DNA of 64,000 nt from Lytechinus variegatus (taxonomy: Eukaryota; Echinodermata; Echinoidea; Temnopleuroida; Toxopneustidae): NCBI RefSeq assembly GCF_018143015.1, contig NC_054746.1, positions 39,372,687 to 39,436,686 of the forward strand, read 5' to 3'. This document shows positions 1 through 64,000 of this stretch, piece after piece (the first letter of the stretch is position 1; each line of letters opens with the position of its first letter). The position numbers and the translations under genes were made by a program. Under the pieces are notes generated by a model, which did not search any database, was not told where the DNA came from, and saw only the letters and a program-made list of their open reading frames with translations.

Positions 1-350
1 GCTGGCGCCTTCGTGCAAGCGACATACAGTACACAATTTTAATGATCTGAAAGATGGAATCACGCTTATGATAAAAAGAAAACGCGTCATGTTATATTAG
101 TGCAATTTTTCATATAAGTTTATGGTACGAAAATACTGTATTTTGACTTTCTAAAACATCTGCACCATTCATTAGTAACGTGCCTATCCTTTTTTTTAAA
201 TAAATACTATAAGAAAATGTCATGGATCAAGAAATATCAGTGGGAGCATTCCATGATGGACACTAATTATCAAACCGAAGAAGCATATCAAAAATTATCA
301 TTATATGGAACTGTCAGTTGTATTTCAGCCAAACAAAATCAAGGAAAGTT

Positions 351-900
351 GTTTAAAGGACAGGAGGTCCACCCAACAAGAATTTCTTTTGAATAAAAAG
401 AGGAAAATCCAACAAGCATAACACTGAATACTCTCACCCGGCTGCAAAATAAGAAAGTTAAGTTTCACAAAACAGTGACATGCACATCCTGTTCGATTGT
501 GCAAATGAGGAGACTGATGACGTATTCCACTCACTATTTATTTTTTGGAGTTTACTACATAAAAATATGAAATATTCTTATTTTCTCCTCTTGTCAAGTG
601 AAATAACAATTAATTCCTCCCTGGAAAGTTGGTACTATATGTCAAATATGCAAAATGAAATATTGTATAATTCAAACAATAAAAAACAAAAGAACTTGAT
701 GAAGGACATCATCGACTATCTCATTTGCATGTCACTGAATTGTGTATATCTCTGTTTTGTGACAAATAACATAACTTTAGATATCATAACTTTCTTATTT
801 TAGCCGGATTTTGCTGAAATTTTCAGAGTTTTAGGCCTATGCTAGTTCTATTTTTCTGTTTATTCCAATCAACATTTCCCGGGGTGGACTAGACCTTCAA
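351..900. repeat. Foldback element, family A copy 1
   Basis: Long imperfect palindrome about 550 bp long with ends of the type TTTAAAGGACA...GTCCACCC and GGGGTGGAC-TAGACCTT. Internal arms repeat TTGAATAAAAAGA and the mirrored TCCAATCAACATT. The other copies are at 16.67, 48.30 and 54.82 kb. Non-autonomous, no coding. Confidence 0.7.
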
Positions 901-1296
901 CATTTTGTCTGACAACTTGTCAGATGGCAAATGATGAAACGTTCTTTGAGAGTGGCGATCAGTGTGAGCAGGGGAGGGGGGGGGGGGTTGGCAAGCCTAA
1001 ATGCCCAATCATTTAGATAAACCATAGAGATACTTAATACATCTCTATGAGATAAACTCAGTTTTCGAGCGATCAAAATGTATTTTTCAACAAAACTGAA
1101 TCATTCGAGGAAAACTATGCATATCAATGAAATTATACGTTTTTTGATTGATAAGCGGAGTGCTTGAAAAACTTAATTTATCTCACTTTGAAAAACCATA
1201 TTTATCGAGGCAACAGGAATTTTCGACAAAAAAAGTTTATCAAAGATAAGCCAAGTTTTTCAAGCTATAAAGTAAGTTTTTCAAGCCTCAAGGTCA

Positions 1297-1380
1297 GGGG
1301 CGTCGATCCATTTTTCAGATTGGGGGGGCAAAATCATTAACGTTCCAAAGGCGCTCGATCGTACAAAACACCCGCCCACT

Positions 1381-1412
<32 letters not shown>

Positions 1413-2130
1413 TATATATATGACTCATGAGACACATGTATCTCACCAAAAAATTAATACGAGCGCGAAGCGCGAGCTGATTTTTTTTAAAGAATACTGA
1501 CAGGAAAAGCGTGCCTGTTTAGGACCGTTTGTAATAACTCGTGAGAAGGATACATATCTCACTACACAGATAGTACGAGTACCGAGAGTGAGCTGAAATT
1601 TCTTAAAATTCTGACCTGAAAACTTGATATTCTAAGAATTTTTGGTAACAATGATTAAGGTTTTTATCTGAAAGAAGAATAGATGCGAGCGCGAAGCGCG
1701 AGCTGAAAATTTTGATATTTCGATCTGAAAAAATGACAGTTTAATGGACGTTTTTGATAAAGAACAAGATATATATCCAAGAAAAGATGATTGCAAATCG
1801 AAGCAGGAGTTCTTTTGAGGATTACAACTGAAAACAGGACATTTACATTCACCTATTTAATCATGAAATGTATGGGTTTTTGCTACAGAAATGATGCGAG
1901 CGCGAAGCGCGAGCTGAAAATTTTTTATATTCCAATCTGAAAAGCGGACATTTTGAGCATGATTTTAAATAAAGAGCGAATTGTTTATCTCATTCTCGCT
2001 TGCTGAACATTACAATCTTGTTTTTTTTAATGCATATCCAGAATTATTGGGGGGCAAAATTATATGTTTGCCCCCCCAATATTTTCATTGGTGGGGCGAT
2101 CGCCCCCCTGCCCCCCAGGATCGACGCCTC
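1297..2130. repeat. TIR-bounded element with internal GCGAGCGCGAAGCGCGAGC repeats
   Basis: Ends are GGGGCGTCGATCC at 1297-1309 and its near-complement GGATCGACGCCTC at 2118-2130 (12 of 13 match). Inside is a (CA)n run at about 1379-1406 and three copies of GAGCGCGAAGCGCGAGCTGA at about 1461, 1687 and 1897, each followed by T/A-rich sequence, plus a degraded copy near 1577. G- and C-runs flank both ends. No protein is recognisable. Confidence 0.6.
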
Positions 2131-2703
2131 TGCTCAAGGTGATTAACTGAGTTCTTAAAGAAACTCTGCACATCAATTGAAAATTTTAATTTTCACTTTG
2201 AAAAATTCAATTTATCACCAAAAACTTCTGTTTATCGAGAAAGCCTTTGTTCAGTATATAATCATGATAAATATAGTTTTATGCCGTTATATTTTTCCAA
2301 AACCGTGTACAAAAACGAAAAAAAAAACCATTTGTGATTTTTTGCATGGTAAGCCCCCCCCCCCCCCTCCCCCCTAGATCGAAAATCGTTCCGCGGCCCC
2401 TGAATTGCCCAAGGTTGCTAGGGTGACAACCAAAATGATAGATTAAATATAGATTAAAATTAACCAAACAGACTTTTCCACGGCCTATTTATACTGGCGT
2501 TTACACATAGAGATAGAGATATACATCTCTATGATACTAATACATCTCTATGCGTTAATACATAACAGATTTTACACCACAGTCAAATAGGTACCCCAGT
2601 TTCGCTTGCTAGCCAATCAACGGGCTAGCAGTTGATGCGTGGGATTTTCAAACTAGCAGTGTACACAAATGAAGGTCGAACTCGCGATAACTTCATCTGA
2701 AAC

Positions 2704-5700
2704 ATGACGTTTTCTTGGGAATTAGACAACGTGGATGCCTTACAATGTGTTGTAAAACGAGATCTGAAATGTTCAGGTATCAGAATTTCTAAGAAGAAGG
2801 ATCTACACAAAAATCATCAAGCACAAGTGAGTCCAAATTTATAAAATTATACTAGCTCGCAAGGTCTTGCTGTGACAGAGACTGGGGATGAGGTGTGGTC
2901 CCAGGTATTGCAATCCGTGTGTGTGTTTGTGGACTATTAACGCTCGGCCTCGGAGCTGTATTATAATACCCAGTTGTTGTCCGGACAACTGCCGGACAGG
3001 TTGTGTGTCCCGACGATCAATTTTAGAAAGTAATTTGGACAAAATTAGAAGCGAAGTTTCATTAATTTTTAGTACAAAATGTTAGGAATTATTAATTATA
3101 AAGAACAAAATAGAAGATGATTACAAGTGAAGTATTGAATTCATAATCATATTAAACTTTAAAGACTTCAAGTTCAATTTCAAAAAGATGTCCAGACACT
3201 ACCTCGGGCGAAGTTCATGCAGGCCACTCATTCAATGAACAAGGTTGTGATGTGATATAACCTTGTTCTCACTTGTAACTTGTATCTCCATGTGTGGCAA
3301 AATAAGGGTGGCAAAGTTTGGCTTATTTTCTCTTTTTCTTTGGGGCAAATGCTTGATTTTTTTACACCGACAGTTTCCATTACACCTAGTATTTATCATG
3401 TTTATACAACTTGACTCTTATTTAAAGGGGAATCCAGCCTTGGCCATGAAATGTTGTGTGGGGAAGGAGAAAAATAAATGAAACAGAATGGTGAAAATTT
3501 GAAAGAAATCGGACAAGCAATGAATAAGAAAGTTATAGCTGCTTAAAAATTGGGATCACTAATAGTATGTAGATTCCAAATTGGCAACTGGGTAAGTAAA
3601 TTATGACAAGGGGCAAGGACAACTTTCCCATAGGCCATGTACTTTATTATCAGGGATTTGTGGTTTTCTCCTTAGTACCCACTCCCCTGGGGCAGTAATC
3701 TAAATATAACCCAGGTAGTATATTGTTTAATGTCCTCATGAAAGAAAAATATTATTTGAAATAAAACTTATGGGAAAAATGACTTTTTAGCCATAATATG
3801 TAGTGGAGTACATGAAAGAGTAGTCCTTGCCTTACATCACAATTACATCCCATATGCGGCCAATTTGAAGTCTCCATGAATATAGTGATTACCAATATTT
3901 ACAACTTTTAAAAATTCATAACTTTCTTGTTGTTTGTCTTTCACCTATCAACTTGTCTGATTTTTCTTTTTCTTATAAAAACAAGTTTTTATTTGGGTTG
4001 GATTCCCCTTTAAAGGAGAATGAAACCATAGGAACAAGATAGCTTGTGTAAAAACAGAAAAATCAAAGAAACAGATCAACAAAAGTTTGAGAAAAATCGG
4101 ACAAATAATGAGAAAGTTATGAGCATTTGAATATTGCGATCACTAATGCTATGGAGATAGCAAATTGGCAATGTGAGAAAGATGTGTGATGTCACCTGTG
4201 AACAACTCTCCCCATTACTTTAGTATATATTTCACTTTAATTGCCTCTTTTATCACATCTATCCATTGATCCTGTGTTCTTTCTACATGAGGGCATGTAA
4301 TACATATTTTTTAAGAATACATCTTGGATAAAGAGTTTGTATCATCATAAGAAAAAGTAAAAAGAGACATTTTGAGGGTATTTTATAGTCCACCAAAGGG
4401 AAAGTTGTTCATCAGTGACATCACACATCCTTGTTGCATTGCCAATGGGAGGATCTCCATAGCATTAGTGATTGCAATATTCAAATGCTCATAACTTTCT
4501 CATTATTTGCCCGATTTTTCTCAAACTTTCTTTATTCTTATTCTTTGATTTTTCTGTTTCTACACAAGCCTCTTTGTTCCAAAGGTTTCATTCCCCTTTA
4601 AATTTGATTCTTTAAATTATTTTTTTCTTAATTAAAATAGAGATCAAAAACTGAAAATTTTCTTGCGTGTGTGTGTGTGAGTTTTGTCAGACGTGTATCA
4701 ATCAGATATGATTATTTACGTCTGGGACCGACCTTTAACGTCACCATCCGAAAGACGTGACCAGGGCTCGAACCTCTGCATCAATTTGTAACTTCCCCAC
4801 AGCTTGGATTACAGGCGCACGCCACAACGCCCTTGCCATATTTATTACTTTCCACCAATAGAGGGGGTACAAAAAAATATGCCCAAAATTCAAGTTTTTG
4901 AGCGCTCTGGTGAATACAAAAATTATTCCCAAGTTACTAATGAAAAATAAATTGCATCTGTATGGAAATTAGTAATTTTGGTCACAAAAGTTAATGATTT
5001 TTTAAAGTGTGTGTGCTCTGTACAACATTGGCATACCATAGTCCTACCTGTAGATTCCCCACAGGCAGGGTGGTAGCAGTGAACAAGTGACGCAGGCTCC
5101 ACTCCACTTCACTACCGCAACACTACGCTTCACCTACCCGAACTTCGGGACGGTGAACTTGATCAGATATTCCGAGTGACAAAGGTGGGATGGAAATGTT
5201 ATTTATTGTAAAAACTATAGCCGCAGGCCTAGAAAAAAATATAACGAGAAATCTAAAAGTAAAATAGCTTAATTTCTTACTCTTCACCCGTATTTCACTT
5301 CTTGTCCATCCTCCGGTTATCCTTAAAAAAAATTGTTGATTTTGGGCCAGTTTCTTTTTCCTCATGTATTATTCACGGCCGATTTCAAAACATCGCATGC
5401 GATCGGTTTGACCTGCGACCGAGCTAGAGATACTAGAGTGTTGTGACTTCTATCACACTAAAATAAAAGTTGTCTCAAATGAAATACTTTCAGAGAATTC
5501 TCAACTTGAAAAAAATGTTTTAAAAATTGTCTTTTTTCTGCGTCCCATACGTAACTGCACATCTTTTCTCTCTTAAAGGTCAAGGTCATATGTCACCATT
5601 TTTTGCATGATTATTCTTCTCCTAGATGTCTACCATCATGAGGGTATTCAATCTAATCAAAGTCATTTAACACTATTTTTCAGGTCATTAAAGTCTCTGA

Positions 5701-8700
5701 AATGTCCCATACATAACGCGCGCAAATTCTTGGACTTGCCCTGAAATAAAAAAAAAATGACTTGATTTTCCCGCCTTTAAAATTTGATTCATCGTTGTTC
5801 AATCAAATCAAAGCTGTCAAACACCGGTTTGAAAAATAATTGATACGACTCAGGCTTACAACTAGACCAAAAGCTTCAGTCTCTGTATTTGGTTGTTCCT
5901 ATGAAGTCTACGTTGGCTCCAATGGGGATTACAGTAAAATGTCAGAACTTGTTGAATAAATCCCCAGAAACGACGGTTATTCCTGTCTAGCTTACAACAT
6001 GATTCTAGGATTTGATTAGAAATTTGGGGATTTATTTTCAGAAGCCTTAGGGGATTTCAAATTTTTAAAATCTTTTTTGTCTATTTTAGGGGAGTTTTGA
6101 AAGTTTTGTTGGAAAATAAAATTTGATATTTTTCATTAATATAACACCCGGGTATAACCCTTGCATAGAGATATATACTAATAACGCAAACTAGTGATAT
6201 ACATGTATCACTATGAACGCTGATAATATACGATCTACTTTAGATAGTTAACACAGAGATTGTACATCAGTGCATGTCCTATGCAGTTTAAGCAATTAAT
6301 TCAGTAAACTGAACTTCATAGTCGTATACCCATGGTAGTGTTTCCAACCTAAATGGTGTTGCATCATAACCTTAACCAAAAAAAAAAATCTGCAGCAGTG
6401 TGAACAAGCACACATTAACTAGTTGGGATTTTGGTCCAATATGGGGATTTTTCTAGTGCCTTTTGGGGATTTTCTTTAGCTTGGACCTGGCAACACTGGA
6501 GAAAGACAGCATTTTTAGGCTACCATGCAGTGGAAGCCTGAACACTTTGTGGAGATGTCCCCGAGTTCTTTCAAACAGTTTTAATCAGGAAAATAGAAAC
6601 AAAAGTTTCCACATCTAAAGTTACCCCGATTCTTCAGACATTTACAAACATGTAAGTGTACATGATTGTAGATCTTCCCAAGTAGATTTTCCCACCCTGG
6701 CCATCAAATGATGACATGACATTATGCATGTGCCATGTTCATACTGTAAGATGGTCAGTTGTTCAAGAATGACAGAACCAAGGGATAAAGGGGAACCATC
6801 ATGTAGGATGATATGAGTGGAGCCTACAATGTTCTGAGTATAAATAAGAATCTTGATGATAATAGCAAAATATGTGGAGCTGTAGTTGGAATGGCAGTGG
6901 GAATGTCTGTGATGTAGAAACTAAGGAATGACAGAAACGGGTGTATGGAAAGCATAGTGTAGAGTAGACAATTAGATTAAAGTAAACATTAGATGGCATA
7001 TAATTCAACCCTTACAATACCTTGCAAATGCACACATTGTGTACCTGATTCCTTAAAATGGAATAATTGATTAAATTTCTCATGTCTGATACTTTTTTAA
7101 TTTTTGCAGGATGTTAATACATCTAGCCTGTTTGGCAGAGCGTTACATTCCTGTCAGCTTGTACAAGATGAGGAATCTCGATGCCATATCCCAAGGTGAG
7201 AAAATCATTGCAGAAAAATGTACAAAAATACATATCTCGTATTGTAGGAATTGATTTGGGTTGTATAACACTCAAATTTATATGCGTTACAAATTCCTTA
7301 GTCTAATCTTATATTGAGCTTGAATACATATGAATTTGAGGGGGAAAATATCAAGTGGATGCATTTGTTATTGTTAATATTTTTTTTTCCTTGTCCATCT
7401 AAATTTAGTGACATGGTTTAGTTTGAGCATGCTGCTATAATGATTACTGACCTATCATATATTTTATACATGTATTTAGTTAAATTAGTTTAGCAGCATG
7501 ACAGGGACCACAAAAAAATGAATACTAATTTTTATCAACTTCTGATATTCATGTCTGTAATGAATGGAATATTTATATTTACAGATTTTTATTGGAGTGC
7601 ACAAAGTTTCTTGATGATCATCTGGATATGGAGGGCATATTTCGCATCTCTGGTTCCAAATCTAGACAGAGAGATCTACAGGTTAGCATCTATATAAATT
7701 ATAATCCTATTCCTGTCATTGTCAATTAGTTATAATTATACACTCCATAGGTTCATGTGTGTATACAGTGTACTTTCCGAGTGTTCCTATAAAGTGGGAA
7801 TTTTCCTATTTTAGGGAAAAGAAAAATGCCATTATAACCTCTGTGTTCCTATTCCTATGAAAAAATATATGTAGTATTGAAAATGAAATTTAAGAATGTT
7901 CCTATTTCTGGAAATTTCTTAGCAGTTTGTTCTTATTCCTTGGCTTCCAAAGTAGGCAAGTATGTGTGGATTAATAGATTGAAAGAAGATGAATGACAGT
8001 GAAAATGCACAGTTGAATATGCATAACTTGTGTCTCTTTTGGTGCTAAACTGAGATAAACCCAAGTTTAACTGCTTGTTAGGAACAGACGTTTTAATTTT
8101 AAGAGATTGAATAATCAATTTTATCTTAATGTTAATTATACAAATTATTGAGAATCTTTATTTCATGCAAGAACAGGTCACCAGACGCTCTTAAAGTCGT
8201 GCACAACTCACAAACAGGCTTATAAAACATTTACCCTACAGGTATATGGTCATTTTCAAACGTGAGTGACACGACAATCGGAGAGGTTTAAGGGCTCATA
8301 TCTTCAAACTTAAAGGTTATGAATCAATCATGACTACTATATTATATACAATGTAGGACTGGCATGGGCCACTACGAGTTTGATTTGAATTCAACAATTT
8401 GTTTAGTAGATATGATTAAAAAACGGTGCGTGAGTGACACAACAAATTTTGGACATGGGTTTCTGACCATTAACACATATGGTTGGATTCGTGCCCAAGT
8501 AGTTGTCATGGAGTACTGTGAGTACCAGTAAATGGACATAAATAGTGTACCTATCTAATACATATAGTCAAAATCAATCAAACCTCTATGGAAAATGGTA
8601 CCCTCCTATATACCGTGAGTGACACGACATCCAAAACGTGAGTGACACGACAAGTGCAAAAATACAACATTTATCTCAACATTGAAAGTATTTTTTGCAT

Positions 8701-11700
8701 GATGTAGAAGAGTAAAATACCATTAACCAAAAAACAAGCTTAATTACATAATAACTGCTTTCTTTAAAGTTCATAATATGTCATCCTGATGTTTTATTCT
8801 TGGTTTATGGTCATATTTGCCCATCAACTCACATTCCCTATACCATACCACATTGTCACACTAGGGCTTCTACCACTTTCCTCTTTAGAGGAGGGGACAC
8901 TTGATTGTGTTATGAGGTCTTGGCATTGACATCAACTCAAACATTCTTTTTGTGGCCTGATATCATTCAAAACTTTAACTCTTTCTCCCTCTCTGTATAC
9001 ATGTATGAAAGTTAACAGGTTTATACAATTCAGCATCCACAGTGGATGGAATAATTTTTCCTTGAAAAAGGTATTCTCAATAGTCACATCATCTGGCATG
9101 GTCTGGTAGCCAATGATGTCATGTTAGACTCCTTTTTCTTGAAATATTGGATTACAATATTATCCTCCTTTAATATTTCAGGCATTGTCCAAATAGGACA
9201 GTTTCAATGTCTTTTTTGGTACCACCGTACCAAACCACAATCACGTTGCTGCACACTTCAGATGGACTATCAGCAAATCCTTGAGAAAGTCGGGAATTCA
9301 ACTCAACAAGCATAGGTTTTCTCCTGAACACTGCTTGTATGTGGACCCTCCCAAGGCAGTACATGTAGGCACTGTACCAAAATTCAGAGCTATGCTTTTA
9401 GCTGGAATCTTGTAAGCGCCTTTTCATTGCTAATTATTTGATCATATACCATACCACGGGAATCCAGGGAAAGCCACAAGGTGAAAGACGCAGTCAGTAC
9501 CTGATTCTTGCAGTCTGCTACTATTACATAACTACAAGTCATTAGCCTTTCCTTTTCTAAGCCCTTGGATGTCACACTAAAATCCAATTCAGCATCCCAA
9601 CCAGGCTCCCTGTATACCTCAATAGCTTTTTCCCCTCGAGGTCCAGCACTGTTCTTATCGGGGTACCCCCCAAAAAAATTGATCTACAATGTACTGGTAC
9701 ATGGCAACCCATCCAAAGTTGCTCAAATCAAAATGCGGTCTCGGTTGGGACCTACATGAACATGCATCATTTTGTTGTAATGAATATGTGTAAATGCAAA
9801 TCTGCTCTGAACACACATCGGCCCACTTACAGTAGTTTGCTGTTCAGACCCTGCATGTAGTTAATCACTACCAGTATGAATGGTGGCTGAACAAATAATG
9901 ATTTTTAACTTGGCATGTAGCTGCTTCAAGCAATATCCAAAATGTTCTATCAAATCTCAGTACATTCTCACCTGAAATGTTTATGTTTTCTTGCAAATTT
10001 GTTTATTTCATGTCCTGGAATACAAGCTTTATGGCAAATGAAAAGGTTGATTTAATCAATCAGAAGGAAAAGAAAAATATTTTCTTTTCCGAATTTGAAA
10101 AAATATTTGGTGTTCATGGTGATCTCTTATATCTCATGTACACTACTTTACCACTAAAATTTCTGCAAATTTCAAAAAAGGATCCCTGACTTTTCTAGCT
10201 ATGAGTATAACAAAGAAATAACATTGCTCAAAAGAAAGGTGAACTTTCTGCTCATTTCTGTAAATGGAGACAGAGAATGTTCGAGTAATACCTAGGTATG
10301 ACTTGAACCATCACCAACCCTTTATGCATTGTAAATATGTACATTGCTAAAGTATAGTGGTTTTTCTCTTGATACATTCATAATTTTGTGTTATGTTGTT
10401 ATATTCTTAATCACAGTACATTCACCAAAATATTAATTAGGATCCGAGTCTTCACACCAATGGAAAATTGTCAGGATTTTTTAAACCAAGGCAACCACGG
10501 AGAGGAGAGAAAATAGATGAACTCAATGTCAAATTCAATATTTCCATAAAAAGGAGTAAAATTAGGAAGATGGAGGAAATTATTAGCCTAAAATAGGCCT
10601 AAATGATGTCAAGAACAACATTTTGACTGTATCCCTGGTAAAACGCTTCAAAAATTACTGGATGTCCTTTTTTATACACAATATAATACCGTGAGTGACA
10701 CGACATTTCGTGAGTGACACGACATTGTGAGTGACACGACACAACTTTAACAGTTAATTCTAGCTTTACCTTAACACATTGGACCAAGTTACTTTATATA
10801 CAATAAGGTACAGATAAACTGTATTTGCTCCAGTACTGGGATAAATTAATTTTCAGAATACACAGCTCTAGAAAACTTTTTGCATTTAAAACGTGAGTGA
10901 CACGACAACCAGTTTTGAAAACTTCGAAACCCAATTTTTTTCAGAAAAACACTTCACAGAATTTTTTTTTGCTTTTCAGGAGTTAGATACAATGCACAGC
11001 TTGTATCTTGCCAACAAATGCTCTTCTAATACAAATTTTATATTGTGATAGGCAATATTTGAATTTTAATGCAAAAATCAACATTTTGTAACATCTAATT
11101 TCCCTTGCATAAAATTCACTGTATCTCAAGACATAATTAATAATTTTATGTAAATGAAATGGAAAAATATACTTTAAGATGTCTAGTTTAAAAAAACATT
11201 GAAGCCTAATGATTTCTAGCAAGTTTTAATTTTCACCCCCATGTCCACTTTTGTTTGAAAATGACCATATATATATATTTATAGACAGCCGAAGTGAGAC
11301 AAGAAATGTAGTCTCTCTGAGCAGGTGTTCTTCATGGAAAGGTTCTTGTAATACAAGTTTCAAACCAAACTCATTGGGAAGGCTATTAAGCAGGTTTGAC
11401 AGTCTGTAAACGATCAGATCAGTTTAGGAGAAAAGTGGTTTATAGTTATTTCCCAAACTGTGTGCTAAAAAAAGTAGATGAAAGTTTTTCAAGAAATTTT
11501 AATGTCAAAAGGCTAAGCAATACAATCTTTGTAGATTAGTAAATTTTGAACTTGATTCAGGCTATGGTGTAACAGTAACTTGCTATTTCATGAGTATTAG
11601 AATTTCTGGAATTTCTGGTTGTTTTTTTTATTTCATATCTTTTCTTTAACTTCTTATTATCTGTTGCAAGTAATTTTTTTTTCTTTTTCATCTACCTGAC

Positions 11701-14700
11701 CATTAGAAAAACCTAGAAAATGGATCTTGTATTCCTAATGATGCTAATCCAGCTGATGTTTGCAGTCTCTTCAAATACTTCTTCCACAACCTCCCCGAGC
11801 CACTTATATCATCTAAACTCCAGAGTGCCTTCTACAAGTGCTCACTGATTGAAGACATTGCAGAGCAGCGATGGGTCCTCCTCAACATCTGCCATCTCTT
11901 GCCATCACTCAATGTTCAGACCCTGCGCTTCACTGCATTCTTCCTGCACCGTGTTGCTTCCAAGTCAGAGAAAAACCGCATGGATGTAACCAACCTTGCC
12001 AAGGTGTTCACACCCAGCTTATTTGGGTCATTTACAGCTCTTGATAAGAAGAACCCAGAGAAAATGATTGGATTACAGACAAGTATGGTTAGTTTAATGA
12101 TTGAGAATGCTAGGCTGATTGGTGAGGTGCCTGACTGGATGATGGAGAAGATCACAGGACATAACCAATCCAGAGAGAATCTGGATCGTCTTACATCAGA
12201 AGATGAGCTTGAAAAGAGTGATGATAATCTAGAAGAGAGTGGGAGATTGTCCAGACGACGCAGAAAGAGTGGACCATCATTCCAAGGTATATCATATATA
12301 CGCTCTTTGTGAAAGTGATTTGTAGTTTGTAGACAAAAATACTCCAAAGTATGTAAAAATACTCCAAAGTTCTGAAAAATAAAAACTATGGGTAGAGCTT
12401 CAGCATGATGTCAAATAGCTCACAGCAAATGGGGAAAATAGAATATCACTCTTTTCACCATAAAATTTTTATTCCACAGTGAAAAGTAATATATGCTAGT
12501 CAGTGTAATTTGGTATTAAAAACAATGAAAAGTAATTGATAAGTGAAATAAAAATGTTTTTCTCACTATGTGATGCTTTTATAAAGAGCTGTATAGGTCC
12601 AAATTAGTCATGGACTATAATGAATGCTTGCCATGAAAGTGAGTAATGTTTGTCCATTATTACTGGCTTTTAACCCTAAACAGGCCGGGGGGGTTGAATC
12701 AACTCCCCCTCAACATTTTCTGCGATAATTCCGCCTTGCGAAATTTTTTGACCGCGCCACTCACAGACTTTATACTTTTAAGTCTCGCGCTTCTTTTGAG
12801 ACCAAATTTACGACGCCCGGGTACACGCTTTTGAAATTACGCAACATTTGGTAGGTGCATGTCAGACCAAAAATTGTCCCAAAACGTGATTTTCTGTACA
12901 AAGTCAATGCAAATTGAGTTTTCTCATCTTATTCATAAAGATGTGATTATTTTTACTTTAAACAGCTGAAATCAATTGATTTTAGCATAATTATGCTTCA
13001 AAAAGATTGTGCAATAAATCTGGTCAAAAAACAAAGAAAAACAAAAGGTTGAAAAACAAAGAAATACATAAGAAATTCATAAAACAATAAAATACCTAAG
13101 TAATTGATTTCCAAACCGAAGTTTTTTTGCGATTGCGATTGTTAACAATGCTACAAAGTATATTTTTACCAAAAATTAGCATTTTAGGAGCTTTATTTAG
13201 TGAATTAGAGCAAAAAGTATGATTTATGTATAAATTAGCATAATTAATTCATATAAAATAGAATCTCATTATTTTGGAAAATTTTACCATATAGCCTTGT
13301 AGATTACATTGCACACTATCAGCGTGCAGATTTTTGTGGCGGCATTGAATCAACTCCCCCCCCTGGCCACAAAAAAGCCCGGCCTAGTTAGGGTTAATTA
13401 TCTATGATCTATCAAGATATCAAAATCAGTTGAGTAATAATATTCAAGTTATTCAGTTAGTGGATTTAGGATTTGTTTCCAGGCCTAGTGAGCATCTTAT
13501 TATGCATGTATTAATTCCCTCTTTTTTCAACATTTTGAATTTTGGCTGCACTATCTCAGATTGAAACAGATCACTTCTGAAAGGCTGTTAACATAACCCT
13601 CCTAATTTTTTTTACCATATTCCTTATTTTGTGGTTCCATGTAAGGGTATATGGTAGAAAGATGAAGAAAGAATGCTAAAAAGAAAGATGTAGTTAATCT
13701 TGTGTACCAGAACATGTTACAGTTCACTCCTAATGTGTAACTTATTCATGATATTATTCATTCTATTTCAAAGTACTTGTGAGTGGTCTTGGACACAGTT
13801 TAGGTATTCTGAAAACAGCATCATCAACAGAGAACATCTTATCAACAGATACACATGCAAGTGAGTATACACTTCAGCTGTTTGACCTCTTGGAAGTTGC
13901 CATATTTTGTTTTGAAAAGGTGAGGATATATATACAGCAATCATTGAAAAAAAAAGATCTAGCATTTGAAATGATACTCCATATCCCAGCAAGTTTTGAA
14001 AGTCTTCACATTAAAACAGTCAACACTGTCAGAGATAATCAGCCTGAGTATGAATGGATAGTTCTGCATTTGGTATACTTTCACTTGGTACAATGAAATG
14101 TTTATTTTATCCAATATAGCTAACATTTTATTTTAGAATTTTTGTAGCCCCTCCTAGTTGAACGTCTTGAATGTGGACCAGTGAATTTTAGCTAAATAAG
14201 GAAGCCAATCTGAAAACCGAGTGGTTTTAAACCAAGCATGCATAACAATTTATTGAGTTAACGGTATTCTAAATTTGTTCTTATTTTAGCGGAGTCTCCA
14301 AAGATAATGAAGCGAAAAGCCAGTGAGGACCTGGGAAGTGCATTTACTTCTACTAAAAGGTAACTTTCACAGTTCAGCTTTGCCTTCAAATGTTTGTCTC
14401 ACACTAAATGCTTGTACTATGTTCCATAATTGATAATCATGTTGTTTACAATTATTGTCCATCAATTTGTAGATGTACAAGATATCTTGCTACAGGAAAA
14501 ATTAAATTGAATCACAAATGGTATACATGTATGAAAGACCAATAATACGATATCTTAGTTCTCTCTCTCTTTAAAATTCTACTTCAATTTGTTAATTGTA
14601 TTTCTCATTCATTTTGCTTTATTGCCTTACTTTAAAGGAAAGCTTTTTGCAAAGGTGAAACCATCAAACAAAACAGGAAATGAAATCACATATTTTCTTT

Positions 14701-17700
14701 GAAAGAGGCAGAGAGTGATACTGTAATATGTAAAACCTTAGTTTCCATCTGTGTACTGTAACTGAATTTTATTTATATTTTACTATATTTGGGTTTTTCC
14801 CCCTCTTTGTACTTTTCAGGAAGGCTTTGTTGCACAAGATGACAACTGATCCTCAGTTTAGCAAACCTGGTTTACATCTTCATAGGACTCATCAAGGAAC
14901 ACCAAATCAACCAGCTCTTGGTGAAAGGGGTAAAATCAACTTTGACCTTGTTACTCTGAAATTACTGCATTTATTACACCATGCTCAGAAAAGTGCATTC
15001 CTGATCAATCATTTGATTATTGTTTGTAAACTTTTTTATCATTGGTTGGAAGACCAGTATTAAGCTGGAAAGTGGAAATAAATAAACAGATAGAAAAGAA
15101 AAAAAAAGGAATGTTACTTACCATGGAAAAATTTAATGAAGAATTTTGTCAGCGATTTCTTGACTAATTTACTGTCAGCCACTTAGATGCAAGGAGTTCC
15201 AGCATCTTAATGAAATGCTCCCTTCCTATTGGTACTTATCATATTAATGACATATAACTCTTAAACTGTAGGATCACAATGGGGATATATCCTCTTAAAA
15301 GTTAATGTTACCCTTTCGATACATTAATACAAATTTTGCATCATTCAGAAAATACTTAATGAAATTAAATTTTGATGTTCAGATAGACACTCTGATTGAA
15401 TGAAGAGGAATTCAGTTAGAATTATTTCAGAGAGAGCTATCCCAAGTTGCTACATTAGATGTAGTAATGACTTCATTGGCTTGGATCCAATTCAAAAGGC
15501 AATCTAAGCTTTTGGTAGACCACTCCAAAGAAAAGCACAAAAAAAAATAGATTCACGAAATTTGAAGAAAATTTACTAAATTGAAATCACTGAACAGTTA
15601 AGTGAAATCACTTATTATTTGGCAACCTTAAATTCACAAAATGGTAATCCCATTGTTACATAATAATGGTTTGCACACAAGCATAGAAATTTCCAACCTA
15701 TTCTCAATTACCTTTACCTGAATCAAGTATTCTGTGCTCATGATGTAAACACTGCATGGACATGAACTAACTTTGGTTGTGAATTTGAGGTATAAATGGA
15801 TTGTTTGGATGCTAGCTGGCACTCTTCATGTTTTATTCATGCCCTCAGAACAACAGATACAATCTAACACACAATATCTTGACCAGACTTTTAAGTTTAT
15901 TTTCATGATGTTACTAGAGTGCATTCTAATTAAAATGCATTGTCTTATTTTGTTTTTAACTTCTGATTACAGATGCTGTGACAGCAGATGGTGAGACACT
16001 GTTCAGGTATGATACACCATCCATTGTGTATGCTGATGACTCGTTTGCAGGACACACCCCTGGCAGGCTGGCTGGGAGTGAGTTCACCCATAAAGGACAT
16101 GACAGGTGTCAAGGGACACCCAAGAGCAAACTCAAGAGGTTCAAGGAACTTAGTGCAAGAAAACTAAAAAGGTAAAGACAAATAATTTTACATATAGATA
16201 TATATTCGTACTGATGTCCTAATTTTGGGGGGTGCTATTATGAAAGTATTTATTATCAATGATTTTGGTGATTATTATGATTTTTTTTTAAATACATGGG
16301 GATTGGGGAGCGAGGAGTGACTGAGGGAGAAAACAAAGAAACAAGTTGTGAAGGAGAGTAGGAAGATACATAGCATAGAAGTGGAGGCACTCAAGGGAAG
16401 GGTTAGAGCACTTTCTGTAAGTGCAGAGTAAATCTGCTACACTAGTACCATTAGACTAAATCATATGTGAACCCTGAATTTTTGCTTTATTGATACGATA
16501 CACAACACACACAACTTGTTAATTCAAGGGCCAGACTACCATGTGTAGGTCTTGAGACGGTTGAATCTGTTTTGGGGACCACAAAAATATTAAAGCTGGG
16601 AATGACATATTTTGCATATCCCGGTCTGAGAAAAATTCTTGGAGCAATATCATTATATAAAGGTTTGAACTTAAAGGACAAGTCCACTCCAACAAAAAGT
16701 TGATTTGAATAAAAACAGAAAAATCCAACAAGCTTATCACTGAAAGTTTTTATCGAAATTGGATTTAAAATAAAAATAAGAAAGTTATGACATTTTAAAG
16801 TTTCGCTTGATTTTGGAAAAGGGTTATTTGCATTTCCTGGTCAGTATGCAAATGAGTGGGACTGATAATGTCGCCCACACACTATTTCTTATGTATTGTA
16901 TTATATAAAACATGAAAAATACTAATTTACTCCTCATTGTAATGTGAAACAAAGTTTGTTTTCCTCCCTAAACATGTGGAATTCCCATTGTTTTAACAGA
17001 AGTTGTTCCTCATCGGCAAATCTGTAAAAATTGAAAAATTATTGAATTCAAGCAATAAAAACAAAAGAAATAGTAAGGGACATAATCGACTCTCATAAGC
17101 TTATCACTGAACTGTTAGTGAAACTTTTAAATGTCATAGTTTTCTTATTTTACATTTGATCTTGATGAAATTTTCAGCATTATTCTTGTTTGATTTTTGT
17201 GTATTGATTCATATCAACATTTTTCCAGGGGTGGACTTGACCTTTAACTGTACTCAATCTGACTGTATTGGCATAAAGCATGTTTTTTACACAATTTAAA
17301 CTGTAATGTCATGCTAAAGATTGATCAAAGTATTTAAAACTTATTTAATTTGCTTTGGGATGTCTCATCTAATTTTTTTCTCTGTCTTTCTTTCACTTCT
17401 TGTCTTTTTATCTACCTAGGAGATCATTGTTAATGAATCTTGATGGAGAACCATTCTCGACGAAATCTCCAAGACCAAGCAAGGTAAGGCTTTAGTTTAT
17501 CTCGGCAATATATGTCTTTTTAAATGGAAAAGTGCACCCTGATGTTAACTTGATACAGATTATGACAGAATACCGTCACTATTCAAATGGTATGTGTTAT
17601 AATGTATTAATGGAATATTCTTGCAAACCTTTTTGAAGTGTACTCACCAAACCATAACAAAATGACAATGTCTAGGCCCCACAAAAACAAAGCTTAGAGT

Positions 17701-20700
17701 GCTTAATTTTAGGGTTGATTTTCTCTTGGTTACCTTGATCATTATGTGAAATCAACAATACAGAACAACTATACAAACAATCTGTTAATTCATCAAAAAT
17801 AAAATATTAATCCATGCTTGAACATACACTGACAACTTTATACAGAGTGTAAAAATGGATTTGCATCACATTGAAGGAAGTTGAAAGAAATGACTTAGGA
17901 TTATTGATGTAATGTTACCCTCGAAATCATTTTAGGCAACAATGAAATTGAAAATGAATACAAATAATAGGGATTTTACTAAATTACCAGCAAAGTTCCA
18001 ACGCGTCGCCTTCAAAGAATATTCATTTTGCTAGAAGACGATGCTTATTTGGCAGCTATTGGTAAAGAACATCACCTTTTCACCTTCTATAGTTAAAATG
18101 TGTATATAGTATTGTAAATTTCATTAGGTAAAGGAGATTTGATTGACCAAAGAACATTTTCTTATTTCCTTTGTCGGTTTGGTGATTAATTTTCAGACAC
18201 AAGGAAACAAGAGGAAGGAAAGTAAAGATGTAGGATGGAGACTTGCAAATGCTTCACCACCAGAGGGAGGCCTAGATACCTTGAAACTCTTTGATCATCC
18301 CGTCCGACCAAGTCCCAACTTTGATGCTCCCGGAAGACCTCGCAGACATAACAAAACTCCCAGTTCCCCTGCCAGACTCTTGACTGGAGGTTCTCCTGTC
18401 CTTCGCCCATTTGCAAGGCTCCACACATCAGATAGCGAGAGTGATGTGTGGGATACCATGAAGCCTACAAAATTCTCAGCTGGGGATTCCCCAAAGGTGG
18501 TAATTGTAGATACCCAAGAAAGGGAAATTGCATCGCCTAAGGTTGTAGTGGTAGATACAAATATGATAAGTGAATCAAACATCACTAAGGAGTATGTAAA
18601 GAAACAGCAAGAGCATGCTTCTCAGCTGATTGGTAGTAAGTTAGGGCAAGAGAGGACAAGCCCCTCCATCTATATTCCTGATAGCACCAGACAGAAGATC
18701 AAAGCAGCTCAGATGGAATATGCAGCAAAAAGCTCAATGGAAGATGAACATTTCCAAGAAATTGCAGACCAAAAAATTTCACCTGAAGATGAAGTCCATG
18801 ATAAGGACATGACACATTCTACAAGCCAGAGGAGTTTATCAAGTGTGCTATCTGAAATCAATGTGTGTAGCCATGAATCAGAGGTTGGTCAGTTCACATC
18901 AGAACCCAATGAGAAACAACCTGCTACTACTTACATGGAAACAGCCATCTGTTCTCCCTGTGTTTGTGAATGCAATGATGGTGCTATGATGGCCGTTGAA
19001 GATTTACCAAAAGACCATACTGATAGTGCATCTCCAGTTGAAACAGGAAACCCACTAGATACAACGGATCACAAGAACAGCCCCATAAAAGAAACACATT
19101 TTGATGATGTCCCAATGGCACATCCGGTTCATCAAGACACGAAGGATAAACGGACCGTAAAGGTATCCTTGATCGTTGAAGGGCACTCGATTGTTATGCA
19201 TAGACCAGATGCTGGCAAGACTACCATGTCTAAATCTGAATCGATTGATAGTGGAAAGGGTTGTTCAATAGAAGATCTCTATGGAGCTACCACAGAAGAA
19301 AAATCTGAAATGCAGCCACTTAAGGTTCCAAAGAAGCAAGACAGCCTTGATGCTGGTTTAGATGAAGGAAATGAGGAGGAAGAAATGCACAAAGAACTAG
19401 ACCTCAAGCAAAGTAAAGACATTCAAATACCAAGCAAAGAAATACAAGATCATACTGACATGGCTCATCAACAGGCAAATATGAATAGAGGTGTTGTAGA
19501 GAATATTGAAGTAAAAAGAAGTGAAGAAAACCTAAAAACTTGCAATGGTAATGAAAATGTAAATGATATGGGGAAGGTTATGAGCTTTGGAGAAGGCGAA
19601 GTCAGCAAAGATGACACATTTAAGGTGCCACTAAGCGTCAATAATACAAGTGATAGTGACCTGCAGAACTTGATAAATGCTGCCCTCAAGTCAGACATGA
19701 AGAAATCTTTTGGGAGTCAATCAACAACCCTGCCTGTTCATTATGGTAAAAAAAGGAGAAAGAACTCGAGCATTGTCAAAGCTAATATTCAACTCTTTAA
19801 CTCATTTTCTACAAGTAATAGTGACATTTCTGTTTGCACCAAAGGTAGTATGAGGAAGAAAAGTGCACACAATCAGAAGGAAACCACATCAGTCTCCAAA
19901 CCCCTGACACCATTGACCAAATCAACCAGTATGGACAGTGGTATATCTGAATTTCAAACTTCCAGGCATCCAATGTCAACAAGAAGCAGAGACCTGAATG
20001 AATCATTCTTGACAGCCGTTGAGACAAAAGCATCCTTGAAGAAAATCAGTTCATCTATGGAGAATATCTCAACCCCCAAAGAAGAATATTCTGCTTCAAT
20101 TTCCACTGAAAGCCGCCCTATTCAGAGTTCTCAATCCATGCTTGACATCAGTACTCCAACCTCTGTCAACAGACCTCCTGTAATACCCATAAGGAATGTC
20201 AGATCTCTGCAGAATGTTTCCACACCCAACAACAAAGAGAATCTTTCTACTCCAGCATCCATTAGAAGACGACGTCCTGTATCTCAACGTCAGAAAATGG
20301 CTTTCCAGGAGAGTGATTCTTTTGCTAAACTCAAAAAAGAGAAGGCTTTCGAGGTGGAGGAAGAAGCATCCAGTCTGCCTCTGGTTAAGCCGCTCAGAGA
20401 TAACAACTCACCACAGCTGCACAGGACCAGGAAACCAGCTCCATTAGACCCAAGACTAGCAACCCCTCTGACACCGGTTCATCTTGCACAGCATGTGAGA
20501 TTGCGTACTCCAAGCAGCAGTAGAAGACCAGTCAACATCAAACACAGATCACCTGTCAAACCAGTCAAGAGACTTGTTAAATCTCCTTCCCCAGCAAGAT
20601 CCAAGGGCAGGCTAACACCAGAGAGGGATAACAGGACCCCAAAGAGATATCCTAGATCTCCAAGGAATCCTTTAGAGACTGCATCACCCAGTGTCAGGAG

Positions 20701-20749
20701 GCAGAGAAGTGCCGTACCTGTGCATGTCCAAGATGAATGGGAACTCTAG
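2704..20749 (+). CDS. ARHGAP11A: Rho GTPase-activating protein 11A-like (RhoGAP domain, ten exons, complete)
   Basis: Predicted GAP that stimulates GTP hydrolysis on Rho (RhoA in vertebrates), with a mitosis/cytokinesis role known from the family. Exons, all GT-AG: 2704-2826, 7110-7195, 7585-7681, 11707-12286, 13774-13860, 14290-14359, 14820-14929, 15973-16171, 17420-17483, 18197-20749. All phases close, giving 1322 residues (human about 1020). The RhoGAP domain spans about residues 46-245. The segment EGIFRISGS places the arginine finger at Arg90, and NLAKVF at about 198-203 is the second conserved GAP block. ESKDVGWRLANAS at the start of the last exon matches ESVGWRLAN in vertebrate ARHGAP11A and decides the subfamily. 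The tail is long, Ser/Thr-Pro-rich and basic, with a KEN box at about 1152-1154. The start ATG in exon 1 is chosen because 41 codons (including GIRISKKK, compare GIKVKG) run in phase into exon 2. Exon 1 is the least certain part. Confidence 0.9.
3421..4014. repeat. Foldback element, family B
   Basis: About 590-bp palindrome bounded by TTTAAAGGGGAATCCAGCC and its complement GGTTGGATTCCCCTTTAAA. Arms share the AATGAATAAGAAAGTTAT and ATAACTTTCTTGTTGTTTG motifs. It abuts family C with a shared TTTAAA. Confidence 0.7.
4010..4602. repeat. Foldback element, family C, abutting family B
   Basis: About 590-bp palindrome bounded by TTTAAAGGAGAATGAAACC and GGTTTCATTCCCCTTTAAA. Left arm GAGAAAAATCGGACAAATAA mirrors right arm TTATTTGCCCGATTTTTCTC. 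Non-coding. Confidence 0.7.
4690..4840 (-). mobile_element. SINE fragment with 7SL/Alu-domain-like head
   Basis: Read on the minus strand: GGGCG-TTGTGGCGTGCGCC-TGTAATCCAAGCTGTGGGGA (about 4791-4834), then a perfect B-box GGTTCGAGCCC near 4762-4776, then a body with CGGATGGTGACGTTAAAGG near 4733. The head resembles the 5' Alu domain of 7SL RNA. The body resembles the CGGATAGGAAGTTAAATGG segment of the SINE at 60.3 kb. Ends are not resolved. Confidence 0.5.
8243..11273. mobile_element. 3-kb TIR DNA transposon with eight direct GTGAGTGACACGACA motifs
   Basis: Ends TATATGGTCATTTTCAAAC (8243-8261) and GTTTGAAAATGACCATATA (11253-11271) are exact complements. The motif GTGAGTGACACGACA occurs at 8262, 8430 (one change), 8615 and 8638, and again at 10691, 10710, 10727 and 10893, all in the same orientation. 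The middle (about 9170-9760) has short minus-strand open stretches that look like a decayed coding region, but I recognise no transposase. It sits whole inside ARHGAP11A intron 2. Superfamily unassigned; the TA-rich flanks hide the target duplication. Confidence 0.65.
12670..13398. mobile_element. piggyBac-like MITE (TTAA-flanked), copy 1
   Basis: Flanked by TTAA on both sides with termini CCCTAAACAGGCC and GGCCTAGTTAGGG, about 0.73 kb, no coding. A TTAA target and CCC-starting ends are the piggyBac signature. Homologous in inverted orientation to 43514-44219. Lies in ARHGAP11A intron 4. Confidence 0.6.
16671..17248. repeat. Foldback element, family A copy 2
   Basis: Ends TTAAAGGACAAGTCCACTCC and GGGGTGGACTTGACCTTTAA; arms mirror each other through the length (TTGATTTGAATAAAAACAG against TGTGTATTGATTCATATCAA). 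In an ARHGAP11A intron, between exons 8 and 9. Confidence 0.75.
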
Positions 20750-22890
20750 TATAATCAGTGGTAACTGAACGTATTTGCATGATCATATGTCCTGTTTTTT
20801 TTAATGTAAATCACTGTTTTTCCATGCTTCCTTCTTTCATGAATACTTATACTAACAGAATTATTTTCGTTCCAGAAATTGAATGTGTTTGGGGCTGAGG
20901 CTCATCTTAACCTATAACATATCTAATTTCTCAATATTTGAAAATGTCATATGGTACCATTATCTTGATTGAAAGGACCTGTATGCTAGCCATTAATGTA
21001 GAGTATAGAATCAAACTAAGGTTTGATAATTACTAAATACAGCCACGGTGATTGAATAACTACTCGACACATTGATAGATTAACAGTACTAATTTGTGAC
21101 CTAAATTGTACTTCGCTTAATGATGAATTTAATTTCCATTCTGATATCACTTCTTCATAAATACAGATGTATTTTGACACATGGTGTACATATTTTTATT
21201 TTAAAATATAATGACAATCATATTGTATCACTTTCAGTTTTGAGCGTCCATTGTTTCGCTAAATGTACTTTGCAGTGTTTGTGGGGTGTCTTGGGTTTTG
21301 TGATCGTTGATGGAATTAATTGTGTAAAAGATCATACATGTAAGTTCAAATTGCACTGTGTAGATGCTACGTTGAAAGAATCTCTTGCTCACTGTTTTAT
21401 GAAGATTGTGCAGTTTTGAGCCTCAGCCATGTGTCATGCTACACTCACTGTACATGTGCTTTGGAGTATTTATGGGGGTGCAGTATGTTTATGATGGTTG
21501 ATGGAATTAACTGTATATAAAAGTCAGTTCATATTGCGCTTTATTGATATTATGGAAATGTATGTTAGGTTAAAGAAAATCCAATCTTGTTCATCTTTAT
21601 GTAGATAGTGCAAATACTGTTTGACAGATGGAATATAAATTTGATGCAATTTCTATGTGCCTCTTGAACCACAATGTGAATGCTATTCACTAGACTCTAG
21701 TTTATGTATGCTTGGAAAATGCCTTTCAAACTGACCTTTGAAATTTTTCTTATAGCTCCAATGATTTTCATTTTCATATATCTTATATTCAATGTATGCC
21801 AATTTCAGTAGTACTCTTGGCATCAGAAATCAGCTGTGAATTTTCATTGAAACATTCAGTGTTGAAGGAGATTATTAATTTCTTATAATCATAAGATAAA
21901 AGTGTGGCTAGTTTTTCTGTTGAGGAAATGTATTTCCTCTGGCATTTAGTAGATATTAAGTTATTGTCTATGGTTAATGATGATTGCAAAGTATTCTTGA
22001 TAAGTTTGAATTACTTGTATTTAGCTTTTCATGATTGTTTGATTGGACTAGTTCCTTATCTAAGGAAATAGAATATAGATTGTGTAAAACTTTTCCCGTC
22101 TTATTCAATCTTCAAGAAAGTACAGTTTAATTATATATATGGCTTACAGTACCTGTACTTTATATGCTGTGCTTTTGGAGTATTGTTACTATTTTAAATA
22201 AGTACACTAGTCCCTAGTAATATTTTGATAATTGCTTTTGAATTATGATGCTTAAATTCAGAGATAAATATGTGTACATGCAAGACTTATTTTCATAAAA
22301 GATATAGTTTTATTTGATTTGATGAAACTTCTCTATTTTCAAGACACATGCTATCATGCCTATCAAGAAGCAAGTGTAAATAACATGATGTAGGTACAAT
22401 GCAATAATGAATATGTATACAAAAGAAAATGATAAGGCATGATAAACCTAGGTTCACTTATATGTATAACATCAGAAATCTACTTGTCTTCTTAGATTTT
22501 TTTTTTTTGGGGGGGGGCTTTGATGCACTTTAAATAGAAAGCCTTAGTATAAATAATGCACATTTGGTATGGTTCAGTCAACATGCTTTATTAAATCATT
22601 TCTGTGATTAATCTCCCTAGGGAAACACCAACATCTGTATTTTCCTCGTATAATGCAAAGTAACAATGTATGTACAGTTTCTTATGGGTAAAGCTATTAT
22701 ATTTTGGATTTATGATGTTATGAATCTATGAAGTTTGCCATCTTTGGAATATGGTTTTCAGATTGACAACAGCAAGGAATGGGAATGTGTTGAATTAATA
22801 TATCAAGATAATTTATGATTGGCTTAAATGCTGGATAAAAACTGTTGAAATACAACATTAAATTTTTGTATAAATAAATGCATTATTTTG
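20750..22890 (+). other. 3' UTR of the ARHGAP11A-like gene
   Basis: AT-rich, non-coding stretch after the TAG stop. An AATAAA signal lies at 22873-22878, and other candidates follow, for example near 23014. No competing exon is visible. The exact cleavage site is not determinable here. Confidence 0.5.
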
Positions 22891-24002
22891 TGGTGAGAGA
22901 ATCATGTGCCATCTGCTGTCATGTTATTTTAGTTTTTGAAATACACGATGCAATTTCAGGGTTGAATTCTTACACACTGGAAGCTCAGTGATTCATCTCT
23001 TCAGTCATATTACAATAAATCATACCAGTGAGGACATTAGTATAGACTGCCAACACAAGGGTGTTTTAGACTGTTCCGATTTTACAGAGTGAGGATGAGT
23101 GTACTGTCATAATGCCCCACAAAAGGATGTGTATTTATTTTAGAAAGTAATAATCTACATCCCTATCATTTGGTTAAGAAAAATCATCTCAAAACCAAGA
23201 CTGGTCATATCACTTCAATTTATATGAGGACCATTCATACATGATATAGTATTATGATTAGTAATGGATTTGATAATCAAAATTGCATGTTTGGCAAAAT
23301 ATAAACCTGGTCATGGGAACATCCTTAATCATTTGATTAGGACTCACCTTATCATTCTTCATAACCAATACATGTATTCATATTTTGTTGCTGTGAATGT
23401 CAAGATTGGACAATGTAAAAGGATGTTAAATGAATACCAACAAGTTATCTAATGTATCCTTATTTGTCTTTACATGTATAAGTCGATATGGGGGGGGGGG
23501 GGAGTTCTTAACAGTTGCATGTAGACAGCATTTGTGACAATTCCACCTCAAAACAAATTTTGTTGGGCAAGACTTGTAATTAGACAAAAAATGGTATTAA
23601 TTCTCTAAAAAGTAAAAATCTAGAAAATTAGCTCATCTAATTATCTCAGCTTTACTGAATTTTCACAGTATGCACTTGTCTAAATTTCTGACGCTGTTTC
23701 CTCATTCTTTGAAGCTCTCACCAAATTTCTTTTTCATCACATGAAAAAGTTGCTTGTGAGCAAAGTCAGAAAATTTTCTATTTTTTCAAACTTGATAAAA
23801 ATATATCCATAATTTGTTTTTAAACACCGAGTTTTGGGGTAGAGGGTCACATTTACAGAAGTAAAGAAAGTTGAAAGGTGTGAATATGAATAGAAGTTGT
23901 TAAAGGAAATATTGATAGGATTTGATAGCTCTGAGTGTAGTGAAAAGAGATGGAATAAATTAAGTTGGTGTGGAAAGAGATAGTGCAAGAGAGAAAATAA
24001 GA

Positions 24003-24430
24003 GAGGGGGGGGCACTTCCATTCATGGGTGGATACCACCATGCACGACAATGGGGTCTTGAAAAGCACCCTAAACACATATTTTCCATACCGGGTATTCT
24101 GAAAATGCACCCCTGAACATTGGAACAAAACGATACCTTGGCAAGTATTCCCTGAATTGAACCGCTAAACAAGTACAGCAATATTTTAGTTATGTCACAG
24201 ACGTCGGTTTTACCTACATCATTGGATATACGGCCCAACCCCCCACACCTCTCCCAAATTGTACTCTAAATACGTAGTGTTGACAAGGCAAAAAGTATTT
24301 ATAAAACGTTTTAATTTTTTTATACCTACGCAAATTTGACCCTAAACACATACCTTTCCTAGCGAAATACATAGATACCTTTTTCATTATTTTAGTGTTT
24401 TTGACACCCTGGAATGTCCCGGTAAGCAAG
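24003..24430. repeat. Partial G-run-bounded repeat
   Basis: Begins with a G-run followed by GGCACTTCCATTCATGGG and continues as AC-rich text (ACCCTAAACACATA repeated at about 24068 and 24341). Resembles in style the G-run-bounded element at 31.14 kb. The far end is not clear. Confidence 0.3.
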
Positions 24431-24556
24431 AAATATTCTGAACAAGGTGTGTAGCATTACAGATCTATACTATAGTTTCATGTAACATTCCCCTTGTATT
24501 ATATCTCATGAATAAGAAGAAAATACAAACAATTCAGGATGTATATTTTCACAAAG

Positions 24557-25922
24557 CACAATTTTATTGAATAATTCAGAGAGTATGAACAATCACAAAC
24601 AAATTTGGCTTTGGTGCTAGAATGTTGTCACAATATTGAAAATACATGTACATCATATAATAATAACCAATACACATTTACTCACTATTGCATTAAAATA
24701 TAAACTGGATACTAGCAGACATGGTCTTTTGACATATATATGCGATAATATTATATAAAACATGGTTTAACATATCAAACTGACATATAAATTACACAGG
24801 AGTTTATTGTATGATCCATGAAAGTAAAACCTTCTTTCACTGATATTTGAAAAATAAAAATAAGGTTTTTAACATATGAGAGACTCAAAAAGAAAAAAAA
24901 ATCCTGAAGCGTAGCTTGAGTGCCTGTTGTGTTACAAATTTATCAAAGAAATGTCAACAGTGCTGAATCAGCCCATTGCCTTTCTTCTTTTTCAAGGTTG
25001 ACAGAGTAAAAATAAGTAAATTATGAAACCAAGTTTTCTCTGGCTTATGTAACAGGGCCCTGGCAATGAATTGAAGAGAAAGTTTTAAACATTTTTCAGG
25101 AACTACTAAAATTTATACCTAAATTGGTCTCTGATGTTACAGACATAATAAAAATTTCATTGACCTGTGAATTTATTTGCAATTTCAGCGTAAATTCATG
25201 ATTCAACAAACAGAATAACAGTGTCATCAACTACGACAACAAATATGTTTGGAATAGTTGGGAGAATTCAGACAATGGTCACATAAAATATATACATGGA
25301 TAATACAACATACAGTAATAGACTTACTATACAAGTTTCTTATCATATATCTATACATATCAATAATAAAAAGCTAGAATATACTCAAAATGTCTCCAAA
25401 CACTGCATCACCTACCATATCAACTACAATAATCCTTTAGAAGTACTTCAAAAAAGAGTCAGTGTGACAGTGTAAGACTTTATTGTGCATTTTAAACTAT
25501 TGAAATTTTATGATTGATATATATACAAGGGCAATGTGTACCTCCCAGAAAAAAAACATGGTTTGGGCAAAGACAGCACAAATTGTATTTGAAAACTCAT
25601 TGGAATCCACTGCAGAAGGATTTGTTGTTTATTTCCTGAATGCACAATTCTGATTGGTTGAAAATTGTGTTGAATTTAATTTTCGGAATTGTGTTTGATT
25701 GAAACACTATATGAAACAGTCCCATTTCAAGTTCAAAGCAAGATTTCAATAAAAACCTCCGACATTATTGTCAATAAGCATTATTAATACCAAGATGCAA
25801 CCGTGTGTATGTGTCATGGTATGGTTGATTAAAGAATATTATTGCATACCGGTGAAATCAGTGTAGAAGACATTTTGAAGAATTCACAATTGATTAAACT
25901 ATTAGATTGGAATAAGTGTATT
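24557..25922 (-). other. 3' UTR of AP2S1
   Basis: Non-coding stretch downstream (minus strand) of the AP2S1 stop. An AATAAA signal on the minus strand at 24563-24568 is a plausible end, giving a UTR of about 1.4 kb. Confidence 0.5.
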
Positions 25923-28900
25923 TCATTCTAACTGTCCAAGGATGCTTAATTGTTTAAGAACCTTGGTCTGACTTGTCTCTCTGATCTCACCAGCTAAGAA
26001 CATCTCATCCACAACTGAGTATACCTTGTAAAAATTGAAGACTAAATCCAGCTCACAAACATTGTGGAAATATTCATTCAAGACCTGAAAAGTGGAAGAC
26101 AGAACAACAGGTGAATACTGGATTAAACTCTCAAAATTGATAAAAAGAAACAAGATATTCGAATTGACTTAGATTATATAAAAAAAAACAGAAGGGGAGA
26201 AAGCAAGAGCTTTTGCAATGTAGTAGAATAAACATGTGGTTACTATTGTGCATATAATTTTCATTATAAATAGAAATATCAAATAAAATGTACAAAAGCT
26301 ATGACAGTAAAAATCACAAAATTACACAAAAAATTACAACTAATGTTTTACAGTATCCATAAAATAGAAATAATAATTGAAGGGAATTATAGCTTAAATA
26401 AAACTTTGTCACAATGTTTTTTATAATAAATTATTCAAATCTATTCATTTTCAAATAATAATCAAATAATTCAAATATTTCCCCTTTTGAAATATAAATA
26501 CAATATCTTATCAAAAATAAATTGTCTTCCATAGCATATGCAAAAAATACATTTAGAACTTGCCATCCCTCCCACATACATACACACAGAGGCACAAACC
26601 AGCATACCTCCACAAAGTTGTGTATAGCTTCTAGGTAGGCTAAGTTGTTATCTCCTACATCTACACAGATACAAAAGTAGAGACCGGCGTATCTCCTGTA
26701 GACAATCTTGAAGTTACGATACTGTAATGAGAAAAGCATTCATTAATTCAATAAATTGCAATTAATTGGTCAAATCTTCTTGATCATGCAAAACATAGTA
26801 AAATGCATGGAATCAATAGGTTGATAAATGGACCTGGGAAACTTCAACTTCCCTGGGTGGACAAAATAGGAGGAAACCGCATAATTGGTATTGAGAAAAA
26901 CCAATGACAGACTGCAGTATTGCCCTAAACTCTAAAATCTCTAATTTTGAATTCAAGTCAAGAAATAGAGACTAGCGGCATAAGATCTCTGATTCTATAA
27001 AGTTATTCTTGAATTATCCATTGGCGTAAGATTGGGAAAAGTCTGTTATACACAGATAAAATTATTATTAATTATTAGAATCTTAAGTTTTGGATTTGTA
27101 ACGTCATAAACGAGCAGCTGCCCTAAATGTTATGTATTAATATAAAATGCATGAATTTCATATTTTTAATGGTTCCTGATGACTTATTTTTGTTTTCTTT
27201 TCATTATTGTGGGTGCAATTATTTGTCTATTGATATAAAAAAGGTACAGGAAAAACTATTTTCAATTTTCTGAGAAAATGACATTTCATTGTTTTTTTCA
27301 ATGCTTTTTTTTCGATATGTAGGAATGCTGCGTGCACACGTGTATGACATCACAAATCAAATGATTAAAATTCGAATAACTTTTTAATTCTTTGATGGAT
27401 CTTACTCAAACCTTCAGCAAGATTATTTATCATTTTTTCTGCTGTTTTTACTAGGCCTGGGAGTAGACATTGATTGATCAAATGGCTTGCCGCCGTTTGC
27501 TAAGCGATAAGCAAAATTTACACGGTTCGAATGTTCGGCAGCTCCCGATTAGACACTTGGGATAACTCGAATACTCAAGTAATAGTAACAAAATGACAAG
27601 ATAAAAATTGTTTTTAAATACTTGATACAGGTTTAAAAAACTGATGTTACCAATGTAATTTGTCAAAAATGAACAATGGTTGTATCACATTCACAATTAA
27701 ACACCAACCTGAAAGAGGTCCGAAAACTTTAATCCAACCCGGCCTTGCCCTCGATACACAATGTATATAGGTGTAGGCTTATACAGTGCGTCCCAGAAAA
27801 AAACGAAACCGAGATTAAGCGATGATTTATCATAACTTAATCACAAATACAATAGACAAATGACCCACCAATGTAAAGCTTAGAATCTCCTCTTTCATCT
27901 GATATTACTTAGATTATTCCTCATTCATGCATGAGTGAGCAAAAACAATTTGAAGAAAGGATACCAAAAACTCATTTTGCGGGGGGCATCTGAATTTCAA
28001 AAAGAAAATCACATGCCTAAAAAGTTCAATATCTGCTCTTTTATTCGATACCTTAATCACAAAAAATGGTCAAGAAGTAAAAAAGTTATGATCCCTCGAA
28101 ACAATGCTTGCATTTCTCTAATTTCATTAAATAAACATGTTTTCACCGGTTTCCCCACAGAAGCTATCGCATGGTTAACAAAAGACTTAATGCATGGCTG
28201 ATCGTCAACAAAACGGAGTGTCGAGTGAGTTTGAAGGCTGGCCTGTAAAACCTCTTTATTTTTATGAAATTATTGAAATTCAAGCCTTATTTCAAATAAC
28301 CAGAACTTTGTTATTTCTTGACCATTTTCTGTAATTGAGGTATCAAATTAAAGAGCAGATATTGAACTTTCTAAAAGTGTGGTTTTCTTTTTGAAACCCA
28401 GATACAGCCTGCCAAATTACTTTTTGGTATCCCCTCTTCAAATTGTTTTTGCTCACTCATTCGTGAAGGAGAAATAATCTAAGTAATTTCAGATGAAAGA
28501 GGAGATTCTAAGCTTTACAATGGTAGGTCATTTGTCTATTGTATTTGTGATTAAGTTATCATAAATCATCGATGAATCTCGGTTTCGTTTTTTTGTGGGA
28601 CGCACTGTATAAGTCTATGGTTGCATGTCTGTGTGCTTAAAACAGAAAGTACACACACAATAGCTGACTTGAGCCAATGTGTGATTGGACATTCGATTGC
28701 CAATGAAACTTTTGGTAGAAAAAGAAGAAGCCATGTGCGTTCCCATAATGGAAACATAATGGGATCAAAGTTCATGACTCTAGAAACAAATTTACCCCGG
28801 GATTTACCCCTCCCCATCTCTATGTGTGGGTGAGAGAGAGAGAGAACAATAGCAGTGGGACCCAGAATTCTTTCCATCTATCAAAACAATGTAATCTCCA

Positions 28901-31900
28901 TTAGCCCTGCCCCTTCCGACCCACACATTCAAAATAACATTCCAGCACGTGCCATCACCTAATTCAAGATGTCAACTAGTCTCCCAAAATAGACCCAGTT
29001 ATAGGTTCAACAAGTGGAATGCCTCTGGCCGTCTCACCTGCATCACGCGGTTCAATATAGCAGCAGTGCTGACTTTGAATACTACTCTAACTCGCACAAG
29101 ATGTTCAGTGATACATGGTTACTCTTATGTCCACTTTTTATGAACTAGACCAATAAACTTACAGAGATATGATGGTTATTCAACACAAAACCCCAACATG
29201 GCCAAAGTTCATTGACCTTACATGACCTTTGACCTTGATCATGTGACCTGAAACTCGAACAGGATGTTCAGTGATACTTGATTACTCTTATGTACAAGTT
29301 TCATGAATCAGATCCATAAACTTTCAAAATTAGGATGGTAATTCAACAGATACACCCAATTCGGCCAAAGTTCATTGACCTTTGACCTTGGTATGTGACC
29401 TGAAACGCGCACAGGATGTTCAGTGATACTTGATTACTCTAATGTCCAAGTTTAATGAACTAGACCAATAAACTTTCAAAGTTATGATGGTAATTCAACA
29501 GATACCCCCGATTCGGCCAAAGTTCATTGACCCTAAATGACCTTTGACCTTAATCATGAGACCTGAAACTTGCACAAAATGTTCAGTGATGCTTGATTAC
29601 TATTATGTCCAAGTTTCATGAACAAGTGGAATGCCTCTGGCCGTCTCACCTGCATCACGCGGTTCAATATAGCAGCAGTGCTCACTTTGAATACTACTCT
29701 AACTCGCACAAGATGTTCAGTGATACATGGTTACTCTTATTTCCCTTTTTTATGAACTAGACCAATAAACTTAAAGAGATATGATGATTATTCAACAAAA
29801 AACCCCAACATGGCCAAAGTTCATTGACCTTACATGACCTTTGACCTTGATCATGTGACCTGAAACTCGAACAGGATGTTCAGTGATACTTGATTACTCT
29901 TGTGTACAAGTTTCATGAATCAGATCCGTAAACTTTCAAAGTTACAATGGTAATTCAACAGATACACCCAATTCGGCCAAAGTTCATTGACCTTTGACCT
30001 TGGTCATGTGACCTGAAATGCGCACAGGATGTTCAGTGATACTTGATTACTCTAATGTCCAAGTTTAATGAACTAGACCAATAAACTTTCAAAGTTATGA
30101 TGGTAATTCAACAGATACCCCCGATTCGGCCAAAGTTCATTGACCCGAAATGACCTTTGACCTTAATCATGAGACCTGAAACTTGCACAAAATTTTCAGT
30201 GATGCTTGATTACTATTATGTCCAAGTTTCATGAATCAGATCCATAAACTTTCAAAGTTATGATGGGAATTCAACAGATATCCCCAATTCGGCCAAAGTT
30301 CATTGACCCTAAATGACCTTTGACCTTGGTCATGTGACGTGAAACTCATGCAGGATGTTCAGTGATACTTGATTAACCTTATGTCCAAGTTTCATGAACT
30401 AGGTCCATATATTTTCTAAGTTATGATGACATTTCAAAAACTTAACCTCAGGTTAAGATTTCGATGTTGATTCCTCCAACATGGTCTAAGTTCATTGACC
30501 CTAAATGACCTTTGACCTTGGTCATGTGACATGAAACTCTAATAGGATGTTCAGTAATACTTGATTAACCTTATGGCCAAGTTTTATTAACTAGGTCCAT
30601 ATACTTTCTAAGTTATGACATCATTTCAAAAACTTAACCTCAGGTTAAGATTTGATGTTGACGCCGCCGCCGCCGCCGTCGCCGTCGGAAAAGCGGCGCC
30701 TATAGTCTCACTTTGCTTCGCAGGTGAGACAACTAGGTCCATATATTTTCTAAGTTATGATGACATTTCAAAAACTTAACCTCAGGTTAAGATTTTGATG
30801 TTGATTCCTCCAACATGGTCCAAGTTCATTGACCCTAAATGACCTTTGACCTTGGTCATGTGACATGAAACTCTAATAGGATGTTTAGTAATACTTGATT
30901 AACCATATGGCCAAGTTTTATTAACTAGGTCCATATACTTTCTAAGTTATGACGTCATTTCAAAAACTTAACCTCAGGTTAAGATTTGATGTTGACGCCG
31001 CCGCCGCTGTCGCCGCCGCCGTCGGAAAAGCGGCGCCTATAGTCTCACTCTGCTTCGCAGGTGAGACAAAAATTGCAATTTTGTGAGATATATATATTTA
31101 TTTCTAACATCGTGGGCAGTGCCACAGGTGTTGGTTGGGGCCCGGGGGGGGGGGGCACTCAGTATATAATGCATAGTGGGTATGTGCTGCAGAGAGGACC
31201 CCCATTTTTACACTCAAATTTCCGTTTCAAGGCATAGCATTTTTGTCTTATTGAGAAAAAGAACAAAGAAAGCCGCTCCAAGGCATAGCATTTTCTTCTT
31301 ATCGAAAAAAAAATCCGCTCTAAAGCTTCGCATATTTTTCTTTACGCCGTTCCGGTGGCATTGATCCACTACAATTTTGGTGAAAAGAGGCCGCAGAGCA
31401 CTGTCCGACCATCGCCTCTGCGCTGCGCGAGCGCACCCGGCGGCCGTGCCGCCAGGCTAGCTGCATCATATACGCATACTTGTTTCATAGGGATGCATAC
31501 GCACTCAAACGCTGGTGATCCGTTCCAAGGAACCGTTTTCACAAATATTTGTAGTTCCGAAGCCGTTCCGAGGACCCTCTTTTTTACAATTGGCCCGCTC
31601 CAAGGCCCCCGTTTTTTGTCTCCGGCGCTCGCGGCACACCCCACCACTTTTTTGGTCGAGTGCCCCCCCGGGGTTGGGGCATGGCGTGGGCAATGGATAA
31701 TTTTTTTTTCAATAAGTAAAAAGCACCACATGCATGTCTGTCTCAAAGAATACTTCATAAATGAGTTGTTTACAGAGACGTAGATTGGACTCAAGACTAT
31801 AGGCTGATTCATTCATATATGTGGTGTTGCACTCGGAGGGATGCATAATACAAGCATTGATTTAAGAAAGATTTTTAATTGGAACAATAAAGTGAAATTT

Positions 31901-33372
31901 TTAATCTAATTTCATATAGTTTCTTTTGAAATGTAAATTTAAAGAGAAGGGGGATAAAAGGATTACTTTCATTTATAAGGAACAGACAATACTTTGGGAG
32001 GTCTTTCATAAGTAGGTCAACTATTGGCTTAGAAGACATGATTCCGAATCAAATGATTGTATTGTTTTTTTCAGGAAATAATTAAATGGTAAAATTGACA
32101 TTCACCCCAGGCCTAATTTTTACAATAAACCTTTTTTCAGTGTGAACTTCCGCTTGTAAGTATGTGACATGTGAGATTTACAAAGTTTGTACTTTGTAGA
32201 CCCCCTTCCCATAATGGTTAATTGAATACAGATACATGGAAAAAAATAAATAACTGGCTTTGAGGATATTAAAAATATATATTCATAGTAACAACATAAT
32301 TTGTTACCCTAAGCTCATAACCCATACATGTATGTCACAAGGCAAGTAATAAATGTGAGTTATTTTTAAAATTAAAACATTGATAATTCTTTGATTTTTC
32401 AAACTGTTGTGAAATAACAAATAAAAACAAAAATAAATGAATAAAAACAAATTCAAACAGCCCCCCCCCCTTATGCCCTGGTACTTAAGAGCTTCATCAG
32501 ATTTTGTACAATACATTGTAAGAAAAAAACTCAATGCTAAAACCCTGGTTTCTCTGCGAATCCTCAATGTGACCTTTCTTAATTAACCTCTTGATTACTT
32601 AATTCATTAATTCAATGAAAGTATTTGTATAGGCACCTAAATCCAAAGGCAAATTCTAAAAATAAAGATGTTAAGGGCAATAACAGGCTCTAAATAATAT
32701 GACATATTAAGCCCATAGTCTGTCTTTTATTTCAAACAGGAGCAAAGTGGTCAAATTTGACCTAGAATTTAAATTAAACAATTATGTCCTGCTAAAAGCT
32801 TTTGATGCACATGATTAAGGAATTAGGAATAGGGAAGGTTTAGGACTGTTATCGTGTAATTGTGTCTAATTATCAATCATCATTTTGTTTACTTCTCGCT
32901 TTTGTGTAGTATTCATTTTTGTTTTCAATTACCATAATAATATTTTAAATATGTGTTATCAGTAATGTATCATTATGTCATATCATTTCTCATGTTACTT
33001 TGACTAGACCTCTAGGAAGATCAGAGCCATTATATCAATGGCTCTGAATAGAGTGATCCATCTGTATATTTTTATGTGCATGTTTATTATTTGTATTTAA
33101 TATCATATCTTGTGCAATGTATTTAATTGTGATTTTTATATGGTAAATAAAACCAAACCAAACCAATATTGAGGAATATTTTTTTGCAAAAACAATAAAG
33201 GTTAAATATTTTTTTGACTCACTTCTACGAAGTTAGTGTGTTTAGCATCTCGGACTGTTACCAGGGCATGGACTTCTTCAATCAACTTTTGCTTCTCTTC
33301 ATCATCAAATGCCATGTACCATTTGGCAAGCCTAGTCTTACCAGCACGGTTCTGAATTAAGATGAATCGAAT
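25923..33372 (-). CDS. AP2S1: AP-2 complex subunit sigma (clathrin adaptor small chain), exons 2-4
   Basis: Small sigma2 chain of the AP-2 heterotetramer. It acts at the plasma membrane in clathrin-mediated endocytosis and helps bind acidic dileucine cargo signals. Minus-strand exons: 33223-33372 (50 codons, [15 protein letters not shown]...HTNFVE), 26608-26721 (38 codons, [17 protein letters not shown]...), 25923-26084 (53 codons plus stop, [14 protein letters not shown]...). The total of 141 residues plus the initiator Met equals the family's 142. Identity to vertebrate sigma2 is very high; variants such as DVGDNN and the tail [11 protein letters not shown] are seen. The first coding exon should hold only ATG, as in vertebrates, and is not placed: ATG-gt candidates on the minus strand lie at about 35029-35031 and 35335-35337. 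Intron 1 is full of repeats. Confidence 0.93.
27784..28607. mobile_element. Tc1/mariner-like MITE with very long inverted arms
   Basis: TA dinucleotides flank termini CAGTGCGTCCCAGAAAAAAA and its complement ending TGTGGGACGCACTG. The inverted arms run about 300 bp (for example GCTTAGAATCTCCTCTTTCA at 27880 against TGAAAGAGGAGATTCTAAGC at 28493). No transposase. In AP2S1 intron 2. Confidence 0.7.
29031..31064. repeat. Tandem-repeat element, about 160-bp units with ACCTTTGACCTTGG core
   Basis: Monomers of about 150-165 bp repeat GGCCAAAGTTCATTGACC, ATGACCTTTGACCTTG and GGATGTTCAGTGATACTTGA. Left boundary GTCTCACCTGC occurs at 29031 and again at 29643. The complement GCAGGTGAGAC occurs at about 30720 and 31055, each after a (GCC)n-rich block and GGCGCCTATAGTCTCAC. 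The array therefore has inverted ends, both duplicated: a 612-bp duplication on the left and about 330 bp on the right. In AP2S1 intron 2. Confidence 0.75.
31140..31674. repeat. G-run-bounded inverted-end repeat
   Basis: Ends are a CCCGGGGG...GGCACTC block and GAGTGCCCCCCCGGGG. Inside, CCGCTCCAAGGCATAGCATT and variants recur (31223, 31272, 31590). GC-rich core without a recognised protein; open frames on both strands here are compositional. Confidence 0.5.
33005..33170 (+). mobile_element. Probable non-LTR retrotransposon 3' tail
   Basis: Contains the stem-loop AGAGCCATTATATCAATGGC-TCT, then a pyrimidine/TA-rich segment and the tail AATAAAACCAAACCAAACC. This layout is typical of 5'-truncated LINE 3' ends, but no coding part is present, so the family is not named. 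Confidence 0.35.
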
Positions 33373-33501
33373 CTGAAACAGGAAAAAGAGTAGCAACATA
33401 TTATCTTGATCAAGACAGTGTTCATCGAGGATGTGCGTGATGGCGACGTAAACATCTTGACAAATTTTCCATCTTTTCATAATCATAAGGGCTATTCCAC
33501 A

Positions 33502-33875
33502 GTTACTCACGTTACATTTGGAGACACCTTGACTCATACTTGGAGCTGTTACTCCATTATTATTGATAGGAACTAAACATCTCCTTATCACAACAAAGTA
33601 CACACTCTATCCTTTGTATCAAAGCAAAACTCCGCAAATTTCATTATGCTCCTGGCAAATCTTTGGAATGTGTCGGTTACTCACGTTACATGATTTGGAC
33701 ATGCATAAAATGAAAAGTCGACATAAGTGAAAAGTCTCCTCAAGGCTTTTATGAAAGTTGATTATATCCATTTCAAAGAAGTATATTAGGGAGACAAACT
33801 TTGTACATAATTAAAAAAATAAAGAACACATGGTTTTTACTTGGGGTGCAGATAATATGGTTACTCACGTTACAT
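33502..33875. repeat. Three copies of GTTACTCACGTTACAT in 370 bp
   Basis: Exact 16-mers at 33502, 33676 and 33860, same orientation. The complement ATGTAACGTGAGTAAC shares AACGTGAGT-AC with the motif of the 8.2-11.3 kb element. Lies in AP2S1 intron 1, just upstream of exon 2. May be a fragment of a related transposon. Confidence 0.5.
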
Positions 33876-33884
33876 TTTGTCCAT

Positions 33885-34190
33885 GTATGGTTAACAACAC
33901 AAATGTCATTAAAAATTCAATAATGTGTGTAAAATTCAATTGCTAGGAACATCAAAAAGAGATTTTATACCAAAAATTGGAACGATTCGAGCTTTATTTG
34001 GGAGAAAGAGGGAAAGGTATGATTTCGCTTACTAATTATGCATAAATGAGCATAATCGCTTAATACAAATTTGCATGAAATAAATTACTGTATGGTATTG
34101 TAGATTATGTCCAAGACAACCAGTGTGCAAATTTTCAGCGTGATCATGCGGCCAATGGCCGAGATCTAGATCTCAAGGGGGGCCTTTTTT
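33885..34190. repeat. Partial relative of the piggyBac-like MITE
   Basis: Resembles the right half of the 12.67-kb element: TACCAAAAATT...GAGCTTTATTT...AAGTATGATT-like text, TTGTAGATTA, then an AGTGTGCA...TTTTCAGCG stretch and a G-run. One terminus is missing. AP2S1 intron 1. Confidence 0.4.
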
Positions 34191-34365
34191 TCATGAATTC
34201 GTTTAAAAATGAAATCAATATTGTACAAATTTCGGAAATGAAGTTGTATCCCATTTACATGATTAGGGCTAGATAGTCTTTAGAAGAAGGAAAGTAGAAA
34301 TCTCGAGGGCAAAAACTTTTTTTTTGCGGTACGGTATAATACGCAAATCACACAATCCCTGCCTG

Positions 34366-34677
34366 GGGCCGATTGCACGAAAGGGTCTTTCCAAGGACCG
34401 TCTTTCGTGTCGCCCATCTTTTATGATACGCTATAAGCGGGGGTGTTTCTGAAATTTATGATAAAGAATAAGATTCGTTAGCTTGCTTTTAAATCGAATT
34501 TTATACAATTTCATGATATGTCACATCATTTTATAACCAAATATTTTGTTTATTTTAACGGACGAATGAAATATGTTTGCAGATGATTTATTTAAAATGC
34601 GTTTCACATGGCGCATCAGAAAAGATGGGCGACACGAAAGACGGTCCTTGCAAAGACCCTTTCGTGCAATCGGCCCC
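34366..34677. mobile_element. Short MITE with about 57-bp TIRs
   Basis: Left end GGGGCCGATTGCACGAAAGG continuing to CCCATCTTTT. Right end AAAAGATGGGCGACACGAAA continuing to GCAATCGGCCCC. Arms match over about 57 bp with very few changes; the spacer is AT-rich and about 195 bp. No coding. AP2S1 intron 1 or its upstream flank. Confidence 0.7.
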
Positions 34678-35334
34678 TGGGCCTGGCTCTGTGGAGAGTA
34701 AGCGCACATTACTCATTAGTGAATGATTTTTACTCCCTAGGAGCCTCCTGGCTAGTGGTGAGTGAGAGAGTTGGCAGTACTCAGAAGACGAATTGGCAAT
34801 TAACCGGTCAGGAGTCCTATTAATGCCAAACGAAATGGGTCCTACCCGGGGTAGACTACACGAATTCGAACGTGTGGGGCCATTTAATAAAATCGGGGAA
34901 AATAAAGTTGGCAAATACTTCAACAGAGCATTCAAATTTGGACTAAAATTGATGTAAAAATAACTTTAACCAACATCAAACAAGAAACTATGTTTTGTAA
35001 TGTAAAAAACTACCAAAGAAGAAGACAATTACCATTATTCTTTCTGCTCTGTCAATTGGAGGGCGTCTCGGGATCAGTCCGGAAATGAAAAGGTGACCTA
35101 TTACTTTGATATGGGGTAGGGATCTGTACCATGCATACAAAATGCGAATATGATTTTTTTAGATTTACATTACTAGAGTCAATATTAATCCCTAGTTTGA
35201 GAATGACAAAATCAATACATTTAGTAGTATAACAGTTGGATATACCTGCTATCATTAATCAAATATATAACTTTGAAATAGATGCGTATTTTGCATTGGA
35301 AGTTATCAACCTCTAATATAATGGACTCTTCCTA

Positions 35335-35582
35335 TCCAATTCCCACCATCCGAGTTATTTGGAGTTACCCGGCCCCCCCCCCCCCGCGCCACCCCCACCC
35401 CCGCCCTTTTCTGGCGTACCGTGCGAGCACTAGCGAAGCCGGGAAGCCAGTTCGAGCGCTCGGCCGGCCCGCCGCACCCGGCCCAGGCACAGTCGGCAGT
35501 AGACCCAGAGATCCGCTGCTCTGATCCGGCGCTGGCGCATGTACTCGAGCACGTGTTTCGCAGATCATCATCATCATCAGTC
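35335..35582. promoter_or_regulatory. GC-rich divergent promoter region / POLR1C 5' UTR
   Basis: A sharply GC- and CpG-rich stretch in an AT-rich neighbourhood, directly before the POLR1C ATG at 35583. It contains a C-run at about 35372. AP2S1 is transcribed away on the other strand, so this is a likely shared promoter. That role is inferred from composition and gene orientation only; no TATA box is claimed. Confidence 0.45.
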
Positions 35583-38500
35583 ATGGCTGCTACTCACATT
35601 CAAGATTCAAAAACACGCGTGCGGCTGCTTGAACATGGAGTTGACAATGTAAGTAGGGCCTAAATATTTTTTGGTTAAGATAAAAAAAACATGATTTTTT
35701 TTCTACATTGTCATGATCAAGTTTAGACAGCTGGCAGCCGTCTGTTTCGAGGAGTTTTTTTCACATTTTAATTGTTTTTTTGTCTGATTTTTCTCTATTG
35801 ATTCAGATCAACATTTTTCTGAGGTGGACTTGACCGGCAATCCTGTATTTTAGGGGTCTAAATTATTTTAGGCATTGTTAGGTTGCTAACTTCAGTTCAG
35901 GCAACAGCTCCACGACCGCTGTTAACGGTAGTAAAGTAGTGCGTACGTACGTGCCGGGTATGGCGGCCGTTTATTAATTCTTCATTCTATAACCCCCCCC
36001 CCGCCATGACAAGTAACGCTGATTACCGTTAGTTTGATATACCATTATTTAAATATACTCTTCATCGTTCACCCATAAGTGCTCAGATATACCCCCTAAT
36101 AGTAAAGGGCCCTGTTATGCCCCAAATAATGAAACCCCCTAAGACCAAGGCGTGCTGCATGGCATATATCTTCATTGCATACCCCCCCCGGCCATGACTA
36201 GTCCCGGGTTACGTGACACCCCGACGGCTTTAGGTATATTACCATGTATACCGTTATATACCACTCCCCCTGGCCCCTATATATCGCATGATACCCAATT
36301 GGTAAATACAACTTTACTTCTACTACATAGGCGTGTAGCTGTATACTAGTCCTATAATAATGGCATTAACGGCCCGCCATACCCGGCACATACGTACGCA
36401 CTACCGTTAACAATGGTCTTGGAGCTGTTGCCTGAAGTTAGCAACCTAAAATAATTTAGACCCCTAAAATACAGGATTGCCACTTGACCTTTAACACTTC
36501 TGTACATGAATAAAAATATTGGTTGGCAACGTTTGGCAAAAAATGGATACGGTAGTTATAGTTAAAAAATATTGCAGAAATGCGATGAAGAAATAAAAGG
36601 AGAAGAGAGTATACTCACATTTGTTGTCATCGCCATCTTTGATCCATTGTTAATGCAACCTAGTTACGTGACGCGTATAGAGGACGGCAAAATCATGAGC
36701 GGTGCTAGATTAAAAAATGCTAAAATGTCCCGCTTCAACCACTGAACTGAAAATACGTATTTCAATTAACCCTCTTTAATAGAAATAAATATTTTGTTCA
36801 TTATTTTCAAAATACGAGATCAAATTAAATGAAACTGATAAGAGATTGTCATTTAATCACAAAAGATATGAAATCAATATTAGTTTCTCTATCTCAATCA
36901 AGGTCAAGGGTCACTTGAGGTCAATAAACTTAGTGCATTTTTTTCCCTTTGTGAAAAAAACTATTCATCTTGATTGTATTCAAAGTCAGCCATTATATTG
37001 ATATTTCTTGCCCCTCCCATTTTTCGGGGGTGGAGGGGGGCATCTCAGAAATAAATTCACAATTTAACTTTTTTTGGTTCCTGGTTCTGATTTTTCCCAT
37101 TTAAAGACTCAAGCCAGTTCCATAGCTGCTGGTGGGATTAGTCTGCTGTGCGAACCTAGTCTGTAGGCACAGACCCTGATTGAAACTTTGATCAACAAAT
37201 GGGTCTCCACAAAAAGACTAGCACATAAAATCTTGCTGTTTCTTGAGTGAGAGGGCCTTCAGCAGACCTTCATTTTTGAGGAGCGCGATCGCGCCGGCGC
37301 TCCTACCGCGCTCCTTAAAAAAAATGAGAGCAAAAAATCGCGCTCCTAAAAAAAAAAAAAATTTGAAAAAATTTCATATTTCACATCTTTAAATCCATGA
37401 AATGGCCTTCTTTTTTCCATAATTCCTTGAAATTACTTTGATTTAGTTGAAATCTATCAGAAATATGAAGAATATTCATCTCTTTCCCGACTCTGATTTA
37501 AATTTAATCTCGGTAAATATTGCAGTCCCATGTAGTCCCATATGTAGATTTTCATGGCAACACCATGGAAGTCTACATGTGGGACTACAATATTTACCGA
37601 GGTAAGTTCAAATCAGAGTCGGGAAAGTGGTGAATATTCTTCATTTTTCTGATAGTTCTCAACTAATTCAAAGTAATTTCAAGGAATTATGGAAAAAAGA
37701 AGGCCATTTCATGGATTTAAAGATGTAAAATGTGAAATTTTAGCAATTTTTTTTTTTTAGCAGGAGCGCGTACGACATCTTGTAAACGTATTGACGTGAC
37801 CCAGGCCTAGTTTCACCACAGATATTAATTAATAGCTAACACACCTATTGCATATATACAATGTTAAGAAAAATCTACAATCTATCATGCATGTATTGTA
37901 ATGAATTGATTTGAGCTCCTCACACAGAGCGATTCTGAGGAGCTCAATTGAGCTCCTCAAAAAAATAAGGAGAGCGATTTATTGAGCTCCACAAAATTAT
38001 AAACGTGAAGGTCTGCTTCAGTACACAAGGCGTGAGTAGGCTGCACATTCAGACCCTTAACTCAAGTGAAGGCTTTGCACAGCAGACAAGTGCAAACCCT
38101 TCACTCAAGGAAAGTGGTCTGAATATGCAGCCTAAGGTTTCTGCCAATGACTTTTGTACAGAAGGTCCTTTTGTTCAACAGAAAGTTGTATTCGTGCTAG
38201 TCTTGTGTGAAGAACCACTTGTGGATCAAAGTTTTTACAAGGGTCTGTGCGTGCAGACTATATAGGGGGCAATATTCTCTTAACATGTTATTATAAAATG
38301 GCAGGATCTCACATAAAAAAAAAGTTGACATAAATTTATTGAAAGAAAAATGAAAAATAGTGTAATGTAAAGTTTTATTTTTTCATGTTGAATTGAAAAA
38401 GCTTCATTTTGTACATAATGCTCCATCATGTTACTGGATACAAGTACTTCAATGTAATTTATGTACAGTTTGATGAATATTTTATACCCTGGGCAATTTA

Positions 38501-41500
38501 AAGAATGAGAATAGTTTGTGGAAAGTATAAAATTTGAGGATATCAATATATAATTTTGTATTTAAAAACATAGTGTATCAATTTTGTGAAAAAATGAAAA
38601 TTCCCAAAATTCCCGGCAGCTGAAAATTCCTGAAACTTTCCATGGAAATTTTCCAAAATTTCCGGAAAGTTTCCAGCCCTTTGCAACCCTAGGACTCCAT
38701 GATGTTTTTAAAAATATTTTGACATAAATACTTCTTCATCATGGAGTCTTGACACTCTTCCCATAGATGCAGAAGAGACTGACCAAAACAAAGAAGGATT
38801 TTCCTAGGAAATCCGTCTTTTAAGGTAAAAAATCAAGTAAATAGTGGTGATTTTATTCAATTTTACACCTTCCTACGCCTAATGCGTAAGAAGTTTTCAA
38901 AAATTGGTTAATAAAAATGTTAAAATTGAAGGTTTCTTACCAGACTGATCTCATGTAGATCCCTCGATCCGTTTGTCAACAAAGCAAATACAATTGGTCT
39001 GACCCTTGAACCACTTCATTATGACGTAGCTACAATTAGTGATGTTACAAAATGCTATTTTGAAGAACAATTTATAGATAAATTATTATTTAACAAATAC
39101 TAAATTTTAATACGTGATTACATGAATAATTAATCAATTTTCTACTTTCTTAAACAAGGTTCACAGTTCAAGTTTCCCTGGAAATTATGTTGGAAGTGAT
39201 GATTCTTGGAGCATGGACAAATTTACCAAGGTATGTATTTCATACTCAAACCAATGAGATGTGACTTTAAATTGTATGTACCTTGTATTTAAAAAAGTTA
39301 TATAACCCCTATATACACTAAAACATACAAGATATTCAGTGGAGCAGGTAGCATTTTGTTTGAACTAGAAATCTGTACAGAACAGTTTCACTTGAAAGGA
39401 AAACTAAAACAGTTTAAGGGAAACATGGTCTCTATTCAACATGTCTTCACAGCAGGTTTGAGTGTAAGTCTACTTTGTCTAATAATGAAATCTTTGCCAA
39501 AAAATGTGATACATTCTCCAACTGCCACAATCTTCATCTGTTTCATTCTATATTAAACATAAAACATATTTGTAATTTTTGTTTGTTTTGTTTTGAAAAT
39601 AGAACTTTCGTATCGATGTGATTAGGCTGACTAAAACTGAGCTAGAGTTTGACATGGTAGGAGTAGACCCAGCAGTAGCTAATGCATTTAGGAGGATTCT
39701 GCTTGCAGAGGTAGGTACAGCAAATTCACCCATTTTTAATAGTTTATAAAGCAGCAGGACAGTGATATAATGAAGACAGTTGAATCATGTGTTTAAAAAC
39801 TAGTGAAGACCAAGGGTCTTTACAGTAGGACTTAAGAACTTTTCTTCAAAGATGATATCTTTTTTGATATCGATTTCTTTGCACAAATGAGTAGGGTTAA
39901 GTAAGAAAATGGATCATTTAATGAAAAAATAAGGGAATTGTATATCTCAATTAAATAATATATCTTTTGTAATTATATTTTATTTTTGATTTCATAATAT
40001 GCAGGTCATCAATGCAAATTTAACGATTAAGTTTTTTTTTTTTAACTCCCTTAAATCTTGATCAGGTACCAACAATGGCAGTTGAGAAAGTCTTTATATT
40101 TAATAATACATCCATCATACAAGATGAAGTTCTCGCTCATAGATTAGGACTTATTCCTATCAAGGCTGATCCAAGAATATTTGAATACAGACAGGAAGGT
40201 AATATTGAAAACAAGTGCATGTAATTGTTAATCCGAGATCTCTTCTCTTTTGGGAGGAAGTGAGGGGGCGGGCAATTTATACTTTTGCAATTTCTTTTTC
40301 ATTTTCTTAGTTATTTACCAGGTTTTAAGAAAAAAGAAATCCCCTGGGTATTCTATTTATCATTCAAGTTATTTTTTCAGGTGGTTTAAACTTCATTCAT
40401 CTAAACACATACAAACCTTCAATGTCCAAATACAATAAAAGACAAAGATAGTTTCAAATATTTTGTTGAAGGCATTAACAATTGATAGAATTTGAACTTT
40501 TATTCTAGGTAATAGTGCTAGTCAGTGATTTTTATTAAACAGTTGACAATATCATAGCTAAAGAGAAAATAAGATCTATAGAAAGCAGTGTACATCCATG
40601 TATGAGAATAAAACTAAAAAAACAAGATAGGAATTACAAACAGTGTGAAGAAGTAATTCTATAGAGAAAATCACCTTTGGCACCCATATATTCCTTGCTT
40701 AAAAAGGGGTAATATTTTGTCCACATTTGTGAAGCGATCATGGTCTTGAAGAAATGTATAATTCTTGGAAAGAAGAAAGATGAAATGCAAGTGTGACAGC
40801 CATAATACATCTCTGCAAAATTTGTGTTGATCTGAGATTTTATGGTTAGATCTAAAAAGCCTAGTCCTAAAAAATCTAGGTTGAAATGAGGTTAAAAGAA
40901 GTAGTTCACAATAGAAGGGTTGGGGAAGGAAATGAAAGGGGTTGCAAGATATTGGACACAAGACGTAGGCTACAACCTGATCTTTGTTTGACCTAAGGAA
41001 TAAGCCTATTAGTAGTTGGAAAACACAAGGAATACAAATCTGAGGACCATTTCAAAGAGAACCATGGTAACATTGCCGTAATGTCAACTACCACGGTAAC
41101 AAGGAGGATTCTAGCCTAAGTGGCTTTCTCTACCTAGTAGGCCACTCCTAATGCTCTATAAAAATGTGAATTTTCAATGTAGGTGATGAAACAGGAAGTG
41201 AAGAAGACACCATAGAATTCCAACTGAAAGTGAAATGTACAAAAAATCCAAATGCTTCTAAAGATGCTACTGATCCCGATGAACTCTATAAAAATTCCAA
41301 AGGTTAGTAGTTTCTCATCATTTATAATAGCAATCTTCTCGTAACAATATAAGAATGATGATGATGGTGATATCAATGGTTGTCAATTATGGCAATGCTC
41401 ATGGTGGGAAATAATGTTGATATATACCTATACAAAGTTTTTATGCAAGGTCCAGGATATTGCCAGAGGTGCAGTTGATTATATGATGACTTCAAAGCAC

Positions 41501-44500
41501 ATGTAAGATGTGAGATATACAAGAGGGAATACAAATATGTTTCATCTTCATGTCTTTCATGACATATTTCAGACAAAGCCGTGCCTATTATCATTCTATA
41601 GAAAACCCAATAATGTACGAGATGTATGTAATATTAGGTGTATGTGTTTCAGGTGATTGTTGGCAAGGATTTTCATTAATTCCACAATCTCTCCCCAACT
41701 TTGTCTATTAAACATGAATGTTTACAAGATGAAAATCACAAAATAGCAAACATGCTGGCTAGGCTATTGACTTTTTGATATGTCATATTTTCAAGTGTTT
41801 TTCATCAAAGTATCAAAAGAAATTTCTTTTCATATTTTACAGTAACAACTGAACATTTCAAGTGGAATCCTATAGGAAGCCAAGAGCAAACAGTAAGCTT
41901 TAATTCTTTTCATGATTTTGTTATTTATTCTCAAGTACTATGTAAGAGATTAATGAGGTAATATATTTGATTTCCAAGCATTCTATGAAAACCCTACAAC
42001 AGTCTTCTCTATGTCTGTTGTGTCGTATAATGAATGCTAGAGAAAAGAATGAATACATTCACTGTGGATATCCAATGTGACATGTCTATTACAATGATGT
42101 GACACAATTTCACCCCATGGACATTGACTATTTTCAGGTTAGCAATAGTGTTTCAGTGTACCTCTTTTCTGTCATTTTTGTTTATAAATATGTACAATCA
42201 ATTTGCCTTTCCAAGTCTAAACATTCTACCCTTATTTTGTTGAAAAACAAATTCAAAGGAAGATTATTTCATATTCTAATAAGTGAAGTAAAACGTTCAG
42301 TTTATTATAACTCTGAGACATCAAAATGCCCATGTTACAGCAAATTGTTGTGAAGTATGTCCAGTAGGATATAAGATGTATGGTTGAATGTCCTTAATAG
42401 AACCAAGAGCAGGATTTGGGGGAATGATCTTGGATTTTTTCCACTTTTGTTTTAGTACTTAAACTGCAGTTTAGTTCAAAGGTAAATGCCAGTTGTGGTA
42501 ACGATATCAAAGTGAGTTTGTACAGAATCCAATGAAATGACCACCAAAGTGTCTGTATAAATAAAGAATATGTGCCAAAGGATTCTGGAAGAAATTGTGT
42601 AATTGCTGAGAAATCAGCAAATAAACACAGGATGCAGATCAAGCGTCGGGCCGACATTCAAAGCGATAATAATACACTGTCCCACATGCATTTATCTGTG
42701 TTGTTGATCTTCAGTGTGAACATTTTTCAGCGTAGATTTCAAGATTTCACAAAGTTCAGTTTATGTAACTGTACCAGATCTAGATCCTCGATGATATACT
42801 GAAATTAATCCTGGTTTACAGACTTTCTCATGAAAACCGGTTTTTACTGCAACTACTGGCATTTCCTTTTAACTAATTCCTTTGCATAAGATTTTGGCAA
42901 CTCTAATATGCTCTGAATTTCTTGTTAAGCATGGACCTAAAGCGTTTGCACCAGTTGACAAGGATATCTTGATAGCAAAGCTGAGACCAGGCCAGGAGAT
43001 TGATCTTAAAATGCATTGTGTGAAAGGAGTTGGTAAAGATCATGCAAAGTTCTCTCCAGTAGGTCAGTTCACCTTTCACATTGCTTACTGTACTTATTTA
43101 AAATACAATTAATTAGGGTTCATTCAGACACAATAAATATTAGTAAGAAAGCTCAGCAACATTTTGTGTACAAAGTCAATGGGATATGAGTGTCTAGATC
43201 ATTTATTTCTCTCTGTTCTAAAGGAATTCTCTATTTTTGTCTTCCCTACATATCAAAGCGAGACTATAGGCGCCATTTTTCTGACAGCTGCGGAGTTGTC
43301 AACAGTGAAATCTTAACCAAGGCTTTGAAATGTCATAACCTAAAAAGTATATGGACCTAGTTCATGAAACTTGTGTGCAAAATTATCCCTTATTTTCAGC
43401 CAGAGGTTGTGAGTTCTACTTACTGAGAATAGGACATATTGTTTCTCTGTAACAAATAATATAATCCATTCCTATCAAAGATTCATGATATTTCTCTGTG
43501 ATATTACAATTATTTAACCCTAAATAGACGGCTATTTCGACGCCTAAGAATACCCCTTATGATCTCGGCTGACGATCGCACAATCGCGACGAAAATTGGC
43601 ACACGCGTTACCCATGGCATTATCTACAAAACTATAACATCAAATTTTGCAAAAAATCTCATGTCTCATTAATTATGCTAATTTATGCTTAAAATCATAA
43701 GTTTGCTCTAATTAATAAAATAATGCCCCTGAAATGCTAATTTTTGTTTCATATACTCTAGATAGGCATCTGATCAGATTCATCTAAAAAAAATTTCAAC
43801 ATCACATTTATTTTCTTATACTTGTATTCTATTGTTTTTTAATATTCTTATGTATTTCTTTGTTTTTTATTGTTTTTTTCAATGGAAATTGTCGGGGACT
43901 TTATTGTTACTATAAAAACGATAAAATTAATTGATTTTAAGCAGTAAAAGGAAAAATAATGATACATTTATGAATTTTGGCTAAAAACACTATTTGCATT
44001 GGATTTGTACACAAATTCACGTTTTTTAGTAATTTGGGGTCTGCATGCACTTACAAAATGTTGCGTAATTTCGGAACTGCATACCTGGGGTCACAATTTT
44101 GGTCTCAAAAGTTGCGTGAGACTTGAAAGTAAAAAGTCAGCGAGCGACGCGATGAAAAAAAAATGCGCGGCGGATTTATCGCGAAAAAATCAGCCCCCCC
44201 CCAGTCTTTTTAGGGTTAAAACAAGTTTCATTCTAATTAATTTCAATTGTTTAGAAATCCCAAATTCATCAATTTTGTTACAGACCTTATAACCAATAGC
44301 CATTGGACAAGGCCCTGAGTCTGCTCATTTTATGTTTTTATTATACGCTGATCGACTGACCAAGGTCTAGGGGATGAGTTGGGTTTTAGTTTTGGGTAAG
44401 GCTTTGTTCTGTCAAACAAAGGTACTGTTATAGTCATGCAGTCGTGGCTTTATACAGCTAAACAACGAAACTTGACCTAATTTTTCTGTTTAAAAGAACT

Positions 44501-47500
44501 CTTCCTCATCAGTATTATTCAGAATGCCCTTATTATTTGGAACTATCCCTTTTGTTTCTCTTTGTGCCGTGCAGCAACTGCCTCATACCGTCTTATGCCT
44601 GAGATCAAATTGACCGAGAATATCATAGGAGAGAGGGCAAAGAAACTTCAACAGTGTTTTTCTCCTGGAGTTATTGAGGTAGAGAAAAGAAATGGTAAGA
44701 AGAGAATAGAAATGTTTAACAAAATATTGGCATATATTTTACTTGAGATTTACCTGGGGGTCATTTCCTAAAGCTATGCATGTCTAGATGAAATATTGGT
44801 GACCATTTCTATGCTTTTAGTATATTTTGGGGGAGAATCTTATATAAGCCTAATCAAATTTAGAAAAATATGCAATTTTCCATTCAGAATACTAATCTTA
44901 CTCTCCAGCTTCAAAAGGAAATGGTAATTAAAGTTTCAGCACTACCAAACAACCCCCCCCCCCCCTTTTCAATAAACATTGCTAGCTTATATAAAAAATA
45001 ACATTGTTTTTTGTTGTTGTTTTTTTTTTTTTTTTTACTTCATTTATCAATTAGATTGGGTTAGCATGATGACATCTGGGAATGGTTGAATACCAAAATA
45101 TGCATAACAAACCAGAGCTAATTTGAAATCATTGTTAAGCAAGATATACAATTTTAAAATGTATTGAATCAAATGTTCATTAAGAGGTTAATATGATGTT
45201 ATTACAGGTGTTCCTGTAGCAGTAGTAGCTTGTCCAAGGAAAGATACGTGTAGTAGAGAAGTCTTCTCACATGATGTAAGTATATAGCCTGCCCACAAAC
45301 AGGAAAATGTACATCTTTTACCAAGTGTTTTCATATCACTGTAAAATTGTACCTTATCCCATGTTGAACTATGAATCCTGTTTTGTTGAAAAAGGCACCA
45401 TTGTAGATTTATTTTGAGTAGTAATATGCGTGATTGGTATGTTCCTCTATAAAGTGAGGTGGTAAATGAGACAATTTTTTTGTGCATGATAAATATAAAT
45501 TGATACATTGATTCTTAATAAATATAAAAACATCAGGGTACCATAACACAAATGTTAGCGATTAATCGTACTCTTGATTTTCATGATCGATTGTACATTG
45601 TAGTCAATGGAGTCAATCAGAAAAATGTGTCTACGATCATTGCTAAGCTTTGTGTTACGGGCCCCAGACCACATTTTGGCACTTAATATTCCAGTCATTT
45701 GTAAAGAAATGTGTAATGTTACAAACAGCTTTTTGACATATTCACCACTCTGTGTACTATACCAAGGCAACTGGGCAAGTATATTCTAATCATAAAGTAA
45801 TGCATTCTATGAAAACCCCACAACAGTCTTCTCTATATCTGTTGTGTCGTATAATGAATGCTAGAGAAATGAATGAATACATTCACTGTGGATATCCAAT
45901 GTGACATGTCTTTCACAATGATTTGACACAATTTCACCCCATGAACACTGGCTATTTTTACAAATTTGATTCATAACTGTTGAGTGAATATTTAAATAGT
46001 ATTTAGTTGTTGATAAAAATTTCCCTATATTCCTCCAGTTAGTTTTATGTGTGATCAGATTGTGTGCTTCTTGCAGACGTGATGAAGTGAGAATCTCTCT
46101 CTTCTCTCATTTACATTGTGTCTTATAGTCTAGTTAAGTATTAACATCCATATATGGTATTAATTGAAAGCTTGTTTAATATATACTTGCACATTTAGTG
46201 CATTTAAAAAATATTTTGGTTGTTAGTTTATTTCACAGTAATTTAAGATTTGAATTATTTTCAACCATTTCTTGCTTCACATATTTTCAATTTCATTTCC
46301 TCAATTTAGGACCTCAAAGATTGTGTGAAGTTGAATAGAATTCGGGATCACTTCATATGTAAGTATTGCATTATTTTGATGTGTTTAAAAATGATTTTTG
46401 AAGTTAGTGAGTAGGATAGAATAAACCTTTACAAGTTTTATTGATCAAGAACTAAGAATAATTGTAATGGACAAGGGGAAAAGGGGTACCTTTTGAAAGT
46501 ATTTGAATAATCATTCTCAATTTTAAAAAACATGATTTTAGTGAAGACTTTTATATCAAACGCATGGTAATGTTGCAACTAGTTAGAAGAGAGAAAATAA
46601 AAAAATTTAAGGGCTTCAATCAACTACATAGCATTCTATGAAAACCCCACAACAGTTTTCTCTATGTCTGTTGTGTCGTATAATGAATGCTAGAGAAAGA
46701 ATGAATACATTCACTGTGGATATCCAATGTGACATGTCTATTACAATGATGTGACACAATTTCACCCCATGAACATTGACCAAGTCTGTTTCAGTGTATG
46801 TCTTTCTATATTTTATATCTATACTAATGTTTTCCATGTATTGTTACTCTATAGTCATTTTAATTTTCTCTGCCTAGTTTACTCATTTTAATTTGTAAAT
46901 TAACTTATAAATATGTCTTTGTTGTCTCATGTTTCTGTGCATTATGACATTAAGTTACATTTAGAAATATTTGAGTTGTTCATGAATATAACTTTTATGA
47001 GGAATTTTGTAATGTCTACACTTTCAGTCCTCAAGTTTCCTCATGTACAACATAATTGGTGATAGTGATGGCTACTGTTAAATGTGCAAATTTTGTCATC
47101 GAACCTTCCTTACGCCCCTGTTCCAGCGTGCATATCTTGCTACGATTTAGCAAACCTGCAAATTACACAGGATCTGGGAAAAAGAAATTATCAGTGGGAG
47201 AAAGTGCTTTAAAAAGAATGGGTGTCGTAGCTCAAGCTAAAGCTGGGGTAATAATAGTTGCGCTTTATACAGTATCAGGCAAAAAGCGCTGAATAGGTCC
47301 ATCTATTATTATTAGGAAGGTCAGTATGGAATTTGGAATATTTCAGAACAGAATTTCATGGTGATCTTCCTGATGTGCATAAATTCCTGCTGTCACCCAG
47401 TCCTCACAGTGTTGTTTCTAGACTGCTCCCAATTTCAACCGATTACTAAATTTACTATTCCACCCTCCAAATTGTTGTGGAATGGTCCCTTTGATACTCT

Positions 47501-47681
47501 TTCAAGTTGAATGTAGTAACCGGATGGGTATTGGTGTCTCTTATTTTGTATTTCAGTCTCTGTGGAGTCAACAGGAGCTCTTCTCCCTGATGAACTGGTC
47601 TCTGAGGCTATCAAGATTCTGAGAGCTAAGTGCAAGACATTCCAACAAGACCTTGATATGCTGAGTAATCAAGATACATGA
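35583..47681 (+). CDS. POLR1C: DNA-directed RNA polymerases I and III subunit RPAC1 (eleven exons, complete)
   Basis: Alpha-like subunit (AC40) that pairs with POLR1D in Pol I and Pol III; nuclear, for rRNA, 5S and tRNA synthesis. Exons: 35583-35648, 39159-39230, 39603-39710, 40066-40198, 41183-41302, 41843-41892, 42930-43062, 44575-44694, 45208-45275, 46310-46358, 47557-47681. All phases close and give 347 residues (human 346). Diagnostic blocks: [32 protein letters not shown] (alpha-motif dimerisation), [50 protein letters not shown] and [20 protein letters not shown]. The start is the ATG beginning [13 protein letters not shown], 22 codons before the first donor, as in orthologues. Introns 6, 9 and 10 each carry an H/ACA-like RNA. 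Intron 1 (3.5 kb) holds nested mobile elements. Confidence 0.97.
35700..36498. repeat. Family A foldback fragment interrupted by another element
   Basis: The right end of family A (TTTCTCTATTGATTCAGATC, then GAGGTGGACTTGACC and TTTAAC) is present but split at 35835/36482 by a 646-bp insertion. The left arm is missing or unrecognisable. In POLR1C intron 1. Confidence 0.55.
35836..36481. mobile_element. hAT-like MITE with 8-bp target duplication
   Basis: Termini GGCAATCCTGTATTTTAGGG and its complement (inverted arms of at least 100 bp, including ACGTACG-containing stretches). Flanked by ACTTGACC at 35828-35835 and 36482-36489, an exact 8-bp duplication. 646 bp, no transposase. The 8-bp duplication suggests hAT; terminal CAG ends are not seen, so the superfamily is inferred. 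Confidence 0.7.
37158..38259. mobile_element. Nested foldback: outer element with inner palindrome
   Basis: Outer ends AGTCTGTAGGCACAGACCC (37158-37176) and GGGTCTGTGCGTGCAGACT (38241-38259). Inside lies a second pair, GCAGACCTTCA (37262) and TGAAGGTCTGC (38006), followed inward by GAGGAGCGCGATCGCG and its mirror, and a core palindrome of about 185-bp arms (37375-37745, for example TGAAATGGCCTTCTTTTTTC). POLR1C intron 1. Confidence 0.65.
38581..38700. repeat. Degenerate GGAAATTTTCC-type repeat
   Basis: Short run of AAAATTCCC, GGAAATTTTCC and TTTCCGGAAAGTTTCC variants, locally self-complementary. No function assigned. Confidence 0.4.
41978..42126 (+). ncRNA. Candidate intronic H/ACA snoRNA, copy 1 (POLR1C intron 6)
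   Basis: A 149-nt sequence nearly identical to two others in this gene. Hairpin 1: GCATTC pairs with GAATGC and ACAACAG with CTGTTGT, leaving an internal loop on both sides as in a pseudouridylation pocket. The hinge AGAGAA fits ANANNA (H box). A second segment can fold (GTGACAT with ATGT-GA-CAC). ACA lies three nucleotides before homology with the other copies stops. No ORF. Processing from the host intron is the family's usual route. The second hairpin is weaker than the first. Confidence 0.6.
43255..43380 (-). repeat. Diverged end of the 29-31 kb tandem element
   Basis: On the minus strand it reads ATGAACTAGGTCCATATACT, GGTTATGACATTTCAAAG, GGTTAAGATTTCACTGTTGA and GGCGCCTATAGTCTCGC, the same order as the right end of the tandem element (about 30588-30715). 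In POLR1C intron 7. Confidence 0.55.
43514..44219. mobile_element. piggyBac-like MITE (TTAA-flanked), copy 2
   Basis: TTAA on both sides (43514-43517 and 44216-44219), CCCTAAATAG at one end and TTTTTAGGG at the other, about 0.7 kb. Shares with copy 1, in opposite orientation, a TTGCGTAATTTC...TTGGTCTCAAAAG...GCGAGAC-type segment. In POLR1C intron 7. Confidence 0.6.
45802..45950 (+). ncRNA. Candidate intronic H/ACA snoRNA, copy 2 (POLR1C intron 9)
   Basis: Second copy, 149 nt. Differences from the other copies fall in the hairpin-1 terminal loop, just after the H box and in hairpin 2; hairpin-1 stems and the AGAGAA hinge are unchanged. It ends in ACA plus CTG. It is the most diverged copy in the 3' half (TTTCACAATGATTTG), so hairpin 2 may be less stable. 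Confidence 0.55.
46631..46778 (+). ncRNA. Candidate intronic H/ACA snoRNA, copy 3 (POLR1C intron 10)
   Basis: Third copy, 148 nt, in the sense orientation of POLR1C like the others. Same GCATTC/GAATGC and ACAACAG/CTGTTGT stems, same AGAGAA hinge, and an ACATTG end. Flanking intron sequence is unrelated to that around the other copies, so the conserved unit is the RNA-like block itself. Confidence 0.6.
47180..47325 (+). repeat. Possible SINE/LINE 3' tail
   Basis: GCTGGGGTAATAATAGTTGC, then GCGCTTTATACAG, an AAAAAGCGCT and a short (ATT)n tail near 47305. Looks like the tail of a retroposed element; head not found. Low confidence. Confidence 0.25.
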
Positions 47682-48060
47682 ACTCATCTTTCACTTGTCT
47701 AGAATATCTGACTCAAATGTTGCTGGATGAGAATGTGAACTCAATGAAGTAGAAGCTAAAGCAATAGACAGCAGTCAAGCAGGACTTACTGAGGATCCAA
47801 GATACATGACGCATGAACTCTCTTTGCTCCGTAATTTCTATCTCAATTATTGTTGATGAGAATATGAACTAAATGAAGTAGACTCAAAGTAAACAAAGCA
47901 AGAGAAGTGCGTAACAACAGAGTCACGGACACCTGAACTCGTCTTGCTCTTTCTAGAATATCTTGACTGAGTTTTTGTGAACATGAACTCAATGAAAGGA
48001 GAATCAATGCAAAGCAAATAAAGGAAGCAGGAGACACACTGAGCGACCAACATACACAAC
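47668..48060 (+). repeat. Diverged tandem triplication over the POLR1C stop and 3' UTR
   Basis: Three units of about 125-130 bp start near 47671, 47799 and 47930. Shared blocks: AAGATACATGA (the first includes the stop codon), TGAACTC followed by a CTTG/CTTTG pyrimidine stretch, TCTAGAATATCT, GATGAGAATRTGAACT, and CAATGAAGTAGA or variants. An AATAAA at about 48018 lies in unit 3 and may be the polyadenylation signal. Confidence 0.5.
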
Positions 48061-48303
48061 ATCTAAAAAAAAAGAATACTTAACAAAAAGTGGTATAATG
48101 CTCTTAATCTGCTCTTCTGTAATCTAGAATCACCAGAAAACATAACTTTAGAGGGTACTGTCCCCCACCAGCGTAACCTCCAACCATCATGTAATGTGTT
48201 TCTGCAAGCATTCTGGAAAACTTTATAGTGCCTTTTGGCATCTTGAGTGTCTGAATATCTTCTTCCAAAGATGATATTCGGGGAGGGGGTGTTATTGTTT
48301 ACT

Positions 48304-48909
48304 TTTAAAGGAAAAGTCCACCCCAACAAAAACTTGATTTGAATAAAAAGAGCAAAATTCAACAAGCATAACACTGAAAATTTCATCAAAATCGGATGTA
48401 AAATTAGAAAGTAATGGTATTTTAAAGTTTTGCTTCATTTCACAAAACGGTTATATGCACATCTTGGTCGGTATGAAATGAGGAACAAATGACATCACTC
48501 ACTATTTCTTTTGTATTGTATTATATGAAATATGAAATATTTTTATTTTCTCGTCATTGTCATGTGAAATGAAGTTTCATTTCTCCCTGAACACGTGTAA
48601 TTCCTTTATTTTAACATTTTGTGCTTCAGGCAAGGAGGTCCTAATCGTCAAATTCGTAAAAATTGGAATATTGTATAATTCAAACAATAAAAAACAAAAG
48701 AAATAGTGAGTTAGTGACATCATCAACTCTCTCCTTTGGATGTAACTGGCTCGTTCATATAACTATTTTGTTAAAAATAAGTGAAACATTGAAATGTCAT
48801 AACTTTCTTATTTTACATCCGATTTTGATGAAATTTTCAGCATTGTGCTTGTCTGATTTTTCTCTATTGATTCAAATCAACATTTTTCTGAGGTGGACTT
48901 GACCTTTAA
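48304..48909. repeat. Foldback element, family A copy 3
   Basis: Ends TTTTAAAGGAAAAGTCCACC and GAGGTGGACTTGACCTTTAA. Mirrored arms include TTTCATCAAAATCGGATGTA against TACATCCGATTTTGATGAAA. Downstream of POLR1C. Confidence 0.75.
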
Positions 48910-51115
48910 ATGAATCATGATTTGTTCAACACATTACTTTGTATGATTTGACATAAATGTAAATAATTCCGATCATGCAAAGAAAATGTATTTTAGGACA
49001 TAGTCAGAAATGTTTTAATGATTACATTATTTAATGTTTATCTTTCAAAGTAAGGAAGATTCAATAAATCATCAACACATCTGTTGATTTTCAAATATTA
49101 CGTTGTGTAATGATTCTTAATCTGAATGTATGCATTGCTATGTTACTTTCATTGCATATTAAAGTCATTTTAAAAACAATTCTCATTAATTTTTTTATTA
49201 ATGAAGTTTTGAAGAAAAGCTGGCTGACATATTGAACACGGAGCAAAACGGGTGGAAGTTTATGATATAAAAAAAACTCTTCCTCTAATTTTACAGGTAA
49301 TAACATTTAATGGAGTTGGTATTTGAAATTTGAGATTTTATACATAAAAGCAAGATTGAGAATATTGGAAAGGTAAGTGGTCTGGAACTAAATTTATGCA
49401 AGACTACCAATGAATGGGCCAGGTTACCAAATAATGTCGGGTCAAATCGTTAATTTTTCCTGATGTCTTACAAATTGGAAATGAATTTTCCTCAACCTAT
49501 TTAAACTTTGACAATTGATTTTGCAGTGAATGCTTGTTAACAGGAATTTAAATCTTTAAAGATCATATTTCAAATTTTGTGATGTGAAATAACATGTAAA
49601 ATAATTTCATTTTAGCACTAGAATATGTTCCATTCAATTGGAAATTCATGTGCAAGTATGAAACAAGGTGGGTGCCGTAACATGAAGGTTTGCATTAATC
49701 ACTAATGACATTGACCATTCAAGTTAATTGTTGCGTGTGCACTTTGTTCATTGACCAGGAACCAATCAGAATGGTTTATTCATTGCAAACTTTTGTTACC
49801 AAGCCCAACTTTGAAGTACGAGGGGCATGGGACTGAAAGGTTGGATTGGAAGCAGCGATGTCAGGGCTATGATCAAAGGTGATTTAGGGGGGAATTGGAG
49901 TAAGTAACATCTTTCTGGTTAGATTTTGTAAATGGGCTGTTTGCCATTAATTTCCTTTGAACATATTCAGGGTGGTGTCTCATAAGGCTGTCTGCAAGTT
50001 ATGTATGACTGGTGACCTATTCCTATACTATATCCCTCAAAAAAATTCTGCAACTCAAAAAGTTTGAGCGGTACTAAATTCATTAGTAAGCCGTCATATG
50101 GAAAGCATGAATATTCCTCTGGCTCTTTACAATCACAATCGTATCGTCATTTGTAATGCTAATGTTATCATGGAATGCGCAAACTTGATAAATATCTAAT
50201 CCAATTGCAGCAATGTCAAAAATTGAAATGCTGCAAAATTTGTACTTTCCAATAGCAAATTTCCAATTGTTTTGAGGATGGACCAAGTTTGAATGATGTT
50301 GATGAATTGATACCTGAAAATATAAACATTGTGTATTCTCATTTGTGCAATGGATTGAATGTGTTTGGAATAATGTTGAACCTTGTCATGTCACAAAGTT
50401 TTAGGTTTTTTAATTTTAAAAAAGAGATTAGTTTCATTGTTACTGAATTTTTATGGAAGCTTTCACTCCAAGCAAATCATTCACTGACGCCCATCTGCAT
50501 GGTCAAATTTCTATAGAAAACGATGCATTTTGCAACATTCCACTTCTGACTTTTCCATAGATATGTAGGGTAACTGCACAATTCCATGATAACATAATCA
50601 CAGCAGATGGCACATCATTGTAAAGAGGAATAATTAAGCTTTTAAATGATACCAGTTCCATCTTCTGTACCTCAGTAACAAAAAATATTTATTTATTATA
50701 TATCATCTCCCTTGATACTTTATAATCAAATATTGATAACAAATCTGGTCAGCAACAAGAATTTTAATCTACAGATTTCAAGTTTTGCTATTGAATGGGA
50801 ATTAAAACGAGAATATGATTTGGCACCAAAGAACAGGTCATCAGTCACCAATAATTTTATAACAGTTTTATGAAACCCAATCTTGGTCTGTTTAGAGGAA
50901 GTAAGATGTTGCACTGAATGAAGAAGGGTGTTTTGGTTTTTAAGCTAGTTTATCCAACACCAGTATTAGTCCAAGAGGTTACATTTGCTTCTGCGGCATT
51001 GCTCCTCTGCTTATTTTTTTGATGATTAAGGTTGGGGGATTGAGGTTTGAAACTTGGCTTTTGTTTGGCTTCATGCATGATTTTTTTATGAGAGTAATTG
51101 TCGCACAAGCAGATG
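48910..51115. other. No gene seen
   Basis: AT-rich sequence with only short chance ORFs, no splice-linked coding similarity and no clear repeat. It may include a distal POLR1C 3' UTR (AATAAA near 49062). Confidence 0.4.
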
Positions 51116-51119
51116 TCAT

Positions 51120-51357
51120 GGAACTGTCATATGATGCGCAAGCTTTCTCTGCCTCAGCACCTCTGGAATAATTTGCTGTTGAATTTAAGAATTATACCAT
51201 TACTGGAAACCTTAAAATCTAAAGTGAAGTCTTATCTTTTCTAACAATATTAGTTATTGGCACTTTGACACTCATCCGAACTCTCTCTTATTGTGCGCCT
51301 CGGAATAAAATATTTCTAGATGGCTCTATATAAATGCCTATTATAATTATTAACAAC
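51120..51357 (+). mobile_element. 5'-truncated LINE 3' end (CR1/L2-like)
   Basis: An open stretch ends LWNNLLLNLRIIP then LKSKVKSYLF-stop, the typical last residues of CR1/L2-type reverse transcriptases (LWNSLP...FKSKLKTYLF). It is followed by a short 3' UTR with GCGCCTCGGAATAAAATATT, GGCTCTATATAAATGCC and an (ATT)n tail. Only the extreme 3' end is present. Confidence 0.6.
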
Positions 51358-51359
51358 AC

Positions 51360-54300
51360 TACTGGAAACCACTGTATTTAGAACTTAGGTTTAACTTATA
51401 CTCTGGTCTAAAGTTTTCGTTTTAATATTGGTAGCCAAATGTGACAGGCATCTCTTCTTGTAGAGGTCCAAACCATGGGCATTTTGCACTTGATATATCA
51501 GTATTTTTTAAGAATGGTAAATAACATTTTCCCCATTTAAAGCACAGAAAATGAATCCAGTCTACACAGGATGAATAAGTTTAAAAGAAAAAGCTTCTCA
51601 TAATTTAAGCACAGACTTAGTTAAACCATGGTTTAACTTAAATACCCGATTTCAAAATACAGACCATTTGGTTTATCATAACACACCACAACAAAAACAG
51701 GCTAAGTTGGCCTCATCTTCTTAAGAACATGACTTTTTTATTCTTGTTTGTCTGCATTATACAAACGAAAACATGGAAACTTGACAATAGGATACATGGT
51801 TCTACTAGTAATGTTGCATGCACACAATCTTAGAGGTCAGTCAAACAGTATGTCAACTAGCCTTTGATATTTATCTAATTAAAAAAACATCTTTTTTATT
51901 TTGTCTTTTCCGAAAACTTCACAGACTTGACACAATAGAAAGCATAAGTATAACTACAGCATGTACATTAATTGCCCCACCTTGTATATATGATGAGTTT
52001 GATTTTTTTTCTTTACAAATAAATAAAACAAAAATGTAGGAAGAATGAAATACAGTATTTAATTCCCAAGATCAATACTACAATTAGTCTTTGGTTCTTC
52101 TATATCATAGCCTCCTTCACTAAATTGTTTTATTTTTGCTTTTGTAATATCATACTTTAAAAATAACTGACAATTTTTTGCAAATAATAACAAAATCAAC
52201 TAAAAATTAAGTTATCAGGTCCATGTAGCACAAAGACTTCTTAGGACAAAATAGACTTCAGGGATTTTATTCTTGAATTACATTTTTACCTATGAATGGC
52301 AATTAAAAATTTTGCAATGAAATATTTAACATTATGTTATAATGGTGTATGATCCAAATTAACCTTTATGTAATTTTGCTAAGTAGCAGATATAATGTAA
52401 AAAAAGAAGACTTGTGACTTCTCTGAATACATCATGAGCACTTTAAAATACTTGTAAAATCTTTATTTTATGATAACTTTGTGACCTATTTGTATTTCAG
52501 CAGTTTATTTTCAAATGAAACGTTGAATACAAAGTTAAAAAAAACAAAACAAACACTGAATATTCAATGAATAAGGACTTGAAAACGATGTAATTATAAT
52601 AAATAAACTTGATAGGAGACTATCTTAAAACACACTAAACTTAACCTATTAGAATCTGCATTGCAAATATGCAGATGGCTATTTCCAATGGATACATAGC
52701 AAATTAGCAACTGTCCATAAAGTATTACACAGTAAGTGCTCTTTATAAAAGACAAATGTACACATATATACAGTTTAAGCTTTGCAAGCATAAATAAGAA
52801 TACATTATTACAAAGATAAGAAAGCATGATAAAATTCACATGAGTAACAAATAATTATCTCCAACTGGCATCCTCTCAAAATGCACATTTTTTATCATAA
52901 AAAGACAATAAATTAGGTTAATAGAAAGACAATATTATCCATATCTCAATGAAAAGGGGTATGATATCCATCAATGAAAATTTTACAATTAACATAATGA
53001 ATCAAATATTTTTATCAGTATGATCAAGATAAGAAAAACAACTAAAATTTATTAGACACACCCATCCATGATCAATTTTTTTTAATAGCTCTAAAGAATG
53101 AAGTGATGACTAATAATAATTTTGTCAGGTGGGTATAAAAACTTTAATTTTTTCAAAATTAACTGAAATTCCTCTTGATTAAAAGCACATGGAAAAAGAA
53201 ATTTTTATTTCACCTAAATCAAATATCTAATAGATTATTTCAGAATTTTTTTGGTAGTACTCCAACCCATCAAAAATGCAAATACAGGAAGACAGAGCTC
53301 TCCTTATTTCCATTTTCTGTCATCTGTCAAAAAAAATTTTGAACATCTGCCCCTTGACTGTATATGAGATAAGAGTAAAATTACTTTTTAACTCATTTTT
53401 AATATAAACATTCACAAAAAAATTTGAACTTATGATTATGTCATGGATGTCAATACAATTTCAATAATAGTACTAACGTTAATAACAAAGGACAGTAGTA
53501 AGTACATATCAAGATAAAAAATAAAGTACTGTTGTTTGATTTGGTATAGAATTAAGATTAAAGGTATTTCATCTGGAAAAAAAGGTGGGGAAAATTATAA
53601 ACACTGCAATGGAATTTTAAAATATATTTAAAATTGATTTTAAAAAACAGTTGAAGGAAGAAACAGCTAACAAAACATATATTTGACTTAAATATATCAG
53701 TGGGTAATTCCTAGAACAAGAAATATTCAGATTGTTTTTAATTTGTTCCACTAGCACCTTTTATGTGGTTTCAACACAAATAACACTCTTCTGATATAAA
53801 CATATTTGGCCCATGTGTTGCAGCATACTGAGGAGGATTACACTAACTTTTTTTATCTTTGTTTTGCACAGTTTGGGGAGGGTGCTGTTTTGACAAGAAT
53901 TGCAATTAATTTGATCAACTGAACAATAAATGATTAATTTCTTTGACAAAATGATATGGATGGACAGAGTGTCTTAAATTTCATTTAATAGCTGGTCCAA
54001 AGCTGGTCCAAGAATATTTGGTCTAACATCAACAAGTATGAAAACTACAGGAAGTTGGTCAATAAATCTTTCATGAATTATTAATTTCCCTTTGTCACAA
54101 GATCTACATTAAAATAACTAAACAATGACTTCAATGTGTTTTCACTAACCATGTGACTTCAGTTAAAACCAGTACATTTAATCAGTTCTCTTCGGGTGGA
54201 ACTCACATATAGACACTGGAAGCATAAACATATATTTCATCCATATCTCATAATTTGAGAGCAGTGTCATCATAAGAAACCTGATATTAAAAGATACATA

Positions 54301-54815
54301 CATATATTCCTACAAGGTACTTAATCTATACTACTGGCAAACAAGTGCAACTATTTACAAATATCCATTTCATATGTTTTTGTGCTATGACTGTTATTAG
54401 CTTGTATTCTGCAGTGCATTGAGCTGTTGAATAATATTAAAGTCACACATCTACAGGAATATTGAATACTGATTACTAAATGAGGCAGTAGTCTACTCTG
54501 TGTCATCAACTATTATTGTTTAGTCTAGATTGCAATTTACACACTCACATAAAGAAACTTTATAATAGAATCTTTCATTTACAAAATCAGAGCACTTTGG
54601 AGAACTTCCTTTATAAAGTTCTCATGCATATTTTTAAGAACCTTTGTTGTGATATCTGAAAGGTATTTCATAAAGCTCTTTGTGAGAGACGGGTGACCTG
54701 TTCTTGGTAGCTACAGCAGATTCGCAATAATTTTGAGTTCTTAACAACCATCTACCGTAAATGCAATGTTAAATAATGTTTTTCTAAGGTTTAGAGAAGA
54801 TTCAGTCCCACCTTT
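51360..54815. other. No gene seen; possibly part of a long PTK7 3' UTR
   Basis: Very AT-rich with chance ORFs only. Minus-strand AATAAA signals occur (for example near 52464), so PTK7 transcripts could reach here. No repeat family recognised. Confidence 0.35.
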
Positions 54816-54821
54816 AAAGGT

Positions 54822-55398
54822 CAAGTCCACCTCATAAAAATGTTGATTTGAATCAATAGAGGAAAATCAGACAAACAATGCTGAAAATTTCATCAATATC
54901 ATATGTAAAATCAAAAAGTTATGACATTTTAAAGTTTCGCTTGTTTTCACAAAATAATTATATGCACAATTTAGTCACATGCGAACAAGAGAATTAATGA
55001 TGTCCTTCACTCACTATTTCTTTTGTTTTTTATTGTTCGAATGAAACATTATTTCACTTTTTGCAGATTTGACAATAAGGACCAACTTGACTGAACCATA
55101 TAATGTTAAGCAAGAGTAATTCAACATGTTCAGGAGAAATAAAACTTTGTTTCACAGGACGACGAGGAGAAAATTAGAATATTTCATATAATAAAATACA
55201 AAATAAATAGTAAGTGATGTCATCAGTTCCCTCATTTGCATACTGACCGGGATGTGCATATAACTGTTATGTGATATTAAGCAAAACTTTAAAATGTCAT
55301 AACGTTCTTCGATTTTGATGAAATTTTCAGTGTTATGCTTGTTGGATTTTTCTCTTTTCATTCAAATCAAATTTTTGTTGGGGTGGACTTGTCCCTAA
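54822..55398. repeat. Foldback element, family A copy 4
   Basis: Ends CTTTAAAGGTCAAGTCCACC and GGGGTGGACTTGTCCCTAAA. Arms mirror (ATGCACAATTTAGTCAC against GTGACC-like text and GGGATGTGCATATAAC). Lies in the presumed PTK7 3' flank. Confidence 0.7.
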
Positions 55399-56168
55399 AC
55401 AAGGTAAAATTGGGATGTCTTGTTTAGCACTCAAAAACAGGTCACCTGTCTTGCTTTTAAGTTGTGCATAACTTACAGTTTTCAGTTTTATGAATCGCAA
55501 CATTTGTACGTCACGTTAATCATCTATCAATTTTATAAAGTCTCTATAACACCATATTTTAGACAAAATTAATTTACTCCCATTATTTCACTGTTAATGC
55601 TTCAAATGTTCATTTGTACCTATCTCATCATCATTTTGTCATACCAAAAAGTTGCATACTGCTACTTTAGTCACATATCCATATGTCTGCTACAAGGATC
55701 TATCAGATTAAAAAAATTGAGTTGCTCTTGGTTTTATGAATTAATAAAAAATACTGGACACGTTTACAATTATTACATAATCACAAATACAAATTAAAAC
55801 ACATGATTTTTCTACTTTATATCTTTCCTTTTCATAGTACTTTACAATGTAAAGGAGGATGGATTGCAAACATAAGACAGTTCATTTACATTTTTGCATA
55901 CATCATTTCGAGTCCAATTAGTTGGTTTGCAGTCCTCACAGAACTTTATTTCTGCTCTATCAAGCAAACAAAGTTATTAGCTTCAAGTCCTCAGACTTGG
56001 TTCACACGACTAAGCACTATGTTGGTTTCTGCTTGACTATTGAGAAGCCAGCACATTGAACATTCTCAAGTTTCTTCAACTCGATGAGAAAGATGCGCAT
56101 GCAGAACACCTGGCTTCAGAGATCCTTGATGATATTGCATAACAATAACCTGTACTGCATGTAGGTAG

Positions 56169-59100
56169 CTATACACGGCTATCAGTTGAGATGCGTCCAA
56201 GATGGTGGGTGATCTCGGAGAAGCTATGACGATCTTTAGGACTATCAGCCCAGCATCGATGCATCATCAGCTCTATCTCCTCTGGTGTATCCGATGGTGT
56301 CTCCAGCATCAACTCACCATCTATCATGGCTCTCATGACAGCATCGTTATCCAGCTGTGAATAGGGTAACAATCCCTGACTGAATACCTCCCATACAAAG
56401 ATCCCATAAGCCCAGACATCACTCTTTGCAGAGAGCTCATCCTCAAAGATGGCTTCGGCTGGCATCCAGCGGACCGGGATGAGCTTCTGGTGGTACTCAT
56501 GGTACTCTGGGCGGTAGAGATCTTGACTCACAGACATGGTACAGATCTTCACCTCCATTGAAGGTGATAGAAGACAGTTACGAGCAGCTAGATCACCATG
56601 GATAAACCGATTGGCTGACAGGGTTTCCATACCTAGAGCTACTTGGTTGACTATGTCTATCTTCTGACTAAGGGTCAAGGGAGGTGGTACGTTCTTGGTG
56701 CCATTCTCACCACGTGTTGCCTGCAAGAACTGCTTCAGATCACCCTGTTATCAAACAAATCATTAAAAAAAAATCTACATTCAGAAAGACAAATATTAAG
56801 CAATATGAGAACATATAATCTGCTTTATTCAGCACTGCCCGAGTTCATAAAGAATTCTGTTTTCAGATTTGTACAATTTAAATACAACACACACAAAAAA
56901 CAGCTTTTTATCCATTTCCACACACTATCAATTTTGCCAGATATTCAATAAAGCGATGATATAGACTCACCTCAATCATTCTTGTAAATTAATTTGGGGG
57001 GGAATCAAAGAGATAACTACATGAACACTTTGTTAAATCTTGAAGAATTAATTTTATATCAATATAATACTCCATGCTTTTATAAGGAAGTTACTTGGTG
57101 ACATTAACATACCTACACAAGTTATATCAATTTTCAGCAATAGCAATGACAATTTTTTTTCTTAAAAATCTAATTTCATTTCTTTAAAGCATCTATAAAT
57201 CCAGGTGAAAATTTAATTTCAGTAATTCTTTCCTACAATGCACTCACCCAATCTAAATACTCTGTGATCATGAGTTGTGGTTCACTATCCCTACACACGC
57301 CCAGGAGTTTCACGATGTTCTCATGATTCAGCTTGCCTAACATCTCAATCTCTCGTCTGAAATCTAACTGTAATGACTCTTCTTTGGTCTGTAGAGCTTT
57401 GACCATCACTGTAGTAGCCTCCTCACCATCTTTGATGCCTGCTGCCCTCGCTAGCGTTACCTCGCCGTAGGCTCCATGACCTGAAATCATCAGATAAATG
57501 CTCGACTATCATTCAAACAATACAATAACTGTTTTGCGATCTATAATCTAGGCTTACAGAGCAAAAATATAAATGACTGATGAACAATGTCATCATAACA
57601 TAATTCTTGATGACTTTAATCTATTGCATGTAATTGAAGTAGATTAACTAATAAACATATGATTACTAACATCAGATGTTCTATAGCTGTCCATCCATTC
57701 CAAATGTTGTTGTGTGTGTTTGTTTTTTTTTTGGGGGGGGTTGCCCTACACATTTGGGGGATCTTGGGCAAATAAAGTAACTTTGTTTCACAAAGCATAA
57801 ACACATTTTATTTTTCAATTCCCATAAAGATTTTCCTCTGTATGGGGGAATTTCTAAACATCATCTATACAATATTGCACTCTATCAATGTGCATGCGCG
57901 TTGTGATCAACGTAAACAGCTGTTGATCAAGGTACAATACTCTGTCTCCTCATTGTAGAAGGTTATTATGTTTTAATTTTTTTGTCAACTACCATGATGA
58001 AATTCTTGAATTTTGATTTCTATTGCATGACAATGCATCAGTTGCAGGCTGAATGCAATGTATATGCAGCCAATTTTATATAATCATTATATTCATAATC
58101 TCATGCCAGGAAACATTTCACTTTCCTTTATCCTGAACATATAACAATTTAAAAGAAATCTATCTTTTGCTCTAAATCAACTTTAATTCAATTAAGCATT
58201 ACCTATAGTAGTGATGGTCTGCATATCATGTCTTGGGAACTGGAGTTTGTCATAGCTCCCTCTTTGATGATTCTTAGATGGAGTAGGATTCAAAGCTATC
58301 TCTCCATCAGCAACCTTCCCATTCTCTCCATCATGGTAGTCATTTAACATCCTATTATTGGCTCCTCCTGCCACTGTCCCATTGGGTTTCTCCATGTTCT
58401 TCATCTTTCGTCTGTACCGCCGACGTCTCTGACGACACCACAGCATGAGACCAACTACTAGGAAGATGTAGGCTGCAGCACACCCGACAGCGATAGCTAT
58501 GGTTCTGGTCATGACCTGAGCTGGGACTGGTTGCTGATCAGGAGGTGTACCCTCTGAAATCATTACAAACAATAAGTTAATAGTCACAAGTCTTGTCCAT
58601 CCCTCATAATCTCTTATTCCCAATTAGATACCTACATTGTCACAGCCTGTTCTATATTAGCAGATAGATTTGAACAAAATTAGACAAATACAAATAAAGA
58701 TCAGTAGGAAGTTTTAAAAATTTTAATCCCTACAATTGTTTGCAAACTCGATTTTGATTTTGTGAAGATGCAATTGAAGAAATCAGCACCTGAACTCTGA
58801 TGAATTGAAGAGATACATTTTTTCTGCAAATAATACCCTCCAAGTGTTATGATGTATCAGGGATTCATATGCACCAGTGACAAGAATTCCAATATACAAA
58901 TTCAACACACAAATCAAATGACTTGATACTTCAACCCTGAATTTAATACTTTTCACCTTCCTTAACCTAACCCTAAACATAACAGAAAGCCCAATTGCAA
59001 CCCTAACCCTATATCTCAGACAAATTAGGGCCTGGAGCAATTGTCACAGGAGCAGTGTCATGTCACAGAGCTGCCAACTTGAACAAGAGCATGTCAGTAT

Positions 59101-61927
59101 TTTAAAAGTAGAAAATCAGTATTTTGGTGAGGAAATCAGTATTTCCGAAGAAATACCATAGGACAACACATAAAACTGAAACTAAAAAAACAGTATTTTG
59201 CATGAAACCATCAGTATTCTTCTCATTTTTCAGTACTAAATACTGAAAATCAGTACTAGTTGGCACCTTTGATGTCACCTATCAGGCATCTCATAGGAAT
59301 GCCCTTTAGATTTGAGACTTGAGACACTCGATCTGCACAATCATTAGCAATATTCAAACGTCTTCTGAATTCTTGAAAATAATCCCACACCATTTATATC
59401 TTAATTGTATCTTATTTGTAAAATTTGTTTTCGCTTATGTCAAATGTAATCATAATGTTGAATTTATGTTACAAGTAAGTCTGCAGAGTGTAATGGGGTG
59501 TGTGTGTGTGTGGGTTTGGGTGCTTCTGTGTGTTTGTGTGTTTCTGATGAGGATTGGGACTTTTAAAGGTTTATTTCTTGTATATTTTGCATATTATGTA
59601 TTTTATAATTTGTATGTATTTTGATTAACAGGGCCCAATTGCAAACCAGCTTTTTATCTTTGTTAATGTTTTTTATCGTGTATAGCTGAATTGGTCACCC
59701 TGTATAAAGATGTGAAATAAATAAATAAATATAAATTGGCCCAGACAGGTTGTGAGAAAATGAAGTAAAGAGAGACAGAACGACAGCGTTTGTCTCACAC
59801 GTACACAAATCTAAAGCTCTGTACTGACAAGACAAGAGGTGTAAAACAAGAACTTACTTTGAACAGATAGTGTTATCTCTGTTGTATTGAGACCCGCATC
59901 ACTACCAGCAATACATTGATATCTACCAGCATCATTAGCAGAAACCTCTTGGATGATGAGAGTACCGTTAGGTAGATGAGTAAAATGATCAGGGTAATTG
60001 ATGATTGGTTTACTCATCCAGGTAATCGTTGGTTCAGGGTCTCCATATGCTGTGCAGTCAATCTTCAGAGGATAGCCCTCAAATCCTATGGTGTTGTTCG
60101 GGATGATTCTGAACTTGGGTTTCACTGATAATGGAAATAAAACAATAAGAAATTATGATTTGTCTCTCCACCTATGACATACGAGAATAAGTATTCTCAA
60201 AATTGAAAGAAGATACCAACCGTAAGATATTTTTCATAGATTATGCATTTTTTGTTAACTCTTGCAAGTATTCTTGTTAAATTAGAGAGCATTGTTGGCT
60301 CAGTCAGTAACGCATTTGCCCGTCGAACCAAAGATCGTGGGTTTGAGTCCACCCCAGGATGACTGAAGCCAGTGCGTTGTATGTAAACTTCTCTCCCATG
60401 TCTCACAGATGCAGGCTACATTACAATGGAAAACATTCTGTCCCTCGGATAGGAAGTTAAATGGAGGCCCCGTGTAGAGGAGAGTCACCACCTTTGCATG
60501 TTAAGAACCCACTGCACTATTCGTATAATAGTGGGAAACCCCGGTGTAGTGGTCAACCTGCACTTCCCCCAATCAGTTATACCTGGAAGAGAGAGTGTGG
60601 GTCATAGTGATTCAGTTCGCTTTTCACCTCCCAGGCACATGTGACGCCAAAACAAATAATAATAATAATAAAGTCTTACAAGTATTAATTGCATGTCACT
60701 GTACCTGTTTAGTCCATTACAATCCCACATATAAAAATAATTCACCATTTAATATACATTACAGTTATAACCATAAGATATACATATGGTATTCAGATAA
60801 CCAATCTCATATAAAGAAACTTGAATATATCAACTATGCCCTAAAAAGTGAACTTATATCTTATTTTAAAAACTCTGTAACTCTGCACATGAACAGTATC
60901 GGTGATTCCTCATCTAGTCAATATAATTCAAATGTTATACCTACCAACTACTTCAATTCTGACAGTGGAATTGATCCTTTCAAGACCAGTCGATGCAATA
61001 CAGATGTATGTTCCAGCATCACTTGCTTGAGCTGGGTCAAATTCCAGAACTCCTAGGTTTGGTTCAGAAATATGATCTGGCCATGATCCAATCAAACCTT
61101 TCTTGTACCAGACAATATGTGGTTGGATACTAGCCGTAGCATGACACACAAGGCGATTGACCTCACCACGGTCTAAAGTCGTTGCAGTAATGGGGCGTGG
61201 ATTGAACCTCAAGATAGCTGTAAAAATACAGACATAAACAACAGAACATGTGATTACCAAACGTTGACAAAATATTTTAATCTGACAATAGACAGGCAAT
61301 CACTACAATGTTCCCTGACAATTGCTAGTTCATCCAAATATACATGAATATATAATTTCTTCTATGTTTTCAAAATGAATGCTTGGCATATTTGTTTAAC
61401 GTCCTTCTTTTACAGGGAAGAATTTCTTGTACTACTCCTTAAAGATATAGACCCAAGCTTAATGATTGACTGAGCTCTTGAAATACAGTTGACTAGTCTG
61501 AAGTCAGAATTCACAGCTTGCTATGCTAGTACTTTGGCTATCTGATAATACAGAAAAGTTACTTTTATTGCATTTTTTTTAAAGAGCATTTTTTCCACTC
61601 CTTCATAATGCTTCCATGGGATTTTTCGTCACATTTTTTTGTACTCAATTGAAAACTTTCCCCTCCTTTATAATGTCCCCGAGGTATATGAATATAAATT
61701 TTCTTAATGTGACTATGTTAAGTAAAAATGTAAAGCAATTTTTAAAGATAGTTATTTTTCATAAGATATGGTCTGGCTAAGAATATATTACCTTCAACAT
61801 AGATGGTAGCAGATGCAGTTTTTATCCCTGCTACTGTTGTAGCTCTACAGGTATACGTCCCATTGTGTCGAGTTGTAGCACTGTTGATTACAAGGGATCC
61901 ATCATCCAGTAAATCAATACCTTGCTT
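56169..61927 (-). CDS. PTK7: Inactive tyrosine-protein kinase 7 (PTK7/CCK4), C-terminal part; 5' exons outside the window
   Basis: Ig-repeat receptor pseudokinase of planar cell polarity and Wnt signalling; single-pass plasma-membrane protein. Minus-strand exons: 61792-61927, 60945-61217, 59858-60124, 58203-58553, 57248-57480, 56169-56744; phases close, giving 611 residues plus TAG. Order: half Ig (HNGTYTCRATTVAG), Ig (LVCHATA...AGTYICIAS), Ig (LKIDCTAYGDPEPTITW...AGRYQCIAG), TM (TIAIAVGCAAAYIFLVVGLM) followed by a basic RQRRRRYRRK stop-transfer, then kinase fold. Kinase signs: TTIGHGAYGEV loop, VMVKAL lysine kept, FIHGDLAARNCL in place of HRDLAARN, ICTMSVS where DFG should be, WMPAEAIF and SDVWAYGIFVWEVF. 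The missing DFG and altered HRD match PTK7 in other animals. Ends LGRISTDSRV, compare STVDSKP in human. Confidence 0.94.
58960..59015. repeat. Short interstitial telomere-like fragments
   Basis: CCTAACCCTAAAC and CAACCCTAACCCTA lie within 50 bp inside a PTK7 intron; units are degenerate. Could be chance or a repair scar. Confidence 0.25.
59640..59730 (+). mobile_element. Possible LINE tail
   Basis: GGGCCCAATTGCAAACCAGC, then TGAATTGGTCACCCTGTATA and an (AAAT)n tail at about 59715-59730. Similar layout to invertebrate CR1-type 3' ends; no coding part. Confidence 0.3.
60273..60673 (+). mobile_element. tRNA-headed SINE, full length, with target duplication
   Basis: A-box-like TTGGCTCAGTCAGTAACGC and B-box-like GGGTTTGAGTCCACC (about 60296-60354) give a tRNA-derived head. 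A roughly 300-bp body follows, including CCCTCGGATAGGAAGTTAAA and TGTTAAGAACCCACTGCACT, with an (AAT)n tail. Flanked by TCTTGCAAGTATT (60260-60272) and TCTTACAAGTATT (60674-60686), a 13-bp target duplication with one change. In a PTK7 intron, antisense to the gene. Confidence 0.8.
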
Positions 61928-62490
61928 CTGTAAACAAAATATTCAAAGAGACCTTCATACATGAAATTTGGATACCAAGAGTCAATCTCATAAACCGCTT
62001 GTCTTTTTTTACCTGGAGGGGTGGATTCACACTCTAGCTTTTTTTAGATAATAAAAAATATATCTTGCATGGAGCACCTGAAGTGTATTATAGTAAATAT
62101 TAAGTAGAAATGTTTACAAAATCATAAAATAGCCTTAAAAACGGACATACTGAAGTTTTTCGACATGCCCTCTTCGGGGTAAAATCAAATGAATGACTAA
62201 AACGCTATAGTAAAACAATATACCCGGTATAATAAAACCGAAACTAAACAATTTATGCTAAATAGCGAGCCATAGTTGGCTGTGAAGCAAACAAGTTAGG
62301 CTTGGTACCAGCCGTATACTGAAGCGAAGCAACTAAAATAATGCAAGGGTTCTTCCGAATTCCTTCTGTTTAATGTTTACTATACCATATGATGTATTGA
62401 TTAGATTTGTCTCACATACTACAATAAATGAAATTGTAGATTTGTGGATATCAAGTTCATTTCCATCCCAATGGATATGCACATGACAGT
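61928..62490. other. PTK7 intron, no further exon seen
   Basis: The exon at 61792-61927 begins mid-Ig domain, so an upstream exon must exist. I found no Ig half with a spliceable Cys/Trp pair here, so it likely lies beyond the window. Confidence 0.5.
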
Positions 62491-62491
62491 T

Positions 62492-64000
62492 ATGAAAATA
62501 CTTACCTGATTTTCTTATTTACGAGATAACTCATACATCTACTTGATTTGCTAGTTCAGCCCTCTGGACTGCCATACCCGAATAGAACTCCCAAGGATTT
62601 AAAAAGCGCGAGCGCGCCCTCTCCCGTTCAGGCTTACTACCCATGATCACCGCGCAACTAGCGTCCATCTTCCTCACCTTTCGCAAGCCCATACGTTGAA
62701 ACATGTTGCTACGCAAGGCGGAGGGTCGGTGGGAGGGTATCAAGTAGATGTATGAGTTATCTCGTAAATAAGAAAATCAGGTAAGTATTTTCATAATTTA
62801 CTTCAATAACTCCATACATCTACTTGATTTGCTAGACCAGCACGGACTCAAACCGTAGGGAGGCATGTTTTCAATTGTAAGCCTAAGAAAATTTAAAAGA
62901 AAAAACAAAAACAACGAAATTTAGGGAGAGGGGGAAAAAAGCCGCAGCTGCTTTAAGCGCCGAAGCAGCAAATCTCGCCTCGCTGGACGGAATGTCCTTC
63001 AAGTAGAAAGAAGTGAAGGAGTTAGTTGAGCGCCAAAAGGCGGCCCTCAAAAATGTCCTCGAGAGGAATGCCCTGTATACTCAGGAATACTAAGTATCAT
63101 GGGCCCTCGGCCTAGTGTCAGGAGAACAACATCACCTGCTGACTAGAGCGTAAGAATCGAAATTTGTTGAAAATTTCAACAAGAATCGTGATCGGAAAAC
63201 TGAAGCTTTTAAGGCTCAGTAAGTGATCAATCGACCAATCTGAGAAGGCGAGATATCTCAGAACCCCTACCGAAATTTAAGCGTGCCGCTTGCTAGTAAC
63301 TAGCATGCGACTAGCAGGGCACTCGCTTAATAAGCGAGTGCATGCTAGCGAACAGTCCCTGCTCGCTAAAAGATCGCTTAACTATTACTCTGCACGCATA
63401 TCACACGCTTAATAAGCTAACCGCATGCCAGTTACTAGCATGCCGCAAGCTTGCGCAAGCTAGTCGCACGCTTCCCGCAAGCTTGGAAATTTCTGTAGGG
63501 GAAGCCTCCGCGTGGGAGAAAGCGCCCAGAATTCGATATCTGTCTCAAATGCGTGAGGGCAGAAATCTGCAGAATTCTGATAGAGAGCTGTGGTAAAAAG
63601 TTACTAGCGGTCCGAAGGGGACCAGGAACGACGGAGAGTAGGGATTTAGGAAGAAAACCACTCGTAAGGCAGACAAGGGTCGAGAAAGCGACTGAGTGCC
63701 ATCCTGTTAATAAGGAATGCCGCGGACATGTTGCCTATGTAGAATAGAGCAGTCTGGTCAAAACAGCTCAACCGGGCGTGTCAGGGATACAGCGCGGTAC
63801 ACATCACGACAAAAGTGTGTTAGACCGAGTGATCGAGAGAGAACTCAGGATCCCCTTTCTCCCATACTGATTGAAGCACCCATCTGAGGGTGCAGTGCCC
63901 GCGGTGGAAGAGGTGGCTTGGCTCAAGCCACCATCGCCGAGAGAGCCCGTGAGGCTAGGCTGCGATGGCTGTCCGCTGGGCGGGGGAATCCCTAGCAGCA
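62492..64000 (-). mobile_element. DIRS-like tyrosine-recombinase retroelement fossil (partial, continues past the window)
   Basis: GC-rich block unlike its surroundings. Minus strand near 62955-63040 shows a stretch of the DIRS/Ngaro tyrosine-recombinase C-terminus type (STNSFTSFYLKDIPSSEARF). A 57-bp perfect inverted repeat (62492-62548 and 62739-62795) flanks a short coding-like segment, in keeping with the inverted repeats DIRS elements carry. The copy is broken, with several breaks, and truncated by the window. The identical inverted arms suggest a fairly recent insertion or repair. Family call is from the recombinase-like stretch only. Confidence 0.5.

Follow-up and report, generated by a model that had tools for sequence, protein, structure and literature searches.

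A predicted SNORA14-type H/ACA guide RNA in three introns of POLR1C in Lytechinus variegatus

Three short and nearly identical blocks lie in separate introns of one protein-coding gene within a stretch of 64,000 nucleotides of the sea urchin Lytechinus variegatus (contig NC_054746.1; hereafter the window), which raises the question of whether they encode a small nucleolar RNA and, if so, which position in which RNA it would guide. A first-pass annotation of the letters alone had read them as H/ACA guides for rRNA modification hosted by POLR1C, and the analysis below takes up the host, the architecture and the target of these blocks in turn.

Host gene and the three intronic blocks

The concatenated exon translations match the RPAC1 chain 7a6h_C (E = 3.1e-123), which bears out POLR1C as the host of all three blocks; these lie in three introns that are GT..AG bounded by eye, each on the + strand in sense with the gene (Table 1). 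The numbering of these introns as 6, 9 and 10 holds provided that the gene has two coding exons before ~39.60 kb; a likely candidate for one of them was seen by eye near 39.16-39.23 kb, and a further exon of POLR1C probably precedes 39603.

Table 1. Features of the POLR1C locus, in positions of the window
Feature	Copy 1 or gene	Copy 2	Copy 3	Strand	Remark
Host gene POLR1C (RPAC1), part	39603..47681			+	FRIDVIRL exon to C-terminal exon; ends approximate, by eye
SNORA14-like H/ACA snoRNA (predicted)	41978..42126	45802..45950	46631..46778	+	Copy 2: one hairpin-2 upper-stem pair lost (U-U)
POLR1C intron carrying the copy	~41893-42929	~45276-46309	46359 to ~47.56 kb	+	Bounds by eye
H box AGAGAA	42039..42044	45863-45868	46692-46697	+	16 nt after hairpin-1 upper stem
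Extra mini-hairpin GAATGAATACATTC	42047..42060	45871-45884	46699-46712	+	14 nt, between H box and hairpin 2
Hairpin-2 left guide arm AUAUCCAA	42068..42075	45892-45899	46720-46727	+	
Hairpin-2 right guide arm AUUUCACC	42107..42114	45931-45938	46759-46766	+	
ACA box	42121..42123	45945-45947	46773-46775	+	14 nt from right-arm start; 3 nt to RNA end

The copies are 148-149 nt long, align without gaps save for one base after the H box, and agree pairwise in 141, 145 and 142 of 149 columns (94.6-97.3%), in line with the likeness of about 95% first described, while a 32-nt core occurs three times in the window and in none of 100 shuffles. Their flanks are mostly unrelated, as had been stated, except that CTATTTT directly follows the element in copies 1 and 2 and that a weak 3' flank is common to copies 1 and 3, the latter being one of six comparisons and equalled by 2% of 500 simple shuffles. 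Homology between the copies extends a few bases past the 3' end of the element, which was set by the coordinates of the first-pass annotation. The claim that the differences spare both hairpin-1 stems had to be dropped, since column 18 lies inside a hairpin-1 stem, where C-G becomes U-G with pairing kept. None of the nine variable columns falls in the arms, boxes and lower stems (0/9 over 67 positions, P = 0.0038); columns 18, 36, 111 and 122 hold bases that distinguish single copies. No two-sided pair changes were found among the copies, and shuffle controls matched the observed values in 500/500 cases, giving no covariation support.

H/ACA architecture and relationship to SNORA14

H/ACA snoRNAs are stable RNAs bound by dyskerin, NHP2, NOP10 and GAR1, in which the distance from pocket to box is 14-16 nt. 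Both distances fall within this rule in every copy (16 nt to the H box and 14 nt to the ACA); an H box of the ANANNA form, AGAGAA, follows hairpin 1 and joins it to a second hairpin, and an ACA stands 3 nt before the predicted 3' end, itself placed by the earlier coordinates, so that hinge and ACA were both recovered in 3/3 copies. Folding of each copy likewise permits the two-hairpin plan throughout, with one U-U in copy 2, though the z-scores of copies 1 to 3 are modest (-2.31, -1.75 and -1.52). Among the minimum-energy folds, only those of copies 1 and 3 show a canonical hairpin 2 with an open pocket; copy 2, which has lost one upper-stem pair, has a non-canonical minimum-energy fold, and the centroid fold of copy 3 shows no hairpin-2 lower stem.

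A cmscan of a 5-kb region returned an H/ACA family, SNORA14 (Rfam RF00397), as the top family for all three copies (27.0, 25.8 and 25.0 bits), which agrees with the predicted RNA class at scores below the gathering score of 36 bits; because of these scores the copies are called SNORA14-type by target and architecture, and not RF00397 members. When the whole window was scanned, their E-values were 0.66-1.9 and an unrelated SNORA69 match at 14438 reached 30 bits; this match and the others below the cut-off (MIR851, mir-74, MIR1507 and GlsR7) were taken as chance. Examined by halves, the 5' half of copy 1 placed SNORA14 second of the three matches listed (14.9 bits; SNORA35, 15.2), a list that omits one further match of the same clan, and for the 3' half of copy 3 SNORA14 was the sole match. 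Much of this 3'-half signal consists of the guide arms, so it does not count as separate evidence beside the target match. The full-length Rfam alignment places the 5' hairpin wrongly. A sequence-only alignment to the SNORA14 consensus was equalled by 1, 0 and 1 of 2000 shuffles, yet 3 of 5108 window tiles that are not copies outscore every copy, and this comparison is not decisive. A search of the whole genome with RF00397 returned nothing at E <=10 among the 41 of 59373 candidates scored and was uninformative, because the window's own copies were missed as well.

By direct comparison, the copies share with SNORA14A/B (ACA14a/b) the two-hairpin H/ACA plan and hairpin-2 arms containing UCCAA and AUUUCA, and with the Rfam consensus the hairpin-1 lower stem GCAUUC/GAAUGC, a left-side AACCC and an H box region of the form CUAnAGAAA. 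They differ in being hosted by POLR1C, where the human hosts are POR and TOMM20, in being three in one gene, and in a mini-hairpin of 14 nt that follows the H box and stands against a gap of 13, 13 and 12 nt in the consensus for copies 1, 2 and 3, respectively. The human SNORA14 H box is given as ATAGAA in the literature (PMC9886955, PMC7072173).

The reading of the blocks as H/ACA guide RNAs stands with an rRNA target in register, but the guide sits in hairpin 2 and not, as initially proposed, in hairpin 1 with arms AAAACCCC and GTCGTATAAT. For copies 2 and 3 the centroid fold leaves the two-sided hairpin-1 pocket open, whereas at minimum energy all three copies close it, these arms pairing with one another as UAUGA/UCGUA. 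This closure sits where the Rfam SNORA14 model pairs CUCA/UGAG, and a left-side bulge (AAACCC/AACCC) remains. A guide in hairpin 1 is not favoured because its arms pair together at minimum energy and the Rfam model pairs the same place; hairpin 1 is probably structural.

Predicted 18S target of hairpin 2

The complementarity to rRNA that had been anticipated was found with the hairpin-2 arms, AUAUCCAA and AUUUCACC, which adjoin the upper stem and form 8+6 Watson-Crick pairs around U-N. The predicted target is the conserved 18S stretch GGUGAAAU-U-C-UUGGAU, taken from published primers and sequences. With the 18S primer SSU_F24, all 14 Watson-Crick pairs form in exact register with zero missing, while 14 pairs were not attained in any of 400 random trials (best 13, with 9 registers allowed), nor in any of 400 when G-U was allowed. 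A bird 18S primer gives 8+5 pairs. The left arm ends in AUCCAA here and in GUCCAA in the Rfam SNORA14 consensus; AUCCAA fits the UUGGAU of SSU_F24 and GUCCAA fits the UUGGAC of the bird primer, the 18S form GGUGAAAUUCUUGGAU corresponding to the 8+6 pairing and the form with UUGGAC to 8+5. Across the genome, a pattern of guide arms plus ACA occurs at 21 places, and at least 4 contiguous upper-stem pairs abutting the arms are found at only the three copies.

Two reports assign human 18S U966 as the target of SNORA14A (POR intron 1) and SNORA14B (TOMM20) (PMC9886955, PMC7072173), and the pocket U of the 18S stretch is taken, from the sequence, as the putative equivalent of U966. As the SNORA14 counterpart, the copies therefore represent a guide type already known. 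The species' own 18S was not recovered from the assembly, where the pattern GTGAAATTCTTGGA occurs at four places, at loci (12056 bases in total) with no Rfam match at the gathering score; two further 18S patterns gave no match in the assembly, an 18S pattern in genome contigs and a similar pattern in viral contigs gave none, and no 5.8S was found among the 39 of 24250 candidates scored.

Origin of the copies and implications

Most of the tests run agree with an H/ACA snoRNA, a reading that is well supported, and judged from sequence the blocks are very probably intronic SNORA14-type H/ACA guides for 18S U966, triplicated inside POLR1C. A repeated, intronic block with sharp borders could also be a MITE or another transposon whose ends pair by accident, and the first-pass annotation had named genome-wide copies with TIRs and target duplications as the sign of a MITE. 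Whole-element, 5'-half and 3'-half DNA queries each returned exactly three places in the 870-Mb assembly, all in POLR1C and in one orientation, by a search that skips very common words and recovered the copies and nothing else. A transposon was rejected on this copy number and can scarcely be credited, and the snoRNA reading stands. Chance hairpins devoid of RNA function would agree with z-scores of -1.5 to -2.3, which are not extreme, and with the absence of covariation; they are highly improbable given that guide arms, register, box spacing and tail are all concordant and that the stem is present at only the three copies among the 21 genomic pattern matches.

The alternatives that retain a snoRNA concern descent and activity. 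The copies might be true guides for the U966 position that do not descend from SNORA14, their arms having arisen independently or moved onto another backbone, as the Rfam score below the cut-off, the extra mini-hairpin and the concentration of likeness in guide arms dictated by the target would suggest. This appears unlikely, since hairpin 1 of copy 1, which lacks that target, still has SNORA14 second of the three matches listed and since hairpin 1 shares GCAUUC/GAAUGC, the left-side (A)AACCC and the CUAnAGAAA around the H box with SNORA14. It is doubtful, though a more serious prospect, that only one copy works and that the other two are non-expressed duplicates in decay, produced by local DNA duplication or retroposition: copy 2 has its lost pair and non-canonical minimum-energy fold and homology ends near the RNA ends, whereas arms, boxes and lower stems are identical in 3/3 copies. 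As to retroposition, no poly-A tail was seen by eye after any copy, and the 3' flanks common to copies 1 and 2, and weakly to 1 and 3, favour DNA duplication.

For the SNORA14-type guide, the biogenesis known from vertebrates suggests that debranching and trimming of the spliced-out POLR1C intron would yield an RNA of 148-149 nt shielded by the H/ACA proteins. Hairpin 2 would then grip 18S by its 8+6 pairs, leaving the U966-equivalent U of helix 23 in the pocket, where it may be converted to pseudouridine. The three copies would have arisen by duplication within POLR1C with the same guide retained. A study of chicken snoRNAs names intragenic duplication as a main driving force, and its cis-duplicated paralogues likewise lie, almost unchanged, in separate introns of a single host gene, although both snoRNA and host differ from those described here (PMC2653536). 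What is apparently new is POLR1C as host, the triplication and the 14-nt mini-hairpin after the H box; we found no report in the literature of POLR1C as home of a SNORA14-type guide.

More speculatively, and on balance improbably, this lineage could have no source of the U966 guide other than the gene of a subunit shared by Pol I and III, in which it is triplicated, such that guide amount would follow the rRNA-making machinery and partial U966 modification could report POLR1C transcription; the mini-hairpin may have been added in this lineage and serve a separate function. If the preferred reading is right, the Rfam SNORA14 model would seem to overlook distant members, SNORA14, a guide RNA studied in human cancer, would be placed in a non-vertebrate animal, and the guide would have stayed while its host gene changed.

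Three H/ACA-type copies within POLR1C

The analysis of the locus bears out the first-pass annotation's claim of three blocks in POLR1C introns, all sense to the gene, each copy occupying a separate intron when exon edges are read by eye. The host was identified as POLR1C by matching the joined exon translations to the RPAC1 chain 7a6h_C (E = 3.1e-123, query residues 1-296). The copies align without gaps save for a single base 3' of the H box, with 141, 145, and 142 pairwise matches over 149 columns, and the window contains three instances of a 32-nt core that is absent from all 100 shuffles. All three copies display H/ACA anatomy, fitting the two-hairpin plan in which the H box separates hairpin 1 (5' half) from hairpin 2 (3' half).

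Positions of the three copies in the window and the structural parts common to them
Feature	Position	Strand	Description	Copies
Copy 1	41978-42126	+	POLR1C intron
Copy 2	45802-45950	+	POLR1C intron
Copy 3	46631-46778	+	POLR1C intron
Hairpin 1			lower stem GCAUUC/GAAUGC; upper stem of 8 pairs	3/3
H box AGAGAA			16 nt 3' of hairpin-1 upper stem	3/3
Additional mini-hairpin GAAUGAAUACAUUC			5 pairs; after H box, before hairpin 2	3/3
Hairpin 2			lower stem of 5 pairs; upper stem of 4+6 pairs flanking A-A	3/3
ACA			14 nt 3' of hairpin-2 upper stem; 3 nt from the element end as placed by the first-pass annotation	3/3

Of the 34 named pairs, counted in each of the three copies (102 cells), 101 are standard; the remaining one is a U-U in copy 2. 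These pairs show no two-sided change and shuffle controls equaled the observed values in 500/500 cases; the copies therefore yield no evidence of covariation. Free-folding z-scores for copies 1-3 were −2.31, −1.75, and −1.52 on the sense strand and −0.33, −0.95, and −0.83 on the opposite strand. By minimum energy, copies 1 and 3 form the canonical hairpin 2 with an open pocket and copy 2 does not; the centroid fold of copy 3 retains only the upper stem of this hairpin. Variable columns number 9 of 149, and none falls within the 67 positions comprising guide arms, would-be arms of hairpin 1, boxes, and lower stems (hypergeometric P = 0.0038, for a set picked after the structure and copy differences were known).

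The first-pass annotation had placed a two-sided pocket in hairpin 1. The proposed arms of this pocket are base-paired, UAUGA to UCGUA, in every minimum-energy fold, although the centroids for copies 2 and 3 leave them open. By eye, a CUCA/UGAG helix occupies the corresponding place in the Rfam SNORA14 structure, which shares with hairpin 1 of the copies a left-side AACCC bulge. Hairpin 1 is provisionally taken as structural.

Elsewhere in the locus, another POLR1C intron carries an element of ~700 bp (43513-44220) that resembles a transposon or MITE; its terminal inverted repeats are 17 nt long (TTTAACCCTAAATAGAC / GTCTTTTTAGGGTTAAA) and 94% complementary. A long inverted repeat (48304-48910), with 144-nt arms (80%) and a nested second pair of 53 nt (81%), lies beyond the 3'-most POLR1C exon recognized.

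Guide arms, predicted 18S target, and likeness to SNORA14

The guide in hairpin 2 is complementary to conserved 18S sequence. Its arms, AUAUCCAA on the left and AUUUCACC on the right, adjoin the upper stem and form 8+6 Watson-Crick pairs with the 18S primer SSU_F24 (AGAGGTGAAATTCTTGGATC), leaving U-C in the pocket. This primer comes from a nematode and fungus study (PMC3202548); with a bird 18S primer (PMC3547695) the arms form 8+5 pairs, and fungal 18S sequences (PMC3550802) contain the same stretch. All three papers are among 52 in which TGAAATTCTTGGA occurs. When shuffled arms were set against 7.5 kb of random sequence with nine registers permitted, 14 pairs were reached in 0/400 trials (best, 13), and a second control permitting G-U likewise gave 0/400 at 14 pairs, with a best of 13. 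The U of GGUGAAAU-U-C-UUGGA is presumably human 18S position 966, and the Rfam SNORA14 consensus arms UCCAA and AUUUCA are consistent with that U as target. Human SNORA14A, in POR intron 1 with H box ATAGAA, is a reported guide for 18S U966 (PMC9886955), and SNORA14B, hosted by TOMM20, also targets U966, in helix 23 (PMC7072173). Searches of the Lytechinus assembly found neither 18S (sequence patterns) nor 5.8S rRNA (family search), so the rDNA array seems to be missing from it.

In a cmscan of the 5-kb region, SNORA14 (RF00397) was the top family of every copy, but its scores of 27.0, 25.8, and 25.0 bits all lie below its gathering score of 36. The score alone proves little, since E-values in the whole 64-kb scan were 0.66-1.9 and a SNORA69 match elsewhere (14438-14519; 82 nt of a 132-position model), probably due to chance, reached 30 bits, under its own threshold of 47. 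The full-length SNORA14 alignment begins 22 nt within the element and thus misplaces the 5' hairpin, which we attribute to a 12-13 nt insertion following the H box. Halves were scanned in a single copy each. For the 5' half of copy 1, SNORA14 (14.9 bits) was second of three families listed, next to SNORA35 (15.2 bits), with one more same-clan match left out of the listing; for the 3' half of copy 3 it was the sole family listed (13.5 bits). The guide arms largely carry the 3'-half match, so it does not count independently of the target match; the 5'-half match does. Plain alignment to the SNORA14 consensus was equaled by 1, 0, and 1 of 2000 shuffles for copies 1-3, and among 5108 window tiles three non-copy tiles outscored every copy. 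By architecture and target the element is therefore termed SNORA14-type, and it is not counted as a formal RF00397 member.

Copy number and origin

Querying the whole 869.6-Mb assembly, in which the window spans 39372687-39436686 of its contig, with the full element returned exactly three places, all in POLR1C (3/3 candidates), and the 5'-half and 3'-half queries each returned just these again (3/3 candidates). On these DNA searches the element is not a dispersed repeat, and the genome-wide copies that the first-pass annotation named as the mark of a MITE were not found. A pattern of guide arms plus ACA matched 21 times genome-wide (reversed pattern, 7); at least 4 contiguous upper-stem pairs adjoin the arms only at the three POLR1C places, the remaining 18 matches having 0-2.

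The flanks, earlier described as unrelated, are so for the most part, except that CTATTTT directly follows the element in copies 1 and 2, and copies 1 and 3 are weakly similar in part of their 3' flanks (score 52, equaled by 2% of 500 simple shuffles, the other five of the six comparisons standing at 14.6% of shuffles or more). Because of these shared 3' stretches and the lack of a visible poly-A tail 3' of any copy, local DNA duplication is a more likely origin than retroposition. Duplication of snoRNAs within one host gene is well known (PMC2653536).

A probable guide of a known kind in an apparently new host

No report of SNORA14 together with POLR1C was found in the openly licensed papers searched. 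In passages of such papers on snoRNAs, POLR1C, and host genes, POLR1C is unreported as a snoRNA host, being mentioned as a disease gene or gene-list entry. The element is a known kind of guide in an apparently new host gene, and we infer that the copies descend from SNORA14. The snoRNA would be processed out of a POLR1C intron and bound by protein, and the uridine at the U966 position of 18S would be turned to pseudouridine.
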